Part shown: positions 1 to 64,000 of the stretch, in pieces
Layout of the letters: every line of letters starts with the position of its first letter
Position numbering within the stretch: position 1 is the stretch's first letter
NCBI GenBank assembly: GCA_020072815.1
Contig: JAIQGE010000004.1
Location: forward strand, 62,001-126,000
Length of the DNA: 64,000 nt
Origin: Terriglobia bacterium
Lineage (GTDB): Bacteria > Acidobacteriota > Terriglobia > Terriglobales > Acidobacteriaceae
Direction: 5' to 3'
The notes under the pieces: model-generated
Databases searched by the model: none
Told to the model about the DNA's origin: nothing
What the model saw: only the letters and a program-made list of their open reading frames with translations
Made by a program: the position numbers and the translations under genes

Positions 1-1769
1 CGTTCGCCGATGCCGGGGATGTCCAGCAGTTCTGATGCCCGGTCGCGCATCTGGCGGCGCTTGCGATGGAAGGTAACGGCGAAGCGGTGCGACTCGTCGC
101 GCACCATCTGCACCAGGTGCAGCACGGGCGAGTGGCGGTCCAGCACCACCGGTTCGTCCTCCTGGCCGTACACGTAGATGACCTCCTCCTTCTTGGCGAT
201 GGACGCCAGCGGCTGGTTGGTAATCTCCAAGGACTCCAGCGCCGCAGCCGCGGCATGAAGCTGGCCCAGTCCGCCGTCAACCAGCACTAAGGACGGAAAC
301 GGCTTCTCTTCGTCACGCAGGCGCTTGTACCGGCGCGCGACCACTTCACGCATGGAGGCAAAGTCGTCCACGCCTTCCACCGTTTTGACGATGAACTTGC
401 GGTACTCCTGCTTGTTCATCTTGCCGTCTTCCCAGACGACCATGGAAGCCACGGTCTCCGCGCCCTGTATGTGCGAGATGTCAAAGCACTCGATGCGCTT
501 GGGAAGCTCGGGCAGGCCGAGCGCGTCCTGAAGGGCTTCCTGCGTGGCTTTGGCCGCGGGCTTCATCACGCGGAAACGCTGGTCATACGACTGCTTGGCG
601 TTTTGCGCGGCCAGATCAATGAGCGACCGTTTTTCGCCACGCTGCGGGACCAGTATCTCAACCTTGCTGCCGCGCTTTTCCGTGAGCAGTTCTTCCAGTT
701 CCGCGCGGTCTTCAAAGTCCACGGGGACGATGATGTCCCGCGGGACATATTGCTGGTCAATGTAAACCTGCTTGACCAGCGCGGAGAAGAATATGCCGGG
801 CTGGAAGGAAGGACCTTGTGGAGCGTGGCCGCCCTCGGCCGCGCTAGGTGCATCTGCCGCAGGCGAGGGCGCCTGCGCTCCAATGCTCTCCGGTATCGCC
901 AATTCCGGCAAATCTTCCCAGAAGAACTCTCGCCGATCGAGAATTTTCCCGCCGCGCAGATGGAACACGTTCACGGCCAGCATGTGGTTTTCAAAATGGT
1001 AGCCAAAGACGTCCTGATCGTCGCCTTCAACGGCAGCCATGCGCTGCTTTTCCTGAAGCTGTTCGACCGTGGAGATCAAATCGCGATAGCGCGCGGCCCG
1101 TTCATACTCCTGGTCTTGCGCGGCACGCTCCATGCGCCCGCGCAGCCCGCGCGAAAGATCGGTCTGGCGGCCTTCCAGCAACAGCTTCACGTCGCGCACC
1201 GCTTCGCTGTACAGCTCCGGCGTGGTCAGGTCTTTCACGCACGGCCCCAGGCAGCGCTTGATGTAGTACTGCAGGCACGGCCGCGGATGATAGCGCGTGA
1301 GATCAACTTTGCACGATGGCACCAGAAAATGGCGATGGATGAGATCAACAATGCGGTATGCCAGATTGCCGGGAAAATACGGCCCGTAATATTCGCTGCC
1401 GTCTTTCCGCAGGCGGCGCGTGACGTACACGCGCGGATAGCGCTCAGCCAGGGTGAGCTTGATGTAGGGATAAGTCTTGTCGTCGCGAAGCAGGATGTTG
1501 AAGCGCGGCTTCTTCTGCTTGATCAGATTGTTTTCGAGGGCCAGCGCTTCCTTGTTGTTGGCAACGACGATGTAGTCCACGTCCACGGCTTCGCGCAGCA
1601 GCGAACCGGTCTTGGCGTTGGCTTCGCCCACGCCTTCAGCAAAGTACGACCGGACGCGCGCGCGCAGGCTCTGGGCCTTGCCCACGTAGATGACCTCGCC
1701 CTCAGCGTTCTTGTAGAGATACACCCCGGGCTGTGTGGGGATGGTCCGGATTTTTGCCAGCAGATCCAT
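1..1769 (-). CDS. uvrC: UvrABC system protein C, C-terminus cut by window edge
   Basis: Excinuclease subunit C makes the two incisions around bulky DNA lesions after UvrA/UvrB loading. The reading frame is open from ATG at 1769 to the window edge (589 codons visible). The N-terminus carries the GIY-YIG nuclease core (GVYLYKN, then EVIYVGKA with conserved Arg and Tyr around residues 15-55). The middle holds the RNase H-like nuclease region (CFDISHIQG, LVLVDGGLGQL). The last visible residues, SELLDIPGIGE, are the start of the C-terminal helix-hairpin-helix, so only a short piece is missing. An Ala/Pro/Gly-rich, low-complexity insert lies near residues 285-310. No nucleotide-excision partner gene lies next to it. 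Identification is firm; only the stop is unseen. Confidence 0.95.
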   Translation of the reverse strand, partial: MDLLAKIRTIPTQPGVYLYKNAEGEVIYVGKAQSLRARVRSYFAEGVGEANAKTGSLLREAVDVDYIVVANNKEALALENNLIKQKKPRFNILLRDDKTYPYIKLTLAERYPRVYVTRRLRKDGSEYYGPYFPGNLAYRIVDLIHRHFLVPSCKVDLTRYHPRPCLQYYIKRCLGPCVKDLTTPELYSEAVRDVKLLLEGRQTDLSRGLRGRMERAAQDQEYERAARYRDLISTVEQLQEKQRMAAVEGDDQDVFGYHFENHMLAVNVFHLRGGKILDRREFFWEDLPELAIPESIGAQAPSPAADAPSAAEGGHAPQGPSFQPGIFFSALVKQVYIDQQYVPRDIIVPVDFEDRAELEELLTEKRGSKVEILVPQRGEKRSLIDLAAQNAKQSYDQRFRVMKPAAKATQEALQDALGLPELPKRIECFDISHIQGAETVASMVVWEDGKMNKQEYRKFIVKTVEGVDDFASMREVVARRYKRLRDEEKPFPSLVLVDGGLGQLHAAAAALESLEITNQPLASIAKKEEVIYVYGQEDEPVVLDRHSPVLHLVQMVRDESHRFAVTFHRKRRQMRDRASELLDIPGIGE

Positions 1770-2175
1770 GAAGTTCTATTTCACCACGGAGGCACGGAGA
1801 CACGGAGAAGAATTAGGAATTGCCAAAATATCCAGGATCGAAAATTGCCGATTCTAAAGCCTTACTGCACCACTGATGAAAAGCGGCCTTGACAGCGTAT
1901 TTCAATTTCGGCGATCTTTGGTAATCTTGGCAGTTATGGCAATCTTTATGGCCGGTTTTGGCAATTGGCCCTTCGGGTGAGTAAAATTTCCCTGGTTAGG
2001 TCGGGGGCCGGCTTGCGGGCCGCTTTACCAGAATGTCTGTAAACTGCTGTATTTTAACTAGTTAGGCTCGGTGGCGCAGAACGTACCTAATGGCATCTCA
2101 GTTGCTTTACTTAGATGCGTAGAATTTTATTCGCCGGCGACGTGCGCCGCGTGGGCTTTTAAGGAGCTTCCACCC
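1770..2175. repeat. Intergenic region with two repeat families
   Basis: This 406-bp gap between divergent uvrC and the OmpA-type gene holds two repeat families. Positions 1781-1812 carry one copy of the CCACGGAGGCACGGAG family. Positions about 1902-1972 carry a run of GGCAAT/GGTAAT words with a period of roughly 9 nt. I see no convincing gene here. The promoters of both flanking genes must lie in or beside these repeats. Confidence 0.6.
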
Positions 2176-2907
2176 ATGAATTTGAAATCAAGTCTTTTGG
2201 TGCTGTTGGCAGGTGCGGGGCTGGTGTTGAGCGCCGGCTGTTCCACCAAGAATTACGTTCGGCAACAGAGCCAGCCGATTATTGACAAAACCAATCAGCT
2301 GGACGAGCTGACGGCCAAGAACAATCGCGACGTCCGCGACGTTGATGCCCGTTCGCAGCAAGGTATCCAGGGCGTGAACGCGAAGGCGGCAGAGGCTGAC
2401 GTGAAGGCCGTGGATGCCCGCAATCGCGCTGACCAGGCCCAAACTCTGGCGACACAGGCGAATTCCCGCGTGGACTCCCTGGCCACCCAGGTGGCCAACC
2501 TGGACAATTACCGTCCGGTGCTGGAAACCAGCGTGCATTTTGCCTTCAACAAAGCTGACCTGACGGAAAAAGCCAAGTCTGCCCTGGACCAACTGGTGGC
2601 GGAAATTCCCAACACCAAAGGCTATCTGGTGGTGGTGGAAGGCGACACGGACTCCGTGGGCGGCGCGGCCTATAACTACAAACTGAGCGAGCGTCGCGCT
2701 GACGCCGTGGTGCAATACCTTTCCAACAAGAGCGTTCCGGCCCACAAGATCTTTATCGTCGGCCTGGGCAAGGACCATTTTACCGCTGACAACACAACGT
2801 CAGAAGGACGCGCGCAGAACCGCCGCGTTGACGTTCGTTTGATGACCAACAGCACGCAAGAATCACCAGCTTCTGCGCAAACTACCGCCCCTAACCCGGG
2901 CCGGTAA
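2176..2907 (+). CDS. OmpA/Pal-type peptidoglycan-binding lipoprotein
   Basis: A 243-residue outer-membrane lipoprotein that should anchor the outer membrane to peptidoglycan. The start at 2176 is preceded by AAGGAG at 2161-2166. It begins a lipoprotein signal with lipobox LSAGC near residue 22. An earlier in-frame start at 2071 would bury that signal. Residues about 35-110 are alanine-rich and coiled-coil-like, as in Lpp/Pal linkers. Residues about 115-225 form the OmpA C-terminal domain (VHFAFNKADLTEKAK, then NYKLSERRADAVVQYL and GRAQNRRVDVRL), containing the Asp and Arg that bind meso-diaminopimelate in this family. No tolB or tolR lies nearby, so I do not call it pal. A rho-independent terminator follows directly. 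Confidence 0.88.
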   Translation: MNLKSSLLVLLAGAGLVLSAGCSTKNYVRQQSQPIIDKTNQLDELTAKNNRDVRDVDARSQQGIQGVNAKAAEADVKAVDARNRADQAQTLATQANSRVDSLATQVANLDNYRPVLETSVHFAFNKADLTEKAKSALDQLVAEIPNTKGYLVVVEGDTDSVGGAAYNYKLSERRADAVVQYLSNKSVPAHKIFIVGLGKDHFTADNTTSEGRAQNRRVDVRLMTNSTQESPASAQTTAPNPGR

Positions 2908-2940
2908 GTCTCTCCTCCCCCGGACAACTTGCGTGGACTA

Positions 2941-2974
2941 AAAGGCCGCTAGATTTCTAGCGGCCTTTCATTTT
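2941..2974 (+). terminator. Rho-independent terminator of the OmpA-type gene
   Basis: A perfect 12-bp stem, AAAGGCCGCTAG paired with CTAGCGGCCTTT, with an ATTT loop (2941-2968), is followed by a T-rich stretch. It lies 33 bp after the stop codon and just before the next start. Confidence 0.9.
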
Positions 2975-2991
2975 TGCCATAAAATAGGAAC

Positions 2992-3879
2992 ATGGCCGTC
3001 ATTCGAATTCTTACCATCTTCATTGCCGTCATCGTGATTGGGCTTTTGGAGCCGCAGCCCGCAGCAGCGCAGGAAAGCCAGGACAACCAGCCGCATATCC
3101 AGCCGCGCGAAGGCCAAGCCAAGACCAAGCAGCAGCCCCGCGGAACGCAGCCGCCAGCGCAGCCCCATGCCCAAGCCCAGCCAACACCGCCGCCCATGGA
3201 CGATGAAGAGCCAGGCGAGAGTTCCAGCAAAGATTCGCAGATTGACCTGAACACCCGTCCGCCATCACGCGACAGAGACAATGCCGCGAACGATCCCAGC
3301 TCGCAGCTCTTTGACCCGCATCGCGCGATGAAGGACATTGAAGTCGGCAATTACTATCTGAAGCAGAAGAACTATCGTGCCGCGCTGGACCGCTTTCACG
3401 ACGCGCTGCAGTACAAGCCCGGCGACGCTGAAGCCACCTACGGCCTGGCCGTGACCCAAGAAAAACTGGACTTGCCTTCACAGGCCTACAAGAACTACAA
3501 GAAATATCTGGAGATTCTGCCCAACGGGCCGCAGTCCAAAGACGCGCAGGAAGCCCTCAAGCGGCTGGCGTCTCGCGTGGACCCCTCGGTCGCTAACTCT
3601 GACCAGGGCCAGGACGCCGCCAAGAAGATTGAAATCGGAGAGTCGCTGCTGGCGTCGAACAAATACGACGAAGCGCGCGAACAGTTTGAAGACGCTATGC
3701 GCCTCACGCCGGAAAATCCCTTGATCTATTTCCGCCTGGCCCAAAGCTTGCGCGGCATGCAGCGTCTGGGGCCGGCCCGCAATTTCTTCCAGAAATATCT
3801 TGAGCTGCAGTCCAACGGCCCGTTTGCCGCGGACGCCAAGAAAGGCATCAGCGACATCAATTACATCCTGGGGAAATAG
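2992..3879 (+). CDS. Secreted tetratricopeptide-repeat protein
   Basis: A 295-residue exported protein with a signal peptide (hydrophobic residues 5-22, cleavage likely after AAA near residue 26). A Pro/Gln-rich disordered stretch follows (about 27-100). Then come at least four TPR-like helical pairs: GNYYLKQKNYRAALDRF, then EATYGLAVTQEKL, then GESLLASNKYDEAREQF, then PLIYFRLAQSLRGM. TPR arrays mediate protein-protein contacts, and the partner is unknown. AGGAA lies 5 nt before the ATG. It has its own transcription unit after the terminator at 2941-2974. Confidence 0.8.
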   Translation: MAVIRILTIFIAVIVIGLLEPQPAAAQESQDNQPHIQPREGQAKTKQQPRGTQPPAQPHAQAQPTPPPMDDEEPGESSSKDSQIDLNTRPPSRDRDNAANDPSSQLFDPHRAMKDIEVGNYYLKQKNYRAALDRFHDALQYKPGDAEATYGLAVTQEKLDLPSQAYKNYKKYLEILPNGPQSKDAQEALKRLASRVDPSVANSDQGQDAAKKIEIGESLLASNKYDEAREQFEDAMRLTPENPLIYFRLAQSLRGMQRLGPARNFFQKYLELQSNGPFAADAKKGISDINYILGK

Positions 3880-3931
3880 CCCGCAGGTTTTGGTCTCCGG
3901 CGCGTTCTAGCGCAGGGGGGTATTTTGCCTG

Positions 3932-4744
3932 ATGAACCTGACTTTTTTCTCCCGGCGTCCAGCGGCGAGCTTGTCCCCGGCTATCAATCTCAGCCAGCTT
4001 CGCGTGGCATCGCCCTGTCCCGCAAAATGGGAAGAGATGGCCGGCGATGAGCGTGTCCGTCATTGCGCTGAGTGCAACCTCAATGTTTACAACTTATCGG
4101 CGATGACCGAGCGCCAAGTTCAACAACTAGTGTCAGAGAGCCGGACCGCTCAGCGACGCCTCTGCGCTAGGTTTTATCGCCGCTCTGACGGCACCATGAT
4201 TACCCAGGATTGTCCTCGCGGTTTGCGTGCGGCTGGTCTGCGCGTGGCGCGCGTGGCAGCAGCAATTTTGTCAGCGCTGATGAGCGTCAGCACTGCCTCC
4301 GCCAAAACCAAGCCGCAAGTCTGTTCTCTACAGTCCACCTCACCGCAAAAGCAGCCGGGAATCTGGCTTCAGATCATGGACCCGCAAGGCGCTGTCATTC
4401 CTAACGCAAAAATCGAAGTGGTGGACAAGTCCGGCAAGCACAAGTTCAGCGGCGCCACCAGCGCTTCGGGAGAACTGAGTGTTACGACTCTCCCATCTGG
4501 GGACTACATGCTCACCGTTGCTGCGACCGGATTCCGGACATACACCAGTTCCGTGGTCATCCGCGAGCAACAGGTCCTTCAAGTCAAGCTCAAGCTGGCA
4601 ATCGCGGAAACAAGAGTAGAGATCGAAGTTAGTGCTGAGGCGCCAGCCGTTCAGGGGACCCTTGGCATAGTCACGGTCATTGAAAAACCGGCGGACTGGC
4701 CGGCCGCCGGTCCGCGCGGACAGGCTGCGCCTATTCGGCAATAG
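3932..4744 (+). CDS. Cys-rich N-terminal domain plus carboxypeptidase-regulatory-like domain
   Basis: A 270-residue protein in two parts. Residues about 20-90 carry a conserved-looking Cys pattern: CPAKWEEMAGD, then CAEC, then VYNLSAMT, then LCARFYRRSDGT and DCPRG, with five cysteines in all. I recognise this arrangement from other Acidobacteriota proteins but know no function. A metal or redox role is inference only. A hydrophobic segment (about residues 95-115) probably crosses the membrane. Residues about 135-215 form a carboxypeptidase-regulatory/Cna-B-like beta sandwich (GAVIPNAKIEVVDKSG, then GDYMLTVAATGFRTY), typical of surface proteins. The cysteines would be cytoplasmic and the beta domain outside. 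Confidence 0.7.
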   Translation: MNLTFFSRRPAASLSPAINLSQLRVASPCPAKWEEMAGDERVRHCAECNLNVYNLSAMTERQVQQLVSESRTAQRRLCARFYRRSDGTMITQDCPRGLRAAGLRVARVAAAILSALMSVSTASAKTKPQVCSLQSTSPQKQPGIWLQIMDPQGAVIPNAKIEVVDKSGKHKFSGATSASGELSVTTLPSGDYMLTVAATGFRTYTSSVVIREQQVLQVKLKLAIAETRVEIEVSAEAPAVQGTLGIVTVIEKPADWPAAGPRGQAAPIRQ

Positions 4745-4791
4745 TCGGGATGAATCTGACGGCACGCAGTGATCCGGCCTGGTGCCGTGCC

Positions 4792-5403
4792 TTACTCTTT
4801 GCGCAGGTACACGCCGCTGCTGGCGTCCACGATCACCGTCAGCTTGGCGCTGGACGGCATGGCGCCGTAGATCACGTGCCAGCGAAGCTGGCCGGTTTGC
4901 GAATCCCAGTCCAGCATATACATCACCGGCTGCTTGGGATCTTTGTCCAACAGCTCTTTGCCGCCGTGTTCCTGGGCCACTTCAAAAGCCTTATCGGTGT
5001 CCACTTTAAGAAAGTTCAGGTCCCAGGTTTGAGCGGAGCGGTTGTTGGGGTTGTAGGCGTCCTCCACGCCGTGGTCCACCTTGCGCGGGGCGTCCGCGGC
5101 GCCTGACCAGCTGAAGGGTTCGGTCTTGAGGCGCGCGCGCGAACCAAAGCTGGCACGCCAGAACATGGCTTTGCCATTGTGGCCGCTGCTGTCCGCAGAA
5201 GTCGTGGACTCCAGGTGAATCGGCGCTGCATCCTCTGACCACAAGCGCGCCGCCGGGATCATCTTCTGCAGGGCAAAACGGCCGGTCTCAAATTGATTGG
5301 TCTTCTTCGGCGGTGGAGCGGTTGGCGTGCTCTGGTCGCAGCCGGCAAACGCCAGCGCCAGAACAATGGGAACGAGTCTTCTGATTTTTTTCCGCGTGGT
5401 CAT
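4792..5403 (-). CDS. Lipoprotein of unknown function, weak PepSY-like C-terminus
   Basis: A lipoprotein of about 203 residues with signal and lipobox LAFAGC. The frame can also start 15 bp upstream at 5418. I prefer the ATG at 5403 because it puts the positive charges (TRKKIRR) next to the hydrophobic core. After a short Pro/Thr-rich linker, the body has no motif I can name. The C-terminal strands (LRWHVIYGAMPSSAKLTVIVDASSGVYLRKE region) resemble PepSY-type folds only vaguely. It is convergent with the preceding gene. Confidence 0.6.
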   Translation of the reverse strand: MTTRKKIRRLVPIVLALAFAGCDQSTPTAPPPKKTNQFETGRFALQKMIPAARLWSEDAAPIHLESTTSADSSGHNGKAMFWRASFGSRARLKTEPFSWSGAADAPRKVDHGVEDAYNPNNRSAQTWDLNFLKVDTDKAFEVAQEHGGKELLDKDPKQPVMYMLDWDSQTGQLRWHVIYGAMPSSAKLTVIVDASSGVYLRKE

Positions 5404-5531
5404 GTTTGGCGTGGTCATGTTCGGGTGACATCGAGTGCCACCATTCTAGTCCTTGCACGTTCGCAGAGCGTGGTGTCCAAAGGGCATGGCTGCGCGCGCA
5501 TCAGGACCGCGCTTCAGCTTGCCGCACGCGA

Positions 5532-6101
5532 TTATTTGGGCATGCCTGGGTTGGCCGGCGCGGATGGACTTTCCACCTTCTCTGCCGAGATGCCAGCCTT
5601 CCGCGCTTGCTCTTCCATGTCGGCCAGCTTCTGCTGGGCGGCGTCCAGGGCCTGCTTCTTGGAGTTAATGTCGTCCTGTTCTTTCTTGGCGTCTTCGGCA
5701 AACTTGCCGGAATCGCGCAGCCGGGTGCCGGCGTCAGCGTAATAGGCGGCCGCTCTTAGGCGCTGCTCCCGCTGCAACAGGTCCAGTTCGCGCTGCATGC
5801 CGGCAATCTGTTGTCTCTGGCTGTCCAGCTTGCCTTTCAATTCGTCGGCCTTTTGTTTGGCGGCTTCGGCCTCCGCTTTCTTGGCTTGGTCTTTGTCGGC
5901 GGGCTGGACGGCGGCCTTCTTGGCGTCGTCGTCGGACGCCGCGATCGTCGACGTCCGCGGCATGTTGTCATCGTCCAGCTTGACGGTGGCCGCTGCCTTC
6001 TTCTTAGCGCGATTCTGGCGCGCGATATCGCCCAGCGACTGCTGCGCCAGCGCCGGCGCCGCCAGCGCCAGCACCAGGAGGAATGGAAATACCTTTTTCA
6101 T
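5532..6101 (-). CDS. Periplasmic coiled-coil protein
   Basis: A protein of about 189 residues starting at MKKVFPFLLVLALAAPALAQ, a classic Sec signal with cleavage after ALA. The in-frame start five codons upstream adds nothing conserved. Residues about 70-180 are rich in Lys/Glu/Ala/Gln with heptad-like spacing, predicting a long coiled coil (ADELKGKLDSQRQQIAGMQ is typical). No enzyme motif is visible. A role as a periplasmic scaffold is inference. Confidence 0.65.
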   Translation of the reverse strand: MKKVFPFLLVLALAAPALAQQSLGDIARQNRAKKKAAATVKLDDDNMPRTSTIAASDDDAKKAAVQPADKDQAKKAEAEAAKQKADELKGKLDSQRQQIAGMQRELDLLQREQRLRAAAYYADAGTRLRDSGKFAEDAKKEQDDINSKKQALDAAQQKLADMEEQARKAGISAEKVESPSAPANPGMPK

Positions 6102-6221
6102 TGCCAATGGCCTCAATCAGGAATTGCTGGTTCCATTTTACTTCTGATCTTCGCCAGGAATCGTGCCGATTCCATTGCCGGAAACGATAGGGTAAACGGC
6201 ACATTGTCCTGAAGTAACCGA

Positions 6222-7109
6222 TCACCGGTAGAAGCCCGCGTACCAGCGCACCACCGCGGTCCCCCAAAACGCAGCGAACAAAGCCGCCGCGCCCAGGAAT
6301 ACGCCGAATGGGATTTCAAAATTGCGGTAGATCAGAATCGCCGACCGCCACGCGCGCCGGCGGGCCGAACGTGCGGGTTCAGACGGCACCCTTTTCCTTC
6401 GGCGGGCAAGCCGTTTGTTCCATACCCAAAAGATCAGCAGGATCCCAAACGCGCTGCCAATCAGCGATCCTAGCAGCAGCACCACCAACGTGAGTTTCAC
6501 GCCCAGAAAGGCGCCGATCAGGGCCATGAGCTTGACGTCGCCGCGTCCCATGCCTTCCACGCCGCGCACCGCTTCATAGGCCAGCGCGATGCCCAGGATG
6601 AACGCTGCACCCAGTATCGCCCCGCCCAGTGAGTTCGCCAGCCAGAGCCAGCGCACATTGATGCCGTGAAGAAAGTAGGCGGCGGGGCCTTCCACCGGTA
6701 CAAATACGCTGAACAACAATCCCAGCACGACGCCAGGCTTGGTCAGCAGGTCAGGCAGCAGCTTGGTCTCAGCGTCGGTAAAGACCAGGCCGAGCAGCAG
6801 GAAGGACAGCACGCAGAACTTAAGCGCTTCCGGCGACGCACCGGCTGTAAGGTAGCTGAGCAGGAAGAAAACGCCGGTCAGCAACTCGACAAAAACATAG
6901 CGTGGCGATATCGCGCCGCCGCAGTTACGGCACTTCCCTCTCAGGATCAGCCAGCTCAGAACCGGTATGTTGTCGTAGAAAGCGATAGGTGTGCCGCACG
7001 ACGGGCACTGCGAGCGCGGCGTCACCACCGAGAGTTCTCTCGGCAGGCGGTAGATGCACACGTTCAAAAAGCTGCCGAAAATCAGCCCCAGTCCAAAAAA
7101 GACCGCCAT
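6222..7109 (-). CDS. pilD: Prepilin peptidase (type IV prepilin leader peptidase, A24A)
   Basis: An integral membrane aspartic protease of 295 residues that cleaves and N-methylates type IV prepilins or type II secretion pseudopilins. It shows GSFLNVCIYRLP in the first membrane segment and a zinc-type CPSC...CRNC pair (methylase domain). The two catalytic aspartates lie in FTDAETKLLPD and GMGRGDVKLM, the second being the GxGxxD motif. About eight hydrophobic segments are present. No pilin, secretin or ATPase gene lies nearby, so the substrate is not shown by context; the symbol gspO would fit equally well. Confidence 0.92.
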   Translation of the reverse strand: MAVFFGLGLIFGSFLNVCIYRLPRELSVVTPRSQCPSCGTPIAFYDNIPVLSWLILRGKCRNCGGAISPRYVFVELLTGVFFLLSYLTAGASPEALKFCVLSFLLLGLVFTDAETKLLPDLLTKPGVVLGLLFSVFVPVEGPAAYFLHGINVRWLWLANSLGGAILGAAFILGIALAYEAVRGVEGMGRGDVKLMALIGAFLGVKLTLVVLLLGSLIGSAFGILLIFWVWNKRLARRRKRVPSEPARSARRRAWRSAILIYRNFEIPFGVFLGAAALFAAFWGTAVVRWYAGFYR

Positions 7110-7196
7110 GTAGAGGATGTTCGGGCCGGTAAGGAATGTGCTCGCCAGAATGCGCTCCTTGAAATCGATTCCGAAGCAATTATACGCAGCCCGCGC

Positions 7197-7751
7197 TCAA
7201 CGCCCATCCTGGAATCGCAAGATATGCCCTTCCAGGGTTTCGGCTTCAACGTCGGTTGGCGGCATTTCGCCGTTCCAAGCACGCTGGCGGCAGTTGACCA
7301 AACGCGTCGCCACCGGCAGAAGCCGCCATCCGCCGCCCTGTTGCTCGCGCAGAGCGGCGTTGAATGCGGTCACTCCGTCCTCACGCGCCGCCAGCCGCCA
7401 CTCGAGGAGTGAGGCCTCCAACGTTTCCGCCAAAGATTCTTCCGGCAGCAGGCACAGCACCCAGGCATGACTGGCGCGCTGAGCGTACGTCCCGCGGGGC
7501 ACGTCCGCGGAGCCGCGCAGCACGCGCGCGCCGTATTCGTGGGCCACGCTTACGGTGTCGTCCGTGGAGCCGTGGTCCACGACAATGACTTCATCGCACA
7601 CGCGCAGCGAATCCAGCGCGCGGCCCAGATGCCGGTCATGGTTCAACGTATGAATCAGCCCCGTGATCCTGGTTCCCGCTAGCCCCGGCGCGCGGCCTGG
7701 CGCCGAACTCTCGCGGCCCGCCGGCTGTTCATCTTGGTTGTCTGGTTCCAT
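7197..7751 (-). CDS. Short family 2 glycosyltransferase-like protein
   Basis: A 184-residue protein resembling the WaaE/KdtX branch of GT2 enzymes. TRITGLIHTLNHDRHLGRAL forms the first strand and helix, and CDEVIVVDHGSTDDT is the nucleotide-sugar binding segment. It is shorter than usual (about 250). Where the family normally has a DxD-type metal site after WVL, this protein reads WVLCLLPEES, so the metal-binding aspartates appear lost. It may be a non-catalytic or divergent member. It sits in the same direction as the prepilin peptidase with an 87-bp gap. Confidence 0.65.
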   Translation of the reverse strand: MEPDNQDEQPAGRESSAPGRAPGLAGTRITGLIHTLNHDRHLGRALDSLRVCDEVIVVDHGSTDDTVSVAHEYGARVLRGSADVPRGTYAQRASHAWVLCLLPEESLAETLEASLLEWRLAAREDGVTAFNAALREQQGGGWRLLPVATRLVNCRQRAWNGEMPPTDVEAETLEGHILRFQDGR

Positions 7752-7880
7752 TGCTTTTCTGGTTCGATTCCAGACACAGTGGGTTCGAACCAGTTGATTT
7801 TGCCGGAAATAAGGAAGCGCCGCTAGTGCAGCGACGCTTGGTCTTATCCGATGAACGAAGCTGCCGTTATTGATCTGAAC

Positions 7881-9047
7881 TCATTGCTTTGAACCCAACG
7901 ACGGCCGGCTGACGCCCGGCGTTACAGTAACCGGATTCTGGAGTTGGAAGTTCAACACCGTTTCCGGATTCAGGACGATCTCCTGGCCCTTGCCGGCGCC
8001 GGCGACGCCCGTGCCTGCTCCTGCACCCGCGGCCGCGCCGATGGCTGCTCCTCTGCCGCCGCCGAAGATGCCGCCCAATACCGCGCCAATGGCCGCGCCG
8101 CCCCCGACTTTGCGCGCCGTAGCTTTACCGCGCGCCAGGCCTGCTTTCGACCAACGGTCTGTCACTACGGAATAGCTCTTGCCGTTCATCATGATCCGGG
8201 TAATTTCAATCGCCAGGTCAGACTGACCCTTGAAGCGGCCGGCGGGCTTCACGTCCACCACGCGGCCTTCCACGTCAGCCGACGTGGGAATCACCACCTG
8301 GCCATCCACTGAGACCGGCGTGGCGATGGAACCGTGGAATACATCTCCCGCTTGCGCTGTTTCTGAACTCAACGGCTCGTTCAGGTGAATCGTCAGCTTG
8401 GTGCCCGCGGGTACCGCGACTGTTTGCACTGGCACGCTGCTAGACGCAGGCGCAGGCGGTGGAGGCGGCTCTTGCGCAGAGGTTTCCTGACTCTCGCCGC
8501 TTCCGCCCACATTGTTGCCGCTGGTCTCGGCATTGTTTTCGGCGGTGGTCACCGTGACTCCAGGGTCGTAGTCGCCGTTGTCGGCATCCGCGGGTGCCGA
8601 CGATCGCGCTTCAGTCCCACGCACCGCCTTGCGGGGCGACGGCCGGTTGTCGTCATGCCGGGCCGAAGGCTTGTCACTAGGATCCGCCTGCGCCAGCGGC
8701 TCTGCGCGTTCTGTCTCGGCGGCCACGGCCGCGACCACCTGAAGGTTGTTGACCACGGTTTTTACGCCCTCTACTTGCGCGGCGTCACTGGCGGCGGCGT
8801 TGCGCGCCGCATCGCTGCTCACCGTGCCGGATAGAGTCACCACGCCGTTGCTGGCGCTGATGGTCACCTGCTTGCCCGGGACGCCGGCATCGGCCTCAAT
8901 ACGGCTCTTCACATCGGCGGCCACCTGCGTGTCCGGACGCGATTTGCCCATCCGCGAGCAGCCGGACCCTAGTAGCGCCAACGACGCTACAACCACCCAC
9001 AAATACTTCCTCCAAGACATCATCGTTGTCAGTGAAAACCTGGTCAT
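7881..9047 (-). CDS. BON-domain lipoprotein with glycine zipper
   Basis: A lipoprotein of about 388 residues. The ATG at 9047 has an AGGAG 7-8 nt upstream and starts a signal with lipobox LLGSGC; the in-frame start at 9188 lacks support. Residues about 35-105 form a BON domain ([19 protein letters not shown], then [10 protein letters not shown]), found in proteins that contact phospholipid membranes. A Pro/Ser/Glu-rich linker follows. The C-terminal part has a beta region ([16 protein letters not shown], then [12 protein letters not shown]) and a long Gly/Ala zipper ([16 protein letters not shown], then [13 protein letters not shown]) able to insert in or pack against a membrane. It is probably an envelope stability or stress factor. 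Confidence 0.75.
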
Positions 9048-9191
9048 GGCAAAAGCTCCTGTAACTCTGTGGCGACTAAGAGCTTTAGATGCAGACTGAG
9101 CGGAGCATGCTGCATCCGGCAAGTAAAGTTTTGTAGGCGTGAAAAAGGGAGGGTTCTTTGGTAAGCGAGCGCACCAATTCGGCAACATTCC

Positions 9192-10103
9192 TCAGGAAAC
9201 CTTCGGCTCTCGCCCGCATCCTGTGAAACCCTTGGGTTCGGTCCCGCTGTTGGGATTCGTATAAAAGATGCGTTTCATCGGCGCGATGTCGCACGTAGAC
9301 CCCTCTCGCAGCATCTTCAACTGACCCACCGTCACCGGCGGGTTTGGCAGCAAGGTCTGGACGACCGCTGCTCCGGCGAACATCAGCGGCATGGGCACAT
9401 GCACCGCAGGTTTGCGGACGCCGGCACAGCGCGCAATCTCCGCCAGCACATCATTCAAAGATAGCTCGTCCGCTCCGCCCAACTCGATGGTCTGATTGGT
9501 GGCGGCGTCGGACGTCAGCGCGCGCGCAAAGCACAACGTCACGTCATCAATGTGGATAGGGCGGAACTTCGGTTTGCCGTCGCCCGGCACGGGACGAAAC
9601 AACGGCGCTTTGCGCATGGTGTCCATCATCTGCGTCACAAAGCCGTCGCCGGATCCAAAAATCAGAGACGGCCGCAGGATGCAATACGGAATGCCGCACT
9701 GGCGGACTTCTTCTTCGCCTCGCCACTTGCTGGTCTGGTAGTCGGCCACGCCGCCGGCGCGCGCGCCGATCGCCGACATGTGAATGAACCGTGCAATCCC
9801 GCTGCGCTTGGCTGCTTGCACCACGTGGCGCGTGCCCATGTGATGCACCGCATCAAACGTGTTTTTGCCTTTCTCCACGATGATGCCCACCAGATGGACC
9901 ACCGCATCGCAGCCTTCGATGGCGGCGTCCAGCCCAACGCCGGAGACCACATCGCCGGCGAAGTATTGCACGCCTGTCTGTCCCGGTGTGGCGACCCTCT
10001 TCGGATCACGGACCAGTGCGCGCACGCTGTGACCTTCGCTGAGCAAGCGCTGTAGCATGTGCTGGCCGACAAACCCGGTGCCGCCGGTGAGGAAGACCTT
10101 CAT
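9192..10103 (-). CDS. NAD(P)-binding epimerase-like protein, complex I NDUFA9 family
   Basis: A 303-residue atypical short-chain dehydrogenase. It has an N-terminal Rossmann motif (VFLTGGTGFVGQHMLQRL) and a Tyr-x-x-x-Lys-like region (DYQTSKWRGEEEVR), then RPSLIFGSGDGFV and a substrate-side segment containing RPIHIDDV. This matches the NDUFA9/YfcH-like group, which binds NAD(P) but whose bacterial function is mostly unknown. Complex I genes are not adjacent; a lone nuoB lies 32 kb away. It is transcribed with the BON lipoprotein (144-bp gap). Confidence 0.8.
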   Translation of the reverse strand: MKVFLTGGTGFVGQHMLQRLLSEGHSVRALVRDPKRVATPGQTGVQYFAGDVVSGVGLDAAIEGCDAVVHLVGIIVEKGKNTFDAVHHMGTRHVVQAAKRSGIARFIHMSAIGARAGGVADYQTSKWRGEEEVRQCGIPYCILRPSLIFGSGDGFVTQMMDTMRKAPLFRPVPGDGKPKFRPIHIDDVTLCFARALTSDAATNQTIELGGADELSLNDVLAEIARCAGVRKPAVHVPMPLMFAGAAVVQTLLPNPPVTVGQLKMLREGSTCDIAPMKRIFYTNPNSGTEPKGFTGCGREPKVS

Positions 10104-10195
10104 AGTTCGATTCTAAATCGCCCTATCCCCGCTTGGCCGTGTACTTGTAATTTTGTCCGAGACCCGCCTGATGTGATAAAAGATTCCGTCCCTTT

Positions 10196-10558
10196 ATGTC
10201 CTTGCGAGTCGCACGCGGTGTTTACAATCCGGAGAGCGAGCGCTTCCACTTCTACGTGGCGTTCAAGCCCACGCTTGATCCTACGGCGAGCGAGCGCGGC
10301 GTTGAGTCCAGTTATCCCATAGAGGTGGCCGTCTCCTTGACGGAGACCGGCGAGCTGGCGGACCTGGCCTTTACTTTGCCCGAACCCTGCCGCAACCGCC
10401 GGTGCCTGGACTACGTGGCGCGCACCCACGCGGCCAACGTGGTAGAAGACCGCGTCTTTGTTACCGTCCCCGGCCTGAACGGCGATTCTGTGCTGGAAGC
10501 TCTGGGCACCTTGGAACTCGATGGCGCGGGCAAGATCATGGGCGTGGAGATCAACTAA
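10196..10558 (+). CDS. Conserved hypothetical protein, DUF2283-like ending
   Basis: A 120-residue soluble protein without a signal. I do not recognise it firmly. The last residues (LELDGAGKIMGVEIN) resemble the ending of DUF2283 proteins, where a short strand precedes GxIxGIEI. Three cysteines lie in a compact PCRNRRC segment and near it. The reading frame is typical of the host in codon use. It is followed by a pair of inverted AT-rich repeat arms (10558-10660), not by an operon partner. Confidence 0.55.
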   Translation: MSLRVARGVYNPESERFHFYVAFKPTLDPTASERGVESSYPIEVAVSLTETGELADLAFTLPEPCRNRRCLDYVARTHAANVVEDRVFVTVPGLNGDSVLEALGTLELDGAGKIMGVEIN

Positions 10559-10660
10559 GAGCAATTAGCAAATGGCAATTAGCAACTAGCCAAACCTGCC
10601 CGGACTTGTTCACTGCCCTTGTTTTTGCCAATTGCTAATTGCCAATTGCTATTTGCTACT
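10558..10660. repeat. Facing inverted arms of the GCAATTAGCAAAT family
   Basis: The left arm (10560-10592) is built from AATTAGC/AAATGGC words. The right arm (10626-10659) is its approximate reverse complement, GCCAATTGCTAATTGCC. The two arms are separated by about 33 nt. They would form a long imperfect hairpin in RNA between the DUF2283-like gene and mobA. Confidence 0.7.
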
Positions 10661-10701
10661 TCCTCAGCGGAGCTGGTCATCTGACCGCTACAATTATTCC
10701 A

Positions 10702-11355
10702 ATGGCGAACAATCTCAGCGCTTTCGTCCTTGCCGGCGGCAAGAGCACGCGCATGGGCACGGACAAGGCTGCGCTTGAGCTCGACGGGCGCACGCTGCTG
10801 GAACATGCGCTGGCCACGCTGCGTTCGGTCGCCGGCGACGTCTGCGTCGACATTTGTATTTTGGGATCGCGCCAGCTCTACAAGGACTATGGCGTTGAGG
10901 TCATTGAAGACCTATTCCCCGGGTGCGGGCCTCTCGGCGGCATTCACGCTGCGCTGGCGCTGGCCCGCGCTCCGCTTAACCTGATCATCGCCGTGGACAC
11001 GCCGTTTCTCTCGCCTGAATTTCTCAGGCGACTGGTCCAGCGGGCCGCGGAGTCGTGCGCCGTGGTCACGGCGCCGGAGATCGCCGGATACCGGCAGCCG
11101 CTGTGCGCGGTCTATTCTTTGGATTTTCTGCCCATCGCGGAGCAGGCCCTGCGGAGCGGCAATTACAAAATCGTCCCGCTGTTCCCCGAAGGCAAGACGC
11201 TGGTCATCACAGAAGAACAGATGGCGGTGGCCCAGGCGGCGGATGCAAAGTCGGCGGACACGAAGCCGGCGCGGTTTGCCTTCAACGCCGGGATGTTTGA
11301 CAATCTGAATACGCCGCAGGACCTGGAGCGCGCGCGGCGCAAGAACAAGGACTGA
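10702..11355 (+). CDS. mobA: Molybdenum cofactor guanylyltransferase
   Basis: A protein of about 217 residues that attaches GMP to molybdopterin (bis-MGD pathway, cytoplasm). The N-terminus carries the nucleotidyltransferase signature FVLAGGKSTRMGTDKAAL, then GCGPLGGIHAAL and the metal-site segment AVDTPFLSPEFL. The start at 10702 fits the beginning of the fold; an upstream in-frame start (10639) lies inside the repeat arm. It could instead act on cytidine, but the motif spacing favours MobA. Other molybdenum-linked genes (MOSC, xdhC, mocA-like) lie elsewhere in the window. Confidence 0.85.
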   Translation: MANNLSAFVLAGGKSTRMGTDKAALELDGRTLLEHALATLRSVAGDVCVDICILGSRQLYKDYGVEVIEDLFPGCGPLGGIHAALALARAPLNLIIAVDTPFLSPEFLRRLVQRAAESCAVVTAPEIAGYRQPLCAVYSLDFLPIAEQALRSGNYKIVPLFPEGKTLVITEEQMAVAQAADAKSADTKPARFAFNAGMFDNLNTPQDLERARRKNKD

Positions 11356-11437
11356 AGACGAAAGTCCGCTTCGCGGCAACGCGCCGGGCCAACGAACTCG
11401 CGCACGAGCGCCGAAGTATTTCGTCCCATCACGAACC

Positions 11438-12262
11438 ATGAGCCATCTCCCTGATCACGGACATCCCGAGCACGACCGCCACGGTCACGAAGGTCATGGC
11501 CACGAGCATCCTGAGCCCTACATTGAGTTTCAGCACGTTTCCAAAGCGTTTGGCGACCACGTAGTGCTGGACGACGTAAGCTTCCAGGTTTTTCCCGGCG
11601 AAACCCTGTGCATCCTGGGACGCAGCGGCGTGGGCAAATCGGTTTCACTGCACCACATCATGGGGTTCCTCAAGCCGGATTCCGGGCGGGTGATCGTCGC
11701 CTTCCATGACATCACCAACTCTCCCGAAGCCGAACTGGAGCGCATCCGCAAGAAAGTGACCATGGTCTTCCAGAATGGCGCGCTGTTTGATTCGCTCACC
11801 GTGGGCGAGAACGTCGCTTTCCCGCTGCGCGAGCGCCGCGACTTGGACGAAGAGCAGATCTACCAGATCGTGGACGGCCTGCTGGACATGGTGGGCGTCA
11901 AGCCCATGCGGGATCTTCTCCCGTCTGACCTCTCCACCGGCATGAAGCGCAGCGTGGCCATTGCCCGCGCGCTGTCCGCACAGCCGGAATGCATTCTCTA
12001 CGACGAACCCACCACCATGGTGGACCCCATGATGGCCACCTTGCTGGGTGATCTCATCCAAAAGTTGAAGATGCAGCTCAAGCTCACCAGCATCGTGGTG
12101 ACGCATGACATGCGTCTGGCCAAGAAGCTGGCGGACCGCGTTGTCTTCCTGCACGAAGCGCGGGCCGTTTTCATCGGCACCGTGGCGGAAATGGAAGACT
12201 CGCAGCACGAAGTGGTGCAACAATTCCTGGAATTGGACACGCTGGTGGTGCCCGGCAGGTAA
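11438..12262 (+). CDS. ABC transporter ATPase, MlaF/Ttg2A family, with His-rich N-terminus
   Basis: A 274-residue ATPase of the phospholipid/organic solvent importer type. It has Walker A GRSGVGKS, Q-loop VFQNGALFDSLT, signature LSTGMKRSVAIARAL (Gly to Thr at the second position of LSGG), Walker B CILYDEPTT and switch VTHD. The GALFDSLTVGENVAFPL segment is diagnostic of MlaF. Residues 1-24 hold nine histidines (HGHPEHDRHGHEGHGHEH), which is unusual for the family and may bind metal. The permease mlaE and substrate-binding mlaD genes are not adjacent. It ends 2 bp from the convergent next gene. Confidence 0.88.
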   Translation: MSHLPDHGHPEHDRHGHEGHGHEHPEPYIEFQHVSKAFGDHVVLDDVSFQVFPGETLCILGRSGVGKSVSLHHIMGFLKPDSGRVIVAFHDITNSPEAELERIRKKVTMVFQNGALFDSLTVGENVAFPLRERRDLDEEQIYQIVDGLLDMVGVKPMRDLLPSDLSTGMKRSVAIARALSAQPECILYDEPTTMVDPMMATLLGDLIQKLKMQLKLTSIVVTHDMRLAKKLADRVVFLHEARAVFIGTVAEMEDSQHEVVQQFLELDTLVVPGR

Positions 12263-12263
12263 T

Positions 12264-13010
12264 CTACTTTTTTCTATCCAAGGCCGAGTGGATCGCGGCT
12301 TTTGCAGTCTGTGACAACCGCACTCCGCGGAGAAGTTCGTTGACCATATTGCGCGGCAGCTCGCTGGCAAAGCGGACCACTGAGGCCAGCGGCGTGTTCT
12401 TGTTGGCGATGAGCGCCATCCTGACGTCATTGCGGTAAGACCATTTTCCATGCCGCGCTACGGCGGGCGCTAGAAGCTCTGTCCCGGCTTCCGCCCGCAG
12501 CGCTTTCACAATCCACATCTCGGTCATTTGCGGATTTTGCAGCGCGGCCAGCATGATGCGCTCCTCTTTGTCGGTGAGCAGCGCAGCGGCCACGCGGCCG
12601 GAACTGCGTTTGGACAAGGTGAAGCGTTCGCCGGATGAGATGCTGCCCATCCGCCCGATCACCACTTCTTCGGCGGCGCGCTTCACGTCCGCGGGGACCG
12701 AAGGCGAGAGCGCCACCTGCATCAGCTCAAACGCGTAGAGATGGCGGATGATGGGAACGGAAACGTGGCGCGGCGTGTGCTGGTGCATCACGATGGCCAG
12801 TTGGATCTTGCGCAAACTGGTCAACGATTTCTGCTTGTTGAGGGCTTCCAGGGCTTCGCGCGGAAGGTCAGCGCGATGTAGCAGGGCCAGCGCCAGGTCT
12901 TCGGTCAGGCGCGGGTCGCTGGCCACGGCGGTCAGAACTTCCGGAGAAGACTCATGCACCAGTGCATCGAGCGGCGCGTCTTCCGGCAAATTGAGGTTCG
13001 CGCTCATCAT
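12264..13010 (-). CDS. HEAT-like repeat protein of unknown function
   Basis: A 248-residue cytoplasmic, all-helical protein. It shows recurring helix pairs of HEAT/DUF2336-like type (SSPEVLTAVASDPRLTEDLA, then RIMLAALQNPQMTEMWIVKA, then VRMALIANKNTPLASVVRFA). Repeats of PxxT/S followed by helices, with a pattern of about 35 residues, are visible. No catalytic motif is seen. The function is unknown; such proteins usually bind other proteins. Its stop is 2 bp from that of the convergent MlaF-type gene. Confidence 0.6.
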   Translation of the reverse strand: MMSANLNLPEDAPLDALVHESSPEVLTAVASDPRLTEDLALALLHRADLPREALEALNKQKSLTSLRKIQLAIVMHQHTPRHVSVPIIRHLYAFELMQVALSPSVPADVKRAAEEVVIGRMGSISSGERFTLSKRSSGRVAAALLTDKEERIMLAALQNPQMTEMWIVKALRAEAGTELLAPAVARHGKWSYRNDVRMALIANKNTPLASVVRFASELPRNMVNELLRGVRLSQTAKAAIHSALDRKK

Positions 13011-13050
13011 TTACAAAGTAACGCAGCAAAGTAGCAAAGCAACTAAACCA

Positions 13051-13956
13051 TCACCGTCGTCCGCGTTGTGCCGCAATCTCCAGCGCCCCGGTCACCGGAC
13101 GCACAAAAGTAAAACTGATCGCCGCTTCCGGCAGCAGCTCGCGCATGGCGTCCTTGAAAGCCTGGCGCACCAGGGCTGAGCCTTGCAGAACGCCGCCGGA
13201 GAGGGCCACCGGAACCACACCGCCGCTGGGCCACAGACGTTTGATGACCGCGTCAGCCAGCAAAGCCAGTTCCTTGCCGGCGCGTTCAGTGATTTCGCGA
13301 GCCAGCAGATCGCCGCTCTCGGCTTCGGTGGCGACCACAGCCGCCAGTTCCGCGAACCGTGGCTCGGACGCGTTGGCCATCCGCACTACCTCTTCCGGCG
13401 CCACGCTCCAGCAGTTGGCAATTAGCGGCAGCAAGCTGTTGCTGCGGCCAAGATCGTAGGCGTGCAGCGCGGCGGAGACTGCTTCTTTGCCCACCCAGAA
13501 AGCGGAGCCTTCATCAGAAACGCTGGGCCCCCATCCGCCGGCCCGCGCCGTTTCGCCTTGCTGGTTGCGCCCGAAGGCGATGGATCCGGTGCCGGACACC
13601 ACCAGCACCCCGTGAGAAGTTCCAAACGCGGCGCGGTGGGCGATCACGTGGTCGCCGGCAACATAAATGGTGGCTGCGGGGATGACCTCGCGGATGGTTT
13701 CCTGCGCCCATGTCACGGCTTCCGGCAGCGACGCGCCGGCCATGCCGATGCACACATGCTGTATGTCACGCGGCAGCACGCGCGCGGAGTTGCAGGCGCG
13801 CTGGATGACCTCCTGCAGCACCTGGCGGGCTTTCTCTTTGCCCACGCGCGCCAGTTTGCAGGTTTCGCCGCTGGCCTGGCCAAGCAGCTCCGCGCCGTTG
13901 CTCACGGCGCAGTCAGTCTTGGTGCCTCCAGCATCAATTCCCAGATAAAGTGCCAT
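13051..13956 (-). CDS. BadF/BadG-type kinase, probable N-acetylglucosamine kinase
   Basis: A 301-residue member of the ASKHA ATPase superfamily. It has phosphate-1 motif GIDAGGTKTDCAV, phosphate-2 SGTGSIAFGRN with GGWGPSVSDEGSAFWVGK (typical of eukaryotic-type GlcNAc kinases and relatives), and an adenosine motif near LSGGVL. These enzymes phosphorylate amino sugars scavenged from cell-wall or chitin breakdown. The divergent neighbour is a sodium:solute symporter, so uptake and phosphorylation of the same sugar is a reasonable inference. Glucosamine or another sugar cannot be excluded. Confidence 0.8.
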   Translation of the reverse strand: MALYLGIDAGGTKTDCAVSNGAELLGQASGETCKLARVGKEKARQVLQEVIQRACNSARVLPRDIQHVCIGMAGASLPEAVTWAQETIREVIPAATIYVAGDHVIAHRAAFGTSHGVLVVSGTGSIAFGRNQQGETARAGGWGPSVSDEGSAFWVGKEAVSAALHAYDLGRSNSLLPLIANCWSVAPEEVVRMANASEPRFAELAAVVATEAESGDLLAREITERAGKELALLADAVIKRLWPSGGVVPVALSGGVLQGSALVRQAFKDAMRELLPEAAISFTFVRPVTGALEIAAQRGRR

Positions 13957-14063
13957 GCCCTGTGGTTACTGCATTGTCCCGCAAGTTTTTCTGTTGCTTT
14001 GCACAGTTATACCCAATAATGTTTGCCGGCGCTTGTTCACCCGGCAGGACTCAAGTCTAATTC

Positions 14064-15524
14064 ATGCGATTGCACACGATTGATGCCGCTATTATCGCCG
14101 TTTATTTGATTGGCATTACTTTCTTTGGACTAAGGTTCCGCAAGTCCCAAAGGTCACTCCGCGACTATTTTCTGGCCGACCGCAACATTCCCTGGTGGGC
14201 CATCGGCCTCTCGATTGTGGCCGCGGAAACCAGTACCCTCACGGTCATTGGCACTCCCGGCATCGCCTACGCTGGCACGCTTGGTTTCCTGCAGCTGGTC
14301 ATCGGCTACATGCTGGGACGCGTGGTCATCAGCCTGATTCTGATTCCCCAATATTTTCGCGGAGAAATGTTCACCGCCTACGAACTTATTGACCGCCGTT
14401 TCGGCAAGAAGTTGCACAAGATGACCGCCGGCGTCTTCCTGATCACTCGCGCCGCCGCCGAAGGCGTGCGCGTGTGGGCCGTGTCCATTGTTGTCCACAC
14501 GGCTCTGGGAACCGGCGACATCGGCTCCATCGCTATTGTAATGCTACTCACGCTGATCTACACCTTTGAGGGCGGCATGGCCGCGGTGATTTGGACTGAC
14601 GTTATTCAGATGTTCATCTACGTCGGCGGGACCATTGCCGGTTTCCTGACGTTGACTCACTTGGTTCCCGGGGGATGGCCGGCCATCCACTCGGCCGCCG
14701 CCGAAGCCGGCAAGCTGCAAGTCTTTGATTTCTCCTTCAGCTTCTTCAAGACCTACACGTTCTGGGCAGGGATGATCGGCGGAATGTTCCTTACCACCGC
14801 CAGCCACGGCACCGATCAGCTCATGGTGCAGCGACTGCTCTCCGCCCGCAATGAGCGCGACTCCAAATTTGCTCTGCTCTCCAGCGGCGTGGTCATTTTG
14901 TTTCAATTCACGCTGTTTTTGCTGGTGGGCGTCGGGCTGTGGGTTTTCTATCGCGTGTATCCGCCGGCATCGCCCTTTGCCTCCAACGACTACGTTTTCC
15001 CCACGTTTATCGTTGACCACGTGCCACGCGGCATGGCGGGACTGTTGATCGCGGCGATTCTGGCGGCGGCCATGTCCAACTTGAGCGCCGCCCTCAATTC
15101 GCTGTCTTCCACCACGATGATGGATTTCTACCTGCGCTTCAAGCCGCAGACTACTGACCGCGCTCGCCTGGCGCTCTCCCGCGGCGCCACCATCCTCTGG
15201 TGCGTCGCGCTCTTCGGTCTGGCCTTGGTTTCCCGCCAGAGCCGGACCGTGCTGGTCACCGGGCTCAGCATTGCTTCCGTGGCTTATGGGGGGCTGCTCG
15301 GCGTGTTTCTTCTGGGCGTGCTGACCCGCCGCGCTACGCAAGCCGGCGCCATTGCTGGTATGCTCTGCGGACTGGCTTTGAACGGCTATCTGTGGAAAGG
15401 CACGAACATCGCCTGGACCTGGTACGTGACTTTTGGCGCTACGACAACGTTCGTCGTCGGCTATGCCGTGAGTTTCGTTTTGAACGGCCGAGCAAAACCG
15501 GTGGAGACTGATGGCCACAACTGA
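14064..15524 (+). CDS. Sodium:solute symporter (SSF family)
   Basis: A 486-residue inner-membrane transporter with about 13 hydrophobic segments. It has SSF landmarks: a first helix followed by RKSQRSLRDYFLADRNIPWWAIGLS, then WTDVIQMF in the middle, and AAILAAAMSNLSAALNSLSS (helix with the sodium-site serines and threonines). The substrate is likely a sugar or organic acid. Proximity to the BadF-type kinase suggests an amino sugar, which is inference. It overlaps the next gene by 14 bp, so the two are co-translated. Confidence 0.88.
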   Translation: MRLHTIDAAIIAVYLIGITFFGLRFRKSQRSLRDYFLADRNIPWWAIGLSIVAAETSTLTVIGTPGIAYAGTLGFLQLVIGYMLGRVVISLILIPQYFRGEMFTAYELIDRRFGKKLHKMTAGVFLITRAAAEGVRVWAVSIVVHTALGTGDIGSIAIVMLLTLIYTFEGGMAAVIWTDVIQMFIYVGGTIAGFLTLTHLVPGGWPAIHSAAAEAGKLQVFDFSFSFFKTYTFWAGMIGGMFLTTASHGTDQLMVQRLLSARNERDSKFALLSSGVVILFQFTLFLLVGVGLWVFYRVYPPASPFASNDYVFPTFIVDHVPRGMAGLLIAAILAAAMSNLSAALNSLSSTTMMDFYLRFKPQTTDRARLALSRGATILWCVALFGLALVSRQSRTVLVTGLSIASVAYGGLLGVFLLGVLTRRATQAGAIAGMLCGLALNGYLWKGTNIAWTWYVTFGATTTFVVGYAVSFVLNGRAKPVETDGHN

Positions 15525-16932
15525 GATTCCCAAGCCCGGTCTGCTACGCGAACTCAACGTCTGGCATGCCACCGCGATCGTCGTTGGCACCATCATCGGC
15601 AGCGGCATTTTTCGCGTCTCCAGCGAGATGATGAAGGACGTTGGCACGGCAGGCGGCGTTTATCTGGTGTGGATCGTCGGCGGGCTGCTGTCTTTCTTCG
15701 GCGCGCTTACCTATGCCGAGCTCGGCGCCATCAAGCCCTGGGCCGGCGGCGAATACGTTTACATTCGCGACGCCTACGGTTCCCTGCTGGGCTTTCTTTA
15801 TGCTTGGACCTGGTTCCTCATCGCCAAGCCTGCTTCCATTGCCTCCATCACCACCGGTATGGTGGACGTGCTCAGCACGTTCCCGCGCCTCAGTTTTCTC
15901 TCCAGCGTTTTTTTTAGCCTGCCTCTGGGCGGCGCGCATTCTATTGACGTTTCTTACGGCCACTTGGTGGCGATTGCCGCCACCATCCTGATCTCCGCGT
16001 TGAACTATATCGGCGTGAAAAAAGCGGGCGGTTTCCAGTTGGCCCTGACGTCGCTTAAAGTGGTGATGATCGTGGCCATTGTGGCCGTCGGATTCACTGC
16101 GGCTTCCGGAGGCAGGGGCAACTTTCACACCACGTTCCTGGGCGCAAAAGGCGGCATGGCTGGATTCATGGCGGCCCTGGTGGCGGCGCTGTGGGCCTAC
16201 GACGGCTGGAATGACCTCAACATGGTCAGCGGTGAAGTCCGCAATCCCGGACGCAGTATTCCCATCGCGCTGATTGCCGGTGTGGCCCTGGTGGCCGCGC
16301 TGTACATGGGCATGAACGCCGCCATTCAGTACGTGCTGCCGTCGGCGACGATTGCCGCCACCAAAGTTCCCGCGTCGCTGGCCACGCAGATCGCGATTGG
16401 CGCCAGCGGAGCGGCGCTGGTCTCGGCGGGCATGGCGCTCTCCATGCTCGTCACTCTGAACGGCACCATCATGAGCGGCGGCCGCGTACCCTTTGCCGTG
16501 GCGCGTGACGGTTATTTCTTCAAAGCGCTGGCGGAGGTGCATCCGCGCTTTCACACGCCGTCACTGGCGATCATCGTTCAAGCCGTGATGGCGATCATGC
16601 TCTTGTTGGTGGGTGGCGCGTTCAAAGACTTGTTCTCATTAGCGATTTTCGCGGAGTGGCTCTTCTATATGATCGCCGCCAGCACCATCTTTGTCTTCCG
16701 CGTGCGCGAACCAAACACAACGCGTCCTTACCGCACCTGGGGATACCCGGTGGTCCCTGCACTGTTCATCACCGCCGCGGCGATTCTGCTCTATTACACG
16801 TTCATGGACAACGTAAGAAATTCGTTGGCGGGGACGCTGGTGATTCTGGCGGGCGTGCCGGTGTATTGGTGGTTTGCAAAACGACGTTTAACCACAGAGG
16901 ACACAGAGAGCCACAGAGATAAGCCTGTCTAA
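15511..16932 (+). CDS. APC-family amino acid permease; C-terminal tail made from a repeat
   Basis: A 473-residue, 12-helix permease of the LAT-like branch. It has GTIIGSGIFRV in the first helix and YAELGAIKPWAGGEYVYIRD, then WAYDGWNDLN in helix 6 and NGTIMSGGRVPFAVARDG. It should move neutral or aromatic amino acids across the inner membrane. The ATG at 15511 lies inside the end of the symporter gene. The last residues (LTTEDTESHRD) are encoded by the left arm of an intergenic repeat of the AACCACAGAGGACACAGAG family, so the original stop has probably been replaced. Confidence 0.88.
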   Translation: MATTEIPKPGLLRELNVWHATAIVVGTIIGSGIFRVSSEMMKDVGTAGGVYLVWIVGGLLSFFGALTYAELGAIKPWAGGEYVYIRDAYGSLLGFLYAWTWFLIAKPASIASITTGMVDVLSTFPRLSFLSSVFFSLPLGGAHSIDVSYGHLVAIAATILISALNYIGVKKAGGFQLALTSLKVVMIVAIVAVGFTAASGGRGNFHTTFLGAKGGMAGFMAALVAALWAYDGWNDLNMVSGEVRNPGRSIPIALIAGVALVAALYMGMNAAIQYVLPSATIAATKVPASLATQIAIGASGAALVSAGMALSMLVTLNGTIMSGGRVPFAVARDGYFFKALAEVHPRFHTPSLAIIVQAVMAIMLLLVGGAFKDLFSLAIFAEWLFYMIAASTIFVFRVREPNTTRPYRTWGYPVVPALFITAAAILLYYTFMDNVRNSLAGTLVILAGVPVYWWFAKRRLTTEDTESHRDKPV

Positions 16933-16973
16933 CATGCCCAACCACCTCTGTGTTTCTCTGTGCCCTCTGTGGT
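16890..16973. repeat. Facing repeat arms between convergent permease and glgA
   Basis: The left arm (16890-16920, AACCACAGAGGACACAGAG words) faces the right arm (16944-16973, CTCTGTGCCCTCTGTGGT) with a 23-nt centre. The left arm overlaps the 3' end of the permease gene. An RNA hairpin from either direction could end both convergent transcripts. Confidence 0.75.
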
Positions 16974-16987
16974 AAGGACTTCGCAGT

Positions 16988-18475
16988 TCACGCTCTGCTG
17001 AACTCCACCGCGCTTTCGCCCGGCGGAGCGGGCTTCGAACCCGTCAAGCGCTCGTAGACTTTCACATATTCTTTGGCGGACGCGCCCCAGGAAAAATCTT
17101 TCCGCATTCCGTTGATCATTAGCTGCTTCCATTTCGCCTTGTTCTCAAAGGCGCGCAGCGCCTGCTGGATGGCGTTGAGCAGCGCGGGACCGGAGTAGCT
17201 GGTGAACTTGAAGCCGGTTCCCTGCCCGGTCTCCGGATCCCACTGTTCCACCGTGTCGTCCAGGCCGCCGGTGGCGCGGACGATGGGCACCGTCCCGTAT
17301 TTCAGGCTGTACATCTGGTTCAGCCCGCTGGGCTCGTAGCGCGACGGCATCAGAAACATATCGGCCCCGGCTTCAATCTTGTGGGCCAGCACGTTGTCAT
17401 AGGCGATCTTCACGGAAAACTTTCCCGGAAACTGCTTAGCCAGCTTGAGGAAGAGCTCTTCGTATTCCTTGTCACCGCTGCCCAGGATGGTGAAGATCAC
17501 CTGCAGCCATGACAGTTGTCCGGCGATCTCCGCAATCAGGTCAAACCCTTTCTGCGCGGCAAAGCGCGACACAATGCCGATCACCGGCAACGACGCGTCC
17601 GGACTCTCCAGGCCAAACTGGCGCAGCAGATCGTACTTGCAGCCCATTTTGCCTTCCAGTTTGTCCGGGTGATACTGGCAAACGGTGAGCTTGTCCTTGG
17701 CCGGGCTCCACTCCCGGTAATCCACGCCATTCAGAATGCCGGTGAGATTGCCCGCGCGGCTGCGCAGCACGCCCTCCAGGCCAAAGCCGAATTCCGCTGT
17801 CTGGATCTCCTGCACGTAGCGCCGGCTCACCGTGGTGATGTGGTCGGCGGAGGTCAGCGCGCCTTTGAGGAAGTTGACCTTGCCCCAAAACTCCATCTTG
17901 TCAATGGTGAACAGGTCCCAAGGCAGCATGAGCAGCGGAAGCGTGTCTGCGGGGAAGATGCCCTGATAGCCGATGTTGTGGATGGTGAACACCGTGGACG
18001 TGTTGCGATACACCGGATCGTCGGCGTAACTGGTGCGCAGCAGCACGGGGACCAGCGCGGACTGCCAGTCGTGGCAGTGAAAGATGTCCGGCACGCCCAG
18101 GATTTTTGCGGCTTCCAGCACGGCGCGCGAGTAGAGAGCAAAGCGCTCCGCGTTGTCCGGATAATCGCCGGCCGAGGTCCCGTAGAGAGCTTCGCGATCG
18201 AAATATGGCGGGTATTCAATAAAGTAATACTGCACGCCGCTTTGCTTGCCGCCGTCGCGCACGGAGCAGAAGCGGTATTGGTCGTCAAAAGGGATGGTCA
18301 CGCTGGGCAGCACGACTCGGCCGTTGTTGAGCCGCGTCTGCCTGTACTTGGGGAGATAAACCGTAACCGCGTGGCCCAGCTCTGTCAGGGCCTTGGGGAG
18401 CGCGCCCACCACGTCCGCCAGCCCGCCGGTCTTGGAGAACGGCACGCACTCAGACGCGGCAAAGACAATGTTCAT
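16988..18475 (-). CDS. glgA: Glycogen synthase (ADP-glucose, GT5)
   Basis: A 495-residue enzyme that adds glucose from ADP-glucose to the non-reducing ends of alpha-1,4-glucan. The start ATG 18475 has GGAGG 7 nt upstream and gives the canonical N-terminus FAASECVPFSKTGGLADVVG, where KTGG binds the ADP-glucose phosphates. Further family marks are FTIHNIGYQGIF, GILNGVDYREWSPA, GIVSRFAAQKGFDL and the C-terminal SRYEPSGLNQMYSLKYGTVP with the catalytic Glu. Length is typical. No glgC or glgB lies in the window. Confidence 0.95.
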   Translation of the reverse strand: MNIVFAASECVPFSKTGGLADVVGALPKALTELGHAVTVYLPKYRQTRLNNGRVVLPSVTIPFDDQYRFCSVRDGGKQSGVQYYFIEYPPYFDREALYGTSAGDYPDNAERFALYSRAVLEAAKILGVPDIFHCHDWQSALVPVLLRTSYADDPVYRNTSTVFTIHNIGYQGIFPADTLPLLMLPWDLFTIDKMEFWGKVNFLKGALTSADHITTVSRRYVQEIQTAEFGFGLEGVLRSRAGNLTGILNGVDYREWSPAKDKLTVCQYHPDKLEGKMGCKYDLLRQFGLESPDASLPVIGIVSRFAAQKGFDLIAEIAGQLSWLQVIFTILGSGDKEYEELFLKLAKQFPGKFSVKIAYDNVLAHKIEAGADMFLMPSRYEPSGLNQMYSLKYGTVPIVRATGGLDDTVEQWDPETGQGTGFKFTSYSGPALLNAIQQALRAFENKAKWKQLMINGMRKDFSWGASAKEYVKVYERLTGSKPAPPGESAVEFSRA

Positions 18476-18701
18476 GGGGCCTCCAGGGGTCCTTGAAACA
18501 CCAGAGCGGGCCGGCACAACCCGTAACTAAGAGGAGTCTAATGCCGGGCCAGAAGCAGGGTCAATTTACAGAGAGGTACCTCCCTGATTACGTTTAGATG
18601 CTGAACCAGTGGTGTTGGGGCCGTAATAAAAGCCGCGATTCACCAGGGGTCGCACCCCGGCGCCGGCGCCGCCGCTGATAGGATTAAGTAAGGAGCCTGC
18701 C

Positions 18702-19529
18702 TTGCCGGCCAAAAAAGCCAAGCTGGGACAAAACTTTCTGACTGACCCCGACGCCGCGGAGCAGATCGTCTCCAAACTGGGCGACGTTTCGCATACGGTT
18801 GTCCTGGAGATCGGTCCCGGACGCGGCGCACTAACCGACTTGCTGGTGGAGCGCGCCGGGCGGCTGGTGGCCATTGAGCTGGACCGCCTGCTGGCCACCG
18901 AACTGCGCTACAAGTACTCGCGCTGTCCCAACGTGGAGATTCTGGAAGGCGACGTCCTCAACATTGACTTCCGCACGGTCCTGAAGCGGACGGTAGGGCC
19001 GCTCAGCGATTTGCGTCCGCTGAAGCCCTCGCGAGCGCACGTGGTCGGCAACCTGCCCTACTACATTACTTCTGACATTCTGCTGCGCTTGTTCGATTTC
19101 CATGACCAGTTTGACGTGATGGTGATTATGGCCCAGCGCGAAGTGGCCGAGCGCGTCGCCGCCAAGCCGGGTTCGCGCGACTACGGCCTGCTCTCGGCTA
19201 CCGCGCAGCTCTATTGCAAAACAGAACTGCTGTTTACGCTGCCGCCGGGCGCGTTCTCGCCGCCGCCCAAAGTCCATTCCAGCGTGCTCCGCCTGACCGT
19301 TGCTCCCAGGTTTGAAGAGTTGCAAGTGGCTGCGAAAGATTTCATCCCGTTCTTGAAAAAGGCCTTCGCCATGAAACGCAAGACGTTGCTGAACAACCTG
19401 AAGAAAGATTTTCCTGAAAGCAAAATCAAAGCGGCGCTCAAGAAAGTCGGCGCGCGCGCTGATGTGAGAGCGGAGGCTCTTGCGCTGGACAAAACCGCCG
19501 AAGTCTTCCGGCTACTCCAGCAGTCTTAG
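18702..19529 (+). CDS. rsmA: 16S rRNA (A1518/A1519) dimethyltransferase
   Basis: A 275-residue SAM-dependent enzyme (KsgA) that dimethylates two adenosines in helix 45 of 16S rRNA during small-subunit maturation. It has KLGQNFLTDPDAAEQ at the N-terminus, SAM motif VLEIGPGRGALTDLL, acidic IELDRLLA and the adenosine-binding motif GNLPYYITSDIL. The start is TTG at 18702: AAGGAG lies at 18690-18695, and MPAKKAKLGQNFL matches the expected length. Codon use is like its neighbours. Confidence 0.95.
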   Translation: MPAKKAKLGQNFLTDPDAAEQIVSKLGDVSHTVVLEIGPGRGALTDLLVERAGRLVAIELDRLLATELRYKYSRCPNVEILEGDVLNIDFRTVLKRTVGPLSDLRPLKPSRAHVVGNLPYYITSDILLRLFDFHDQFDVMVIMAQREVAERVAAKPGSRDYGLLSATAQLYCKTELLFTLPPGAFSPPPKVHSSVLRLTVAPRFEELQVAAKDFIPFLKKAFAMKRKTLLNNLKKDFPESKIKAALKKVGARADVRAEALALDKTAEVFRLLQQS

Positions 19530-19625
19530 AATCTTTCTGCTGGCTTGCGATTCCTATCAGCCCTCCGGTTCCTCCGTTCCTCCGTGTTTCAAAGGTTTTG
19601 TTTTGCGAACCGGACTAAGAGGCTC

Positions 19626-20327
19626 TTATTGCACGCCGCTCTGCGCCAGCAGCCGCTTGGCGCGCTGCCGGGCGATATTCAGGATGCCTGAGTCATTGGC
19701 GATGCTCTCCAGCAGAGGAGCAATCAGCTGCAGTTCCGCCAGACTGTGCGATTCAGCGTTGGCTTCCGCTGCTTTCAGCTCTTCTTCCATCCCCAGGCGG
19801 TCAAAGCGGCGCAGGAACTGCAGTTTGCGTCCGTGCTGCAGCGTGGCGGAGATGCCGCGAAAGATCTGGCTCAGTTCCTGAATCGCCTGGTTCTCAGAAT
19901 AGTTGAACACGGTCTGAAAGTACCGCGTGGCATCGGCATAGCTTAGGGTCTTCTTGCCGGTGTTGGCGATGGCATGTTTATGGAATTCAAAATCGCCATT
20001 GAAATACTCTGCCTGCTCGGCCAGCTTGAAGATCTTGTCCCGGTTGGCAGCGGAGAGCGTGAAGTCCAACTGGTAGTCTTCGTCGTTGGACGTGCTGTCC
20101 TTGTCGGGTCGCGTCGGACTGCTGGACTGGTAGTGCGCGCTGCCGTCTGGCTTTACCGTGATGCTGTATTTCTGCGGGGTGGTCGCTTCCCAGTCGCACG
20201 TAAAGGTAATGGTGGGAATTGCAGAGGACGCCGCACCAGCCGCCGTCTTGGGCGATTGCCCAGCGAATAGGACCGGCGTCGCCAGCGCCAGCGCCGTCAG
20301 CAACAGAGACCAGAACCAGCGTTTCAT
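19626..20327 (-). CDS. Secreted hypothetical protein
   Basis: A 233-residue exported protein starting at MKRWFWSLLLTALALATPVLFAG. An upstream in-frame extension of 78 residues overlaps ruvC and is Arg/Gly-rich, so it is rejected. The mature part starts with a beta-rich region (ITFTCDWEATTPQKYSITVK) and ends in an Ala/Leu/Arg-rich helical region. I do not recognise the family. Its ATG overlaps the ruvC stop by 4 bp (20324-20327), so the two are translated from one message. Confidence 0.65.
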   Translation of the reverse strand: MKRWFWSLLLTALALATPVLFAGQSPKTAAGAASSAIPTITFTCDWEATTPQKYSITVKPDGSAHYQSSSPTRPDKDSTSNDEDYQLDFTLSAANRDKIFKLAEQAEYFNGDFEFHKHAIANTGKKTLSYADATRYFQTVFNYSENQAIQELSQIFRGISATLQHGRKLQFLRRFDRLGMEEELKAAEANAESHSLAELQLIAPLLESIANDSGILNIARQRAKRLLAQSGVQ

Positions 20328-20842
20328 GACGTTGCCGCTTGAGGATCGAGCTTGTGGTAGCGCATCAACGTGGAGGAAGTATGAATGTGGCAGATGGCGA
20401 TGGCCAGCGCGTCCGCCACGTCGGCGGGCTCGGGCAGCTCCGGCAGTTTGAGCAGCCGCTTGACCATCTGCTGCACCTGGCTCTTTTCCGCGCGGCCGTA
20501 ACCCACCACCGCGGACTTGATGGACAGCGGCGAATACTCCGCCACCTGCAGCCCGGACCACGACGCCGCCAGCATGGCCACGCCTCGCACCTGTCCCAGC
20601 TTGAGCGCTGATTTCACGTTCATGGCGTAAAACACGTCCTCAATGGCCACCATTTCCGGCTGGTGTTCGGCGATGACCGCCGTCAGTTCAGAAAAGATTT
20701 GTTGCAGCTTGTTGGCCATGGGGTCGCGCGACTTCAGCTTCACCGCGCCCAAGGCGCAGCATAAGAGGTGGCGGTCAGCGTCTTCTTCCACCACGCCGTA
20801 GCCGGTGTACTCGCTGCCGCAATCAATGCCCAGGACGCGCAT
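20324..20842 (-). CDS. ruvC: Crossover junction endodeoxyribonuclease RuvC
   Basis: A 172-residue Holliday junction resolvase acting with RuvAB. It has first catalytic Asp in MRVLGIDCGSEYTGYG, second acidic residue in VAIEDVFYAMNVKSALKLGQ, GYGRAEKSQVQQMV, and the final acidic pair in PADVADALAIAICH. The ATG at 20842 gives the standard MRVLGID start. ruvA and ruvB are not in the window. It is coupled by ATGA overlap to the downstream secreted protein. Confidence 0.95.
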   Translation of the reverse strand: MRVLGIDCGSEYTGYGVVEEDADRHLLCCALGAVKLKSRDPMANKLQQIFSELTAVIAEHQPEMVAIEDVFYAMNVKSALKLGQVRGVAMLAASWSGLQVAEYSPLSIKSAVVGYGRAEKSQVQQMVKRLLKLPELPEPADVADALAIAICHIHTSSTLMRYHKLDPQAATS

Positions 20843-20870
20843 GAGGAGAGTGTACCTTACTTTCCGCCGC

Positions 20871-21182
20871 TCAGCAGCACCTCGGTTTGCTGACGATCGA
20901 TGACTCCCTCTCACCCAGAAACGCACGATAGCTCTCCACCGATCTTGCCGACTGCGTACGCGTCAAGAAACGTTCGTAGGCCGATTCATCAAATATCTCG
21001 CGCAGAGTGGCGACTGCGATCTTTGCCACGCTGCGGAGAACTGCAGAGGCTAAAGCCCAAATATTCTTGATCTCTACGGCATGACTAAAGCTCGTGCCCT
21101 GATACGAACCAGAGCTGTGCCAGACACGACGATTGCCATTGTCTTCTCCGTGTCTCCGTGCCTCCGTGGTGGAATCGGTCAT
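20871..21182 (-). CDS. YbdD/YjiX-like CstA partner with a repeat-derived N-terminus
   Basis: A 103-residue frame whose last 60 residues resemble YbdD/YjiX, the small partner of CstA-type transporters. That part has a short hydrophobic/basic helix (LRSVAKIAVATLREIFDE), then YERFLTRTQSARSVESYRAFLGER and a terminal RCC, as in known members (YxxFxxxR and CC ending). Its ATG overlaps the cstA stop (ATGA at 21179-21182). The first about 43 residues are unlike the family: TTEARRHGE is a translated copy of the CCACGGAGGCACGGAG repeat, and the next stretch overlaps a second repeat family. An alternative is internal initiation, but no in-frame ATG or GTG is visible before the conserved part. Confidence 0.7.
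   Translation of the reverse strand: MTDSTTEARRHGEDNGNRRVWHSSGSYQGTSFSHAVEIKNIWALASAVLRSVAKIAVATLREIFDESAYERFLTRTQSARSVESYRAFLGERESSIVSKPRCC
21039..21173. repeat. Two repeat elements inside the ybdD-like 5' coding region
   Basis: Positions 21142-21173 hold one CCACGGAGGCACGGAG-type copy (minus orientation). Positions about 21039-21115 hold words (GAGGCTAAAGCCCAAATATT, GCCCTGATACGAAC) that recur at 25556-25685 as GAGGCTGAAGCCGGTTATT and GCCCTGATAC. Both lie within the open frame of the small CstA partner. Confidence 0.6.
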
Positions 21183-23218
21183 AGGAACTCCTCCGCCAGC
21201 TGGGTCGCCACGAACGGCGCTTCCTGAGTCGCGGCCGCACGCCGGCCGGAAATCACGTTGATCCACACCGTCGCCGACTCAATCACAATCACGCTCACCA
21301 GCACCATCAGCAGCCCGCACACCACGGCATCCAGGCGGTCATTGAAGATGCGCCGGGCCAAGTCCACCGTGGCTGGTCCGGTGGCGATCAGGCGCGCGTG
21401 CGCCAGAAAGCCAATCAGCGGATTGGGGTCAAACATCTTGTGCCACGACGCGGCAAAGGTCACCGCGATGAGCCAACCCAGCGGCGCCAGCGTGACCCAC
21501 ATGTAGCGCGCGCGGCCCATCTTGACGATGATGGTTGTCGCCACGCAGAGCGCCACCGCCGCCAGCAGTTGATTGCAAATGCCAAACAGCGGCCACAGAG
21601 AATTGATGCCGCCCAGCGGATCGCGGATTCCCTGCCACAGGAACCAGGCCCACGCTAAAACCACCAGCGTGCTGGTGGCGAGAATGCTGGGATACCAACT
21701 GGTGCGGCCCATCGGTTTCCATATGTGACCCAGCGCGTCCTGAAGCATGAAGCGGGCCACGCGCGTGCCGGCGTCCAGCACGGTCAGGATGAACAACGCC
21801 TCAAACATGATGGCGAAGTGGTACCACAGGGCCATCACCCGCGCGCCGCCCAGCGAGTCAGAAAAAATCTTGGCCATGCCCAGCGCAAACGCCGGGGCGC
21901 CGCCCGTGCGGAAGAACAGGCTTTTCTCGCCCACCGCGCCGGCCAGCGTGTTCATCTGGTCGGCGGTGACGGGGAAACCCCAGCCGCTGATGGTCGCGAC
22001 GGCAGCTGTTGGCGATCCACCCACCATCCCCGCCCCGCTGTTCACCGCGAAGTACGTCCCCGGCTGCAAGGTGCACGCGGCGATCATGGCCATGATGCCG
22101 ACGAACGATTCCGCCATCATCGCGCCGTAGCCGACCATGCGCGCTTGCGGCTCGCGCGCGATCAGCTTGGGCGTGGTGCCGCTGGAGATCAGCGAGTGAA
22201 ATCCGCTGATGGCCCCGCAAGCGATGGTGATGAACGCAAACGGGAACAAGTTGCCGGCAAAGACCGGCCCGCTGCCGTCGGTGAAGCGGGTGAGCGCGGG
22301 CATCTGCAGGTGCGGACGCACCAGGACAATTCCCATCGCCAGAATGCCGACCGTCCCGAGCTTGACGAAGGTGCTGAGGTAGTCGCGCGGCGCCAGCAGC
22401 AGCCACACCGGCAAGGCCGACGCCGCAAAGCCATAAAGAATGATGAGCACGGCCAGCGCCGTCGCGCTCAAAGTAAAGACTCCGGCCAGGCTGGGCGACT
22501 GCGACACCCACTGTCCCCCGAAAATCGAGAGCATGACAAGCACGAACCCAAGGACCGATGCTTCCAGCACGCGGCCCGGCCGCAAGTAACGCAGGTAGAC
22601 GCCCATCAACAGCGCAATAGGAATGGTCATGCCGATGGTAAACACGCCCCACGGACTGTTCTTGAGCGCGTTGACGATTACCAGCGCCACCACCGCCAGC
22701 AGAATAATGAGAATCCCCAGCACGGCGATGAACGCCACCGTGCCCGCTGTCTTGCCGATTTCCTCCCGCGCCATCTGCCCCAGGGACTTGCCGTCGCGCC
22801 GCACGGAGAACAGAAGAATCACAAAGTCCTGCACGCAGCCGGCAAAGATGGCGCCGACCAGAATCCACAGCGTGCCCGGCAGATAACCAAACTGCGCGGC
22901 CAGCACCGGCCCCAGCAGCGGCCCTGGTCCGGCGATGGCGGCAAAGTGGTGGCCGAAGACCACCCACTTGTTCGTCGGCATGAAATCGCGGCCGTTGTCC
23001 AGGCGCTCGGCGGGAGTGGCGCGCATGGCGTCCAGGGTAAGGACTTTGGCGGCGACAAATTTGCTGTAGAAACGATAGCCCAGCGCGTATGTGCACAGCG
23101 CCGCCACCAGCAGCCACATGGCGCTGATGGGCTCGCCACGCCGCCAGGCGATGGTCGCAAACGCCGCAGCGCCCAGCGCGGCCACTGCCGTCCAGAGGAG
23201 GACTTTGGCAAACTTCAT
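21179..23218 (-). CDS. cstA: CstA-family peptide/pyruvate transporter
   Basis: A 679-residue inner-membrane protein with about 16-18 hydrophobic segments, of the carbon-starvation family that takes up pyruvate or peptides. It has typical N-terminal RFYSKFVAAKVLTLDA and PTNKWVVFGHHFAAIAGPGPLLGPVLAAQFGY (written here as two pieces), FHSLISSGTTPKL, and the large C-terminal membrane block. The start at 23218 is standard (KFAKVLLW, then a long hydrophobic helix). It is coupled by a 4-bp overlap to the small YbdD-like gene, as in enterobacterial cstA-ybdD. Confidence 0.92.
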   Translation of the reverse strand: MKFAKVLLWTAVAALGAAAFATIAWRRGEPISAMWLLVAALCTYALGYRFYSKFVAAKVLTLDAMRATPAERLDNGRDFMPTNKWVVFGHHFAAIAGPGPLLGPVLAAQFGYLPGTLWILVGAIFAGCVQDFVILLFSVRRDGKSLGQMAREEIGKTAGTVAFIAVLGILIILLAVVALVIVNALKNSPWGVFTIGMTIPIALLMGVYLRYLRPGRVLEASVLGFVLVMLSIFGGQWVSQSPSLAGVFTLSATALAVLIILYGFAASALPVWLLLAPRDYLSTFVKLGTVGILAMGIVLVRPHLQMPALTRFTDGSGPVFAGNLFPFAFITIACGAISGFHSLISSGTTPKLIAREPQARMVGYGAMMAESFVGIMAMIAACTLQPGTYFAVNSGAGMVGGSPTAAVATISGWGFPVTADQMNTLAGAVGEKSLFFRTGGAPAFALGMAKIFSDSLGGARVMALWYHFAIMFEALFILTVLDAGTRVARFMLQDALGHIWKPMGRTSWYPSILATSTLVVLAWAWFLWQGIRDPLGGINSLWPLFGICNQLLAAVALCVATTIIVKMGRARYMWVTLAPLGWLIAVTFAASWHKMFDPNPLIGFLAHARLIATGPATVDLARRIFNDRLDAVVCGLLMVLVSVIVIESATVWINVISGRRAAATQEAPFVATQLAEEFL

Positions 23219-23325
23219 TCCGAATCTCCGCTAACGTATTTTGAAGACCAGGTTTTCGTGCTGCGCTATTCTGCCCAAGCGGGCAGAGATGTGCAACGCT
23301 TAGGAAGGGCTAATCGAAAAAGGAG

Positions 23326-23514
23326 CTATTCTTCGGGCAGTTCCGCCACGGCGGCCGCGCTGCGATTCGGCGTCCTCGGCCGCTTGGGCGCGCCCACGTA
23401 GGCGTAAGGGTCTTGCGGGTTGTCCGGCTCTTTCCGGACGCCCGGTTGTCTGCGCAGGAAGCGCAAGATGCGCTGGAGTGCTGCGCGAATCCGGCTTGGC
23501 TTTGCAGGCTGCAT
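23326..23514 (-). CDS. Small conserved hypothetical protein
   Basis: A 62-residue protein from ATG 23514, with AGAGG 6 nt upstream. It has an Arg-rich amphipathic N-terminal helix (RIRAALQRILRFLRRQPGVR) and an acidic/proline C-terminal tail (DPYAYVGAPKRPRTPNRS, ending VAELPEE). I believe a similar tail recurs in other Acidobacteriota, but I cannot name a function. The longer upstream frame is not supported. Confidence 0.5.
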   Translation of the reverse strand: MQPAKPSRIRAALQRILRFLRRQPGVRKEPDNPQDPYAYVGAPKRPRTPNRSAAAVAELPEE

Positions 23515-23614
23515 AAAGACCTCTTGAAAACGCAAGCGTATCACGAAACCGGCGCAATGAAGTTGTGGAGAGATTCGGGCTGTTGTAAAACTATCTTGCC
23601 AAAGGAGAAACCTG

Positions 23615-23830
23615 ATGAGCTGGTGGTTTGGAGTCGCGTGGATTTTCATGGGGTTGATGTGGCTGTGGCGGGCTTACGCCGGCCACTACCCGGGCGGCAC
23701 GGTTACCCTGACTACCGACTCAACCCGCATCATGAGCAAACGAGAGCGGGTCATCGGACTGTTCTTGGGCATCGCCAACCTGCTGCTCGGCATGGCGAAC
23801 CTATGGCTCGGATTGCGCCACTCCCGCTAG
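23615..23830 (+). CDS. Small two-helix membrane protein
   Basis: A 71-residue protein with AAAGGAG 7 nt before its ATG. There are two hydrophobic segments: residues 1-22 (SWWFGVAWIFMGLMWLW) and about 44-66 (VIGLFLGIANLLLGMANLWL). Between them is a polar loop of about 22 residues. No family recognised. It stands alone between divergent and convergent neighbours. Confidence 0.55.
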   Translation: MSWWFGVAWIFMGLMWLWRAYAGHYPGGTVTLTTDSTRIMSKRERVIGLFLGIANLLLGMANLWLGLRHSR

Positions 23831-23844
23831 CGTCTCTCCGCCCG

Positions 23845-24171
23845 CTAGGGCTTCCCTTGCATCCGGGCTTCGAGCCTGCCGGTTATCATTAGTCCCAGCA
23901 TTCGAAAGTCGCTGATGAACGACCAGAACGGATGTCCGAACGTAGCCGGCTTGTTGCCTTCGATGAGGAAGTGTCCCGTCCAGGCAAAGCCGTAGGCGAC
24001 CACTGGCCACAATAGCGCGTACCAAGGATGGCCCACGACAAACGGCACAATCAGCGTGACTAGGCCCAGCGAGGTTCCCGCGGCATGCATCCAGCGGTTA
24101 CGCGGATCGCTGTGCTCGCGCAGATAAAACGCAAAGAATTCCTCGTAAGAAGCAAAGGTCTGGTCAGGCAC
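23845..24171 (-). CDS. DUF962/Mpo1-like membrane protein
   Basis: A 108-residue membrane protein of the Mpo1/YGL010w family. It has the conserved histidine motif FYLREHSDPRNRWMHAAGT and the second motif GHFLIEGNKPATFGHPFWSF. The yeast member is an iron-dependent dioxygenase in fatty acid alpha-oxidation of phytosphingosine-derived 2-hydroxy acids; the bacterial role is unknown. The conserved His residues for iron are present. It is the last of the collinear minus-strand acyl-CoA gene set, 51 bp after the hydratase. Confidence 0.85.
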   Translation of the reverse strand: MPDQTFASYEEFFAFYLREHSDPRNRWMHAAGTSLGLVTLIVPFVVGHPWYALLWPVVAYGFAWTGHFLIEGNKPATFGHPFWSFISDFRMLGLMITGRLEARMQGKP

Positions 24172-24221
24172 GTTGATTCCTCCTCGGAATGATCGTCTGG
24201 AAGCAAGCTATCTTCCGTCGT

Positions 24222-25007
24222 CTATCTTCCCTTCCACTCCGGCTTCCGCTTCTCCATCCAGGCCTGAATGCCTTCTTGGGCGTCGTCGGTCTGCATGAGC
24301 TCTTCTACATAAATCTTTTCCGCGCGCGCCAGGCCTTTGTCCAAGTGAATGGAGTCCCACGCGTAGAAAGCTTTCTTGGCGTGGGCCAGAGCCGCCGGAC
24401 TGAGCTTGAGAAGCGGCCCCAGACGGCTTTGGATGGCCTGGTCCATGCGGTCGTCCACGGCGGCTTCATTCGCCAGGCCCCAGGCGGCGGCCGCTTCGCC
24501 GGAAAAAGTTCGTCCGGTGAAGATCAGGTCAGCGGCGCGCTTCTGCCCGACCAGCGCGGCCAGCGCGGTGCACGCCACCGGCGGATAGCAACCCAACGTG
24601 ATCTCCGGGAAGCCCCACTTGGCGTCCGGCGTGGTGAAGCACAGGTCGCAGACCATGGCCAGTTCGGCGCCGCCGCCCAGGCACGCGCCACGGACGTCCG
24701 CAATGGTGATTTTGGGAAGCTTGGCCAGCGCCAGGATCAGACCGTGAAATTTCTGCAGCATGGCGGGGATCTTGTCCGGCGTGTGCACCGCAACGTCCAC
24801 CCCGGCGGAGAAGTTCTTGTCTTCGCCGCTCAATACGACTACCGCAATCTGTTTGTGCTCTTCCAGCTTCTGGAGCGCGTCCGCAAGCTGGTCCATCATG
24901 GGGAAGTCAATCACGTTCAGCGGAGGGCGGGCGAGGATGATGCGGGCCAGGGCACCCCGCGTCTCGAGGGTAATGCGCTTCGTGATGGCGGATGACGGTG
25001 AACTCAT
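24222..25007 (-). CDS. Crotonase-fold hydratase, like cyclohexa-1,5-dienecarbonyl-CoA hydratase
   Basis: A 261-residue crotonase-superfamily enzyme. The oxyanion-hole and CoA motifs (FSAGVDVAVHTPDKIPAML, then GACLGGGAELAMVCDL) and the ending KIYVEELMQTDDAQEGIQAW agree better with cyclohexa-1,5-diene-1-carbonyl-CoA hydratase of anaerobic benzoyl-CoA degradation than with housekeeping enoyl-CoA hydratases. In particular it has HTPDK...LHGL-type spacing and EELM with a late DA.EG. I rely on remembered family sequence, so the specificity is inference. It is near the end of the TetR-headed gene set. Confidence 0.75.
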   Translation of the reverse strand: MSSPSSAITKRITLETRGALARIILARPPLNVIDFPMMDQLADALQKLEEHKQIAVVVLSGEDKNFSAGVDVAVHTPDKIPAMLQKFHGLILALAKLPKITIADVRGACLGGGAELAMVCDLCFTTPDAKWGFPEITLGCYPPVACTALAALVGQKRAADLIFTGRTFSGEAAAAWGLANEAAVDDRMDQAIQSRLGPLLKLSPAALAHAKKAFYAWDSIHLDKGLARAEKIYVEELMQTDDAQEGIQAWMEKRKPEWKGR

Positions 25008-25142
25008 GCCGGGCCTCTTGTTTTCCGAACGTTTGGCTTCATCATTTCATTGCCTCCTCCGCCGGAGTTCACTTTCGGCGATTTTGGCAATCTTGGCACT
25101 CTTGGCAATTCTCTTTCCGCTCCCCCGTTTCTGCAAGCGGAC

Positions 25143-25535
25143 TCACTCTTTCTTCGCAGGTGGTTGCCAGAGTTCAATCCGGTTCCCCTCCGGGTCCATG
25201 ATCCAGGCAAAACGCCCGTATTCGTGGTCTTCGCGTTTCGGATCGATCGTTACGCCCTCAGCCCGCAACGCCTCCAGCACCGCATCCAGGTCTTCCACCT
25301 GATAGTTGATCATGAAGGGTGCGCTGCTGGGATTGAAATACTTGGTGTCCTGGGGAAAGATGGACCACACGGTGAAGGTCTCGTGCGAGGGGTCTTCGAG
25401 ACGCCGCCACTTGAACATGCTGCCTTCGTCCGGCTTGCCCGCGATGCCCAGGTGTTTCGCATACCACTCGTACATTCTTTGGGGATCTTTGGCCTTGAAG
25501 AAGATACCGCCCAGGCCGATCACACGCTTGTTCAT
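25143..25535 (-). CDS. VOC-superfamily (glyoxalase-like) protein
   Basis: A 130-residue protein with two beta-alpha-beta-beta-beta modules. The start ATG 25535 (NKRVIGLGGIFFKAKDPQRM) has AGGAT upstream. The C-terminus FAWIMDPEGNRIELWQ is the classic glyoxalase/bleomycin-resistance ending with the metal-binding Glu. Substrate unknown. It lies between the CoA-transferase subunit and the diene hydratase-like gene, in the same direction. Confidence 0.8.
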   Translation of the reverse strand: MNKRVIGLGGIFFKAKDPQRMYEWYAKHLGIAGKPDEGSMFKWRRLEDPSHETFTVWSIFPQDTKYFNPSSAPFMINYQVEDLDAVLEALRAEGVTIDPKREDHEYGRFAWIMDPEGNRIELWQPPAKKE

Positions 25536-25555
25536 GACGATAATCCTAACAAAAA

Positions 25556-25789
25556 CACTCAAGGGCTGAAGCCCGATCCTTTTGTCGCCGTTCAGCACTT
25601 TTTCGGCTTCGCTCACCCATGCCTAAAGGCATAGGCTGGGCCCTGCCCTGATACCTGCAGAGGCTGAAGCCGGTTATTCTTGGAGCTTCATCTTCCTTTT
25701 CTTACATCATCGCCGTGCGTTTGGTTTTCAATTTCGGCGGTTTTGGCAATTCTGGCAATCTTGGCAATTCTCCGTGCCTCCGTGGCGAG
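25556..25789. repeat. Three repeat families in one gap
   Basis: Positions 25556-25685 hold hairpin words (GGGCTGAAGCCC, CCATGCCTAAAGGCATAGG, GCCCTGATAC, GAGGCTGAAGCC). Positions 25731-25770 hold GGCAATCTTGGCAATT words. Positions 25770-25789 are a short copy of the CTCCGTGCCTCCGTGG family. All lie between the CoA-transferase gene and the VOC gene. A further GGCAATCTTGGCACTC run lies at 25073-25115. Confidence 0.65.
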
Positions 25790-25829
25790 ATCTGGGATTT
25801 GCAGTCACGGCGATCACGGCGATCTCTCC

Positions 25830-26600
25830 CTAGCTCGTCCAGAATCCTTTTGTATCGTACTCGCGGATGGCCCTCAACTCGGCGACGCTCGGCACCGGCG
25901 TTGGCCGCAAATCGTCAGCGACTTTGAGCTGCCATCCGGTGTTCGCCACCACGTCGTCCACGGCCACGCCAGGGTGGGTGGTAGAGAGGTAAGCTTCCCC
26001 GCTGTCATCGCTAAAGCGCAGCACGCATTTCGACGTGATCACCGCCGAAGGTCCGCCGCGCGGAAGGCCCACGCGCTTGCGCCATCCCGCGCCCTCGCCG
26101 TTGCCGGGACTGGTGATGTAACTCACGCGCTCGGGCAGGCGATGCCGCGCATGTTCCAGCAGCGACACGAAGCGGTGTGCCAGGGAAGCAATGTCGCAGG
26201 CGCCGCCCGAACCCGGCAGCCGGACCAGCCCGTGCTTGCCTTGGGCTTTTTTACTTTCGACCTGCGTGGAGTTGAGGTTGCCATAGCGGTCCACTTCCGC
26301 CGCGCCAAGAAAACCGAGATGCACTCTCCCCGACTGCAACAAGCCCATCACGCTCAGCATGTCCAGGCACTGCGTGGCGCCTTTGATGTTGGGCGGGTCG
26401 GCCATGGTATAGATCAGCTCGGGCGACGGCGAGGAGCGGATCACGCCATTCTCGAACAGGCCGACGGCATTCGGCGCATGGGTCTTCTTGGCGACCACAA
26501 ACGCAATCAGCGGCAAGCGCATGCCGACGAAGACCACTTCGCCGTCTTTGATCTCGCGCGCCGCGGCCACGACCATGAGCTCGTTGAGGGTGTAGGACAT
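25830..26600 (-). CDS. CoA-transferase B subunit, glutaconate/IpdB type, unpaired
   Basis: A 256-residue protein of the GctB/IpdB branch of family I CoA-transferases. It has the conserved GMRLPLIAFVVAKKTHAPN and the segment GLFENGVI, which holds the glutamate that is catalytic in GctB. Further marks are GFLGAAEVDRYGNLNST and LPGSGGACDIASLA. These enzymes normally need an alpha subunit of about 300 residues encoded next to the beta gene, and none is present within the window. In steroid and aromatic pathways the IpdAB relatives open a ring rather than transfer CoA, so the exact reaction is open. Confidence 0.82.
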   Translation of the reverse strand: MSYTLNELMVVAAAREIKDGEVVFVGMRLPLIAFVVAKKTHAPNAVGLFENGVIRSSPSPELIYTMADPPNIKGATQCLDMLSVMGLLQSGRVHLGFLGAAEVDRYGNLNSTQVESKKAQGKHGLVRLPGSGGACDIASLAHRFVSLLEHARHRLPERVSYITSPGNGEGAGWRKRVGLPRGGPSAVITSKCVLRFSDDSGEAYLSTTHPGVAVDDVVANTGWQLKVADDLRPTPVPSVAELRAIREYDTKGFWTS

Positions 26601-26741
26601 GTTTTTCTGAAATCCCGAATCCCGCGCAGCGGGTGAGGGATCACTATTGTAACGAAGCTGCTTTGGTCCAATTAAGTTGTGATGCCCACGTGACGTTGGC
26701 AGCCATAGGGCTCCCTCGCTTCGCTCGGGATGAAGAAAGGG

Positions 26742-27923
26742 CTACTTTTCCGCATTAATCGCGTTCTTCCGTACTTCGCCGATGGTAACCAGCGGGTCGC
26801 GTCCACCCAGGCGCGGCGCAATCCACTTCTTCTCCGCGCCGATGATGTCCATCAACAGCTTTTTGTCGGCCGCGGTGGGCATCCAGGTTTCCAGTTGCTC
26901 GCGGTATTCTTTCTCTTCCATCGGCTCACCGGTTTGGGGATGGAACATCTGGCCTTTCCACTTGCCGATATTGCGGTGGAACTTGATGTCCGGACAATAG
27001 AGCGCCGTATTGCCCTGCTTCTGCGCAGCGCTGATGCGCTTGACCAGCGTGGCGCATTCGTCGCGATAGAGATGGCGGTTGTAATCGTTCAAGTCCTCAA
27101 GGTCCGCGGGATGCGGATTGGCCGGCTCGTCATAGCGGCCCTTCAATCCCCAGGTGTAGGCCCATTGCGCGGATGAGGAATGGTCCGTGCCGAACAGGTC
27201 GTACGAACTGGAAATCCACTTGTTCAGATATTTCTGCATCAGCCACGAGGGAACCACGCCGGCTTCCGCGATGCGCGCCAGTCCAGTGTTGCCCGTGCCC
27301 ATGTGGAAGGCTTCTTCCTTCAGCATGTAACTCATGGAACGGCCCAGCGGAGCGAAGGCGGAATACTTGAGCATCTGGAGCTGGAATTTGCCATCGCGGT
27401 CAACAAAGTCAGTGAAGGCGAAGAAGTCCAGCCAGTTGTCGCATTCTTCATTAAAGCTGCCCAGCAGGCGCTTGTTCTCGTAGGCGCGGCGGTCCAGCAT
27501 TTTCTTGGCTTCCACCTTGCCGGTATCGCCGAAGAAGTCTATGAGCAGCGCGCACATCTGCCACCCGTGGCGCATTTCTTCAATCATCACGCGGGTCAGG
27601 CAGGAACGGTCATAGTCACTGGGCGCGCTCTCAAAAAGCCAGCGCTGCTGTTCCACGCTGGCGAACTCGGTGTCACCCTGGTAGACGATCAGGTTCATCA
27701 GGGCGTCACGCATGTTCTGGGTGGGGATCTGGCGCATGTTCTCCCACTTGTTGCGGCCCTTGTAATAGCCAAAGGTGATCTCGTCGGTTTCGATGGCGCC
27801 GTACAGGGTGTCAAACTTGAACTCTTTGATCTGGTCGTGGTCCACGCCCACTTCCTTGCGCCACTCGTTGAACAGGCCGACCCAGTCACTGAACGTGCCG
27901 ATCTTGTGTATTTTTCCAGGCAT
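26742..27923 (-). CDS. BoxB/PaaA-type di-iron oxygenase component
   Basis: A protein of about 393 residues from ATG 27923 (CGGAG upstream). The ferritin-like motifs expected for iron ligands are EEMRH (residues 115-119) and EEAFH (203-207). The stretch QGDTEFASVEQQR and FTDFVDRDGKFQLQML match benzoyl-CoA 2,3-epoxidase BoxB more than phenylacetyl-CoA epoxidase PaaA. It is shorter than BoxB (about 470) and longer than PaaA (about 310). Expected reaction: O2-dependent epoxidation of an aromatic acyl-CoA. No BoxA-type reductase is encoded nearby. Part of the TetR-headed set. Confidence 0.78.
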   Translation of the reverse strand: MPGKIHKIGTFSDWVGLFNEWRKEVGVDHDQIKEFKFDTLYGAIETDEITFGYYKGRNKWENMRQIPTQNMRDALMNLIVYQGDTEFASVEQQRWLFESAPSDYDRSCLTRVMIEEMRHGWQMCALLIDFFGDTGKVEAKKMLDRRAYENKRLLGSFNEECDNWLDFFAFTDFVDRDGKFQLQMLKYSAFAPLGRSMSYMLKEEAFHMGTGNTGLARIAEAGVVPSWLMQKYLNKWISSSYDLFGTDHSSSAQWAYTWGLKGRYDEPANPHPADLEDLNDYNRHLYRDECATLVKRISAAQKQGNTALYCPDIKFHRNIGKWKGQMFHPQTGEPMEEKEYREQLETWMPTAADKKLLMDIIGAEKKWIAPRLGGRDPLVTIGEVRKNAINAEK

Positions 27924-27936
27924 GAAAACTCCGTAG

Positions 27937-28036
27937 TAATTAGCAAATAGCAATTGGCAATTAGTAAGTCGCTTCCGACCTCTAGCTCTTGGTTAAAGGC
28001 CGATGGCTAGTTGCTAATTGCTATTTGCCAATTGCT
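27937..28036. repeat. Facing inverted arms between oxygenase and aldehyde dehydrogenase genes
   Basis: The left arm (27937-27967) is AATTAGCAAATAGCAATTGG-like. The right arm (28007-28036) is its approximate reverse complement, TTGCTAATTGCTATTTGCC. The centre is about 39 nt. Same family and layout as 10558-10660. Confidence 0.7.
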
Positions 28037-28041
28037 TCCTC

Positions 28042-29511
28042 TCACAAATTCATCCACACGGTCTTGAGTTCCGTGTAGTGTTCAATCGCGTGCATGCCCA
28101 GTTCGCGGCCAAAGCCGGATTGCTTGTATCCGCCGAAAGGCAGCGCCGCGTCCATCACTCCGTAGGTGTTGATCCACACTGTGCCGGCCTTCAGGCGGCG
28201 CGACAGCTGGTGGGCTTTCTTGATGTCGTTGGTCCACACCGCGGCGGCCAGGCCGTAGACGTTGCGGTTGGCTTGTTCGGCGACTTCTTCGATGTCGTCA
28301 AACGTGAGCGTGGCCAGCACGGGGCCAAATATCTCTTCCTGCGCGATCTTCATATCGTTCTTCACGCCGCCGAAAATCGTGGGCTCGATGAAGAAACCGT
28401 GGTCGCCATTGACCGCGGCGCGCTTGCCGCCGGCCAGCACGGCAGCGCCTTCTTTCTTGCCGGATTCGATGTAGCCCAGCACCGTGTCCATCTGCTTCTG
28501 GCTCACAATGGCGCCTAGGCGCGTTTTGGGGTCCAGCGGGTCGCCCAGTTTGATCTTCTTGCTGCCTTCGACCAGCTTGGTCATGAATTCGTCTTCCGCT
28601 TTTTTCTCCACGAACAGGCGCGAACCGGCGCAGCAGACTTCACCTTTGCCGTAAAAGATGCCGTTGAGCGCGCCTTTCACAGCCGAGTCCAGGGACGAAT
28701 CAGCGAACACGATGTTCGGCGATTTGCCGCCCAACTCCAGCGTCACGCGCTTCAGCGTGTCCGCCGACGCCCGCATGATCTCTTTGCCTACGGAAGTTGA
28801 TCCGGTGAACGCGACTTTGTCCACGCCGGGATGCTTCACCAGAGCCTGTCCGGTGGCCGGTCCGCCGGTGACTATGTTCAACACGCCCGCGGGGAGTCCA
28901 GCTTCCAGGCACAGTTCGCCAAAGCGCAGCGCGGTGAGTGAAGTGTCTTCCGCAGGCTTGAGCACCACGCAGTTGCCGCATGCCAGGGCCGGACCCAGCT
29001 TCCAACTGGCCAGCAACAGCGGGAAGTTCCAGGCAACGATCGCGCCTACAACGCCCACCGGCTCGCGCAGCGTGTACGTGAACGCGTTGCTGAAAGTGTT
29101 TACCGTTTCACCGTGGACCTTGGTGGCCCACCCGGCGAAATAGCGGAACACGTCCGCCACCATAGGCATGTCCACGTAACGCGATTCGAAGATGGGCTTG
29201 CCATTGTCCAATGTTTCCAGCTCGGCCAGCTCTTCAATGCTCTTTTCCACCAGGTCGGCGATGCGCCATAGGAGCTTGCCGCGGTCGCTGGAGGACATCT
29301 TGCGCCACGGGCCGCCCATGTCGTCGAAGGCCTTGCGCGCCGCGGCCACGGCCAGGTCAACATCCTGCGCGGTGGCGTCAGCGATCTGCGTGAGCACTTC
29401 ACCGGTGGCGGGATTGATGGTGTCAAACGCGCGGCCGGAGCCTTCACTCCACTGCCCGTTGATAAGCAGCTTGCCAGGGGAGATGTGTGTTTTGGTTGCG
29501 GTCAACATCAT
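28042..29511 (-). CDS. NAD(P)-dependent aldehyde dehydrogenase
   Basis: A protein of about 489 residues, ALDH superfamily class 1/2 type. It has KLLINGQWSEGSG at the N-terminus, AWNFPLLLASWKLGPALACG, the Rossmann motif FTGSTSVGKEIM, catalytic Glu in LELGGKSPNIVF, catalytic Cys in GKGEVCCAGSRLFVE and EEIFGPVL. The ATG pair at 29511/29508 is preceded by GAGG. Within this gene set a ring-cleavage semialdehyde (as oxidised by BoxD) or an arylacetaldehyde is a reasonable substrate, but the sequence alone does not decide. Confidence 0.9.
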   Translation of the reverse strand: MMLTATKTHISPGKLLINGQWSEGSGRAFDTINPATGEVLTQIADATAQDVDLAVAAARKAFDDMGGPWRKMSSSDRGKLLWRIADLVEKSIEELAELETLDNGKPIFESRYVDMPMVADVFRYFAGWATKVHGETVNTFSNAFTYTLREPVGVVGAIVAWNFPLLLASWKLGPALACGNCVVLKPAEDTSLTALRFGELCLEAGLPAGVLNIVTGGPATGQALVKHPGVDKVAFTGSTSVGKEIMRASADTLKRVTLELGGKSPNIVFADSSLDSAVKGALNGIFYGKGEVCCAGSRLFVEKKAEDEFMTKLVEGSKKIKLGDPLDPKTRLGAIVSQKQMDTVLGYIESGKKEGAAVLAGGKRAAVNGDHGFFIEPTIFGGVKNDMKIAQEEIFGPVLATLTFDDIEEVAEQANRNVYGLAAAVWTNDIKKAHQLSRRLKAGTVWINTYGVMDAALPFGGYKQSGFGRELGMHAIEHYTELKTVWMNL

Positions 29512-29958
29512 TCTTAGCCTCAAGCTGCTAGCGACTGGCCGCTAGCTGGTACTTCGTTTGTTTGCACGACATTCTCTACAACACCTTTTTAGCGTGTCAT
29601 CTTGAGCGAGCCGGAGCGAATGTGACGGCGAGTCGAAAGATCCCGAAGGTCTTTCCCCTGCCCTGCTGCTTCAGGGAGTTCTCACGAGGATTCTGGTGAG
29701 AACACCTCCAGGCGGAATCGTAAATCCAACCATTCTCGGGATCCTGCGACTCCGCGCCTATCACTCAATCAATCCTGAGCATAGCTGCTGCGCTTCGCTC
29801 AGGATGACAGATCCGAAACAGCGTCGAACAAATAGGGATCCCTCGCTGCGCTCGGATTTCAGAGATCCTTCGACTCGCCCCATCCCGCCGTGCGGGACTC
29901 GCGCTCGCTCAGGATGACGGCAGCGGGCTCCCGCTCCGCTCACGCCCGCTGAGCGCCG
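29512..29958. repeat. Gap holding GGGATCC...CTCAGGATGACG type repeats
   Basis: A 447-bp gap without a gene. It contains several copies of a repeat whose words are GATCCCTCG, CGCTTCGCTCAGGATGAC and GATCCTTCGACTC, in both orientations (about 29588-29945). Related copies are at 26702-26735, 47205-47390 and 54511-54645. Confidence 0.6.
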
Positions 29959-30768
29959 TCACTTTGCTTTAAACGTTGCTGGTCTCTTGTCCACGTACGC
30001 GGCCAGGCCTTCCTTGGCGTCGTCGCTGGCGAACAGGCGCTGTTGCAGTTCGCGCTCCACCGCCAGCGCGGACTCCATGGGAATCTCCCATCCCGTCTGG
30101 ACCGAGCGCTTGATGTTGCCCACGGCCTTGGCGGCTTTGTTGGGAGGCGTGAACTGGCGCGCGTACTCCATGACGTTGCCCATAAAGTTGTCGCGCTCGT
30201 AAATGTCGTTGATGATGCCCATCTCTTTGGCTTCTTCAAAGGTGAAGGTGTTGCCGGTGACCATGAGCTCAATGGCTTTGCTCTTGCCCACCATGCGGCT
30301 CAGGCGCTGGGTGCCGCCGGTGCCAGGCAGAACGCCCAGGTTGATTTCCGGCAGGCCGATCTTGCCGGAATCGCGGCGCGCGATGCGCAGGTCCGCGGCC
30401 ATGGCGATTTCCAGTCCGCCGCCCACGCAGTGGCCGTTGATGGCGGCAATCACCAGCTTGGGTGTGTGCTCCAGGCGCAGCAGCATTTCATTGGCATGCA
30501 GGCAGAAGTAATACTTAAAGGTGGGGTCCACCGAGGAAAGCATCTTAATGTTGGCGCCGGCGGAGAAGAATTTGTCGCCCGCGCCGGTCAGCAGCAGCAC
30601 GTACACGTCATTGTCCATGCGCGCCTTCAGGATGCACTCGTCCAGTTGCCGGTTCATTTCATAGGTGTAGGTATTGGCCGGCGGATCGCACAGTTCGATG
30701 ACGGCCACGCCGTCTTCCACGCGATAATTGACCAGCGTCTTGGTTTCAGTTGCTGTGGTTGCAGCCAT
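29959..30768 (-). CDS. Enoyl-CoA hydratase/isomerase family protein
   Basis: A 269-residue crotonase-fold enzyme. It has FFSAGANIKML (oxyanion strand), INGHCVGGGLEIAMAADL, then GLPEINLGVLPGTGGTQRL, where the two glutamates that activate water in enoyl-CoA hydratase (E in the first segment's LEIAM region and in LPEINLG) appear to be present. The ending SDDAKEGLAAYVDKRPATF is typical. Probable role: hydration of an enoyl-CoA in the downstream beta-oxidation-like steps of the gene set. It is the first structural gene after tetR (54-bp gap). Confidence 0.88.
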   Translation of the reverse strand: MAATTATETKTLVNYRVEDGVAVIELCDPPANTYTYEMNRQLDECILKARMDNDVYVLLLTGAGDKFFSAGANIKMLSSVDPTFKYYFCLHANEMLLRLEHTPKLVIAAINGHCVGGGLEIAMAADLRIARRDSGKIGLPEINLGVLPGTGGTQRLSRMVGKSKAIELMVTGNTFTFEEAKEMGIINDIYERDNFMGNVMEYARQFTPPNKAAKAVGNIKRSVQTGWEIPMESALAVERELQQRLFASDDAKEGLAAYVDKRPATFKAK

Positions 30769-30822
30769 GATTTCAGAGCTCCTTTGAATTGGTTGAGTCT
30801 TGACCCGAACGCGAACGGCGAC

Positions 30823-31542
30823 TCAGGGCCTTGTTTCAGAATTTTTCGCTTCAGAATTCTTCCGTTTTGCCTTGCCGGCCAGCACGCCGCTCAGGAAGAG
30901 GTCGCCCATCCCGCGGGCCAGTTCGCCGGCATCGGCATCCACGCGCGGGTTGTGCCAGGTGTAGATCCAGTTGATCATGCCAAACAGGCTGAGCACGGCC
31001 AGCCGTCCGGAGAATTGTAGTCCTTTGGCCTTGCGCAAATCTTCCAGCAGGTCCAGACAGATGCGGTAATACTCGCGCTTGATGGCCCGCACTTCAGCGC
31101 CGTGCTCGTTCTTGAGCGTGTCGTCCTCGTGGGTGAGCACCTTCATGGCCTCTTTGTTGGCCAGGGAATATTCCAGGTGGTTCTCAATAAAGATGCGGAT
31201 GCGCTCTTCCGGGTCGGCTGACTTTTCCAGGCGCACGCGCAGGTTGGCGATGATGGTCTCAAACGTGTGCTTCTGGATCAGGTACAGCAACTCTTCCTTG
31301 GACGCAAAATAATGATACAGCCCGGCCAGGGACATGCCGGCGGCGCGGGAGAGATCGCGCATGGAAGCGCCTTCGTAACCTTTGTCGCAGAAGATGCGCG
31401 CGGCGTGCTGCAGCAAGCGGGCTAGCTGGCGGTCAAAACGCGTGTCCGCAGCCGTATCCGCGGCGGGCCGGCGGCCATGCGCCGCCTTCCGGCCCGGCAA
31501 AGCCGGTGCGGGTGACGGGATTTCAATGTGGGACTGGGCCAT
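30823..31542 (-). CDS. TetR-family regulator of the acyl-CoA gene set
   Basis: A 239-residue repressor. After a 38-residue Pro/Ala-rich tail comes the TetR helix-turn-helix (GYEGASMRDLSRAAGMSLAG, then LYHYFASKEELLYLI). The C-terminal helical ligand domain contains IRIFIENHLEYSLANKEAM. I take the ATG at 31542; a TTG two codons upstream is also possible. A palindromic operator lies 14-29 bp upstream of the start. Acyl-CoA or aryl-CoA thioesters are the likely ligand given the neighbours, as for PaaR-type regulators; this is inference. Confidence 0.85.
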   Translation of the reverse strand: MAQSHIEIPSPAPALPGRKAAHGRRPAADTAADTRFDRQLARLLQHAARIFCDKGYEGASMRDLSRAAGMSLAGLYHYFASKEELLYLIQKHTFETIIANLRVRLEKSADPEERIRIFIENHLEYSLANKEAMKVLTHEDDTLKNEHGAEVRAIKREYYRICLDLLEDLRKAKGLQFSGRLAVLSLFGMINWIYTWHNPRVDADAGELARGMGDLFLSGVLAGKAKRKNSEAKNSETRP

Positions 31543-31555
31543 GCGCAAGAGGTTA

Positions 31556-31571
31556 CCGAACGTTCGTTCGG
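31556..31571. promoter_or_regulatory. TetR operator palindrome
   Basis: CCGAACGTTCGTTCGG consists of perfect 7-bp arms (CCGAACG and CGTTCGG) with a TT centre, directly upstream of tetR. The spacing is typical of an autoregulatory TetR operator. One CCGAACG half-site also occurs at 30805-30811, upstream of the enoyl-CoA hydratase gene. Confidence 0.75.
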
Positions 31572-31901
31572 GTCTTATTATGGCTGACGGCCAAGCGCCC
31601 CGTCAACTCCGGCCGCCGCGGCCTTGCTCCGCGTCGCCTTCGCCAGCTCCCTACCAGCGGCGCAGAAAGTTGTTCCAGACCGACCTTGAGCGTGTCTTAC
31701 CCACCAGAGTAACCGGAGCACCAGCAATTATCAGAAAGCGGGCTGTTGCAGCGGCGGAGGAGTAGCGTTCAGGCCAAACAAGCCAGGACGAATGCCTTCC
31801 GGCCTCAAAGTACGAGACGAAGCTGGAAAGCAACTCTCGACCGAGGACTCCAAGGTCAACAAAAACAAATTCAATGAAGTCCCCCGAGAAGGAGATTTGA
31901 A
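31572..31901. other. Gap without a recognised gene
   Basis: About 330 bp between the divergent tetR and DUF4382-like genes. I see no gene or clear repeat. It must contain the promoter of the plus-strand lipoprotein, whose ribosome binding site AGAAGGAG is at about 31887-31894. Confidence 0.5.
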
Positions 31902-33314
31902 ATGCGTTCACAGAATTCCAAGTCGTTTGCACAGTCGGCCGCGAAGGCCCTATTTGCTCTGGTCCTGGTGGCCGGACTCGTTTTCGCCGTCGGTTGCGGT
32001 GGCGGAGGGTCTGCCAGCACTAACCCCGGTCCCAGCCCCACACCCACACCCGCCAACAGCGCGTCCACGCAGGTCCGCTTTGGCGACGCGCCTGCTGACA
32101 GCGTGATCTCATTTGAAGTCACCGTCTCGGCTCTTTCGCTCACGCCCAGCGGCGGCGGCGCCGCAGTGACCGTTCCGGTCCCGGCGAACAACCGGCTGGA
32201 ACTCAGCCATTCGGCCGGCAAGTTTGAACCGTTCCTTACCGGCAGCCTGCCGCAAGGCAGTTTCTCCAGCGCTTCGATGACGCTGGCCAACTCCGAGCTG
32301 ACGTTCATGGGCAGCACCGGACTCCCGGTCCATATCAATGGTCCGGCGAGCGCTTCGGTCAGCATCGCGCTGAGCCCTGCACTGACCGTCGGAACCAGCC
32401 CGCTGGTCCTAAACATTGACGCCAACATCGCCAACTCGGTGACGACCAACGCCTCAGGCGTGATCACGGGCATCAGCTTTGGCTCCAATTCCTTCAGCAT
32501 CACCGCCAAGGCGCCCGGCGCCCAAGCCAACCAGCAGGACGACGATGGCGAAATCGAAGACGTGCGCGGCACGATCACTTCCGCCACTGCGAACAGCTTC
32601 GTGTTGTCCGTGGGCCAGACCAAATCTTCCATGACCTTCAGCTTTGACGCCACCACGCAGTTCAGTGACGGCGTGACCGCCGCCACGCTGGCCAACCAGA
32701 TCGTGAAAGTGGAAGGCTTCACCAAGTCCGACGGCAGCCTGTTTGCCAAAGAAGTGGAAGGCCTGGAATCGAGCTCCGGCGCGGAAATGGAAAGCTTGAT
32801 CACCGCCATCTCCGGCACCACGCTCACCATCAGCGCGGATGACGGCATCGGCGGCGGCATGGACGACACCAAGATCGGCGCCAGCTTCACCGTGAACATC
32901 GCCGGCCTGAATGCCAGCAAGTTCAAAGTGGACGGCGGCAACGGCTTCGGCGGCAACGTGCCGGCCGGCCTCACCTTCGACGCTACGACCATCCACCAGG
33001 GTCAGCACGTGGAAGTGGAGACCAACAACCCGATCCCGGCAGCCAACGGCAGCATCACTCCGGACAAGCTGAAACTGCAACAGCAGGGCGTCTCCGGAAC
33101 GGTGGCCAACCTGGCGGCCAGCGGCAACTTTGACCTGAACCTGGCGGCCGATTCGCACCTGGCCATCATCTCCGGTCAGACGGTGGTCCACGTCATCAAG
33201 GCCTCCAGCACGGACGTCCGCAAGGCTCCGGCGAACGCAGCCGCAGCGCAAGTACGCGGGCTCCTGTTCTGGAACGGGACCTCCTGGCAGATGGTCGCCC
33301 GGCGCGTCCGGTAA
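31902..33314 (+). CDS. Secreted lipoprotein with DUF4382- and DUF5666-like domains
   Basis: A 470-residue lipoprotein: signal, lipobox FAVGC near residue 31, then a Gly/Ser/Pro/Thr linker. Residues about 55-205 look like DUF4382 (FGDAPADSVISFEVTVSALSL, then LELSHSAGKFEPFLTGSLPQ). Residues about 215-330 and 380-460 look like OB-fold DUF5666 repeats (VRGTITSATANSFVLSVGQ, then FDATTQFSDG). The composition is beta-rich and low in Lys. These proteins are common cell-surface components in Acidobacteriota with no known activity. Strong SD, isolated unit, terminator at 33347. Confidence 0.75.
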   Translation: MRSQNSKSFAQSAAKALFALVLVAGLVFAVGCGGGGSASTNPGPSPTPTPANSASTQVRFGDAPADSVISFEVTVSALSLTPSGGGAAVTVPVPANNRLELSHSAGKFEPFLTGSLPQGSFSSASMTLANSELTFMGSTGLPVHINGPASASVSIALSPALTVGTSPLVLNIDANIANSVTTNASGVITGISFGSNSFSITAKAPGAQANQQDDDGEIEDVRGTITSATANSFVLSVGQTKSSMTFSFDATTQFSDGVTAATLANQIVKVEGFTKSDGSLFAKEVEGLESSSGAEMESLITAISGTTLTISADDGIGGGMDDTKIGASFTVNIAGLNASKFKVDGGNGFGGNVPAGLTFDATTIHQGQHVEVETNNPIPAANGSITPDKLKLQQQGVSGTVANLAASGNFDLNLAADSHLAIISGQTVVHVIKASSTDVRKAPANAAAAQVRGLLFWNGTSWQMVARRVR

Positions 33315-33346
33315 GCGCAAAACATCGCTTCCCCTTACTTACCACC

Positions 33347-33384
33347 CCGGTCGCAACTAACCTGCTGCGGCCGGTTTTCTTTTT
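33347..33384 (+). terminator. Rho-independent terminator
   Basis: CCGGTCGCA (33347-33355) pairs with TGCGGCCGG (33366-33374), a 9-bp stem with one G-U pair and a 10-nt loop. It is followed by TTTTCTTTTT. It lies 33 bp after the lipoprotein stop. Confidence 0.85.
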
Positions 33385-33428
33385 GCACAGCGTTGCTTCT
33401 GCGTACTGTGATTGGCATACTGAAAGTC

Positions 33429-34364
33429 ATGCGAATCATCGTGGCAGTTGTCCTATGCTTCCTGGCGAACATCTCTGGTGCGCAGAACCGAACGGTGGCC
33501 ATCACGATTGACGATCTGCCGCTGGCCCTGGCCGGTTCGCCGGCCAACGTGACGCCCGCAGAACGGCTGGCCGAAACACGCGCGGTAAATCTGGCGATCC
33601 TGAACGGACTCAAGAAGCACCATGCGTGGGCGATTGGGTTCGTGAATGAAAAGAAAGTCGTAGACGGTGGCGCCGCACAGAGCCGGGCGATCCTGCAACA
33701 GTGGATCAGGTACGGCAACGATCTGGGCAACCACACTTTCGCCCATCTGGACTTAAGCAAGATTTCGGCGGAGGAATTTGAAAAAGAAGTTGTGGACGGC
33801 GAAGCATCGGTCAAACTTCTGATGGCTGGCGCTGGCAAGCCGGTGAGCTACTTGCGCTTCCCTTACAATCACACCGGCGAGACAGCGGAAAAGCACGGAA
33901 AAGTGGCCGCGTTCCTGAAGAAGCAAGGTTATGAAGTAGCCACATGCACCGTGGACAATTCAGATTGGGTCTTTGCCCGCGCCTATCGTTTGATGCTGGA
34001 CCGCAATGATCAAGACGCGGCGCAGCGGCTGCGCACCGCTTACATTGAATACACCGGCCAGGAGCTTGAATACTATTCCCAGCTTCACAAGCAGATCTTT
34101 GGACACGAGATTCCCCACGTCATGCTGCTGCATGCCAGCCGTTTGAACGCTGACACCATTGATGACGTCCTGGGTGTTTTTGAGCAGGCAGAGTACCGCT
34201 TTGTCACCTTAAAACAGGCACAGAGTGATCCGGCCTACAAGACGCCAGAAACATTAACTTCTGACGGCCCCATGTGGGGGTATCGCTGGGCGCAGGCCCT
34301 GCATATCAAAGTCGACGTCAGTCGCGAGCCGCAAGTGCCTGCATGGGTGGCCGAATACAAATAG
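33429..34364 (+). CDS. Secreted polysaccharide deacetylase (NodB fold)
   Basis: A protein of about 311 residues with a short signal peptide (start ATG 33429, RIIVAVVLCFLANISGAQ). NodB-fold carbohydrate esterase motifs are the Asp pair in VAITIDDLPLAL, the zinc His pair in GNHTFAHLDL, the Arg motif in YLRFPYNHTG, and a late HASRLNADTIDDVL segment. It would remove N- or O-acetyl groups from cell-wall or exported polysaccharide. An alternative start at 33393 would precede the signal by 12 residues. Confidence 0.85.
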   Translation: MRIIVAVVLCFLANISGAQNRTVAITIDDLPLALAGSPANVTPAERLAETRAVNLAILNGLKKHHAWAIGFVNEKKVVDGGAAQSRAILQQWIRYGNDLGNHTFAHLDLSKISAEEFEKEVVDGEASVKLLMAGAGKPVSYLRFPYNHTGETAEKHGKVAAFLKKQGYEVATCTVDNSDWVFARAYRLMLDRNDQDAAQRLRTAYIEYTGQELEYYSQLHKQIFGHEIPHVMLLHASRLNADTIDDVLGVFEQAEYRFVTLKQAQSDPAYKTPETLTSDGPMWGYRWAQALHIKVDVSREPQVPAWVAEYK

Positions 34365-34580
34365 GGGCTAGAGCGAAGAACAATCCCACCGCCGCTGCTA
34401 TATCGTTTCGGCCGGTTTTCTTCGCCGAAAGGTCCCCGGTAGGTTCGCTCCTACTACTGGCATTCGGAAGCCATGCGGTTATCCGTGACGACCCTGTCTT
34501 TTTCCAGCGCCCTGCTCCACGACCATGTTGTAGGTCAATGGAGCGTGGGCGCTGGTTAGGACACTTTCCGTCTACAGTCT

Positions 34581-36176
34581 TTAACGAAGCGACTGCAACC
34601 TGAGGATCACCCCCAGAATGTTGGCCTGTATGCTATACGAGCCGTTCGAATATCGACCATACCGGTAGCGGCTGGTGAAGCCGTCTTCGTAGCCGCGCCG
34701 AAAACCCTCGCGAAAATAGTAGTTGTACTCGGCCTGGTCAACGTAATAACCCGTGTAGCCATAGTTGGCATCCTGGTAGGCGTAGGAAAGGCGGTAATTG
34801 GAGCGCCAGTGATCCAGCCGGTCCGCCCGTCCTGCCTGGTAGCCTTCCGCATAGCCATAGTTCACGGCCTGGCGCAGCAGGTCCGCGCCGTACTGGTTCG
34901 TCTGGTAATAGCGGGTCCCGCGCTTGTAACGATAGCTCGGTGCCGTGTAGAAGTACGGGTCACTATTGTAATCGTGGTCACGGTCCCGTTCGATGCGTGC
35001 TCGCTGCTCGCGCATGCGCTCCAGGTACCCTGACTGGAAACGGTACTGCTCCGCGCGTTTTTGTTGCTGCAGCGCCTCCGTGCGCTGTTGTATGACCTGC
35101 TGCTGCGCCTGCTGCTGGCTCTGGTGTTCACGGTACTGGTTCATGCGCTGCTGCTGCTGCGCAATGAGCTGCTGCTGACGCTCTTGCGGGAGCCGCTGTT
35201 GCTGCTGCGCTTTCTGTTGTTGTTGCTGCTGCGCTCTCTGCTGTTGTTGCTGCTGGCCTTTCTGCTGCTGGGCCTGCTGCTGCTGTTTCTGCTGCTCCGC
35301 GCGCTGTTTTTGCTGTTGGCCTTTTTGCTGCTCTGCTCGCTGTTGTTGTTGTTGCTGGCCCTTTTGCTGTTGGATCTGCTGTTGCTGTTTCTGCTCTGCG
35401 CGCTGCTGCTGTTGTTGCTGCTGGCCCCTCTGCTGCTGGATCTGCTCTTGCTGCTTCTGCTGCTCGGCGCGCTGTTGTTGCTGCTGTTGGCCTTTCTGCT
35501 GCTCTGCTCGCTGTTGTTGCTGTTGCTGCTGCGCTTTCTGTTGTTGCTGCTGTTGGCCTTTCTGCTGCTGAACCTGCTGTTGCTGCTTCTGCTGCTCCGC
35601 GCGCTGTTGCTGCTGGCCCTTTTGCTGTTGGATCTGCTCTTGCTGCTTCTGCTGCTCCGCGCGCTGCTGTTGTTGTTGGCCTTTTTGTTGCTGGAGCTGC
35701 TGTTGCTGTTTCTGCTGCTCCGCACGCTGCTGTTGTTGCTGTTGGCCCTTTTGCTGCTCGACGCGCTGTTGTTGTTGTTGCTGCTGGCCCTTTTGCTGCT
35801 CGGCGCGCTGCTGCTGTTGTTGCTGCTGGCCTTTCTGCTGCTCGGCGCGCTGTTGCTGTTGTTGCTGCTGGCCTTTTTGCTGCTGGATCTGCTCTTGCTG
35901 CTTCTGCTGCTCCGCGCGCCGTTGTTGTTGTTGTTGTTGCTGTTGGCCCCTCGGCGGTTGTTCGGGTTTAGCCTGCGGTTGTTCGGGCTTGGCTTGCGGT
36001 TGTTCGGGCGTGGCCTGCTTTTTGCCCCTTTGCTTTTCGGCCTGTTTTTCTTGCTGGGCTTGCTCGTCCTGTTTTTTCTGCTTTTCGTCCTGCTGGCTCT
36101 GTAGAGCATAGCCCGGAATGTTGGCGCCGATAAGACAGAAGAGAACTGCCGTGCTGATGATTCCGAATCGTTTCAT
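34581..36176 (-). CDS. Secreted polyglutamine-repeat protein with Tyr-rich C-terminal domain
   Basis: A 531-residue protein. Signal peptide (KRFGIISTAVLFCLIGANIPG), then a Lys/Glu/Gln charged stretch with three QPQAKPE repeats. From about residue 75 to 345 follows an array of Q-runs separated by RAEQQKGQ or RAEQQKQQEQIQQQ units (DNA 35150-35950). The final about 150 residues are globular-looking and rich in Tyr and Arg (YGYAEGYQAGRADRLDHW, then FREGFRRGYEDGFTSRYRYG). The domain is probably structural. The array is open in all minus frames, giving shadow ORFs on the opposite strand. Confidence 0.75.
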   Translation of the reverse strand: MKRFGIISTAVLFCLIGANIPGYALQSQQDEKQKKQDEQAQQEKQAEKQRGKKQATPEQPQAKPEQPQAKPEQPPRGQQQQQQQQRRAEQQKQQEQIQQQKGQQQQQQQRAEQQKGQQQQQQQRAEQQKGQQQQQQQRVEQQKGQQQQQQRAEQQKQQQQLQQQKGQQQQQRAEQQKQQEQIQQQKGQQQQRAEQQKQQQQVQQQKGQQQQQQKAQQQQQQQRAEQQKGQQQQQQRAEQQKQQEQIQQQRGQQQQQQQRAEQKQQQQIQQQKGQQQQQQRAEQQKGQQQKQRAEQQKQQQQAQQQKGQQQQQQRAQQQQQQKAQQQQRLPQERQQQLIAQQQQRMNQYREHQSQQQAQQQVIQQRTEALQQQKRAEQYRFQSGYLERMREQRARIERDRDHDYNSDPYFYTAPSYRYKRGTRYYQTNQYGADLLRQAVNYGYAEGYQAGRADRLDHWRSNYRLSYAYQDANYGYTGYYVDQAEYNYYFREGFRRGYEDGFTSRYRYGRYSNGSYSIQANILGVILRLQSLR

Positions 36177-36537
36177 GGGTCTTTGCCTTTCCGCGTATTC
36201 CAAACCCAACAATTTGCTCTGCAGCTTGTGCTGCGGCCTGCACCTTAGCGCCTGTGAGTGCGTTTCAGGAACGATTGGGCTGCGGCTGGCACCGCTACTC
36301 TACGCTATTCAAATCATGAAGACGGATTCAGATGTATGGATGTGACGCCAGTCACGCATCTTAGTGAGTCCGTCTTTGGAGCCGCGCATTGCGTGGCGAA
36401 ATGGTCTTCAATCAGGGTGCTGTTTGATGGACCAGTGCAAGCGCCACTCGCTTCATGAGTGTTGCCTCATGTTTAAGCTTAGGCGCAGCAGAGGTTATCG
36501 ACTGTATCCTTTTGAACAGTTCAAGGCCGGAAAGTTG
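36177..36537. other. Gap without a recognised gene
   Basis: 361 bp between the polyglutamine gene and the end of the S9 peptidase gene. No gene, repeat or terminator that I can support; it should hold the promoter of the polyglutamine protein near 36180-36280. Confidence 0.4.
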
Positions 36538-38670
36538 TTACTTGCCAATTCCCAACTGCGTGAGCATGAATGCGTAGTCGAACGCGATTTCATGGTAGCG
36601 GTCGTACCGCCCGGACGCTCCGCCGTGGCCGGCGGCCATGTTGGTCTTGAGCACAAGCACGTTCTTGTCGTCCTTAAGCGTGCGCAGCTTCGCCACATAC
36701 TTGGCCGGTTCCCAATACATGACCTGGCTGTCATTGAATGACGTCTTCACCAGGATCGTCGGGTATGAGCCTTTCTTCAGGTTGTCATACGGCGAATATT
36801 TCAGCATGTAGTCGTACGCGGGCTTCTCGTTGGGATTGCCCCACTCTTCGTACTCGCCCACGGTAAGCGGCAAAGTCGCGTCCAGCATGGTGTTCATCAC
36901 GTCCACAAAAGGCACGTGCGAAACCACCACCTTGAACAAATCAGGACGCAGGTTGGTGACGGCGCCCATGAGCAGTCCGCCGGCAGAGCCGCCTTCAATG
37001 GCGATCTTGTCGCGCGCGCCGAACTTGGCGGCCACCAGGTGCTCGGTGCAGGCGATGAAGTCAGTGAAGGTATTCATCTTGTTCATCATGCGGCCGGCAT
37101 CGTGCCAGGCCTTGCCCATGTCGCCGCCGCCACGTATGTGGGCGAAGGCCATGACCACGCCGCGGTCCATCAGCGATAAGCGCGTGGCGCTGAAGGTGAC
37201 GGGCAAGCTGAAGCCATAAGATCCGTAAGCGTAAACGTACAGCGGGTTGGAGCCGTCCGCCTTCTTCAGGTCTTTGCGATAGACCACGGAGATAGGCACC
37301 TTGACGCCGTCCTGCGCCGTGGCCCACACGCGCTCGGAAGTGTACTTGGAAGGATCGTAGCCGCCGGGGACTTCCGTCTGCTTGAGCAGCGTGGAGCTGT
37401 GCTTTTCCACGTCATAGTCAAACACCGAAGCCGGCGTGACCAGCGACTGGTAGGAATAACGGAACAACTTGGTCTTGAATTCGCGATTCACCTGCGGAAA
37501 CGCGGCGTACACCGGTTCGGTGTAGGCGATGCGTTTTTTCTCTCCGCTGGCCAGGTTCACGACGGTCAGCTCCGGCAAACCGTTTTCGCGTTCGGCCAGA
37601 ACGTAGAAGTCTTCGAACATTTCAATGCCGCTCAACATCACGTCCGGGCGGACGGGGATGATTTCCTTCCAGTTTTCCTTAAACGGCGCGCTCACCGGAG
37701 CTTTGACCAGGCGGAAGTTGCGGCCTTTGTCATTGGCGCGGATGAAGAACTCGTCGCCGTGATTGTCCACGTAGTATTCAACGCCCTGCTGGCGCTCGGC
37801 GATCACTATCCACTTGGCCGCGGGCTTGGCGGCGTCAATGTAGCGGAATTCAGAAGTCGTGTGGCTGCCGCTCTCCAGCAGCAAATACCGGCCGCTGCGC
37901 GTCTTGCGCACGCCAACCTCAAACCGCTCGTCGGACTCTTCAAAGATCAGCGCGTCGTGGGGCGCGGTGCTGCTCAAGCTGTGGCGATACATGCGGTATT
38001 GCCGCTTCGTCTGCTCGTCTTCCACCGTATAGAAAATGGTCTGGTTGTCATTGGCCCAGGCGATGGAGCCGACGCGCTCGGCCAGGGCGGCGGAATCTTT
38101 TCCCGTACGCAGGTCGCGGACGTAGAGTTTGTACTGGCGGAAGCCGGTGTTGTCGGTGGAGTAGGCCAGCAGGTTGCCGTCGTCGCTGACCTCAAACCCG
38201 CCCAGCGACATGAACGCCTGCCCCTTGGCCAGCTCGTTCACGTCCACAACGATGGATTCGGCGGCGTCCAGGCTCCCTTTCTTGCGGCAGTAGATCGGGT
38301 ACTGCTGGCCCTTTTCCCAGCGCGAGTAATAAAAATATTCGCCCTGTTTGTAGGGAACGTTGACGTCAGTCTCCTTGAGGTGGCTGATCATCTCGTCATA
38401 GAGCTTCTGCTGCAGACCTTCAGTGGACTTCATGACGGAGTCGGTGTAGGCGTTCTCCGCATTTAGATACTGGGCGACCTCCGGATTCGCTTTGTCGCGC
38501 AGCCAGCGATAGTCGTCCACCAGCGTGCCGCCATTGACGTGGTTCTCCGTGTGGACTTTCTTGGCCACAGGCGGAGCCGGAGCGGCGGCTGTTGCGCTGC
38601 CGGCTTTTTTATCGTCTGCGTTTGCGAATGTACTCATGAGGATGAACAGGACAACCAGAGATTTTTTCAT
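36538..38670 (-). CDS. Secreted S9 prolyl oligopeptidase family peptidase (oligopeptidase B-like)
   Basis: A 710-residue serine peptidase with signal peptide (KKSLVVLFILMSTFANA). An N-terminal seven-bladed propeller (YKQGEYFYYSRWEKGQQYPI is characteristic of PtrB/POP) is followed by an alpha/beta hydrolase domain. The nucleophile is in EGGSAGGLLMGAV, the Asp near LVKTSFNDSQVMY, and the His in NMAAGHGGASGRYDRY. It should cleave short peptides in the periplasm after Pro or basic residues; the exact specificity is uncertain. It stands alone. Confidence 0.9.
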   Translation of the reverse strand: MKKSLVVLFILMSTFANADDKKAGSATAAAPAPPVAKKVHTENHVNGGTLVDDYRWLRDKANPEVAQYLNAENAYTDSVMKSTEGLQQKLYDEMISHLKETDVNVPYKQGEYFYYSRWEKGQQYPIYCRKKGSLDAAESIVVDVNELAKGQAFMSLGGFEVSDDGNLLAYSTDNTGFRQYKLYVRDLRTGKDSAALAERVGSIAWANDNQTIFYTVEDEQTKRQYRMYRHSLSSTAPHDALIFEESDERFEVGVRKTRSGRYLLLESGSHTTSEFRYIDAAKPAAKWIVIAERQQGVEYYVDNHGDEFFIRANDKGRNFRLVKAPVSAPFKENWKEIIPVRPDVMLSGIEMFEDFYVLAERENGLPELTVVNLASGEKKRIAYTEPVYAAFPQVNREFKTKLFRYSYQSLVTPASVFDYDVEKHSSTLLKQTEVPGGYDPSKYTSERVWATAQDGVKVPISVVYRKDLKKADGSNPLYVYAYGSYGFSLPVTFSATRLSLMDRGVVMAFAHIRGGGDMGKAWHDAGRMMNKMNTFTDFIACTEHLVAAKFGARDKIAIEGGSAGGLLMGAVTNLRPDLFKVVVSHVPFVDVMNTMLDATLPLTVGEYEEWGNPNEKPAYDYMLKYSPYDNLKKGSYPTILVKTSFNDSQVMYWEPAKYVAKLRTLKDDKNVLVLKTNMAAGHGGASGRYDRYHEIAFDYAFMLTQLGIGK

Positions 38671-38737
38671 AGATCCGCCTTTTGCGAGGAAGGTGGGCTG
38701 GAGGATTATAGCAAGTACGGAAACAACCTTGAAAAGC

Positions 38738-38770
38738 TCACCACAGAGGGCACAGAGGGAACACGGAGGC
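38738..38770. repeat. Single ACCACAGAGGGCACAGAGG repeat arm
   Basis: One copy of the CCACRGAGG-CACRGAG family in the gap between the divergent S9 peptidase and the MerR gene, without a facing arm. Confidence 0.6.
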
Positions 38771-38826
38771 TAAGTGCGGAGATCAGATGATCCGCCAAAG
38801 TAACGCCTATAGTAGAAAAATAACTC

Positions 38827-38857
38827 TTGAGCCTGACCTTACGTCAGCCCCGATGAT
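38827..38857 (+). promoter_or_regulatory. MerR-type promoter with 19-bp spacer and dyad
   Basis: TTGAGC (38827-38832) and GATGAT (38852-38857) are separated by 19 bp, the overlong spacer typical of MerR-controlled promoters. Centred in it is CTGAC-CTTAC-GTCAG, a perfect 5-bp-arm dyad (38833-38847). It precedes the merR start at 38879. Confidence 0.6.
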
Positions 38858-38878
38858 GATGGAGAGAGACGGCAACCG

Positions 38879-39592
38879 ATGTACAAAGTCAAAGAATTCG
38901 CCGAGAAGGCCGGGGTCACTGTACGCACCCTTCACCACTACGACCGGCTGGGGCTGCTGAAGCCCAGCGGACGTAGCAGCGCGGGCTACCGCCTGTACGC
39001 CGATCGCGACTTCGTCCGCCTGCAGCAGATTGTGACTTTGAAGTTCATCGGACTGCCTCTCAAGGACATCAAGGCCTTGCTGGATTCCAGCGACCTGGAC
39101 CTGAAAGCAACGCTTCGCCTGCAACGCCGGCTGCTCACGGAAAAACGCCGGCAGTTGGAGACGGCCATTGCGGCCATCGCAGAGGCCGAAGCCGAGGCGG
39201 AGCGGGCCATCGCGTCCAGCCGCGCGCCGGACCTGGCGGCCTTGAAGAAAATCATCGAGGTGATGGAAAGGCAGAACGATATGGAATGGACAAAAAAATA
39301 TTACAGCGAAGAAGCGCAGGCCAAGATCGTCGAGCGGGCGCGGACCTTTACGCCAGAAATGCAAGCCAAAGTGACGCAGGACTGGAACGAACTGATTCGC
39401 GATGTGGAGTCGGCCATCAGCAACCATGAAGACCCGGCCGGCGCCAAAGCGCGCAAGCTGGCGGAACGATGGGTGGGCCTGCTGAGCGGCTTTACCGGCG
39501 GCGATCCCGAAGTACAGAAAGGGCTGAACAAGCTCTACTCTGACCCAGGAGGCTGCCCGCCAGCTTCAAGAAGCCATGGAGCGATGAAGTAG
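38879..39592 (+). CDS. MerR-family regulator with TipAS-like domain, C-terminus frameshifted
   Basis: A 237-residue regulator. The MerR helix-turn-helix (MYKVKEFAEKAGVTVRTLHH, then YDRLGLLKPSGRSSAGYRLY) is followed by a long dimerisation helix and a TipAS-like ligand domain (NDMEWTKKYYSEEAQAKI, then GGDPEVQKGLNKLYSD). After YSD the frame reads PGGCPPASRSHGAMK and stops. A different frame right there reads PASFKKPWSDEVEAFIRK and runs to a stop at 39640-39642, which is what the TipAS ending should look like. A one-base deletion (or assembly error) between 39544 and 39556 explains it. Confidence 0.8.
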   Translation: MYKVKEFAEKAGVTVRTLHHYDRLGLLKPSGRSSAGYRLYADRDFVRLQQIVTLKFIGLPLKDIKALLDSSDLDLKATLRLQRRLLTEKRRQLETAIAAIAEAEAEAERAIASSRAPDLAALKKIIEVMERQNDMEWTKKYYSEEAQAKIVERARTFTPEMQAKVTQDWNELIRDVESAISNHEDPAGAKARKLAERWVGLLSGFTGGDPEVQKGLNKLYSDPGGCPPASRSHGAMK

Positions 39593-39656
39593 AGGCGTTC
39601 ATCCGGAAAGCCAGGGCGGCACACAAGATTTCGTGCGCTTAGTCAGAGAAAACAAT

Positions 39657-39735
39657 AAACCACAAAGGACACGAAGGAGCACGAAGGGCAAGCAGGACAA
39701 ACGGCCCGCGTTATCCCTTTGTGGCCTTTGTGGTC
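39657..39735. repeat. Facing repeat arms after merR
   Basis: The left arm (39657-39692, AACCACAAAGGACACGAAGG words) faces the right arm (39714-39735, CCTTTGTGGCCTTTGTGGT) with a centre of about 20 nt. It lies between convergent genes. Confidence 0.7.
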
Positions 39736-39811
39736 AATCGCTTTTGCCGGGTTCTTTGCCGGCGCGCAACGCTATTCCCTTTTCCAGGAGAGAGCGAAGG
39801 AATATCTGCGC

Positions 39812-40582
39812 TCACGGCGTGGACTTGCCGGGCTTTCCCGCTTTTTGCTTTTGGATCGTGAATTCCATCTCCGGGTAACTGGGGGCAACCTGCAAGAAGC
39901 CTGCGTGCGAGAGCGCAGCAGGTGCGGCGAGAGTCGCCAGGCGCTGGCCGTTTTGGCTGTCGCTCAGGTAGAGCATCAAGCCGGCATCGTGGGAGAGAGG
40001 TGCCCACGTCGGATCGCTGGCGAAGTCAGGCAACTCCACCGTGAACGATCCATCCGCGTCCACCGACGCCTTGCCCAAGGCAAAGGGAGATATGGCGCCC
40101 TTCGAGATACCAAAAAACTTCTGCGCCCAGGAGCAAACGTAAAGGGCCTCAAGCTGCAGAGTTTTGCCTGCAAGCGCGGGCTGCGCCAGCGCGGACGCGG
40201 CAGCCTTGCCCCGCAATTCGACAGTGGAGAGTTTCTGGCACTGGAATTCGGCCTGGCGGTTACTGGAAAGATCGTCAACGCTGATGGTGACGAACTGGCA
40301 GCCTGGCGCGTACAAAATGGCCCGCAAACTCCGCGGGGACTTCCCTTGACTCCCGCCCTTCAAGACGATGTTGTTGCCATCAGCCTGTGTAATCGTGTTG
40401 GAGAGATGCTTGCCCGCGTCATCGGTGAGCAGGTAACGCGCCTGCACATCTTTGGCCAGCGTGGGAGCATTCACGGAGATGGTAAAAATGTCTTCACTGA
40501 CGCCGGCTTGCTGGGCCAGGCAAAACGCGGGGAATGCTAAAAAGAGAGCGGAAGTAAGAAGCTGAGGCAGATGAAATTTCAT
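39812..40582 (-). CDS. Secreted hypothetical protein
   Basis: A protein of about 256 residues from ATG 40582 (GAGG upstream) with signal KFHLPQLLTSALFLAFPAFCLA. The mature part looks like a beta-rich protein (FTISVNAPTLAKDVQARYLL, then LRAILYAPGCQFVTISVDDL) and ends in a Lys/Pro tail. Three cysteines may form disulphides. Family not recognised; the upstream in-frame extension of 32 residues is rejected because it lacks signal features. Confidence 0.6.
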   Translation of the reverse strand: MKFHLPQLLTSALFLAFPAFCLAQQAGVSEDIFTISVNAPTLAKDVQARYLLTDDAGKHLSNTITQADGNNIVLKGGSQGKSPRSLRAILYAPGCQFVTISVDDLSSNRQAEFQCQKLSTVELRGKAAASALAQPALAGKTLQLEALYVCSWAQKFFGISKGAISPFALGKASVDADGSFTVELPDFASDPTWAPLSHDAGLMLYLSDSQNGQRLATLAAPAALSHAGFLQVAPSYPEMEFTIQKQKAGKPGKSTP

Positions 40583-40798
40583 TTCTTGCACCTCGCAGCC
40601 ATTATCGCGCAAAGCGGACCGGGTTGAAGATTTATTGTGCCGGGATGCAGTAGACGGCGCTCCCGCCGGACGGGTCACCCCCCCAGGCCGCGAACGTCCG
40701 CTGCAACGCGAATCTACGAAGAGTTTTTGCGGCGAACATTCGTGGCCATAGTAAGGTTGCTTTCATCCATCGTTGTTTTTATCAATCAAGGTCCGGTT

Positions 40799-41674
40799 TC
40801 AGTTTTGCGTGCGGGTAAGTTGCATGCGGAAGCTCAGCAGGTTGACGCACACGTTGCCAGAGACGGTGTCGTTCCAGGTGCCCTGCAGGGTGCCGTTTTG
40901 CAGCCCGTTGACTTTGTTTGGATTGTAGGTCGCAAAGGTGGTAAAGAACGCGCAGAAAATATTGTTCTGATAGTGTGTTGTGGAAGCGCTGGTGGTCGCC
41001 GAACAATTGAAAGTATTCTGCCAGCTATCGGACGCCAGGAACCAACCTGACCCGGTGAACCAGGTCAGGTTCTCCCCTCCCAGGATTCCGGTTACGCAAT
41101 TGCCTGCGCCGCTCCACCTCCAAGTGGTGCTGTTCTGATCAGAATTTACCGTGATATTGATAGGATCGACCCACCAGGTTTTCAAAAAGCCGGCACTCTG
41201 CACGGTGGCCAGCGCCAGGGCCCCGCCAGGTTGATGGGCCAAAGGCTTACCCGCACCGGTACGGACCGGCACTGCGCTCAACGAATTTTCCGAGGTGTTG
41301 GCCAGATTCGCCGATTCAGCAGGCGTCAGCTCGGCAATCTCCGCCGGTTGTCCAACTTCAAACTGCGCGGCGCAGGTGTTGTTGGCCGCATCGACACTGA
41401 TCTCCGATACCCTGTGCGCTTCGATGGCCTTTTGGCCGGGCGCCAGGGAAAGAGAAAAGCGGCATGTATCCGGAACCACCGTCTGCGTGGTGGGGTCTAT
41501 CTGCACCATGTTGGAGGGCACAAAAATACCGGAGAGTGTGGTGGTGATGGGGTTTACCAGAGGCCGGTCAATCTGCGGCTGTCCTGTCTGGTTCTGTGAC
41601 GCCTGGGCCAAGCACGTAAGCGGCAAGAGAAATACTGTCGCCAACAAGGAGAGAATTGTTGCTCTTGTTTTCAT
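40799..41674 (-). CDS. Secreted hypothetical protein
   Basis: A 291-residue exported protein (signal KTRATILSLLATVFLLPLTCLAQ). The mature chain is rich in Asn, Thr, Gln and Ser with few Lys, resembling extracellular beta proteins. Segments such as WWVDPINITVNSDQNSTTW and WFTGSGWFLASDSWQNTFN suggest an immunoglobulin-like or lectin-like fold. No motif to assign a function. Isolated gene. Confidence 0.55.
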   Translation of the reverse strand: MKTRATILSLLATVFLLPLTCLAQASQNQTGQPQIDRPLVNPITTTLSGIFVPSNMVQIDPTTQTVVPDTCRFSLSLAPGQKAIEAHRVSEISVDAANNTCAAQFEVGQPAEIAELTPAESANLANTSENSLSAVPVRTGAGKPLAHQPGGALALATVQSAGFLKTWWVDPINITVNSDQNSTTWRWSGAGNCVTGILGGENLTWFTGSGWFLASDSWQNTFNCSATTSASTTHYQNNIFCAFFTTFATYNPNKVNGLQNGTLQGTWNDTVSGNVCVNLLSFRMQLTRTQN

Positions 41675-42150
41675 TGTGGTTTTTCCTTTTCAAAACCACA
41701 TGCGCGGTTTGATGCAGTTTTTGGAATTGTCCTATCCGGAAAGCCAATATAAGTTTCACTTATGAACCGTTTCGGGAAGCCATTTCGGGAAAATCAAATG
41801 CGGCTGGCGAATGCGAAGAGGTAATCGCTAAGAGTTTTCTTAGCAGCGCGCTGGCATCATCCTGCACCCGACATCATGTATACAGGCCGGAAAAGTAAAC
41901 CAGGAAGGTCATGGCTATCGAGGCCAGGACTGGCATCAGACTCAGGGGCAGCCATACTCGGGCGTCGCGCCAGGGAAGTCTGACCAAAGCGATGACGGCG
42001 GGGCTGGCGATAGCCAGAGCGAACAAGTTGCTGGACCGCGATCACAGAGCAATCGCCAGGAAGATATATAGAAGGAAAAGCGCGACGATTCCTGAAGTCT
42101 TCAAACCGCGCAGCTAAAGGCCGGAGGCTAACTGCTAAAGACTGGTTTCC
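41675..42150. pseudogene. Gap with possible remnant of a small membrane protein
   Basis: No intact gene in this 476-bp gap. On the minus strand, one frame from a TTG at 42104 to a TGA at 41874 reads as membrane protein: VALFLLYIFLAIAL, then an in-frame TGA, then NLFALAIASPAVIALVRLPW and WLPLSLMPVLASIAMTFLVY. Two to three hydrophobic segments broken by one stop suggest a decayed gene. There is no good ribosome binding site. Confidence 0.35.
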
Positions 42151-42744
42151 TTACGACAGGTTCAGCGCCCGCTTGAACGTTCCCCGCTCTTTCTGGATTT
42201 TTTCCTGCAGCAGCGTGATGGCATAGATCAACTGCTCAGGACGGGGCGGGCAGCCGGGGACGTAGACGTCCACGGGGATCACCTGGTTCACGCCTTGCAC
42301 CAACGCGTAATTGTTGAACACGCCGCCGGAGGTGGCGCAGGCGCCCATGGAGATCACCCACTTGGGTTCCGGCATCTGCTCCCAGAGCTGGCGGATGACC
42401 GGCGCCATTTTCTGCGAGACTCGTCCGGCGATGATCATGAGGTCGGATTGACGGGGCGACGGGCGGAACACCTCCGCGCCGAAGCGGGCGATATCGAAAC
42501 GCGACGCGCCCATGGCCATCATTTCAATGGCGCAGCAGGCCAGGCCGAACGTCATGGGCCAGATGGAGCTCTTGCGCATCCAGTTGACTACGTTGTCCAG
42601 CGAGGTCAGGACCACGCCCTGCGGCTGTTCGTTGCCGAACAGCAGGTTGCGCATGCTTGTGGCGTCGGCTTCGCCGGCGGTGTTCTCAAAGCGGTGAGTC
42701 AGCATTTCACGCTCGGCGTGCTTGTCAATCAGATGGTCGCTCAT
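42151..42744 (-). CDS. nuoB: NADH-quinone oxidoreductase subunit B, isolated
   Basis: A 197-residue NuoB/NDUFS7 protein that holds the N2 [4Fe-4S] cluster in the connecting arm of complex I. Cluster ligands are visible: the vicinal pair in [15 protein letters not shown], the Cys in [11 protein letters not shown] and the Cys in [13 protein letters not shown]. The N-terminal 40 residues are longer than in many bacteria. No other nuo gene flanks it (neighbours are a secreted protein and a methyltransferase), which is unusual because nuoB normally sits in a nuoA-N operon. Confidence 0.95.
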
Positions 42745-42796
42745 GGCTGGCTCTATTGTAATTGGATGGTGGCGGGGTTGGGAAGGAGCTACAAAA

Positions 42797-42838
42797 GATC
42801 GGGCGATCGCTCGTGATCGGGCGATCTGGTGATCTGAA
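42797..42838. repeat. GATCGGGCGATC-type short repeat
   Basis: Words GATCGGGCGATC, GTGATCGGGCGATC and TGGTGATCTG follow one another with a period near 9 nt, upstream of the methyltransferase start. Same layout as other short-period families in the window but a different word. Confidence 0.55.
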
Positions 42839-42899
42839 AGCCAACTGCAAGGTCGGTTCGCGCGGCTCCTTCCTGCCCGACTCCTGTAAGATACGTCGC

Positions 42900-43667
42900 A
42901 TGGATTCCCACAACGCCCGCATCCTCGACCAGTTCACCCGCCAGGCGGTGCCGTTTTCGCAGTCGCCCAGCGTCAGCAACCAGGAAGCGCTGAGCAACAT
43001 CGTTAAAGCGGCAGAAGCCGGGCCAACCGACACTTCCCTGGACGTCGCCTGCGGACCGGGGCTGCTGGTGTGCGCGTTCGCCCGGGTCGTACGCTTTGCG
43101 ACGGGGATTGACCTGACTCCGGCCATGCTGGAACAGGCGCGCAGGCTGCAGCAAGAGCAGGGGCTGACCAACGTGAGCTGGCAGCAGGGCGACGTGACCT
43201 CACTTCCCTACCCGGCTGAGCATTTTTCCATCGTGAGCTCGCGATTTGCATTCCATCACTTGCAGGACCCGCTGGCGGTTCTGAAAGAAAAGAAACGGGT
43301 ATGCAAGCCCGGCGGACGCGTGGTGGTGGCGGACATGGCGCCGCGCCCGGAGAAAGCCGCGGCTTTAAACGCGGAAGAGATTCTGCGCGACCCTTCGCAC
43401 GTCCGCGCCATGCCGGAAGAAGAGCTGCTGGGGTTGTTCGCCCAGGCCGGCTTGCCGGAGCCGCGCGTCACACGCTATCGCGTGGAGTGCGAGTTGGAAG
43501 ACTTGCTCTCACGTTCGTTCCCCAATGAAGGCGACGCCGACCGCATCCGCCAGATCTTTGCCGATTCCATCGAAAACGACGCTCTTGACCTAAACACCAG
43601 AAAAGCAAACGGCGTGATCTACTACAGTTTTCCCGTGGCGGTGATGGTGGCGAGGAAGAGCAGCTAG
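42900..43667 (+). CDS. Class I SAM-dependent methyltransferase (UbiE/Methyltransf_11 type)
   Basis: A protein of about 255 residues. It has SAM motif [18 protein letters not shown], acidic [18 protein letters not shown], motif II region [19 protein letters not shown] and post-motif [10 protein letters not shown], followed by [19 protein letters not shown]. This pattern fits UbiE/COQ5-like enzymes, but the substrate cannot be told. Start ATG 42900; the longer in-frame start at 42762 runs through a repeat. Confidence 0.85.
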
Positions 43668-43715
43668 CAAATAGCAACTGGCAAATAGCCAGTTAGCCAT
43701 TAGCACTTAGAGGTC
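43663..43715. repeat. AGCAAATAGCAACTGGC-type repeat
   Basis: A run of TAGCAAATAGCAACTGGCAA words with a small internal inverted repeat (CTGGCAAATAGCCAG). It lies directly at the end of the methyltransferase gene and overlaps its stop codon region. Confidence 0.55.
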
Positions 43716-43771
43716 GAGGCCAATTGCTGGTCTCTGAATCCTTCATCTCGGCAAAGCATCACATAATCTTC

Positions 43772-44407
43772 ATGCATGTCTCCGAGCTTTGGCGGTATCC
43801 CATCAAGAGCCTGAAAGGCGTTCGCATTCAGGAGGCCGAGATGACTGAGAACGGCATTCCCGGCGACCGCGAGATTGCTGTGCTGGGAAGCAACGGCCGC
43901 TTCCTTACTTCGCGCAGCAAGCCCAAGTTGCTGGGGCTGCGCGGCGAACTGAGCGCCGACGGCGTAGCGACGATCAACGGACATCGCTGGGATTCCAAGG
44001 AAGCCCTGGCGCTGGTGAGCGACGCAGTGGGCGAACCGGCGCAACTGGTGAAGGTCCCGCAACCGCAGGCTTTTGACATATTGCCGCTGCTGGTCGCCAC
44101 GGACGGCGCAGCGCAGTTCCTGAACATTGACCATCGCCGATTGCGTCCGAACATCCTGCTGGCGGACGTGCCGGAGTTGGAAGAACGCAAATGGCCGGGA
44201 CGCGTGCTGGCCATCGGCGACGTGCGCATTGAGCTGGTCAAGCTGCGCGAACGCTGCGTGATGACCACCTACGATCCGGACACGCAGGTACAAGACCGCT
44301 CCGTGCTGGTGCGCATCATACAGCAATTGGACGGTACCACGGCGCTGGACAGCGCGGTGATCACGCCGGGCGTGATCCACGTGGGCGACGAAGCAAGAAT
44401 CCTCTAG
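43772..44407 (+). CDS. MOSC-domain protein (MOSC_N plus MOSC)
   Basis: A protein of about 211 residues. The N-terminus VSELWRYPIKSLKGVRIQEAEM is the MOSC N-terminal beta barrel, with GIPGDREIAV. The MOSC domain follows (FLNIDHRRLRPNILLADVPE, then LRERCVMTTYDPDTQVQD), with the conserved Cys that binds molybdenum cofactor in mARC/YiiM relatives. A role in reduction of N-hydroxylated compounds or sulphur transfer is known for the family; the substrate here is unknown. The start ATG 43772 is chosen for the conserved N-terminus. Confidence 0.87.
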   Translation: MHVSELWRYPIKSLKGVRIQEAEMTENGIPGDREIAVLGSNGRFLTSRSKPKLLGLRGELSADGVATINGHRWDSKEALALVSDAVGEPAQLVKVPQPQAFDILPLLVATDGAAQFLNIDHRRLRPNILLADVPELEERKWPGRVLAIGDVRIELVKLRERCVMTTYDPDTQVQDRSVLVRIIQQLDGTTALDSAVITPGVIHVGDEARIL

Positions 44408-44468
44408 GGACGAACGTCTGTTAGTCTGATGCGTCAGTCCTCATGTCATACACTGGAGTTTTTCAGGG

Positions 44469-45494
44469 ATGAATTACGATGCGGTACTGGTACTTTCGTT
44501 TGGCGGTCCGGAAGCAAGAGAAGAAGTGCTGCCGTTCTTGCGCAACGTGTTGCGCGGCCGCAACGTGCCCGAAGAGCGCATGCTGGAAGTGGCCGAGCAC
44601 TACTACCATTTTGGCGGACGCAGCCCCATCAACGACCAGAATCGCGCGCTCATCGCCGCGCTGGAGAAAGAACTGGAGCAGCACGGACCGCAGCTTCCCG
44701 TCTACTGGGGAAATCGCAACTGGGACCCTTACCTGGCAGACACGCTGCAGCAGATGAAAGATGACGGCGTGGAGCGCGCGCTGGCGTACGTGACGTCGGC
44801 TTTCAGTTCCTATTCCGGATGCAGGCAGTATCGCGAAGATATTGCGGCCGCGCAGGCCAAGGTAGGAGAAGGCGCTCCGCAGGTGGACAAGTTGCGGGTT
44901 TTCTTTAACCATCCAGGCTTCATCGGGACGATGGCGGAGAACGTGCAAACCGCGCTGCACAGGCTTCCTGCTGAAGTGCGCGACCGCACGCAGGTGATCT
45001 ACACGGCGCACAGCATACCGGTTTCCATGGCGCAAGGCGGCAGGTACGTGACGCAACTGGAAGAGAGCTGCCGGCTGATTTCGTCGGCGCTGAAGCGCAC
45101 CGGCGACACGCTGGCTTACCAGAGCCGCAGCGGGCCTCCGAGCCAGCCGTGGCTGGAGCCGGACATACTCGCGTACCTGCGGTCGGTGAAAGAAAGCGAT
45201 TCTCATCCGGCGGTGGTGATCTGCCCGGTGGGCTTCACTTCCGACCACATGGAAGTCCTCTACGATCTGGACACCGAAGCGCAGGAACTGTGTCACGAAT
45301 TGCGGCTGCCGATGGTCCGCGCGGCGACGGTGGGAACGCATCCGCGGTTCATTACCATGATTCGCGAATTGATCATGGAACGCATGGACCCCACGGCGCC
45401 GCGGCGCGCGCTGGGCACGTTGGGTCCGAGTCATGATGTTTGTCCGGTGGATTGCTGTCCGGCGCCCCAGCGGAAACCAGCACTCAGCAGTTAG
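44469..45494 (+). CDS. hemH: Ferrochelatase (protoheme or coproporphyrin type)
   Basis: A 341-residue chelatase that inserts ferrous iron into a porphyrin. It has YDAVLVLSFGGPEAREEVLPFL at the N-terminus (shown in pieces), SSYSGCRQYREDI, YTAHSIPVSM with the conserved His, and VCPVGFTSDHMEVLYDLD with the second active-site His/Glu region. The C-terminus ends CPVDCCP (Cys 325, 329, 330). Together with an internal Cys this resembles ferrochelatases that bind a [2Fe-2S] cluster. The coproporphyrin-dependent route is possible; no hemQ lies nearby. Confidence 0.93.
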   Translation: MNYDAVLVLSFGGPEAREEVLPFLRNVLRGRNVPEERMLEVAEHYYHFGGRSPINDQNRALIAALEKELEQHGPQLPVYWGNRNWDPYLADTLQQMKDDGVERALAYVTSAFSSYSGCRQYREDIAAAQAKVGEGAPQVDKLRVFFNHPGFIGTMAENVQTALHRLPAEVRDRTQVIYTAHSIPVSMAQGGRYVTQLEESCRLISSALKRTGDTLAYQSRSGPPSQPWLEPDILAYLRSVKESDSHPAVVICPVGFTSDHMEVLYDLDTEAQELCHELRLPMVRAATVGTHPRFITMIRELIMERMDPTAPRRALGTLGPSHDVCPVDCCPAPQRKPALSS

Positions 45495-45605
45495 CACTCA
45501 GCAGTTAGTCTCTTGTCGTCATTCAGCAACCTTCGGTTCCTGCCAACTCGTCAAGTCGACATCTCGCACCCAGCGGTGTCTTTCGTGGCTGACTGCTGAC
45601 TGCTC
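45479..45605. repeat. Facing arms of the CAGCAGTTAGCACTCAG family
   Basis: The left arm (45479-45510) has CACTCAGCAGTTAGCACTCA words; the right arm (45585-45605) is GCTGACTGCTGACTGCTCC. The centre is about 75 nt. It lies between convergent hemH and the GT39-like gene and overlaps the hemH 3' end. Confidence 0.65.
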
Positions 45606-45607
45606 CA

Positions 45608-47173
45608 TTAGTCCCACTGCTTCAACTTCGGCCAAACGTCACGCAGGTTGGCTTTGAGGCCGCGGCACAGCAGGATGTGGAACCACTCGTCACGGCGCGC
45701 GTACGGATGGTGCAAAGCCCCCACGTCCTGCACACTCTGGAACATTCGCGGCTCATCGCGACCGCCACTGCGCAGCATGATCATGATCTCCCCGGTGTAA
45801 TTGCGCGGACCCCATATCCAATAATTGTTGTGCTTGCTGATGGCCGGCGGCAGGCCGTACTTGGGACCGTAAAAATCCACTGCCGCAGCTTCACCCCAGC
45901 CGTTGGAGAAGATGGCGGTGCGGGCACGCTCCTCGGGAGGCAGGCTGTTGTATACGCGCGCCACTTCCTGCACCATGTACTCCCATCCAAACTCGTCAGC
46001 AAACCATTGCGGCAAAGGACCGTTTTGCTGGTGCTCAAACTCCGGCGGCTTCATTCCCAGCTTGTCTTCATAGCGCAAAAAGCTTTCCGGCGACAACACG
46101 GGCACGGACATGGGGAGAAGCAGGATGCTGGCGAAGATCACCATCGCAACGTAGAGGCCGCGGGGCCACAGGGTGGCACGGCGTCCGGCGGTGATGCGTT
46201 CCAAGCCGATGGCGCCAGCGGCAAACAACATGGGATAGACCGGCGTCACGTAATAGTTCTTGCCTTTGAGCACGATGAAGCTGGTTAACACCACGACGAA
46301 AGCCCAGCTCAGCACGCGATAACGCTTCCCTTCGCGATCGAAAAATAGCCAGACCACCCCGCCCAGCCACAAAGGAAACAGCAGTGGATTCATGATCGTG
46401 GCCTGGTCAACGATGAAGGCCACCGGACCGCGCACTATGTCGCGGTTGCCCATGCGGATGTTGTGGATCAATTCAAGAAACGGAAAATGGTTCCGCACTT
46501 CCCACAGGAAATTGGGAAGCGCGATGACCACGCACGCCAGCACGCCCAGCCAGAGATAGCGACTCTTGAAGAAACGGCGTTCGGGCGTGAGCAGCACGCC
46601 CACGAACAGTCCAAGCAGCAGGAACGCGATGGAGTATTTGTTTTCAAAACCCACTCCGGCCAGCGCGCCGAACCAGAACCAGTAACGCCCGTCGCCAGTG
46701 TTGATGGCGCGGATGACCAGCCAAACGCAGCCCATCCAGATGAGTTGTTCGAAGACGTTGTCCGTGAGCCAGTGATGGGCAACCAGATAAATGGGGACGA
46801 AAACAACAGCGAGCGCGGCAAAGGCCTGGGCGAAGCGTCTGCCGCCCATCTCGCGGGCCATCTTGCCGGTGAGCCAGACCAGGGCCGCTCCGGCAAGCGC
46901 CGGCAGAATGCGCACGCCCAGGGGCGATTCGCCGAACACGTGGCGGGCAATCCAGGCGACGAACGGCGTGAACGGCGGATGGTCCACGTAGCCCCAGGCC
47001 AAGTGGCGCGAGCATGCCAGATAGTACATTTCATCGCGGAAGATGCCGTAACGCGCGGCGGTGAGCAGGTGCAGCAACAGCTTGGCCGCGGCGATATAGA
47101 GGACGAGCGCGGGGCCGGTGGCGAAGCGGTTCTGGGGCTTTGTTGTGACCGGTAGGGTGGCGACGCTGCTCAT
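45608..47173 (-). CDS. GT39/ArnT-like membrane glycosyltransferase
   Basis: A 521-residue membrane enzyme with about 11 hydrophobic segments and a C-terminal soluble domain. The first outer loop has RYGIFRDEMYYLACSRHLAW with the conserved Asp-Glu, then GYVDHPPFTPFVAWIARHVF. This is typical of dolichyl/undecaprenyl-phosphate sugar transferases (PMT_2 family). It would move a sugar from a lipid carrier to a protein or glycolipid in the periplasm. Acceptor unknown. No lipid A modification genes are adjacent. Confidence 0.85.
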   Translation of the reverse strand: MSSVATLPVTTKPQNRFATGPALVLYIAAAKLLLHLLTAARYGIFRDEMYYLACSRHLAWGYVDHPPFTPFVAWIARHVFGESPLGVRILPALAGAALVWLTGKMAREMGGRRFAQAFAALAVVFVPIYLVAHHWLTDNVFEQLIWMGCVWLVIRAINTGDGRYWFWFGALAGVGFENKYSIAFLLLGLFVGVLLTPERRFFKSRYLWLGVLACVVIALPNFLWEVRNHFPFLELIHNIRMGNRDIVRGPVAFIVDQATIMNPLLFPLWLGGVVWLFFDREGKRYRVLSWAFVVVLTSFIVLKGKNYYVTPVYPMLFAAGAIGLERITAGRRATLWPRGLYVAMVIFASILLLPMSVPVLSPESFLRYEDKLGMKPPEFEHQQNGPLPQWFADEFGWEYMVQEVARVYNSLPPEERARTAIFSNGWGEAAAVDFYGPKYGLPPAISKHNNYWIWGPRNYTGEIMIMLRSGGRDEPRMFQSVQDVGALHHPYARRDEWFHILLCRGLKANLRDVWPKLKQWD

Positions 47174-47204
47174 GGCGCTCTATTCTTTCACTCCCTCAAT
47201 TCAT

Positions 47205-47390
47205 TCGTCATCCCGAACCCCGTCAATGAGGACGCGTTCTCTTCAGCGTCCGAATAGGGGTGAGGGACTCTGTGTCTTTATGCCACGGGAGTTTCGGAGA
47301 TGGCGAAACGCAAGGTCCCTCGGTCCTACTCGCGCGCTGAAGAAAACGCGCGCTCGTCACACGGACCTCGGGATGACGTTATCTTAGAGG
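47205..47390. repeat. GTCCCTCGG...CGGGATGACG repeat in a 236-bp gap
   Basis: It contains CATCCCGAACCCCGTCAATG, CGCAAGGTCCCTCGGTCCTA, GCGCGCTGAAGAAAACGCGC and CTCGGGATGACG. The same words recur at 54511-54645. No gene seen between the GT39-like and alcohol dehydrogenase genes. Confidence 0.6.
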
Positions 47391-47409
47391 ACCAGACAAA
47401 TCTCGTCCG

Positions 47410-48432
47410 CTATGGATTCAAGATGATTTTCCCGAACTGCTCGCTCTTCTCCAATCGCGCATGCGCAGCGGCGGCTTCGCGCAAGGGGAAGCTTTTGTCC
47501 ACTACCGGTTTGATCTTGCCGGAAAAGATGTGCTTCATCACTTCATGAAAGTCGCCCTGCGTCCCCATGAAGGACCCGAGGAATGAAAGCTGGCGGGCAA
47601 AGAGGAAGCGGATGTCGAACGCGGCCTCCGGGCCGGTGGTGGCGCCGCAGGTGACCAGCTTGCCGCCGGGGCGCAGCGACTTCATGCTCTCCTTCCACGT
47701 GGCCTGGCCGACGTGTTCAAAAACAATGTCACACATGGCCTTGTTGGTGAAGGCCTTCACCTCATCCGCGATTTTCTCGCGATAGTGGTTGATGACGTGG
47801 TCGGCGCCCAGGTCGCGGCACTGGTCGGATTTGCTTTCGTCGCCGGCGGTGGCGATGCAGATGGCGCCGAACATCTTGCAAATCTGAATCGCGATTGTGC
47901 CCACGCCCGAGCCTCCGCCCAGGACCAGCACGACGTCGCCGGGCTTGATCCCGCAGCGGCCCACCAGCATGTGCCACGCGGTCAGCGCGACCAGCGGCAC
48001 AGAGGCGGCTTCGTCGTAGGTCAGCTCGTCCGGAATGGGCAGGACGTTCACGCGCGGCACGGCGATGTAGTCAGCATTGCCGCCGTCATTGAGGTATCCC
48101 AGCACGCTGTACTGCAGGCAAAAATTCTGCTCGCCGCGGGTGCAGGCCGGGCACACGCCGCAGAACGTGTGCGGCGCCAGCAGCACGCGCTGGCCAGGAC
48201 GCAGGTCGGTGATGTATTCCCCGACTTCTGTGATGTCGCCGGAAACGTCACTGCCGTTGATGTGCGGCAGCTTGATGCCCGGCAGTCCCTTGCGGATAAA
48301 CAGGTCAAGATGGTTCAGCGCGCAGGCCTTCACTCGCACCAGCACCTGGTCCTTGCGCGGCTTGGGATCAGGCACATCTTCAAACTTGAGAACTTCAGGA
48401 CCACCGAATTCGTGGAAGCGGATGGCTTTCAT
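47410..48432 (-). CDS. Zinc-type alcohol dehydrogenase / quinone oxidoreductase family protein
   Basis: A 340-residue MDR-superfamily enzyme. The GroES-like N-terminal domain has NGSDVSGDITEVG and a structural-zinc loop CGVCPACTRGEQNFC. The Rossmann domain has VLVLGGGSGVGTIAIQICK. The catalytic Cys of classic zinc ADHs is replaced near NHLDLFIRKG, as in many members that reduce C=C or C=O bonds. NAD(P)H-dependent. It stands alone with repeats on both sides. Confidence 0.85.
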   Translation of the reverse strand: MKAIRFHEFGGPEVLKFEDVPDPKPRKDQVLVRVKACALNHLDLFIRKGLPGIKLPHINGSDVSGDITEVGEYITDLRPGQRVLLAPHTFCGVCPACTRGEQNFCLQYSVLGYLNDGGNADYIAVPRVNVLPIPDELTYDEAASVPLVALTAWHMLVGRCGIKPGDVVLVLGGGSGVGTIAIQICKMFGAICIATAGDESKSDQCRDLGADHVINHYREKIADEVKAFTNKAMCDIVFEHVGQATWKESMKSLRPGGKLVTCGATTGPEAAFDIRFLFARQLSFLGSFMGTQGDFHEVMKHIFSGKIKPVVDKSFPLREAAAAHARLEKSEQFGKIILNP

Positions 48433-48470
48433 TTCTTCTCCTTGGAGAAACAGGTGAATTTAGCAGAAAA

Positions 48471-48600
48471 CCCACCACGGAGGCACGGAGGCACGGAGAA
48501 AAAAAATTGGTAATCGGGTAAGTTGGCAACTTGTCAATTGAAGATCGTATTCCCGTGATGATTTTCATTTACCCGCTTACCAAATTACCCAACTGCCAAT
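48471..48600. repeat. Two repeat families upstream of the VOC gene
   Basis: Positions 48471-48500 hold one CCACGGAGGCACGGAG copy. Positions 48506-48600 hold facing arms of a GGTAATCGGGTAAGTTGG family (right arm CTTACCAAATTACCCAACTG). Confidence 0.65.
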
Positions 48601-48675
48601 CGCGGACTCTTCCATCAGTGATATCAGTTGAATCGTCAGTAATATCCGTGTGAATCCCTGGTAAAGTTCCCTCGT

Positions 48676-49029
48676 ATGATCTCCGGTCTCCACGCCATCC
48701 TCTACTCTCCGGACGCCGACAAAGTCCGGGCTTTCTTGCGCGACGTTCTTGGCTTCAAATCGGTGGACGCCGGCCATGGCTGGATGATTTTTGCCGTGCC
48801 GCCGGCGGAGCTGGCTGCCCATCCGGTGGACGAAGGGCAAAAGCCTTATCACGAACTCTATCTGATGTGTGACGACCTAAAAGCAACCATGAACGACCTG
48901 GCGAGCAAAGGCGTAAAGTGCAGCGCGGTCACGGAAGCCCGCTGGGGATCGGTAACCAAGATTCAGTTGCCCGGCGGCGGCGAACTGGGACTGTACCAGC
49001 CGAGGCATCTGACGGCGCTCAATCTCTAA
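48676..49029 (+). CDS. VOC-superfamily (glyoxalase-like) protein
   Basis: A 117-residue single-domain VOC protein: ISGLHAILYSPDADKVRAFL, DVLGFKSVDAGHGWMIFAVP, then HELYLMCDDLKATMNDLASK and IQLPGGGELGLYQPRH. One canonical metal position (Glu in GELGLYQ) is present. Substrate unknown. Proteins like this act as dioxygenases, isomerases or thiol transferases. Confidence 0.8.
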   Translation: MISGLHAILYSPDADKVRAFLRDVLGFKSVDAGHGWMIFAVPPAELAAHPVDEGQKPYHELYLMCDDLKATMNDLASKGVKCSAVTEARWGSVTKIQLPGGGELGLYQPRHLTALNL

Positions 49030-49556
49030 TCGGCACCGGGCAACTACCCAGCCGAAAGAACGCCATACCGCCGCATTTCGGCTGAGAATCACCTCCGTTT
49101 TGTTTACCATTTCATAAATATTTCGCCCACCCCACCCCCTTATGGACGCTTTTGTTGAAAACAAAAGGCCAAACCCAATTCGACCGGTCGGTCACCGGAC
49201 GGTCGAAGCTCCTTTTTGGCCTCGTTTCGAGGGCCAATCGGCAATCATTTTTTCAGCAGGTTCGCTTCAGCTTTGTTATCAACTAATAAACAGCGGTGAA
49301 CGACTCACCCGATGCTGAGTGCTCAGTGTTATTTGTCAAAGATCGGCCCTTCCCGGCCTGAGCCGTGCAGAACTTCAGATCATTCGCTAACAGTATATCG
49401 TATTTTGTTCGCTAATGCAATTCGCTAACGCATTATGGACCACAGTTGCCTTGCGTGAGCATCGTGAAAGTTCTTGCCTGAATAAGGCTTGCGTGTCAGA
49501 TCTCAAGTAGTTCCGCGTTTGAGGCTTACTCCGAATGTGCCATAATCGTGCTCACA
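49030..49556. promoter_or_regulatory. Repeat-rich control region upstream of the TIR-Fis gene
   Basis: 527 bp with lower GC than the surroundings and no convincing gene. It holds a perfect 8-bp hairpin, CTTTTGTT-GAA-AACAAAAG, at 49149-49167. A GACCGGTCGGTC palindrome lies within a larger inverted repeat (CGACCG...CGGTCG, 49181-49205). TTCGCTAA occurs three times (49383, 49408, 49421), the last two as TTCGCTAATGCA and TTCGCTAACGCA 13 bp apart. These look like operators; the binding protein is not known. Confidence 0.5.
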
Positions 49557-50342
49557 ATGGACGTGTTCATAAGCTGGTCTGGCGAACGTAGCCGGGCAGC
49601 CGCAGAAGCCCTTCGCGGATGGCCGCCCAAGATCATCAATGCAATCAAGCCTTGGCTTTCATCTGAGGATATTGACAAAGGTGCTCGATGGGGCACCGAT
49701 GTCGCGTCTCGATTGGAGGCAGCAAAAGCTGGGATCATATGCCTGACTCCGGGTAATTTGCATTCAGACTGGATACTTTTCGAAGCTGGGGCGCTTTCCA
49801 AGACTCTTCAGAATACCTACGTGTGCCCGTTTCTGATCGGGCTGGAACCTTCCGACATCAAACCTCCTTTGGCACAGTTTCAAGCCACAAGAGCCCAGAA
49901 GAACGACGTCTTGAAGCTACTAAAAAACTTAAACAGTGCGTTAGCTGAGAGTGCTTTGCCTGAAGCGCACATCGAGGAAGCATTCGAGGTTTGGTGGCCA
50001 AAATTGGAATCTCAATTGAAAGCATTGCCCGTCGAAGGTTCAACAACCAAAACGCACCGACAAGATCGTGAATTGCTAGAGGAGATTCTTTCACTCGTTA
50101 GGAATCAGAACAGATCTTCAATGGAGGCCCTGTTTCCTAAGACTTTTGATCTCAATGACATAAAGACTGAAATCGACAAACAAGCCATCGTGCGAGCGCT
50201 TGATGCATCAGAAGGAAGTTTTGCTCACGCGGCGCGCCTGCTTGGCATTAGTCGGGAAGCTCTTCAGGTAAAAGCTAAGGACTATGGAATTGTGCCAAAA
50301 CGAACAGATACAAAAGATCCCAACGGTGCCAAAGATACTTAG
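49557..50342 (+). CDS. TIR-domain protein fused to a Fis-type helix-turn-helix
   Basis: A 261-residue protein. Residues 1-115 form a TIR-like domain: MDVFISWSGERSR (first strand and loop), WLSSEDIDKGARWG (BB-loop region), AGIICLTPGNLHSDW, then FEAGALSK. Glu76 there corresponds to the catalytic Glu of TIR NAD-cleaving enzymes. A helical linker follows (about 120-195). Residues about 206-245 (IDKQAIVRALDASEGSFAHA, then ARLLGISREALQVKAKDYGI) match the Fis/HTH_8 DNA-binding fold. The start at 49557 fits the TIR fold; a GTG at 49548 adds three residues. Base composition is lower in GC than the neighbours, suggesting transfer. A role in NAD-dependent defence or in regulation is inference. Confidence 0.8.
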   Translation: MDVFISWSGERSRAAAEALRGWPPKIINAIKPWLSSEDIDKGARWGTDVASRLEAAKAGIICLTPGNLHSDWILFEAGALSKTLQNTYVCPFLIGLEPSDIKPPLAQFQATRAQKNDVLKLLKNLNSALAESALPEAHIEEAFEVWWPKLESQLKALPVEGSTTKTHRQDRELLEEILSLVRNQNRSSMEALFPKTFDLNDIKTEIDKQAIVRALDASEGSFAHAARLLGISREALQVKAKDYGIVPKRTDTKDPNGAKDT

Positions 50343-50418
50343 CTCGATTCGGACCAAAACAGCAACAAAACAAGAAGGGAACTCAAAACGTTGACCTCAG
50401 GGAGATAGCTCTTTTGTT

Positions 50419-50451
50419 GCTCTTCTCCGTGCCTCCGTGTCTCCGTGGTGA
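50419..50451. repeat. Single CTCCGTGCCTCCGTGTCTCC repeat arm
   Basis: One minus-oriented copy of the CCACGGAGGCACGGAG family between the TIR-Fis gene and xdhC. It overlaps the longest possible frame of xdhC, which argues for the shorter start. Confidence 0.65.
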
Positions 50452-50480
50452 GCTCTTGCGTGGTCGGCTACAATATCCCC

Positions 50481-51320
50481 GTGGACATCTACGAAGAAAT
50501 AACCCGGCTTCGCAAAGAAGGACGGCGCGGCGCGCTGGCCACCATCATCAACGTGCGCGGCTCCATCCCGTCGTTTGAGACGGCCAAAATGCTGGTGCGC
50601 GAGGACGGCAGCATCGTCGGCACCATCGGCGGGGGCTGCGTGGAGGCCGAAGTCTGGGAAGCGGCAAAGGAAGTCATGAAGTGCGAGAAGCCGCAGAGCT
50701 TGAACTTCAACCTGAACAACGATCCCAAATACGATACCGGCCTGGTCTGCGGCGGCACGCTGGAGATTTACGTGGAGCCGGTGCTGCCGGTTTCCACGCT
50801 TTACATTTTTGGCGCGGGGCACGTGGCCTGGAGCCTGTACAAGACGGCGCGCATGGCCGGCTTTGACGTGGTGGTCACCGACGATCGCGAGACTTATGCC
50901 AACCGCGAGCGCTTCCCTGACGCGCGCGACGTTTACGCCGACGAGTATGAGCGCGTGATGCCGCAACTGGCGCCCAATGATTCTTCCTACATTGTGATTG
51001 TCACGCGCGGTCATCGCGACGATATGCGCGTGCTGCGCTGGGCGGCGGAGACACCGGCAAAATATGTCGGCATGATCGGTTCGCAGCGCAAGACCATCGC
51101 CATCTACAAAGAGCTGGAAAAAGAAGGCATCGCCGCGGACAAGCTGGCGCGGGTGTTTGCCCCGGTGGGCATTGATATCGGCGCGATCACGCCGGAGGAG
51201 ATCGCCGTTGCGATTACCGCGGAGCTGATTGCGATTCGCCGCGGTTCGAAGACGGCCTTGCCTCATATGAAGAGCGCCAAGGCGGCGGAGATCCTCAAGC
51301 AAAATCTTACCGCTGATTAA
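50481..51320 (+). CDS. XdhC/CoxI-family molybdenum cofactor insertion factor
   Basis: A protein of about 280 residues. XdhC proteins bind Mo cofactor, promote its sulphuration and deliver it to xanthine dehydrogenase-type hydroxylases. The N-terminal domain has TIINVRGSIPSFETAKMLV and VGTIGGGCVEAEVW, with a conserved Cys, and LVCGGTLEIYVEP. The C-terminal Rossmann domain has LYIFGAGHVAWSLYKTARMA and YVGMIGSQRKTIAIY. GTG at 50481 (GTG GAC ATC) is preferred over 50445, which lies in a repeat. No hydroxylase gene is adjacent, but a mocA-like gene follows. Confidence 0.88.
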   Translation: MDIYEEITRLRKEGRRGALATIINVRGSIPSFETAKMLVREDGSIVGTIGGGCVEAEVWEAAKEVMKCEKPQSLNFNLNNDPKYDTGLVCGGTLEIYVEPVLPVSTLYIFGAGHVAWSLYKTARMAGFDVVVTDDRETYANRERFPDARDVYADEYERVMPQLAPNDSSYIVIVTRGHRDDMRVLRWAAETPAKYVGMIGSQRKTIAIYKELEKEGIAADKLARVFAPVGIDIGAITPEEIAVAITAELIAIRRGSKTALPHMKSAKAAEILKQNLTAD

Positions 51321-51362
51321 CGCTGATGACGCTGATTGAGATAGGGTTCTGAAACAGCACGG

Positions 51363-51468
51363 GATTGGGTAAATGGGTAATTTGGTAAATGGGTAATTGA
51401 AAACCGGCGTAAACCAAACGCAGTTTCTAAATTACCCATTTACCAATTTACGCAATTACCAATTTTCT
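51363..51468. repeat. Facing arms of the GGGTAATTTGGTAAATGGG family
   Basis: The left arm (51365-51400) has GGTAAATGGGTAATTTGG words; the right arm (51428-51465) is AATTACCCATTTACCAATTT. The centre is 27 nt. It lies between xdhC and the mocA-like gene and would form a very stable RNA hairpin. A CGCTGATNAACGCTGATNAC run precedes it (51311-51340). Confidence 0.75.
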
Positions 51469-51469
51469 T

Positions 51470-52081
51470 ATGCCTCTTTCACCATCTTTTGCGGGCGTAA
51501 TCCTGGCGGCGGGAGCGTCGTCGCGCATGGGCCGCGACAAAGCCTTGCTTCCCTGGCAGGATGGAACGTTTCTTTCCGCGGCCATCGAAGCGCTGCGGCG
51601 GGTGACGGAGCTGGTGATCGTGGTGGCCGGCGAAAACCACGAAGAGGTGGAACCCATCGTCAACGCCTATGCTGCGTTTATGGTTGTGAACCCGCATCCC
51701 GAGCAGGGCCAGTTCAGTTCGTTGCGGATCGGATTGCAGGCAGTGATGAACTACGGCCGCGACGCGGCCATCATTACACTGGTTGACCGTCCGGCGCCCA
51801 GCGATGAGGCCATCGCGCAGATAAAAGATGCGTTTCTGTCGGCCAGCGACCAGACCTGGGCCGTAGTACCAGAGCACGGCGGAAAACACGGCCATCCGAT
51901 TGTGATTGGCCGGGAGATGATCGAAGTATTTCTGCGCGCGCCCGCTTCCAGCAATGCCCGCGCGGTGGAACACGCCAACCAGGGCCACATCCTCTATGTA
52001 GCGGTGGACGATCCGCTGGTGGCCGTCAACGTGAACACGGAAGAAGATTACGAAAAACTGCGCTTAGGACTGGTGACTTGA
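51470..52081 (+). CDS. MobA-like nucleotidyltransferase, probably MocA type
   Basis: A 203-residue NTP transferase. GVILAAGASSRMGRDKALLP is the nucleotide-binding signature; PHPEQGQFSSLRIGLQA and IITLVDRPAPSDEAIAQI (usually LVDQP) are the CTP:molybdopterin cytidylyltransferase landmarks; then HGHPIVIGREM. MocA makes the MCD form of the cofactor used by xanthine-dehydrogenase-type enzymes, which fits the xdhC neighbour. It overlaps the next gene by 4 bp. Confidence 0.85.
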   Translation: MPLSPSFAGVILAAGASSRMGRDKALLPWQDGTFLSAAIEALRRVTELVIVVAGENHEEVEPIVNAYAAFMVVNPHPEQGQFSSLRIGLQAVMNYGRDAAIITLVDRPAPSDEAIAQIKDAFLSASDQTWAVVPEHGGKHGHPIVIGREMIEVFLRAPASSNARAVEHANQGHILYVAVDDPLVAVNVNTEEDYEKLRLGLVT

Positions 52082-52791
52082 AGATTCAGCCCGTGCTCTC
52101 TCCCGCAGCACAACTCTTTGTGGATTCGATTCTGGCCATGCAGCCCAGGGTCGCCGTATTTGACTGTGACGGCACGCTGTGGGCGGGCGATTCCGGCGCT
52201 GACTTTTTCTATTGGGAAGTGGAGCGCGGCCTGTTGCCTGCCAAGACCGCTGAGTGGGCGGTGGCGCGCTACGCCGACTACAAACAAGGCAACGTAGGCG
52301 AAGAAATCATGTGCGGCGAGATGGTCACCATCAACGCGCAGATTGCCGAGCAGCGGATGGAAGAGGAATCGGCGGCGATGTTCGCCCAGGTGGTGGAGCC
52401 GCGCATCTTCCCCGAGATGCAGCACTTGACGCGCGAGCTGGCCCGTGCGGGATGCAGTTTGTGGGCGGTGTCGTCCACCAACGTGTGGGTGGTGCGCGAA
52501 GGCGTCAAGCGTTTTGGCATTCCGGCTGAGAACGTTCTGGCGGCCAGCGTCCATATCAAAGACGGCCGGGTCACCGACCGGCTGGTGCGCGTCCCCAGCG
52601 GCCCGGCCAAAGCTACGGCGCTGCGTGAGGTGGTGCGCCGCAAAGTGGATGTTTGCCTGGGAAACTCAATTCACGACCTGGAGATGCTGCAAGCGGCGCA
52701 GCATGCGGTGGCGGTGAATCCCAATCCTGACCTGGAAGCCTTTGCCGCGGAAAAAGCGTGGAAGATTTATTGGCCCTCTGGGACGAAGTAA
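52078..52791 (+). CDS. HAD-superfamily phosphatase (SerB/PSP-like)
   Basis: A 237-residue phosphatase with motif I VAVFDCDGTLWAGDSG, motif II VSSTN, motif III Lys in AKATAL and motif IV CLGNSIHDLEML. The cap region is helical, as in phosphoserine phosphatase relatives. The start is TTG at 52078, overlapping the mocA-like stop (TTGA), so translation is probably coupled. Substrate unknown; phosphoserine, a phosphocholine-type or a nucleotide-related compound are possible. Confidence 0.82.
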   Translation: MKIQPVLSPAAQLFVDSILAMQPRVAVFDCDGTLWAGDSGADFFYWEVERGLLPAKTAEWAVARYADYKQGNVGEEIMCGEMVTINAQIAEQRMEEESAAMFAQVVEPRIFPEMQHLTRELARAGCSLWAVSSTNVWVVREGVKRFGIPAENVLAASVHIKDGRVTDRLVRVPSGPAKATALREVVRRKVDVCLGNSIHDLEMLQAAQHAVAVNPNPDLEAFAAEKAWKIYWPSGTK

Positions 52792-52796
52792 AGCTC

Positions 52797-52877
52797 AACC
52801 ACAAAGGGCACGAAGGCACACAAAGGTTCGCGCAATTTTGGCTGCCTTCGTGCTACTTCGTGTCCTTTGTGGTTAAG
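52797..52877. repeat. Facing AACCACAAAGGGCACGAAGG arms
   Basis: The left arm (52797-52832) and right arm (52843-52877, CTTCGTGTCCTTTGTGGTT) flank a 10-nt centre, giving one of the most complete hairpins in the window. They lie between convergent genes. Confidence 0.75.
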
Positions 52878-52881
52878 GCCT

Positions 52882-53769
52882 CTAGCGGAACAGGTTCTGC
52901 AACTGCTGCTTGAACCATTCCCAGTTGGTGGGTGCGCGCCGGGGAGGCGTAGCCGACCAGTTGCGCAGGTTTTGCACCTGGCGGAAGTCCGGCGGCACTT
53001 CAAACAGCGCGGGATCGAGCGGGCCTTCGCGCAATTCCACCACTTCTGATCCCCAGGTGGAGGCGATCAGGTGCGGGGCGCCGTCGCGCAACGGGGTCTC
53101 GCTCTTTACCGTGGTCATGACCTTCACGGGGAACCCTGGTTCAGCGCCGCTGCGATGCACTTCAATCTTGTCCATCTTGTTCAAGCACGCGTCGGCCGAG
53201 CCGGCGGAGAGCACCGAGGCTACCACCACACCGAACGCGTCCTTTTTGGGCTGGCGCCATTTGGGCATCACGGCGGGATCAATGTACCAGCCGTCGGTTT
53301 CGCTCTCTGAATCCTTGGAGCAGGCGCCTTTGCTGGCGACACGCCTTTCGCGGGTCACGATGTGGCGCGCCAGATGACCAAAGATTTCCTTGCGCTCGCC
53401 GGTATCAATGTTTTCGATGAATATCTGCAACGTGCCGCCGGAGTCGGCAACCGATCTGCGCCGCCTGCCCAGGTCTATGCCGTTGTTGTCGGTTTCGTAC
53501 GTTAGATATTCCTTGGCTTGCACGTCCAGGACGAAAACGCGGTCGCGCTCACCGCGCTGGATGATGCTGGCCATGGGCGGGCCAAAGCGTTCACCCATGC
53601 GGGTCTGCCATTCATTGCGCAAGCGGTCAGCGGTGAGATATTCCGTCCGCGTATCCGTAAAGCCGCCGGTGACCTGCCGGGTCACGATCTTTACCCCGTT
53701 GACCGGAGGTCCCGGAGTCACCAGCGAGGTGACCGAGACGAGCAACAGCAGCAACGTTGATAAAGGCAT
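52882..53769 (-). CDS. Secreted hypothetical protein
   Basis: A 295-residue exported protein (signal PLSTLLLLLVSVTSLVTPG). The mature N-terminus, GVKIVTRQVTGGFTDTRTEY and MASIIQRGERDRVFVLDVQA, resembles DUF4412-like proteins that sense or bind at the surface. An Arg-rich segment (LGRRRRSVAD) and two Cys (SKGACSK, DACLNKM) are noted. Function unknown. It ends in a basic amphipathic tail. Confidence 0.55.
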   Translation of the reverse strand: MPLSTLLLLLVSVTSLVTPGPPVNGVKIVTRQVTGGFTDTRTEYLTADRLRNEWQTRMGERFGPPMASIIQRGERDRVFVLDVQAKEYLTYETDNNGIDLGRRRRSVADSGGTLQIFIENIDTGERKEIFGHLARHIVTRERRVASKGACSKDSESETDGWYIDPAVMPKWRQPKKDAFGVVVASVLSAGSADACLNKMDKIEVHRSGAEPGFPVKVMTTVKSETPLRDGAPHLIASTWGSEVVELREGPLDPALFEVPPDFRQVQNLRNWSATPPRRAPTNWEWFKQQLQNLFR

Positions 53770-53954
53770 CAGTAATCCCCTCAGAAGGCCTGGGCAGCAC
53801 GACTTGGGGGTTTATTGTACTGCCATTCGGACGAAACAGAACTGTTTTTAACCATAAAAAATATCAATTTCATGAAGAGCCAGGCCGGATTGACGTACCG
53901 TACTCGCCGGCGAGGTGCGGACGACGGGCCGCGATTGGAGACCAAAGAAAACCC

Positions 53955-54317
53955 CTAAGCGGGCAGTTTTTCCAGCACCTGGGCGAGCACATCCATGGCC
54001 AGATGGGATGCGTGCATGGAGGCATTTTCCAGGCCGCCGAGCGCGGCCACCAGTTGCTCGCGCTGGATGGCGCGCGCTTCCGCGGGCGATTTTCCCAAAA
54101 CCATCTCCGTAAGGCAGGAGCCGGCGGCAATCGAAGCCACGCAGCCGCGCGTCTTGAAGCGCACTTGTTCGATGCGACCACCAGTGAGTTTGACGGCCAG
54201 CTTCATGATGTCGCCGCAGACGGGATGCTCAAGGCGAGCTTCTGCGTCCGCGTGGTCGAGTTCCCCGACGTTGCGCGGGTTCTGGAAGTGGTCGAGGATT
54301 TTTTCGGAGTAAGGCAT
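53955..54317 (-). CDS. IscU/NifU-like Fe-S scaffold lacking the usual third cysteine
   Basis: A 120-residue scaffold-like protein. Cluster ligands seen: C34 and D36 (HPVCGDIMKL) and C59 (RGCVASIAAG). The C-terminal motif, normally His-Cys before SxLA, reads MHASHLAMD: His102 is kept but the Cys is Ala103. An extra Cys68 (GSCLTEM) could replace it. In IscU the third Cys receives sulphur or binds the cluster, so this protein may build or hold clusters differently. No iscS, sufS or hscBA lies nearby. Length and start are typical. Confidence 0.85.
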   Translation of the reverse strand: MPYSEKILDHFQNPRNVGELDHADAEARLEHPVCGDIMKLAVKLTGGRIEQVRFKTRGCVASIAAGSCLTEMVLGKSPAEARAIQREQLVAALGGLENASMHASHLAMDVLAQVLEKLPA

Positions 54318-54664
54318 GCTGGAAGTGGATGTGCCGCCCCTACGGGGCTCTCATTGTCTTGCAACTCACCCAGGCCTTCCGGCCTGGGCTAACTCATTTC
54401 GCGCCTAACGGCGCTGGACCATCTTGCCGCAGCACAGAATCGTCAAACCCAGGCATCGCAACATATTCCTCTAAAGTAGCCAAGGAATTCTTCATTAGGA
54501 ACTTGGCTTCCTTAATAGGCAACCGCAAGGTCCCTCCGGCCTACGCCCGCGCTGAAGATCACCCCAGCAAGCCAAAACCGGGCTTGCCGGGGGCCCCGAT
54601 ACAAAAGCGCGCGTTCGCTTCACGGCCGTCGGGATGACGGTTTGGCGAGGCGCCGCCGTTATCT
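54318..54664. repeat. Gap with hairpin and GTCCCTCCGG...GGGATGACGG repeats
   Basis: 347 bp without a gene. Positions 54325-54415 have GCCCCTACGGGGC and the perfect hairpin CCCAGGCC-TTCC-GGCCTGGG (54369-54388). Positions 54511-54645 have GCAAGGTCCCTCCGGCCTAC, CCCGCGCTGAAGA and GTCGGGATGACGG, matching the words at 47205-47390. The region ends at the transposon target duplication. Confidence 0.65.
54657..54664. repeat. Target site duplication, left copy
   Basis: CGTTATCT directly outside the left inverted repeat. The same 8 bp stand directly outside the right inverted repeat at 56649-56656. Eight-base duplications are usual for IS1-family elements. Confidence 0.9.
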
Positions 54665-54684
54665 GGTAGTGGGCCAGTTTGGAA

Positions 54685-55536
54685 TCAGGCCGCTATTTGT
54701 TCTTTTTTCTCTAACAGCGAGATCAATTCAGCGATATTCCAGGCATGAGAAGCAATCCCGGCTTCCATTGCAGGCGTCACCCTGAGACTGCTGTGAATGC
54801 GGCAAAAATTGTAGTACATGAAATAGATCGCCAAATTATGGCAATGGTTTTCGTATTTCTTGGAAAACCCATTGGTTAGCCGAGTGAATCTCCGCATACT
54901 CATCCGCATGGTGAGGTTCTGTCTTTCAACATAACTCGTACAAATGTGATTCGGGTCAGGGTTGCCGCTCTTGATTCCAACAGTTGTGCCGATACACTGA
55001 GCAGGGCTGTAACGTGCACTTGAATCCTCTTGCATTGGTGCACCGTACTGTTTTATCAGCATCGCGTAATCCACTTCAGCACCAAACGCACCTTCGATAG
55101 CTTCAGCATAGAATCTCAGACCATCGCTGGTGATTTGTAGGCGAGTGGAAACACGCGATGCTAGATCATCAATGAATGCCTTTGCCCAATTCAAATCACG
55201 CTTCCCGCAAGCGTAAGAAATAATCAACTTCGACTGCGCTTCAATCGCAGTCCATGTCCAGAGATCGCCAATGCCTGTGATGTTTTCTTTGTCCTTCGGA
55301 ACGTTCTTTTTCTTGGCATAGCAGAAGCTCCAAATCTCATCACATTCGACATGCTTCGCCGGGACGTTCCGCACAGCCATGTCATGATAGTCAGCGCAAA
55401 CAGTGCCTAATTCTGCCAGCAGTTTAAGAACTGTGTCCTTGCCGACAGAGAACATCCTGACAATACTCCTAATGCTGTTTCCCTCTATCAGAGCAGAAAC
55501 AATCTGCGCTCGCTTGGATGTAGTTAATCTATTCAT
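54685..55536 (-). CDS. IS1-family transposase, single open frame
   Basis: A 283-residue DDE transposase. The N-terminal helix-turn-helix (LIEGNSIRSIVRMFSVGKDT) is followed by the catalytic core: first Asp in HVECDEIWSFCYAKKKNV, second Asp in LQITSDGLRFYAEA, and the Glu-containing segment CTSYVERQNLTMRMSMRRFT. No frameshift is needed, unlike insAB of classical IS1. Its stop lies 3 bp inside the left inverted repeat. The ATG at 55536 is placed only about 10 nt after a strong promoter -10 box. The in-frame start at 55575 would overlap the promoter. Confidence 0.93.
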   Translation of the reverse strand: MNRLTTSKRAQIVSALIEGNSIRSIVRMFSVGKDTVLKLLAELGTVCADYHDMAVRNVPAKHVECDEIWSFCYAKKKNVPKDKENITGIGDLWTWTAIEAQSKLIISYACGKRDLNWAKAFIDDLASRVSTRLQITSDGLRFYAEAIEGAFGAEVDYAMLIKQYGAPMQEDSSARYSPAQCIGTTVGIKSGNPDPNHICTSYVERQNLTMRMSMRRFTRLTNGFSKKYENHCHNLAIYFMYYNFCRIHSSLRVTPAMEAGIASHAWNIAELISLLEKKEQIAA

Positions 55537-55546
55537 AACAATACAG

Positions 55547-55575
55547 ATTATGCTTGAGCGTACAGGAGTTGTCAA
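55547..55575 (-). promoter_or_regulatory. Transposase promoter
   Basis: On the minus strand TTGACA (55575-55570), 17 bp, then CATAAT (55552-55547): a near-consensus sigma-70 promoter. Transcription should start about 4 nt before the transposase ATG (55536), giving an almost leaderless message. Confidence 0.7.
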
Positions 55576-55650
55576 GCGTAAAACGGCGCATATTCCAATC
55601 GTGGTAAGCTAGAAGTAGGTACTCAATTTGAGGCCAGAAAAGGAGTTTTT

Positions 55651-55722
55651 ATGAATACAAAAAACGACAATAGAAGCCTTGTTCCTACCCTGGGTGTGCG
55701 GGAAAACAGGAGCAGGAATTAA
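55651..55722 (+). CDS. Short ORF in transposon cargo, ends in TAA
   Basis: 24 codons including the stop, starting at an ATG with AAAAGGAG 6 nt upstream and ending at TAA 55720-55722. Protein: MNTKNDNRSLVPTLGVREN-type, hydrophilic. The -1 frame downstream of codon 18 stays open for about 50 more codons to 55865 (QELSVPIGAMSGPVSEKTEV, then RRPAWVCDLEGRDHLDDPKV), which looks protein-like. It may be a decayed gene, or regulated by frameshift or readthrough. No classical slippery heptamer is visible. Confidence 0.35.
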   Translation: MNTKNDNRSLVPTLGVRENRSRN

Positions 55723-55851
55723 GTGTTCCAATTGGGGCGATGTCCGGGCCTGTATCAGAGAAGACAGAAGTCACTTTAGGAATTTCAGAGCCAGGCATAA
55801 GACGCCCGGCTTGGGTGTGTGATTTAGAAGGACGCGATCATCTTGACGATC

Positions 55852-56088
55852 CTAAGGTTTCCTAGACCAGCGTGCCGCTGCCGCCCTCTTCGCGATTGCC
55901 CGGCGTCTCGCGCCCGTTAGAGCTTCAGCCCTGGCCCTACCGCCAACAAGTCCGCCAAGCCTCCCCAGAGCCTTGAATTTCTGACTCCTCTTGCGTTTCG
56001 TGAGCGGTTCACCGATTGCCGCTTCCACAACGCGAAGGGCGTTCTGGGCATCGTCTCGTTTTGCTGGCTGCTTAATCATTGTGGTCAT
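55852..56088 (-). CDS. Small basic protein with GGLVGGRARA...AKRAAAARW motif
   Basis: A protein of about 78 residues from ATG 56088 (a second ATG three codons later). The C-terminal half, ALGRLGGLVGGRARAEAL and RRAIAKRAAAARW, is a recurrent motif of small basic proteins in many bacteria, often near mobile DNA. It is probably nucleic-acid binding by charge, but its function is unknown. It is divergent from the tRNA, with only 28 bp between the ATG and the tRNA 5' end. Part of the transposon cargo. Confidence 0.6.
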   Translation of the reverse strand: MTTMIKQPAKRDDAQNALRVVEAAIGEPLTKRKRSQKFKALGRLGGLVGGRARAEALTGARRRAIAKRAAAARWSRKP

Positions 56089-56116
56089 GCTTGAGCGTGT
56101 GGTAGAAATGTGAGGT

Positions 56117-56204
56117 GCCGTGATGGTGGAACTGGAATACACAGCGGTCTTTAAAACCGCCGTCTCCTAGCCGAGAATTGTGGGTTCAAATCCCATTCAC
56201 GGCA
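56117..56204 (+). tRNA. Class II leucine-type tRNA with anticodon UUA (reads UAA stop)
   Basis: Every arm folds. The acceptor GCCGTGA/TCACGGC has 7 perfect pairs. D-stem GTG/CAC with an 11-nt loop containing GG. Anticodon stem GCGGT/ACCGC. A long variable arm has TCTC/GAGA. T-stem GTGGG/CCCAT with loop TTCAAAT. Discriminator A73, followed by CC. The anticodon loop is CTTTAAA, so bases 34-36 are TTA (56151-56153), pairing with codon UAA. The D-arm and discriminator look leucine-like (A73; layout as in E. coli tRNA-Leu UAA). LeuRS does not need the anticodon, so charging with leucine is plausible. The CCA end is not fully encoded. Confidence 0.88.
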
Positions 56205-56274
56205 CCTTTAGTTCTCCCTTTTCGGGTCTCAGGAGTGCTCTAACACTCTTGAAGTCCGAGGAAAGGAGGTTGCC

Positions 56275-56352
56275 ATGAAAAGGCGTTTACGCGCCATAAT
56301 CATGGTCTTTATCCAGGGTGACGACCTTGTGGTCGTCCTGATCTGGATATAA
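56275..56352 (+). CDS. 25-residue hydrophobic peptide ORF with strong SD
   Basis: The ORF starts with three basic residues (MKRRLRAIIMVFIQGDD) and ends hydrophobic (LVVVLIWI), then TAA. AAGGAGG at 56263-56269 is a near-perfect ribosome binding site with ideal spacing, and a rho-independent terminator begins 9 bp after the stop. The leader (56221-56260) contains an AGGAGTG/CACTCTT hairpin. Size and composition recall small membrane-active peptides or leader peptides, but I recognise no family. It sits 70 bp after the tRNA in the same direction. Confidence 0.5.
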   Translation: MKRRLRAIIMVFIQGDDLVVVLIWI

Positions 56353-56360
56353 CCCCTAAC

Positions 56361-56394
56361 CGGCCCCGGCTTCTCTAGCGGGGCCGCTCTTTTT
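56361..56394 (+). terminator. Rho-independent terminator after the tRNA/peptide unit
   Basis: CGGCCCC (56361-56367) pairs with GGGGCCG (56380-56386), extended by GCT/AGC with a bulge, followed by CTCTTTTT. Confidence 0.85.
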
Positions 56395-56631
56395 CAAATA
56401 TCAAAGACACTGCTCAAGCTGCAAACAACTGATGCCGTTTTGCGCTGCTGCTTTCACTGCTAACGTCTGACAGCCATCCAGTTATTGAAAAACCCAAGCA
56501 AGTTAGGTAAATCGTACAACATGTTGCGTTTTGTTGCATAGCTAAATTGTTTACGCTTTGCTGCACTCTGGTAAATGTCTCATTTTTAAGCAACTTTCCC
56601 CAGAAACACCGGAAAAATCAAAAAACTAACT
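56395..56631. other. Right arm of the transposon, no gene seen
   Basis: About 237 bp, AT-rich. TTGCGTTTTGTTGCATAG and TTTACGCTTTGCTGC are loosely repeated. No ORF or RNA that I can support. It ends in the right inverted repeat. Confidence 0.4.
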
Positions 56632-56648
56632 CAAACTGGCCCACTACC

Positions 56649-56656
56649 CGTTATCT
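56649..56656. repeat. Target site duplication, right copy
   Basis: CGTTATCT directly outside the right inverted repeat, identical to 54657-54664. Confidence 0.9.
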
Positions 56657-56678
56657 GCGACCTTTGTTGACTCGCCTT

Positions 56679-56684
56679 TATAAT
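56679..56684 (+). promoter_or_regulatory. TATAAT box 6 nt before the BtuF-like start
   Basis: A perfect -10 hexamer with the start codon at 56691, so transcription would begin at or next to the ATG (leaderless message). The expected -35 position (about 56656-56661, TGCGAC) is poor and lies at the transposon junction, so the original -35 may have been displaced by the insertion. Confidence 0.5.
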
Positions 56685-56690
56685 CCCATC

Positions 56691-57545
56691 ATGCCAGAAA
56701 TGCGGCCTCCACAGCGAGTGGTCTCGCTCCAGCCTTCGGTCACGGTCACGCTGCGCGACCTTGGCCTGCTGGACCGGCTGGCGGCGTGCACCAAGTATTG
56801 CCTGGACGTTTGTCCGGAGGCGAAAGACTCCGGATGCGCGATTGTGGAGGATTCCTGGTCGGCGAAGGCCGAGCAGATTCTGGCGGCGCGGCCCGATCTG
56901 GTGATTGCGTCGGTTCCCTACCGGCTGGAGTCGCTGGCGGAGATCATCAAAGCCGGCGTGCCGTGCCTCTGTTTGTCGCCCAAGTCGCTGGCGGACGTGT
57001 ATCGAGACATCCTGCACATTGCGCGGATCGTTTCCTCTGCGGAGCCGGGAGCGGCGGAGCAGCGGGGGCGCGAGTTGGTGGCGCGCATGCAGCATGAGGT
57101 TGATGCGGTGCGCACGCAATCGGCGGAGCAGCTTGCGGCGGCCGGACAAAGCAAGCCGCTGGTGTATTGCGAAGAGTGGGGCAAGCCCAAGATTCTTTCC
57201 CAGGGCTGGGTGGCGGAGCTGGTGGAAGCTGCCGGCGGACGGTTCTTCGGTGAACCGGGCCAACAAGTCACGGACGACCAGGTTGCAGCGGCTGGTCCCG
57301 ATGTGATCGTGGCGGCATGGTGCGGCGCGGGCGACCGGGTACCGCTGGAGAAGATCGCCGCGCGGCACGGTTGGGAACGGACCAATGCCGTCCGCAATGG
57401 ACGGGTGTACTGCATCAACGATGAATTCCTGAACACGCCAGCCAGTACGCTGCTGGGCGGATTGCACGCCCTGGCGGCGGCGATTTGGCCGGATGGGTTT
57501 GCGGCGGAACGAGGATTGAGGCAGATTCAACTGCAACATCATTGA
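56691..57545 (+). CDS. BtuF-like cobalamin/metal-chelate binding protein without signal peptide
   Basis: A protein of about 284 residues of the helical-backbone (BtuF/FhuD) fold. It has RVVSLQPSVTVTLRDLGLLD, then VCPEAKDSGCAIVEDSW, ARPDLVIASVPYRLESLAEI, CEEWGKPKILSQGWVAELVE and GPDVIVAAWCGAGDR. The start at 56691 lacks a signal peptide, which is odd for an ABC binding protein; cytoplasmic BtuF-like homologues exist, and the start is fixed by the nearby transposon. No btuCD lies next to it. The frame upstream enters the transposon and is not native. Confidence 0.8.
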   Translation: MPEMRPPQRVVSLQPSVTVTLRDLGLLDRLAACTKYCLDVCPEAKDSGCAIVEDSWSAKAEQILAARPDLVIASVPYRLESLAEIIKAGVPCLCLSPKSLADVYRDILHIARIVSSAEPGAAEQRGRELVARMQHEVDAVRTQSAEQLAAAGQSKPLVYCEEWGKPKILSQGWVAELVEAAGGRFFGEPGQQVTDDQVAAAGPDVIVAAWCGAGDRVPLEKIAARHGWERTNAVRNGRVYCINDEFLNTPASTLLGGLHALAAAIWPDGFAAERGLRQIQLQHH

Positions 57546-57577
57546 AACGCGGGAAGAAGCGAGAGTGCAACAAACCT

Positions 57578-57730
57578 TGCACCGGCAGCAGCGCCGGCGC
57601 CACACGGGTATTTCAAGTAACCAAAGCTTGCCGCCGATGAACGCTGATAACGCTGTTCCGAATTTAGGCTTTAGAGCCGGACTGCGTGCGACAGAAAAGC
57701 GCACCGGCAGGAGTGCCGGTGCCACACGAA
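57578..57730. repeat. Two copies of a CACCGGCAGGAGTGCCGGTG hairpin repeat
   Basis: Copy 1 (57578-57608) and copy 2 (57697-57728) share an imperfect or perfect CACCGGCA-GGAG-TGCCGGTG hairpin followed by GCCACACG. A CCGATGAACGCTGATAACGC run lies between them (57630-57655). All are upstream of the NUDIX gene. Confidence 0.65.
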
Positions 57731-57762
57731 TCTCCAGGTTTGGAGCGGAGCGACAGAAAACA

Positions 57763-58155
57763 ATGAAACAGGTGGTGGCGGCAATCATCGTTCGCGAAAG
57801 CAAGATCCTGGTGTGCCAGCGCACCCCGCATCAGTCGCTGCCGCTGAAGTGGGAGTTTCCCGGAGGCAAGATCGAACCGGGCGAGCGAGCGGAAGACGCC
57901 ATGCGTCGCGAACTGGAAGAAGAGCTGGGCATCCGGGCGACGATCGGCAAGAGAGTCGCCGTGGTGCGGCACGACTACGGCCACGGAGCCGTCGTGGAGC
58001 TGCAATTCTTCGTGGTGGAACAGTTCGAAGGCGAAATTGAGAACCGCATCTTTAACGACGTACGCTGGGCGGAACGGAACGATCTCCCCAAGTTTGATTT
58101 TCTTGAAGCCGATATCGAGCTGATCAAGCGGATCAGCGCGGGAGACATTATCTAG
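57763..58155 (+). CDS. mutT: NUDIX hydrolase, MutT (8-oxo-dGTP diphosphatase) type
   Basis: A 130-residue NUDIX enzyme. AAIIVRESKILVCQRTPHQS is typical of MutT, and the full NUDIX box GGKIEPGERAEDAMRRELEE plus ELGI is intact (Gly, the two Glu pairs, Arg). It should hydrolyse oxidised purine nucleotides to prevent mutations. The start ATG 57763 follows GGAG about 10-15 nt upstream; the 66-residue upstream extension is built from repeats and rejected. Confidence 0.9.
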   Translation: MKQVVAAIIVRESKILVCQRTPHQSLPLKWEFPGGKIEPGERAEDAMRRELEEELGIRATIGKRVAVVRHDYGHGAVVELQFFVVEQFEGEIENRIFNDVRWAERNDLPKFDFLEADIELIKRISAGDII

Positions 58156-58171
58156 CCCGCATCGGCCATCG

Positions 58172-59452
58172 CTAGCCAGTAATCTGCGTCCAGACCAGCG
58201 CCACGGTGAGCCCGATCATGATCACGCTGGTGCTCCAGGCAATCACATTGCCTATGCGCGAGTTGGTGTAACTGCCCATCAGCTCCGGCTTGTTGACCAG
58301 CTTGAGCATGAACAAGAGGACAAAGGGCAGCAGAATGCCGTTGGCCACCTGGGAAAACAGGATCAGCTTGATCAGGGGCAGGCGGGGGATCAGAACCATG
58401 GCCGCGCCTCCGGCAATCAGGAAGGTATAGATCCAGTAGAAGACCGGCGCCTCAGAAAACTTCTTGTTGATGCCGGACTCCACGCCCAGCCCTTCGCAGA
58501 TGTTGTAGGCGGTGGCCAGCGGAAGAATGGCGGCGGAGAGCAGCGCGGCGTTGATCAAACCGACGGCGAACAACATGGCGGCAAATCGTCCGACGAGCGG
58601 TTTCAGGGCCACGGCGGCCTGGGCGGCGTCGTCAATGTTGTGGTTGCCGGCAACGTACATGGTCGCGGCGCAGGCCACCACGATGAAGAACGCAATCACG
58701 TCGGTCACGATGCATCCCAGAATCACGTCCCAGCGGGAAAGCGCGTACTGCCGCTTGGTGATTCCCTTCTCCACCACCGACGCCTGGAGATAAAACTGCA
58801 TCCACGGAGTAATGGTGGTGCCCACCAGCCCCACCACCAGCACAATGTACTCCGACGACCGGCTCACGTGCGGAACAAACGTTTCCTTGATCGCCTGCAG
58901 CCAGTGAGGATGGGCGTAAAACGCGGAGATGGGATAGGCGAAGTAGACCAGCGAAAACAGGATCAGGATTCGTTCCACCGGCTTGTACGATCCGCGGACC
59001 ACCACAAACCACACCACAGCCGCGCCAATGGGGACGCAAAGGTACTTGGAGACACCGAAGATCCCCATGCCGGACGCCAGCCCGGCAAACTCCGCCATGA
59101 TGTTGCCGAAATCGGCCAGGCCAAGCACGACCATCACAAAGAACGTGGCGCGCAAACCAAATTCTTCGCGGATAAGGTCGGCCAGGCCTTTGCCGGTGAC
59201 CGCGCCCATGCGCGCCGCCATCTCCTGTACTACGATGAGCGCGATGGTGGTGGGGATGAGCGTCCACAACAGCGCGTAGCCCAGTTTGGCGCCGGCCTGC
59301 GAGTAGGTGAGGATGCCGCCGGGATCGTTGTCCACGTTGGCGGTGATGAAGCCCGGACCAAAGACCGCCAGCAAGGCGATGAGCCGGAACTTCATCGCGC
59401 CCAGAGGAGAACTGTAGCGGGCGGGGGCGTCTTTTTTGTTGAACAGCTTCAT
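58172..59452 (-). CDS. Divergent NRAMP-family transporter (copy 1)
   Basis: A 426-residue protein with about 11 hydrophobic segments. The NRAMP helix 1 motif, normally DPGN, reads NVDNDPGGILTY. Helix 6, normally with a Met-Pro-His that binds transition metal, reads TTITPWMQFYLQAS. The backbone positions around it (AARMGAVTGKGLADLIREEF) are clearly NRAMP. Loss of the Met and the Asn change resembles NRAMP-related magnesium transporters, so Mg2+ rather than Mn2+ is possible. Tandem with a paralogue upstream, same strand. Confidence 0.85.
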   Translation of the reverse strand: MKLFNKKDAPARYSSPLGAMKFRLIALLAVFGPGFITANVDNDPGGILTYSQAGAKLGYALLWTLIPTTIALIVVQEMAARMGAVTGKGLADLIREEFGLRATFFVMVVLGLADFGNIMAEFAGLASGMGIFGVSKYLCVPIGAAVVWFVVVRGSYKPVERILILFSLVYFAYPISAFYAHPHWLQAIKETFVPHVSRSSEYIVLVVGLVGTTITPWMQFYLQASVVEKGITKRQYALSRWDVILGCIVTDVIAFFIVVACAATMYVAGNHNIDDAAQAAVALKPLVGRFAAMLFAVGLINAALLSAAILPLATAYNICEGLGVESGINKKFSEAPVFYWIYTFLIAGGAAMVLIPRLPLIKLILFSQVANGILLPFVLLFMLKLVNKPELMGSYTNSRIGNVIAWSTSVIMIGLTVALVWTQITG

Positions 59453-59568
59453 CGGGCGTTTCGATTATGAAAGTTTGCGAATGTTGGCGGCAATGCCGGT
59501 CACGCTGATGATGTCAAATCACGGAAGAGCCGAGGCACGACCGCGGGCGGAACAATACAGGAAAGCAA

Positions 59569-60807
59569 TTAACTAAAGACCAGAATGGCGCTGAGCACGA
59601 TCATCACCGCCGCCGTTCCCCAAGCAACATAATTGAAGAGCCGGGAGTTCACGTACTTGCCCATGATGCTGTGTTTGTTGATGAGCAGCAGCATGAAGAC
59701 CAGGACAAAGGGCAGCAGCACGCCGTTGAAGACCTGGGAAAGCACCAGGAACTTCAACAGCGGAAAATTCGGAAGCAAGACCACCCCGGCGCCGGCGCCC
59801 ACCAGCGCGGTGTACAGCCAGTAAAAAGCTTTTGCTTCGCCGAACTTTTTGTCCAAGCCCGACTCAAGACCCAGTCCTTCGCACACGGTGTAAGCCGTGG
59901 AGAGCGGCAGAATCGAGGCGGCGAAGAGCGACGCGTTGAACAGTCCGCCGCCAAACAGATACTTGGCGTAGTCGCCCGCCAGCGGGCCCAGCGCGCGGGC
60001 AGCGTCGGCGGCGTCGGCAATGGTGCGGTGCCCTGCCTTGTACAGCGTGGCCGCGCAGGCCAGGATGATGAAAGCGGCGACAATCGGCGCAAAAATTGAT
60101 CCCACCAGCACGTCGATGCGCGTGGCCTTGTAGTCCTTCATGCTCACGCCTTTTTCCACCACCGACGCCTGCAGGTAAAACTGCATCCACGGGGCGATGG
60201 TGGCGCCGATGATCGCGGTGACCATGAACGCGTATCCCGGAATGTGGAAGGCCGCTTGCGTGGGAGGCTTCAAGGTGCTGAACGCCGCAGTGTTCCAGTT
60301 GGGATGAGACAGCACGCCGGCGATGATGTATGCGATATAGAAGAATGATGCAGCGAGAAAGACCTTTTCTACGATCCTGTAGGTGCCCTTGACCACGATC
60401 AGCCACACCACCGCGGCGGCGATGGGCACGGCAATGAACTTGGAAACGCGGAACAGGCCCATGGAACTGGCCACGCCGGCAAATTCCGCCACAATGTTCA
60501 TGAAGTTGGTGGCTACCAGGGCCATCATCATCAGGAAGGTCAGACGCAGGCCGTACTCTTCGCGGATCAGGTCGCTCAGGCCTTTGCCGGTGACCGCGCC
60601 CATGCGCGCGCCCATTTCCTGGACCACGATCAGCGCCAGGGTCATGGGAATGATGGTCCAGAGGAGGGTGTAGCCAAACTGCGCGCCGGCAAAGGAATAC
60701 GTGTAGATGCCGCCGGCATCATTGTCAACGTTGGCCGTGATGAACCCGGGGCCGATCACCGCCAGGACCAGCAGGATCCGGGTCTTCCAGTGCTTGAGAA
60801 CCTTCAT
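59569..60807 (-). CDS. Divergent NRAMP-family transporter (copy 2)
   Basis: A 412-residue paralogue of the neighbouring gene, clearly homologous over the whole length (GARMGAVTGKGLSDLIREEY; ASVVEKGVSMKDYKATRIDV). Helix 1 reads NVDNDAGGIYTY and helix 6 IIGATIAPWMQFYLQASVVE, so both canonical metal-site motifs are changed in the same way. Start ATG 60807. The two genes are 116 bp apart with copy 2 upstream, so they probably form one unit after a local duplication. Confidence 0.85.
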   Translation of the reverse strand: MKVLKHWKTRILLVLAVIGPGFITANVDNDAGGIYTYSFAGAQFGYTLLWTIIPMTLALIVVQEMGARMGAVTGKGLSDLIREEYGLRLTFLMMMALVATNFMNIVAEFAGVASSMGLFRVSKFIAVPIAAAVVWLIVVKGTYRIVEKVFLAASFFYIAYIIAGVLSHPNWNTAAFSTLKPPTQAAFHIPGYAFMVTAIIGATIAPWMQFYLQASVVEKGVSMKDYKATRIDVLVGSIFAPIVAAFIILACAATLYKAGHRTIADAADAARALGPLAGDYAKYLFGGGLFNASLFAASILPLSTAYTVCEGLGLESGLDKKFGEAKAFYWLYTALVGAGAGVVLLPNFPLLKFLVLSQVFNGVLLPFVLVFMLLLINKHSIMGKYVNSRLFNYVAWGTAAVMIVLSAILVFS

Positions 60808-61012
60808 CAGTCACGCGCATAACCCATTTGGAGTACTGCCTTGGCAGAATAAATTAGAAAAGCGGGGGGCGGCAACCCGGGAGAGGGCTTTTTTACCAGC
60901 AAAATCAAGCTGTTAACGAATTGTTCTTCGGTTGCGCTTTAATCTTAGGTAATATCAGCACCATTCGGGACTAACGACGGAAGACCCTTGTCCCAGGAAA
61001 GAAAGCAAGTCT

Positions 61013-62455
61013 GTGGTGCGATTCTGGCTGGTACTCCTCATTACAGCAGTCGTCGTCAGCAGTGTGTCTTGCGGCAGCAACCAGGCGACCGCAACGAGTG
61101 GCATTCAGCCCAGCGCTCCCGTGGGCCCGCTTTCGGCGGATTGCACGCTACCCGACTCCGCTCTGACTGCGGGAACCACGCGAGTCTACATCGCCTTGCG
61201 CAACGGCCAGGACGGAAGCGGCCACTCCGCAGACGATGCCCGTGATGGCAGCACGGCAACCAGCTTTGACACCATCCTGCGCTGTTACGCCGAGGGCTGC
61301 GCCAGCCCCGCCGTCGCCAAGACCGATAATCTGATGGTGTGCCTGGGACCGGGGACGTTTGCCACGCGCGGCAACTACGACGCACGCATTGACACTCCCC
61401 ACCTCACGCCCAACGGTTTCACCCTGGGCAACGGTTGGAAGATCCACGGGCAGGGCGCGGCCAACACCACGGTGCAGCTCAGCGACTTCCTGCCCATCAC
61501 CGACCCCAGCAACCTGCAGGGCCTGCCGGTGGGGAGCGGGGCCAACGTGGTTTTCAGCACGCAGTCGCACAGCGTCTCGCAGGTAGAGATCTCCGACCTG
61601 ACCGTTGACGCCAACTATCCGGCGCTGAAACAGACGGCCAACGCCAACGGCACCTTCGCGCTCAACCTGGAGGCCATCCACTTGTGGTCGAGCCAGGGCG
61701 GCAACTGGATCCACAACGTCAACGTGATCAATGCCGCCGGGGAAATTGGCGGGTTCGACGAACGCTTTGAGACCTCCACGGTCATGATCATTTCCGCAGT
61801 CGCCAACAGCAAGCCTTCTGACAGCAGCGGGAACGTGATTGAAAACGTGACCATGAGCGGGTTCGGCGGCGGCGCGTGCACCGCCATGGTGATGGCCAAT
61901 GCAACGGGCGAAGTCCGCCGCAACCTGATCACCGGCTACCAGATCGGCTACGGCGGATGGACCATGGGCGCAGTCCACTTCCATGACAACGTGGCCCAGG
62001 ACACCATCTACGGATTCAACATTGACGCGCTGGCCAACGATGGCGTGATCATCGAATCCAACCAGATCAATAACCCGCACAGCTACGGCATCGTGGTGGG
62101 CGGCGGCGGCACGTATCGCAACATCACCGTCTCCGGCAACACTATCCGCATGGGAGCAGGCGCGACCGGCATCCTGCTGCAAGGCAACGTGACCAATTCT
62201 GTCGTGAAGGGAAACACGATAGTGGCCGGGTCAGGTGCGGCGGGCGGCACGGGTATCCTGAACTTCTCCAATCTCGCCGGCGCGGGGGCCAACGCGAACA
62301 ACGTTTATCAATCCAACGTGATTGACAACGCACTCAAGGTGGTCTTTCAGGCTCCGTCATTGCGGACGACTAATTGCGCCTTCGGCAACCGCGACCAGAA
62401 CGGCAACCCGCGCGGCGACCTCCCGGACACCAGCGGCGTACCGTGTGTTCCCTGA
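61013..62455 (+). CDS. Secreted right-handed beta-helix lipoprotein
   Basis: A 480-residue exported protein starting at GTG (two GTG codons in a row, AGGAAAG upstream). Signal with lipobox-like VSSVSC near residue 20. From about residue 190 the chain is an array of beta-helix coils (Asn-, Val- and Ile-rich strands: NVIENVTMSGFGGGACTA, then IIESNQINNPHSYGIVVGGG and ITVSGNTIRMGAGATGILLQ). This fold is typical of pectate lyases, alginate lyases and parallel-beta-helix repeat proteins. No catalytic site is evident. Probably polysaccharide binding or degrading at the cell surface. Confidence 0.75.
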   Translation: MVRFWLVLLITAVVVSSVSCGSNQATATSGIQPSAPVGPLSADCTLPDSALTAGTTRVYIALRNGQDGSGHSADDARDGSTATSFDTILRCYAEGCASPAVAKTDNLMVCLGPGTFATRGNYDARIDTPHLTPNGFTLGNGWKIHGQGAANTTVQLSDFLPITDPSNLQGLPVGSGANVVFSTQSHSVSQVEISDLTVDANYPALKQTANANGTFALNLEAIHLWSSQGGNWIHNVNVINAAGEIGGFDERFETSTVMIISAVANSKPSDSSGNVIENVTMSGFGGGACTAMVMANATGEVRRNLITGYQIGYGGWTMGAVHFHDNVAQDTIYGFNIDALANDGVIIESNQINNPHSYGIVVGGGGTYRNITVSGNTIRMGAGATGILLQGNVTNSVVKGNTIVAGSGAAGGTGILNFSNLAGAGANANNVYQSNVIDNALKVVFQAPSLRTTNCAFGNRDQNGNPRGDLPDTSGVPCVP

Positions 62456-62650
62456 GCTTTTTCATCGCGGAGACATGGAGAAAACACGGGCCGCGGATCC
62501 TGGCAGATGGGCGCACATCGGAAGAAGGCACTTAGCGGGACACGCCCGCGCCTGACTGGGCGCGCAGAAGCGCCACCCCGGGAGTTGCAAAACTGCACAC
62601 TGTACGGGGCCATGCCCTTCTTTTTACTGTGATTTACGCGTCCCTCATGC

Positions 62651-64000
62651 TCACTGGGGTCTGCGCTGATCGTTTTGCCAAGATGTGTCCGGCGGGGCAT
62701 CCAGAATGTCACGTATCTTGCGGGCCAGTTCCTCAAAAGCGAATGGTTTTTCCAAGAAGGCTTCGTCCGGACCAATTGTGTCTTCCGGTTTGAACGCTTC
62801 GTGGGTATAGCCCGACACATAGAGGATCTTGATTCCGGGCCGGAATTCTTTGATGCGGGCGGCCGCCTCGCGGCCACTGATGCCGGGCATCACAACATCG
62901 GTCAGGAGCAGATGTATGGGGCTCGTGTAGTCGCGGAAAATCCTGATGGCCTCATCTCCATTGGCGGCGTCCAGCACTTTGTAACCCAGGCGCATCAGAA
63001 ATACATGCGTGAGAGAGAGCAAAGACGGATCGTCTTCCACCAGAAGCACCGTCTCAACGCCGCGGAGTTCCTCGGCTTCGACCTTACCTCGGGACATAGC
63101 GGCGCCTTCGTCCTGGACCCGTGGCAGAAGTATCTTAAAGGTGCTGCCCTGGCCCGGTTTGCTTTCAACTGAGATGCTGCCGCCGTTCTGCTGCACGATT
63201 CCGTAAATCGCGGCTAGGCCCAAACCCGCGCCCTTGCCAAATTCCTTGGTGCTGAAAAACGGCTCGAAAAGGCGAGACTGGACATCGCGCGCCATGCCGA
63301 CACCTGTATCGGAAACGGTCAGTTCCACATACTTGCCCGCAACCAGACCTGGAAGATGCTCACGGAGCTCCGGCTCCGCCAACTCCCGGGCGCCAACCCG
63401 GATCTCCAGCCTGCCCCCATCGGGCATCGCATCGCGCGCATTGGTTACCAGGTTGACGATGATCTGGTGAATCTGGGACTGATCGGCCCGCACACAGACC
63501 GGCCCGGGAGCAGGAACAAGGCTGGTCTTGATGTTGCTTCCCACAAGTGTTGGCAGGACTTCCTGGGCTTCGGCCAGAACAACATTGAGGTCGAGAATTC
63601 GCGGCTCGACTACCTGACGCCGGCTAAAGGCCAGGAGTTGATGGGTAAGGCTCCCCGCGCGTTTGGAGGCTTCAGTGATTTTCTCTACATAGTCCAGTAC
63701 CTGTTCTTTGGAGTCGAGAGCCGAGAGCATGAGGGCGGCGTAGCCCATCACCTTGGTGAGAAGGTTATTGAACTCGTGGGCCGTGCCTCCGGCCAGGCGT
63801 CCAATAGCCTCCAACTTCTCTGCCTGGCGAAGCATTTCATGTGATCTGCGAAGACTCTCTTCAGCCTTCCTGCGTTCACTCACATCATGGATCAGCATGA
63901 TGATCTTCAGTTCGCCATCCGACCGGTTGGGACTCAGACCAACCTCAACCGGGAAAAGCGAGCCATCTTTTCTTTGGGCCTGGAGAGAAAGCCCTATGCC
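62651..64000 (-). CDS. Hybrid histidine kinase with PAS, HisKA, HATPase and receiver domains, N-terminus cut
   Basis: 450 codons visible to the window edge. It begins inside a PAS domain (LQAQRKDGSLFPVEVGLSPN, then IHDVSERRKAEE). HisKA phosphoacceptor: EAIGRLAGGTAHEFNNLLT. HATPase: NLVTNARDAMPDGG (N box), ELTVSDTGVGM (G1), FEPFFSTKEFGKGAGLGLAA (F and G2). The C-terminal receiver has acidic pocket VLLVEDD, phospho-Asp in LLLTDVVMPGISG and Lys in AFLEKPF. It is of the NtrB-like type with a fused response regulator. Stimulus unknown. Its stop is convergent with the beta-helix gene. Confidence 0.9.
   Translation of the reverse strand, partial: GIGLSLQAQRKDGSLFPVEVGLSPNRSDGELKIIMLIHDVSERRKAEESLRRSHEMLRQAEKLEAIGRLAGGTAHEFNNLLTKVMGYAALMLSALDSKEQVLDYVEKITEASKRAGSLTHQLLAFSRRQVVEPRILDLNVVLAEAQEVLPTLVGSNIKTSLVPAPGPVCVRADQSQIHQIIVNLVTNARDAMPDGGRLEIRVGARELAEPELREHLPGLVAGKYVELTVSDTGVGMARDVQSRLFEPFFSTKEFGKGAGLGLAAIYGIVQQNGGSISVESKPGQGSTFKILLPRVQDEGAAMSRGKVEAEELRGVETVLLVEDDPSLLSLTHVFLMRLGYKVLDAANGDEAIRIFRDYTSPIHLLLTDVVMPGISGREAAARIKEFRPGIKILYVSGYTHEAFKPEDTIGPDEAFLEKPFAFEELARKIRDILDAPPDTSWQNDQRRPQ

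Follow-up and report, generated by a model that had tools for sequence, protein, structure and literature searches.

The window, a stretch of 64,000 nucleotides from a Terriglobia bacterium (contig JAIQGE010000004.1), carries on its plus strand an open reading frame (49557-50342) for a protein of 261 aa plus stop, in which an N-terminal TIR domain is followed by a C-terminal Fis-type helix-turn-helix (HTH). Orthologues lie at the same spot in two congeneric genomes (loci L059 and L060), where the TIR gene is likewise found 3' of the dehydrogenase and glyoxalase genes and 5' of xdhC. The features of the locus are as follows.

47410..48432, minus strand: zinc-type alcohol dehydrogenase gene, synteny marker (Pfam; locus comparison)
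48473-48500 and 50423-50450: CACCACGGAGG-type repeats, inverted around the locus, of an element with 69 genome copies
48676..49029, plus strand: glyoxalase/bleomycin-resistance-type gene, upstream neighbour and synteny marker (Pfam Glyoxalase, 1e-5)
49541..49546, plus strand: CATAAT, a -10-like hexamer (extended -10) 10 nt before the ATG (consensus match; conserved in L059 and L060)
49557..50342, plus strand: TIR-HTH_8 protein (open reading frame, Pfam, AlphaFold2 model, start shared with the orthologues)
49557..49898, plus strand: TIR domain, residues 1-114 (Pfam TIR_2 from residue 3; modelled TIR fold)
49557..50117, plus strand: conserved family core, residues 1-187 (PADLOC TIR-TM; homology to L059; orthologue identity)
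49782..49784, plus strand: codon of the putative catalytic E76 (WxxxE), invariant in 19/19 family rows
50064..50132, plus strand: helix 170-192, which holds DRELLEEILSLVR; junction of the core and the exchangeable tail (model; homology ends at 184-191)
50169..50285, plus strand: HTH_8 Fis-type helix-turn-helix, residues 205-243, the C-terminal module (Pfam, PADLOC, model)
50445..51320, plus strand: XdhC/CoxI family gene, downstream neighbour and synteny marker (Pfam XdhC_C, 9e-43)

Both Pfam domain calls in the window protein are above the curated gathering cut-offs: TIR_2 scores 34.2 bits against a cut-off of 28 (4.1e-8, residues 3-114), and HTH_8 scores 32.6 bits against a cut-off of 22 (6.8e-8, residues 205-243). 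Residues 170-245 are also matched by the PADLOC RtcR_PspF2 HTH (3e-8), while no AAA+ domain before the HTH was found with Pfam. An AlphaFold2 model built with 43 family cores (mean pLDDT of 87.8, with the blocks of residues 201-250 averaging 83-93) has a TIR fold, the helix 170-192, and HTH helices at 199-217, 222-229 and 233-242. When aligned by VIA-align in a fold search that is mostly a test of the TIR part, this model matches SPARTA TIR-APAZ over residues 1-149 (Z 13.8, rmsd 4.1, 141 residues), SARM1 (Z 12.7, rmsd 2.6-3.1, 120-121 residues) and SpbK (Z 12.6, rmsd 3.7, 147 residues). The first-pass annotation had placed a TIR domain and a Fis HTH in one protein and had proposed structure prediction of both; the Pfam scores and the modelled TIR fold and three-helix HTH agree with it. 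The segment FEAGALSK, which was said to hold the likely catalytic Glu, is also present, and E76 in WILFE (a WxxxE motif) is the putative catalytic residue by a role that we take to carry over from SARM1. W72 and E76 are invariant in 19/19 family rows that were gathered without using that motif; their conservation is taken from this set only, because the relatives in genome contigs were selected by W..[FY]E[AV]GA.

An alternative start codon, GTG at 49548, would give a protein of 264 aa. The ATG at 49557 is preferred because both this codon and the extended -10 TGCCATAAT are conserved in L059 and L060; sequence further upstream of the TGCCATAAT block is not common to the three loci. Given a dyad-like GTGnnCACA and a -10 directly 5' of the ATG, one could propose that the HTH binds its own promoter and holds a toxic TIR off until infection. 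We judge this very unlikely, as L059 and L060, which have no HTH_8 tail, conserve the same block, and as the promoter match is at chance level (1 found in the -10 scan versus a mean of 1.0 in shuffles). Since the block is kept in orthologues without HTH_8, it is better read as a promoter and is no evidence for autoregulation by the HTH; control of its own promoter, as suggested at first pass, thus has nothing in its favour except that an HTH is there.

The glyoxalase-type gene is present at the locus in L059, L060 and L253, and the TIR gene is missing from the locus in 4 of the 7 congeneric genomes with an XdhC orthologue. With a GC content of 49.8% in the core and 46.4% in the tail, against 59.1% for the window, the lower GC reported by the first-pass annotation is real. 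Its suggestion of transfer, from low GC and flanking repeats, is rejected as far as a recent event is concerned: the gene sits at the same junction in three congeneric genomes, the cores of both syntenic orthologues also have a GC content of about 50%, and one flanking repeat, CACCACGGAGGCACGGAGGCACGGAG, is interspersed throughout the genome (69 copies at no more than 3 mismatches, versus 1 for a control). Because the value is close to 50% in all three orthologue cores, the low GC either predates the species split or is a lasting property. Third-position GC is 38.7% in the tail, which has only about 75 codons, versus 50.8% in the core, and this difference would fit a tail that arose separately.

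The PADLOC TIR-TM profile matches residues 1-197 of the window protein (8.2e-76) over profile positions 1-206 of 293, and with the match ending there, the AC1-type C-terminus (profile 207-293) is absent. For the TIR protein of phage AC1 (L057), which is 36% identical to the window protein over 1-225, the match covers profile positions 1-286 (2.7e-118), and the two genes upstream of it match PADLOC 2TM-TIR and 1TM-TIR. The cloned three-gene AC1 locus is reported to protect E. coli C against lambda, LF82_P8 and P2 (Rousset 2022, PMC9122126). With TIR-TM matched by 91/91 genome-derived family rows, the phage-defence setting proposed at first pass is supported by family membership.

Searches of genome and viral contigs found 443 and 88 family relatives, respectively, the former in genomes of many phyla; a search of viral contigs with the window protein as the single query gave no match. 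Two family members occur in E. coli prophages, in 13 and 25 of 5426 genomes. Among the sampled genomes, carriers amount to 15/396 in the window's own phylum and to 5/398, 6/287 and 7/287 in three further samples; all four counts comprise the genome on which the sample was centred, itself a known carrier, and the 7/287 a second known carrier as well; a profile rerun of the own-phylum search concerns the same genomes as the earlier sample. The family is uncommon in the sampled genomes. In one genome of the window's phylum, two family genes are arranged in tandem (L042, 1501-2391 and 2476-3315).

The partners of the AC1 TIR are missing here: tblastn of the AC1 partners found neither the 2TM nor the 1TM gene in the window, and the PADLOC scan of 10 neighbouring genes gave no 2TM/1TM partner and no credible defence match, the sole match being a weak one for mad2 (8e-4) on the alcohol dehydrogenase. 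Across the family, the most common neighbour gene family occurs at 5 of the 77 genome loci at most, and at none of them does it directly adjoin the TIR gene on its strand. A universal membrane partner was also considered and rejected, with TM-like adjacent ORFs upstream at 16 of 75 loci and downstream at 10 of 72, and no family in common. No TM-like segment was found after residue 120 in any of 172 family members. Since the neighbours include neither a common partner nor a credible defence match, the gene works alone or with unlinked partners. Hence, the solitary part of the one-gene system put forward at first pass stands.

The order of the domains also resembles that of one-component regulators, in which case the N-terminal TIR would sense NAD+ or a nucleotide and the C-terminal HTH would regulate other genes, with no role in defence; the origin of the HTH is of the NtrC type, its matches being mostly sigma-54 regulators. 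However, sigma-54 regulators of the NtrC type have an AAA+ domain before the HTH, whereas the window protein has a TIR domain and no AAA+ match. The sisters at the same locus are without HTH_8, and the family includes prophage genes as well as a gene from a locus whose phage resistance has been tested. We therefore consider such a regulator highly improbable.

Relatives with the same TIR-HTH_8 architecture, whose absence the first-pass annotation would have counted against its own reading, are lacking in our sample: HTH_8 is found in 0/180 other family rows (0/90 genome-derived, 0/80 viral and 0/10 further rows, some of them near-identical to each other). The relatives bear other tails, so that what needs explaining is no longer a single fusion but a whole family whose tails are exchangeable. 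The contig scans contributed the best 80 of the 443 genome relatives and 80 of the 88 viral relatives. Left out of the tail counts are L121 and L136, which have broken frames, and L007-L009, L040, L043, L222, L286 and L288 as fragments or frameshifted; L066 was used as far as readable, and L104 and L284 have the same tail.

At the window's own locus, the core protein is 81% identical to that of L059 and 79% identical to that of L060, while the tails score like shuffles (window/L059, p 0.23; window/L060, p 0.58; L059/L060, p 0.23). DNA homology between the window and L059 covers 573 nt, including 22 nt upstream, and stops 551 nt into the gene; in several family pairs, homology ends at residues 184-191. 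The modelled tail of the window protein consists of three helices, whereas the L060 model closes with a long helix and then a unit of three strands and one more helix (beta-beta-beta-alpha), and has no HTH. In a second pair, L062 and L063, the cores are 89% identical and the tails 4% (Z -1.2); the DNA flanking the tail is homologous, at 84% ahead of it and 86-93% behind it, and the replaced stretch measures about 300 versus 400 nt. A third pair, L094 and L098, are two copies in one Abditibacteriaceae genome, with cores that are 79% identical and tails that are unrelated. Divergence instead of replacement is rejected for window/L059/L060 and for L062/L063, as their tails score as shuffles. When the 172 members are clustered by BLAST, the cores fall into a single cluster and the tails into 116, including 103 singletons; the 116 are an upper bound, since short tails inflate the count of distinct modules in BLAST. 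The converse is common too, and for other pairs divergence is not rejected: one tail class has 27 members, and tails remain related in many close pairs, including many with cores above 70% (e.g. L034/L038, Z 57).

If the replacement of the tail had broken the system, the gene would now be a drifting relic, and it is true that the HTH_8 fusion occurs once and that the gene is absent in 4/7 congeners. A relic is nonetheless very unlikely: the frame is open, WxxxE is kept, and the 79-81% protein identity of the core is found at only about 74-75% nucleotide identity. Protein identity thus exceeds nucleotide identity, as in the flanking genes, and so the changes in the core are mostly silent. We conclude that the core is conserved, changing in the same manner as the housekeeping genes next to it, and that beyond residue ~185 unrelated domains have been substituted for one another at the same position. 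The tail thus looks less like a fixed feature than like a recognition part that can be exchanged. An HTH that is one of many exchangeable tails on a defence-linked TIR family is a stronger finding than a one-gene DNA sensor or self-regulator. Among titles and the starts of abstracts, with subscription journals mostly outside reach, we found neither an exchange of tails in the TIR-TM family nor a TIR-Fis fusion. With one half of the protein, the enzyme, held constant and the other half replaced at one chromosomal spot, nature has provided a series of swap experiments that points to the cutting site, the parts to swap and the phages to be compared. To our knowledge, there are very few TIR proteins lacking a signalling partner for which the mode of phage recognition is understood.

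The tails of the 91 genome-derived rows were scanned with Pfam at an E value of 0.01. Matches over cut-off, each read singly, were found in six proteins and four families: RNA_pol_A_CTD in L129 (5e-13) and L086 (8.5e-10), PcrA_UvrD_tudor in L065 (7.6e-8) and L070 (5.2e-8), Sigma70_r4 in L066 (4.7e-9), and HTH_8 in the window protein. Other Pfam names in these rows are single weaker matches (8.8e-5 or worse), and ten further rows gave no tail match over the Pfam cut-off. In the 80 viral rows, HTH_24 is over cut-off in L169, of which L170 is the same protein. About 94% of the tails are without a recognisable domain. The two alpha-CTD tails (L129 and L086) score 108-115 to both hosts' RpoA versus 55 to each other, and, being nearer to RpoA than to one another, they look like separate captures. 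In one phylum sample, the tail of one of two further members (L281, 1501-2397, and L280, 1501-2358) has no match and that of the other a weak one to an eIF2D winged helix (0.0021, below cut-off).

Plant NLRs contain integrated domains that act as decoys, and the T4 proteins Alt/ModA and AsiA attack the alpha-CTD and sigma region 4. Tails of this family may similarly be parts of the host transcription machinery that serve as bait for phage anti-transcription proteins, with NAD+ cleavage following once the bait is bound or modified. The candidate decoys are the RNAP alpha-CTD, sigma70 region 4, the PcrA/UvrD tudor domain and the Fis/NtrC HTH, and this reading, which we consider possible but less likely than not, is supported by the fact that the singly read tails over cut-off in the genome-derived set are all of the transcription-machinery kind and by the apparently separate capture of the two alpha-CTD tails. 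If the alpha-CTD, sigma region 4 and Fis tails are baits, phage proteins that attack host transcription would be the predicted triggers, and bacteria would offer a test of an integrated-decoy strategy like that of plants.

Domains of the Fis/NtrC type form dimers and bind DNA, and hence the HTH could also act as the DNA sensor that the first-pass annotation had in mind, with incoming or replicating phage DNA as the scaffold that clusters the TIRs for NAD+ cleavage. HTH_8 is over the gathering cut-off, other members have HTH-like tails (e.g. the HTH_24 of L169), and the TIRs of SPARTA, the nearest fold matches, are described as being switched on by nucleic acids. Nevertheless, host DNA would also trigger such a sensor unless something discriminates, and most family tails are not recognisable DNA-binding domains. 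In addition, although the HTH of the window protein keeps the family signature, it has the lowest net charge (+2, with the others at +3 to +7) among the own-genome HTH_8 copies that fit the motif (13/19); this is a weak hint, slightly against tight DNA binding and no proof. Overall, we regard a DNA sensor as unlikely. A degenerate HTH was set aside as proof of a decoy, a charge comparison on 13/19 copies being too weak for that purpose.

Our preferred reading, held with moderate confidence, is that the gene encodes a solitary TIR protein for phage defence, from the TIR-TM (phage AC1) family, with an exchangeable C-terminal module that recognises the trigger of infection. Given the facts on the family and on tail exchange, and the analogue SpbK, we take the tail as the sensor, the helix as the relay and the TIR as the NADase. 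The C-terminal piece would recognise the infection trigger and, on meeting its target, would bring the TIR domains together via the helix; clustering would then allow the TIR active sites to form and to cleave NAD+, and the infected cell would halt growth before phage release. Replacing the C-terminal piece would change what is recognised. In the window protein, the recognition part is the Fis-type HTH, which may be bait for a phage protein, a DNA binder, or both. The most likely target of the Fis module would lie at the host transcription machinery, namely a phage protein that binds Fis/NtrC-type domains, with DNA second. Against this reading, the AC1 TIR was tested only together with two membrane partners that are absent from the window; on its own, a TIR from the family may depend on a partner gene at another locus or lack activity. 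Moreover, no other defence gene was found in the 10 neighbouring genes scanned, and the TIR gene is absent in 4/7 congeners. With HTH_8 in none of the 180 other family rows, nothing shows selection on this module.

A conserved toxic part joined to a variable recognition part is also found in CapRel, with its tails, and in plant NLRs, with their integrated decoys. The family of the window protein is alike in having a constant toxic part and a variable part, for which recognition is putative, and differs from both in the enzyme. The AC1 TIR of a P2-like phage (PMC9122126) is like the window protein in its core family; it differs in its tail and in being preceded by two membrane-protein genes, whereas the window gene comes without these partners and its product has a Fis HTH at the C-terminus. 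For SpbK of Bacillus subtilis ICEBs1, the phage portal protein is reported to bind the non-TIR domain, upon which the TIR domains cluster and the NADase is activated (PMC12847820). SpbK resembles the system proposed here in being a single-gene TIR NADase with a matching TIR fold and a separate domain that binds a phage protein, although the order is reversed: its sensor, a four-helix bundle, comes first and its TIR last, whereas the TIR of the window protein is N-terminal. The closest TIR folds among solved structures are those of SPARTA TIR-APAZ; unlike SPARTA, the window gene comes without APAZ or a short Argonaute, neither of which was found in the window protein or in the 10 neighbouring genes scanned. 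Thoeris ThsB and the TIR effectors of CBASS are likewise TIR enzymes in phage defence, and differ in that none of ThsA, CD-NTase, SAVED and STING was found in the window protein or in the 10 neighbouring genes scanned.

Elsewhere in the window, a 43-nt inverted repeat (51368-51460, 84% complementary) is made of TTACC/GGTAA units and has related copies at 48500-48600. An IS1-type transposase gene (54685-55575, minus strand; DDE_Tnp_IS1, 24.4 bits against a cut-off of 24.1) adjoins a low-GC patch at 55-56 kb. At 35020-36100, there is almost no A on the plus strand (AT skew of -0.86); this region is a degenerate array of CTG/TTG-rich units, whose minus strand would translate into a stretch of protein very rich in glutamine.

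Follow-up and report, generated by a model that had tools for sequence, protein, structure and literature searches.

Judging from its sequence, the window, i.e. the whole stretch of 64,000 nucleotides that was analysed, contains an intact Leu-type tRNA with the anticodon UUA inside an insertion sequence of the IS1 family, which has perfect ends and a target-site duplication and is absent at the orthologous place in congeners. We consider it probable that this tRNA is a passenger of the mobile element and a leucine-charged ochre suppressor, and thus represents a mobile mistranslation-cassette trait. Together with the similar tRNAs found on unrelated insertion sequences of several bacterial phyla, this suggests that stop-codon readthrough could be moved between bacteria by transposition. 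The Leu-type body and the potential pairing with UAA had already been recognised in the original prediction, which had, however, overlooked the IS1-family carrier, the relatives borne by insertion sequences and the sister cassettes with other non-cognate anticodons.

Results

The tRNA gene is structurally intact and distinct from the host tRNAs

ARAGORN reported only one tRNA in the 64-kb window, which spans positions 56117-56206 (+), is of the type Stop and has its anticodon TTA at 56151-56153. The Rfam tRNA model (RF00005) assigned 54.7 bits to the gene compared to a gathering score of 29, which is inside the range of the class II tRNAs of the host (29.6-62.5 bits). Both results bear out the earlier claim of a Leu-type tRNA with the loop CTTTAAA, for which a covariance model had been proposed as a check. 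The acceptor stem (GCCGTGA/TCACGGC, 7 bp) is followed by U8 and G9, a 3-bp D-stem (GTG/CAC) with an 11-nt D-loop (GAACTGGAATA), a 5-bp anticodon stem (GCGGT/ACCGC) carrying the 7-nt loop, a variable arm of 19 nt and a T-arm reading GTGGG TTCAAAT CCCAT; every stem is paired and the discriminator at 56204 is A73. The class II fold, A73, the 3-bp D-stem and the 11-nt loop are features of a bacterial tRNA-Leu body, and the 5-bp stem with its 7-nt loop, in which UUA is the anticodon, corresponds to the layout of an ochre suppressor. The folding energy of the tRNA strand is -33.3 kcal/mol (z = -3.4 vs shuffles). After A73 the window copy reads CC-T, i.e. CCA is not encoded, and a CCA-adding enzyme would therefore be needed. 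A promoter-like site for the tRNA was looked for and none was found. An extension of the acceptor stem to 9 bp, in which GT at -2/-1 would pair with A73 and C74, was rejected as chance pairing in the window copy; the relatives have 7 bp.

The UUA tRNA is present in a single copy in the host genome, which harbors all of its normal Leu tRNAs (TAA, TAG, CAA, CAG and GAG). The comparison with this chromosomal set, which had also been proposed earlier, gave a closest host Leu tRNA of 73% identity and a core identity of about 70%; from this we conclude that the UUA tRNA did not arise from a host gene by a single mutation. Elsewhere in the host genome, irregular Ser-type tRNAs (GCT, CGA) are arranged in tandem at G000:C1:473429-473635, and a weak Ser-type copy (29.6 bits) is located at C1:109974-110057.

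The tRNA is enclosed by an IS1-family element

A repeat search revealed an inverted pair of 28 nt flanking the tRNA. The element itself (Table 1) is delimited by perfect terminal inverted repeats of 17 bp and an exact target-site duplication of 8 bp, an arrangement that did not occur at any of 300 random window positions or in any of 200 shuffles. The transposase matched DDE_Tnp_IS1 of Pfam with 24.4 bits (gathering 24.1) and transpos_IS1 of NCBIfam with 64 bits (E 1.7e-17; below the strict cut-off of 100), and the element has the features of the IS1 family, namely a DDE transposase, terminal inverted repeats and a target duplication of 8-9 bp. Besides the transposase it holds a small basic ORF, the tRNA and, after the latter, a structured RNA that includes a micro-ORF and a terminator. 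The small ORF had no match in Pfam, PADLOC or NCBIfam, and L040, another IS1 element, has a similar ORF next to its related transposase.

In a joined-flank search, three congeners (G002, G008 and G004) were found to have the neighbour genes without the element between them, separated by about 20 to 150 bases; the exact empty site is not displayed because the intergenic region of the window holds other repeats as well. The intact target-site duplication and the absence at the orthologous place in the three congeners would bear only indirectly on a transposition activity of the element. None of the IS1 relatives within the same family was found with a tRNA, and the tRNAs at L043 look like a host cluster. 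Near the insertion site, at 54369-54415, the window contains an Acido-Lenti-1 RNA (Rfam RF01687, 44.7 bits), and the flank holding it is repeated more than a dozen times across the host genome.

Table 1 Features of the IS1-family element in the window and related loci with tRNAs of non-cognate anticodon.
Feature	Location	Strand	Details
Complete IS1-family insertion sequence, 1984 bp	54665..56648	.	TIRs and exact 8-bp TSD
Left target-site duplication (TSD) CGTTATCT	54657..54664	.	sequence
Right target-site duplication CGTTATCT	56649..56656	.	sequence
Left terminal inverted repeat (TIR) GGTAGTGGGCCAGTTTG	54665..54681	+
Right terminal inverted repeat	56632..56648	-	element end reads CAAACTGGCCCACTACC
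Transposase of the IS1 family, listed with 296 aa (an internal ATG being the likely start)	54685..55575	-	TGA as stop; TAA absent in frame
Small basic ORF, listed with 96 aa (probably shorter, with its start at MTTMIK)	55852..56142	-	stop TAG
Leu-type class II tRNA, anticodon UUA	56117..56204	+	ARAGORN, Rfam, structural table
Anticodon loop CTTTAAA	56149..56155	+	anticodon TTA at 56151-56153
Structured RNA with three hairpins, a terminator and a micro-ORF led by a Shine-Dalgarno sequence	56207..56400	+
Micro-ORF MKRRLRAIIMVFIQGDDLVVVLIWI	56275..56352	+	stop TAA
Intrinsic-terminator-like hairpin and T run	56362..56394	+
Complete IS1595 with UUA tRNA and TSD	L071/L108		Granulicella MAGs
Complete IS1595 with UUA tRNA and TSD	L078		Cognatishimia
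Complete IS1595 with UUA tRNA and TSD	L085		Rubellimicrobium
Complete IS1595 with UUA tRNA and TSD	L104		Rhizobacter
Complete IS1595 with UUA tRNA and TSD	L106		bacterium MnTg02
Complete IS1595 with UUA tRNA and TSD	L116		alphaproteobacterial MAG
Leu-type tRNA, Pro anticodon UGG	L173, G000:C11:107494-107582		complete 2262-bp IS1595, TSD TTTGCTAA, B-like/HARE-HTH-like ORF
Leu-type tRNA, CUA	L095		complete IS1 element
Leu-type tRNAs, CCA	L090, L100		adjoining IS1 or D
Two tandem Leu-type tRNAs, UGC	L235		adjoining B-like coiled-coil/winged-helix ORF
Leu-type tRNA, UGA, in tandem with class II UCU tRNA	L234		near large serine recombinase
tRNA, ACU	L232		on an IS1595 locus; followed by the structured RNA also found in the window

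The region downstream of the tRNA is strongly structured, with a folding energy of -66 kcal/mol (z = -6.9) for 56207-56352. An Rfam search of this RNA returned nothing reaching the gathering score, and no true relative of the hairpin was found in viral contigs. It matches an IS1595-associated cassette of a congener with 71%, and a shorter match in another genome adjoins an IS1595 fragment; the end of the micro-ORF (...LIWI-TAA) is conserved in L227 and L228. Copies of the structured RNA (window 56207-56400, L227 1497-1690 and L228 1410-1590) are located 3' of odd tRNAs or of a B-like gene (see below) at IS-associated loci. L227, an IS1595-associated locus shared with the ACU tRNA, further contains a SymR antitoxin-like RNA at 501-576 (-) with 47.3 bits (gathering 61).

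Leu-type UUA tRNAs recur in mobile elements of distant bacteria

A pattern scan for an exact Leu D-arm followed by the anticodon loop YTYYARA covered 84,980 genomes (one per species) and IMG/VR, and after ARAGORN true Leu-type UUA tRNAs remained at 20 genome loci and 3 viral-contig loci; L071 and L108 represent one element, and so do L080 and L124. By this pattern, one of 396 genomes of the phylum carries such a tRNA. The relatives suggest that the host belongs to the Acidobacteriota. Six further distinct UUA tRNAs are located in complete IS1595 elements with an exact 8-bp TSD (Table 1), and an IS1 or IS1595 transposase adjoins the tRNA in L069, L073, L079, L083, L101 and L152. Genes that the loci share next to the tRNA encode transposases of the IS1595 and IS1 families, a protein of about 140 aa (protein B) and one of about 270 aa (protein D); L094, L102, L105 and L112 showed neither a transposase nor a clear B or D gene. 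None of 30 host tRNA loci that served as control had such IS, B or D neighbours. The collections of plasmid and phage records contained no related tRNA cassette, and the passenger region matched no phage record.

Over 21 UUA tRNAs, 407 of 420 stem cells are paired, compensatory double changes occur in 14 of the 20 stem pairs and A73 is present in all 21; acceptor and T-stem have 7 and 5 bp in every tabulated copy. The compensatory changes and the universal A73 argue for selection for a working tRNA. Together with the class II fold, A73 and this covariation also back the earlier proposal that the tRNA could pair with UAA on a Leu body.

Since the scan pattern fixes the anticodon, the recurrence of UUA could be due to ascertainment. 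When 296 genomes belonging to a single family were searched with protein B, three loci were obtained, each with a UUA tRNA directly upstream, and one of these, L152, is new and would fail the tRNA pattern. Among 30 IS1595 loci fetched by their transposase, a UUA tRNA was present only in the two that have B. Protein B is predicted to consist of a coiled coil and a winged helix; winged-helix regulators topped the list of a fold search, in which no E-value was below 0.001, and a relative of B in the host genome gave a weak HARE-HTH match. A winged-helix gene adjoins many of the UUA tRNAs, and L106 shows a weak SocA-antitoxin match next to the tRNA. No true relative of B was found in viral contigs, and PADLOC returned nothing for proteins B and D.

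At L094, the UUA tRNA is located about 1 kb from a CRISPR array (about 45 repeats, 61 nt spacing) and, as read by eye, also adjoins a possible toxin-antitoxin pair. In L067 (1-1200), an amber (CUA) Leu-type tRNA lies between a CRISPR-like array (about nine repeats, 72-74 nt spacing) and genes that were likewise read by eye, as csb2/csb1/cas3 type.

Sister cassettes differ in their non-cognate anticodon

Tested by pattern, 4 of 396 genomes of the phylum have a Leu-type tRNA whose anticodon is not one for Leu, and at least one of the four is probably a chance match; such tRNAs are rare. The genome of the window itself has two of them, with UUA and UGG. The other anticodons on sister cassettes (Table 1) imply that the reading of UAA is one version of a wider pattern, and since several of these are sense-codon anticodons (UGG, CCA, UGC, UGA and ACU), it may not be the common function.

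TAA is rarely used as terminator in the elements

As claimed in the original prediction, genes of the window end in TAA, which applies to 14 of 50 selected long ORFs, and strong constitutive suppression would therefore be costly. Expression of the tRNA might thus be conditional, i.e. low or induced, and the small winged-helix protein that is usually kept beside the tRNA may regulate it. In elements with a UUA tRNA, TAA terminates 3 of 32 genes. Among the transposases of tRNA-free related elements it terminates 20 of 45 (p = 0.0009, with gene classes that are not matched), and among the window ORFs the 14 of 50 given above (p = 0.05); for the transposases alone (2/13 vs 20/45) the difference was not significant (p = 0.10). 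These comparisons are based on a small sample of sequences related to one another, and the under-use of TAA is suggestive only: it would fit an active suppressor, but is no proof of one.

Discussion

Bacterial LeuRS recognises its tRNA by A73, by the long variable arm and by tertiary features and does not need the anticodon, and the anticodon UUA pairs with the codon UAA. The host LeuRS would accordingly be expected to charge the UUA tRNA with leucine, and its pairing with UAA would result in a low-level, probably conditional ochre readthrough; suppression would be partial because release factors compete for UAA. The tRNA would be a transferable trait rather than a self-recoding device.

That the element recodes its own genes, so that UAA codons in the transposase or the passenger need the tRNA, is very improbable and, for the genes compared, already largely refuted. 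No internal TAA was found in any transposase or accessory gene of the UUA-tRNA elements, which makes self-recoding unlikely, the transposases of tRNA-free related elements are just as open, and a stop-to-stop reading of complete elements gave no convincing TAA-bridged protein among the matches listed. The conserved TAA end of the downstream micro-ORF and a TAA-ended gene in some elements would be in line with self-recoding, but the LIWI-TAA peptide is found without a UUA tRNA, too. It is hardly conceivable that the loop was created from that of a normal tRNA-Leu(UAA) by an error of assembly or of sequencing in the T/A run, the latter of which had been named at the outset as what would overturn the prediction: CTTTAAA is indeed one step from the common CTTAAAA, but the same loop is present in about 20 other, independent assemblies, one of which was found via a neighbour protein, the stems pair in this register only and the host also possesses a tRNA-Leu(UAA) of its own at another locus. 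A captured tRNA that is silent or decaying and without effect would be consistent with the single copy, the rarity (1/396 phylum genomes by pattern), the lack of a promoter-like site and the core identity of about 70% to host Leu tRNAs. Such a functionless hitch-hiker is nevertheless improbable, since the compensatory substitutions seen in 14 of the 20 pairs, like the universal A73 of the diverged copies, need selection for a working tRNA.

More weight can be given to a role other than decoding, in which the tRNA would be a site for RNase P processing, an RNA partner of the winged-helix protein or a part of a toxin-antitoxin or defence-like system and the anticodon would merely be non-cognate. 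The varying anticodons of the sister cassettes (UUA, CUA, CCA, UGG, UGC, UGA and ACU), the adjoining winged-helix B or D and, in L106, the weak SocA-antitoxin match, the CRISPR arrays near odd tRNAs in L067 and L094 and the structured RNA 3' of the window tRNA point in this direction. We still regard it as unlikely, because the full tRNA identity (A73, T-arm, D-arm and perfect stems) is conserved across phyla, the UUA loop recurs in L152 without being searched for, and no toxin was found. Apart from the ochre suppressor carried by the IS1-family element, we put forward, as a tentative extension, that cassettes of several phyla, located on IS1, on IS1595 and probably on further elements, combine tRNAs of non-cognate anticodon (mostly UUA on a Leu body, but also CUA, CCA, UGG, UGC and UGA) with small winged-helix proteins and could form a transferable mistranslation or readthrough system, perhaps with a part in conflicts with phages or rival elements.

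Nonsense suppression is usually regarded as a laboratory trait or a tool of phages. Laboratory ochre suppressors likewise have a UUA anticodon on the body of a sense tRNA, whereas the window tRNA is natural, mobile, at best 73% identical to a host tRNA-Leu and no one-base mutant. With the suppressor tRNAs of stop-recoded phages it shares the reading of a stop codon and the location on a mobile element; however, its carrier is a 2-kb insertion sequence whose genes contain no in-frame TAA and whose passenger region matches no phage record. The class II amber tRNAs of viral and gut loci (L066, L118 and others) look like this phage kind. Insertion sequences with passenger genes (transporter IS; families IS1595 and IS1) resemble the element in their IS ends, DDE transposase, 8-bp TSD and extra gene, but the extra gene of this element encodes a tRNA whose anticodon is non-cognate. 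Our literature search, which extended to a minority of the subscription papers, found no description of tRNAs carried by insertion sequences, and novelty is provisional to this extent. The allo-tRNAs of Acidobacteria and soil metagenomes (Mukai et al. 2017, as reviewed in PMC7609411) have a body identity unlike the anticodon, in some cases read UAA, and are defined by 8/4 or 9/3 acceptor/T stems with mostly Ser identity. The window tRNA is a regular 7/5 Leu-type tRNA and fails the stem definition given there.

If insertion sequences spread working ochre suppressors, a single transposition would be enough to gain an altered reading of the code, and this would affect gene annotation, the tolerance to nonsense mutations and conflicts of elements with hosts or phages. 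The odd-anticodon tRNAs of soil Acidobacteria, an earlier puzzle, would gain a concrete and testable genetic setting. The window further contains, at 49548-50342, a candidate defence gene encoding a TIR-domain protein with a Fis-type HTH, which strongly matches TIR-TM of PADLOC (253.6 bits).
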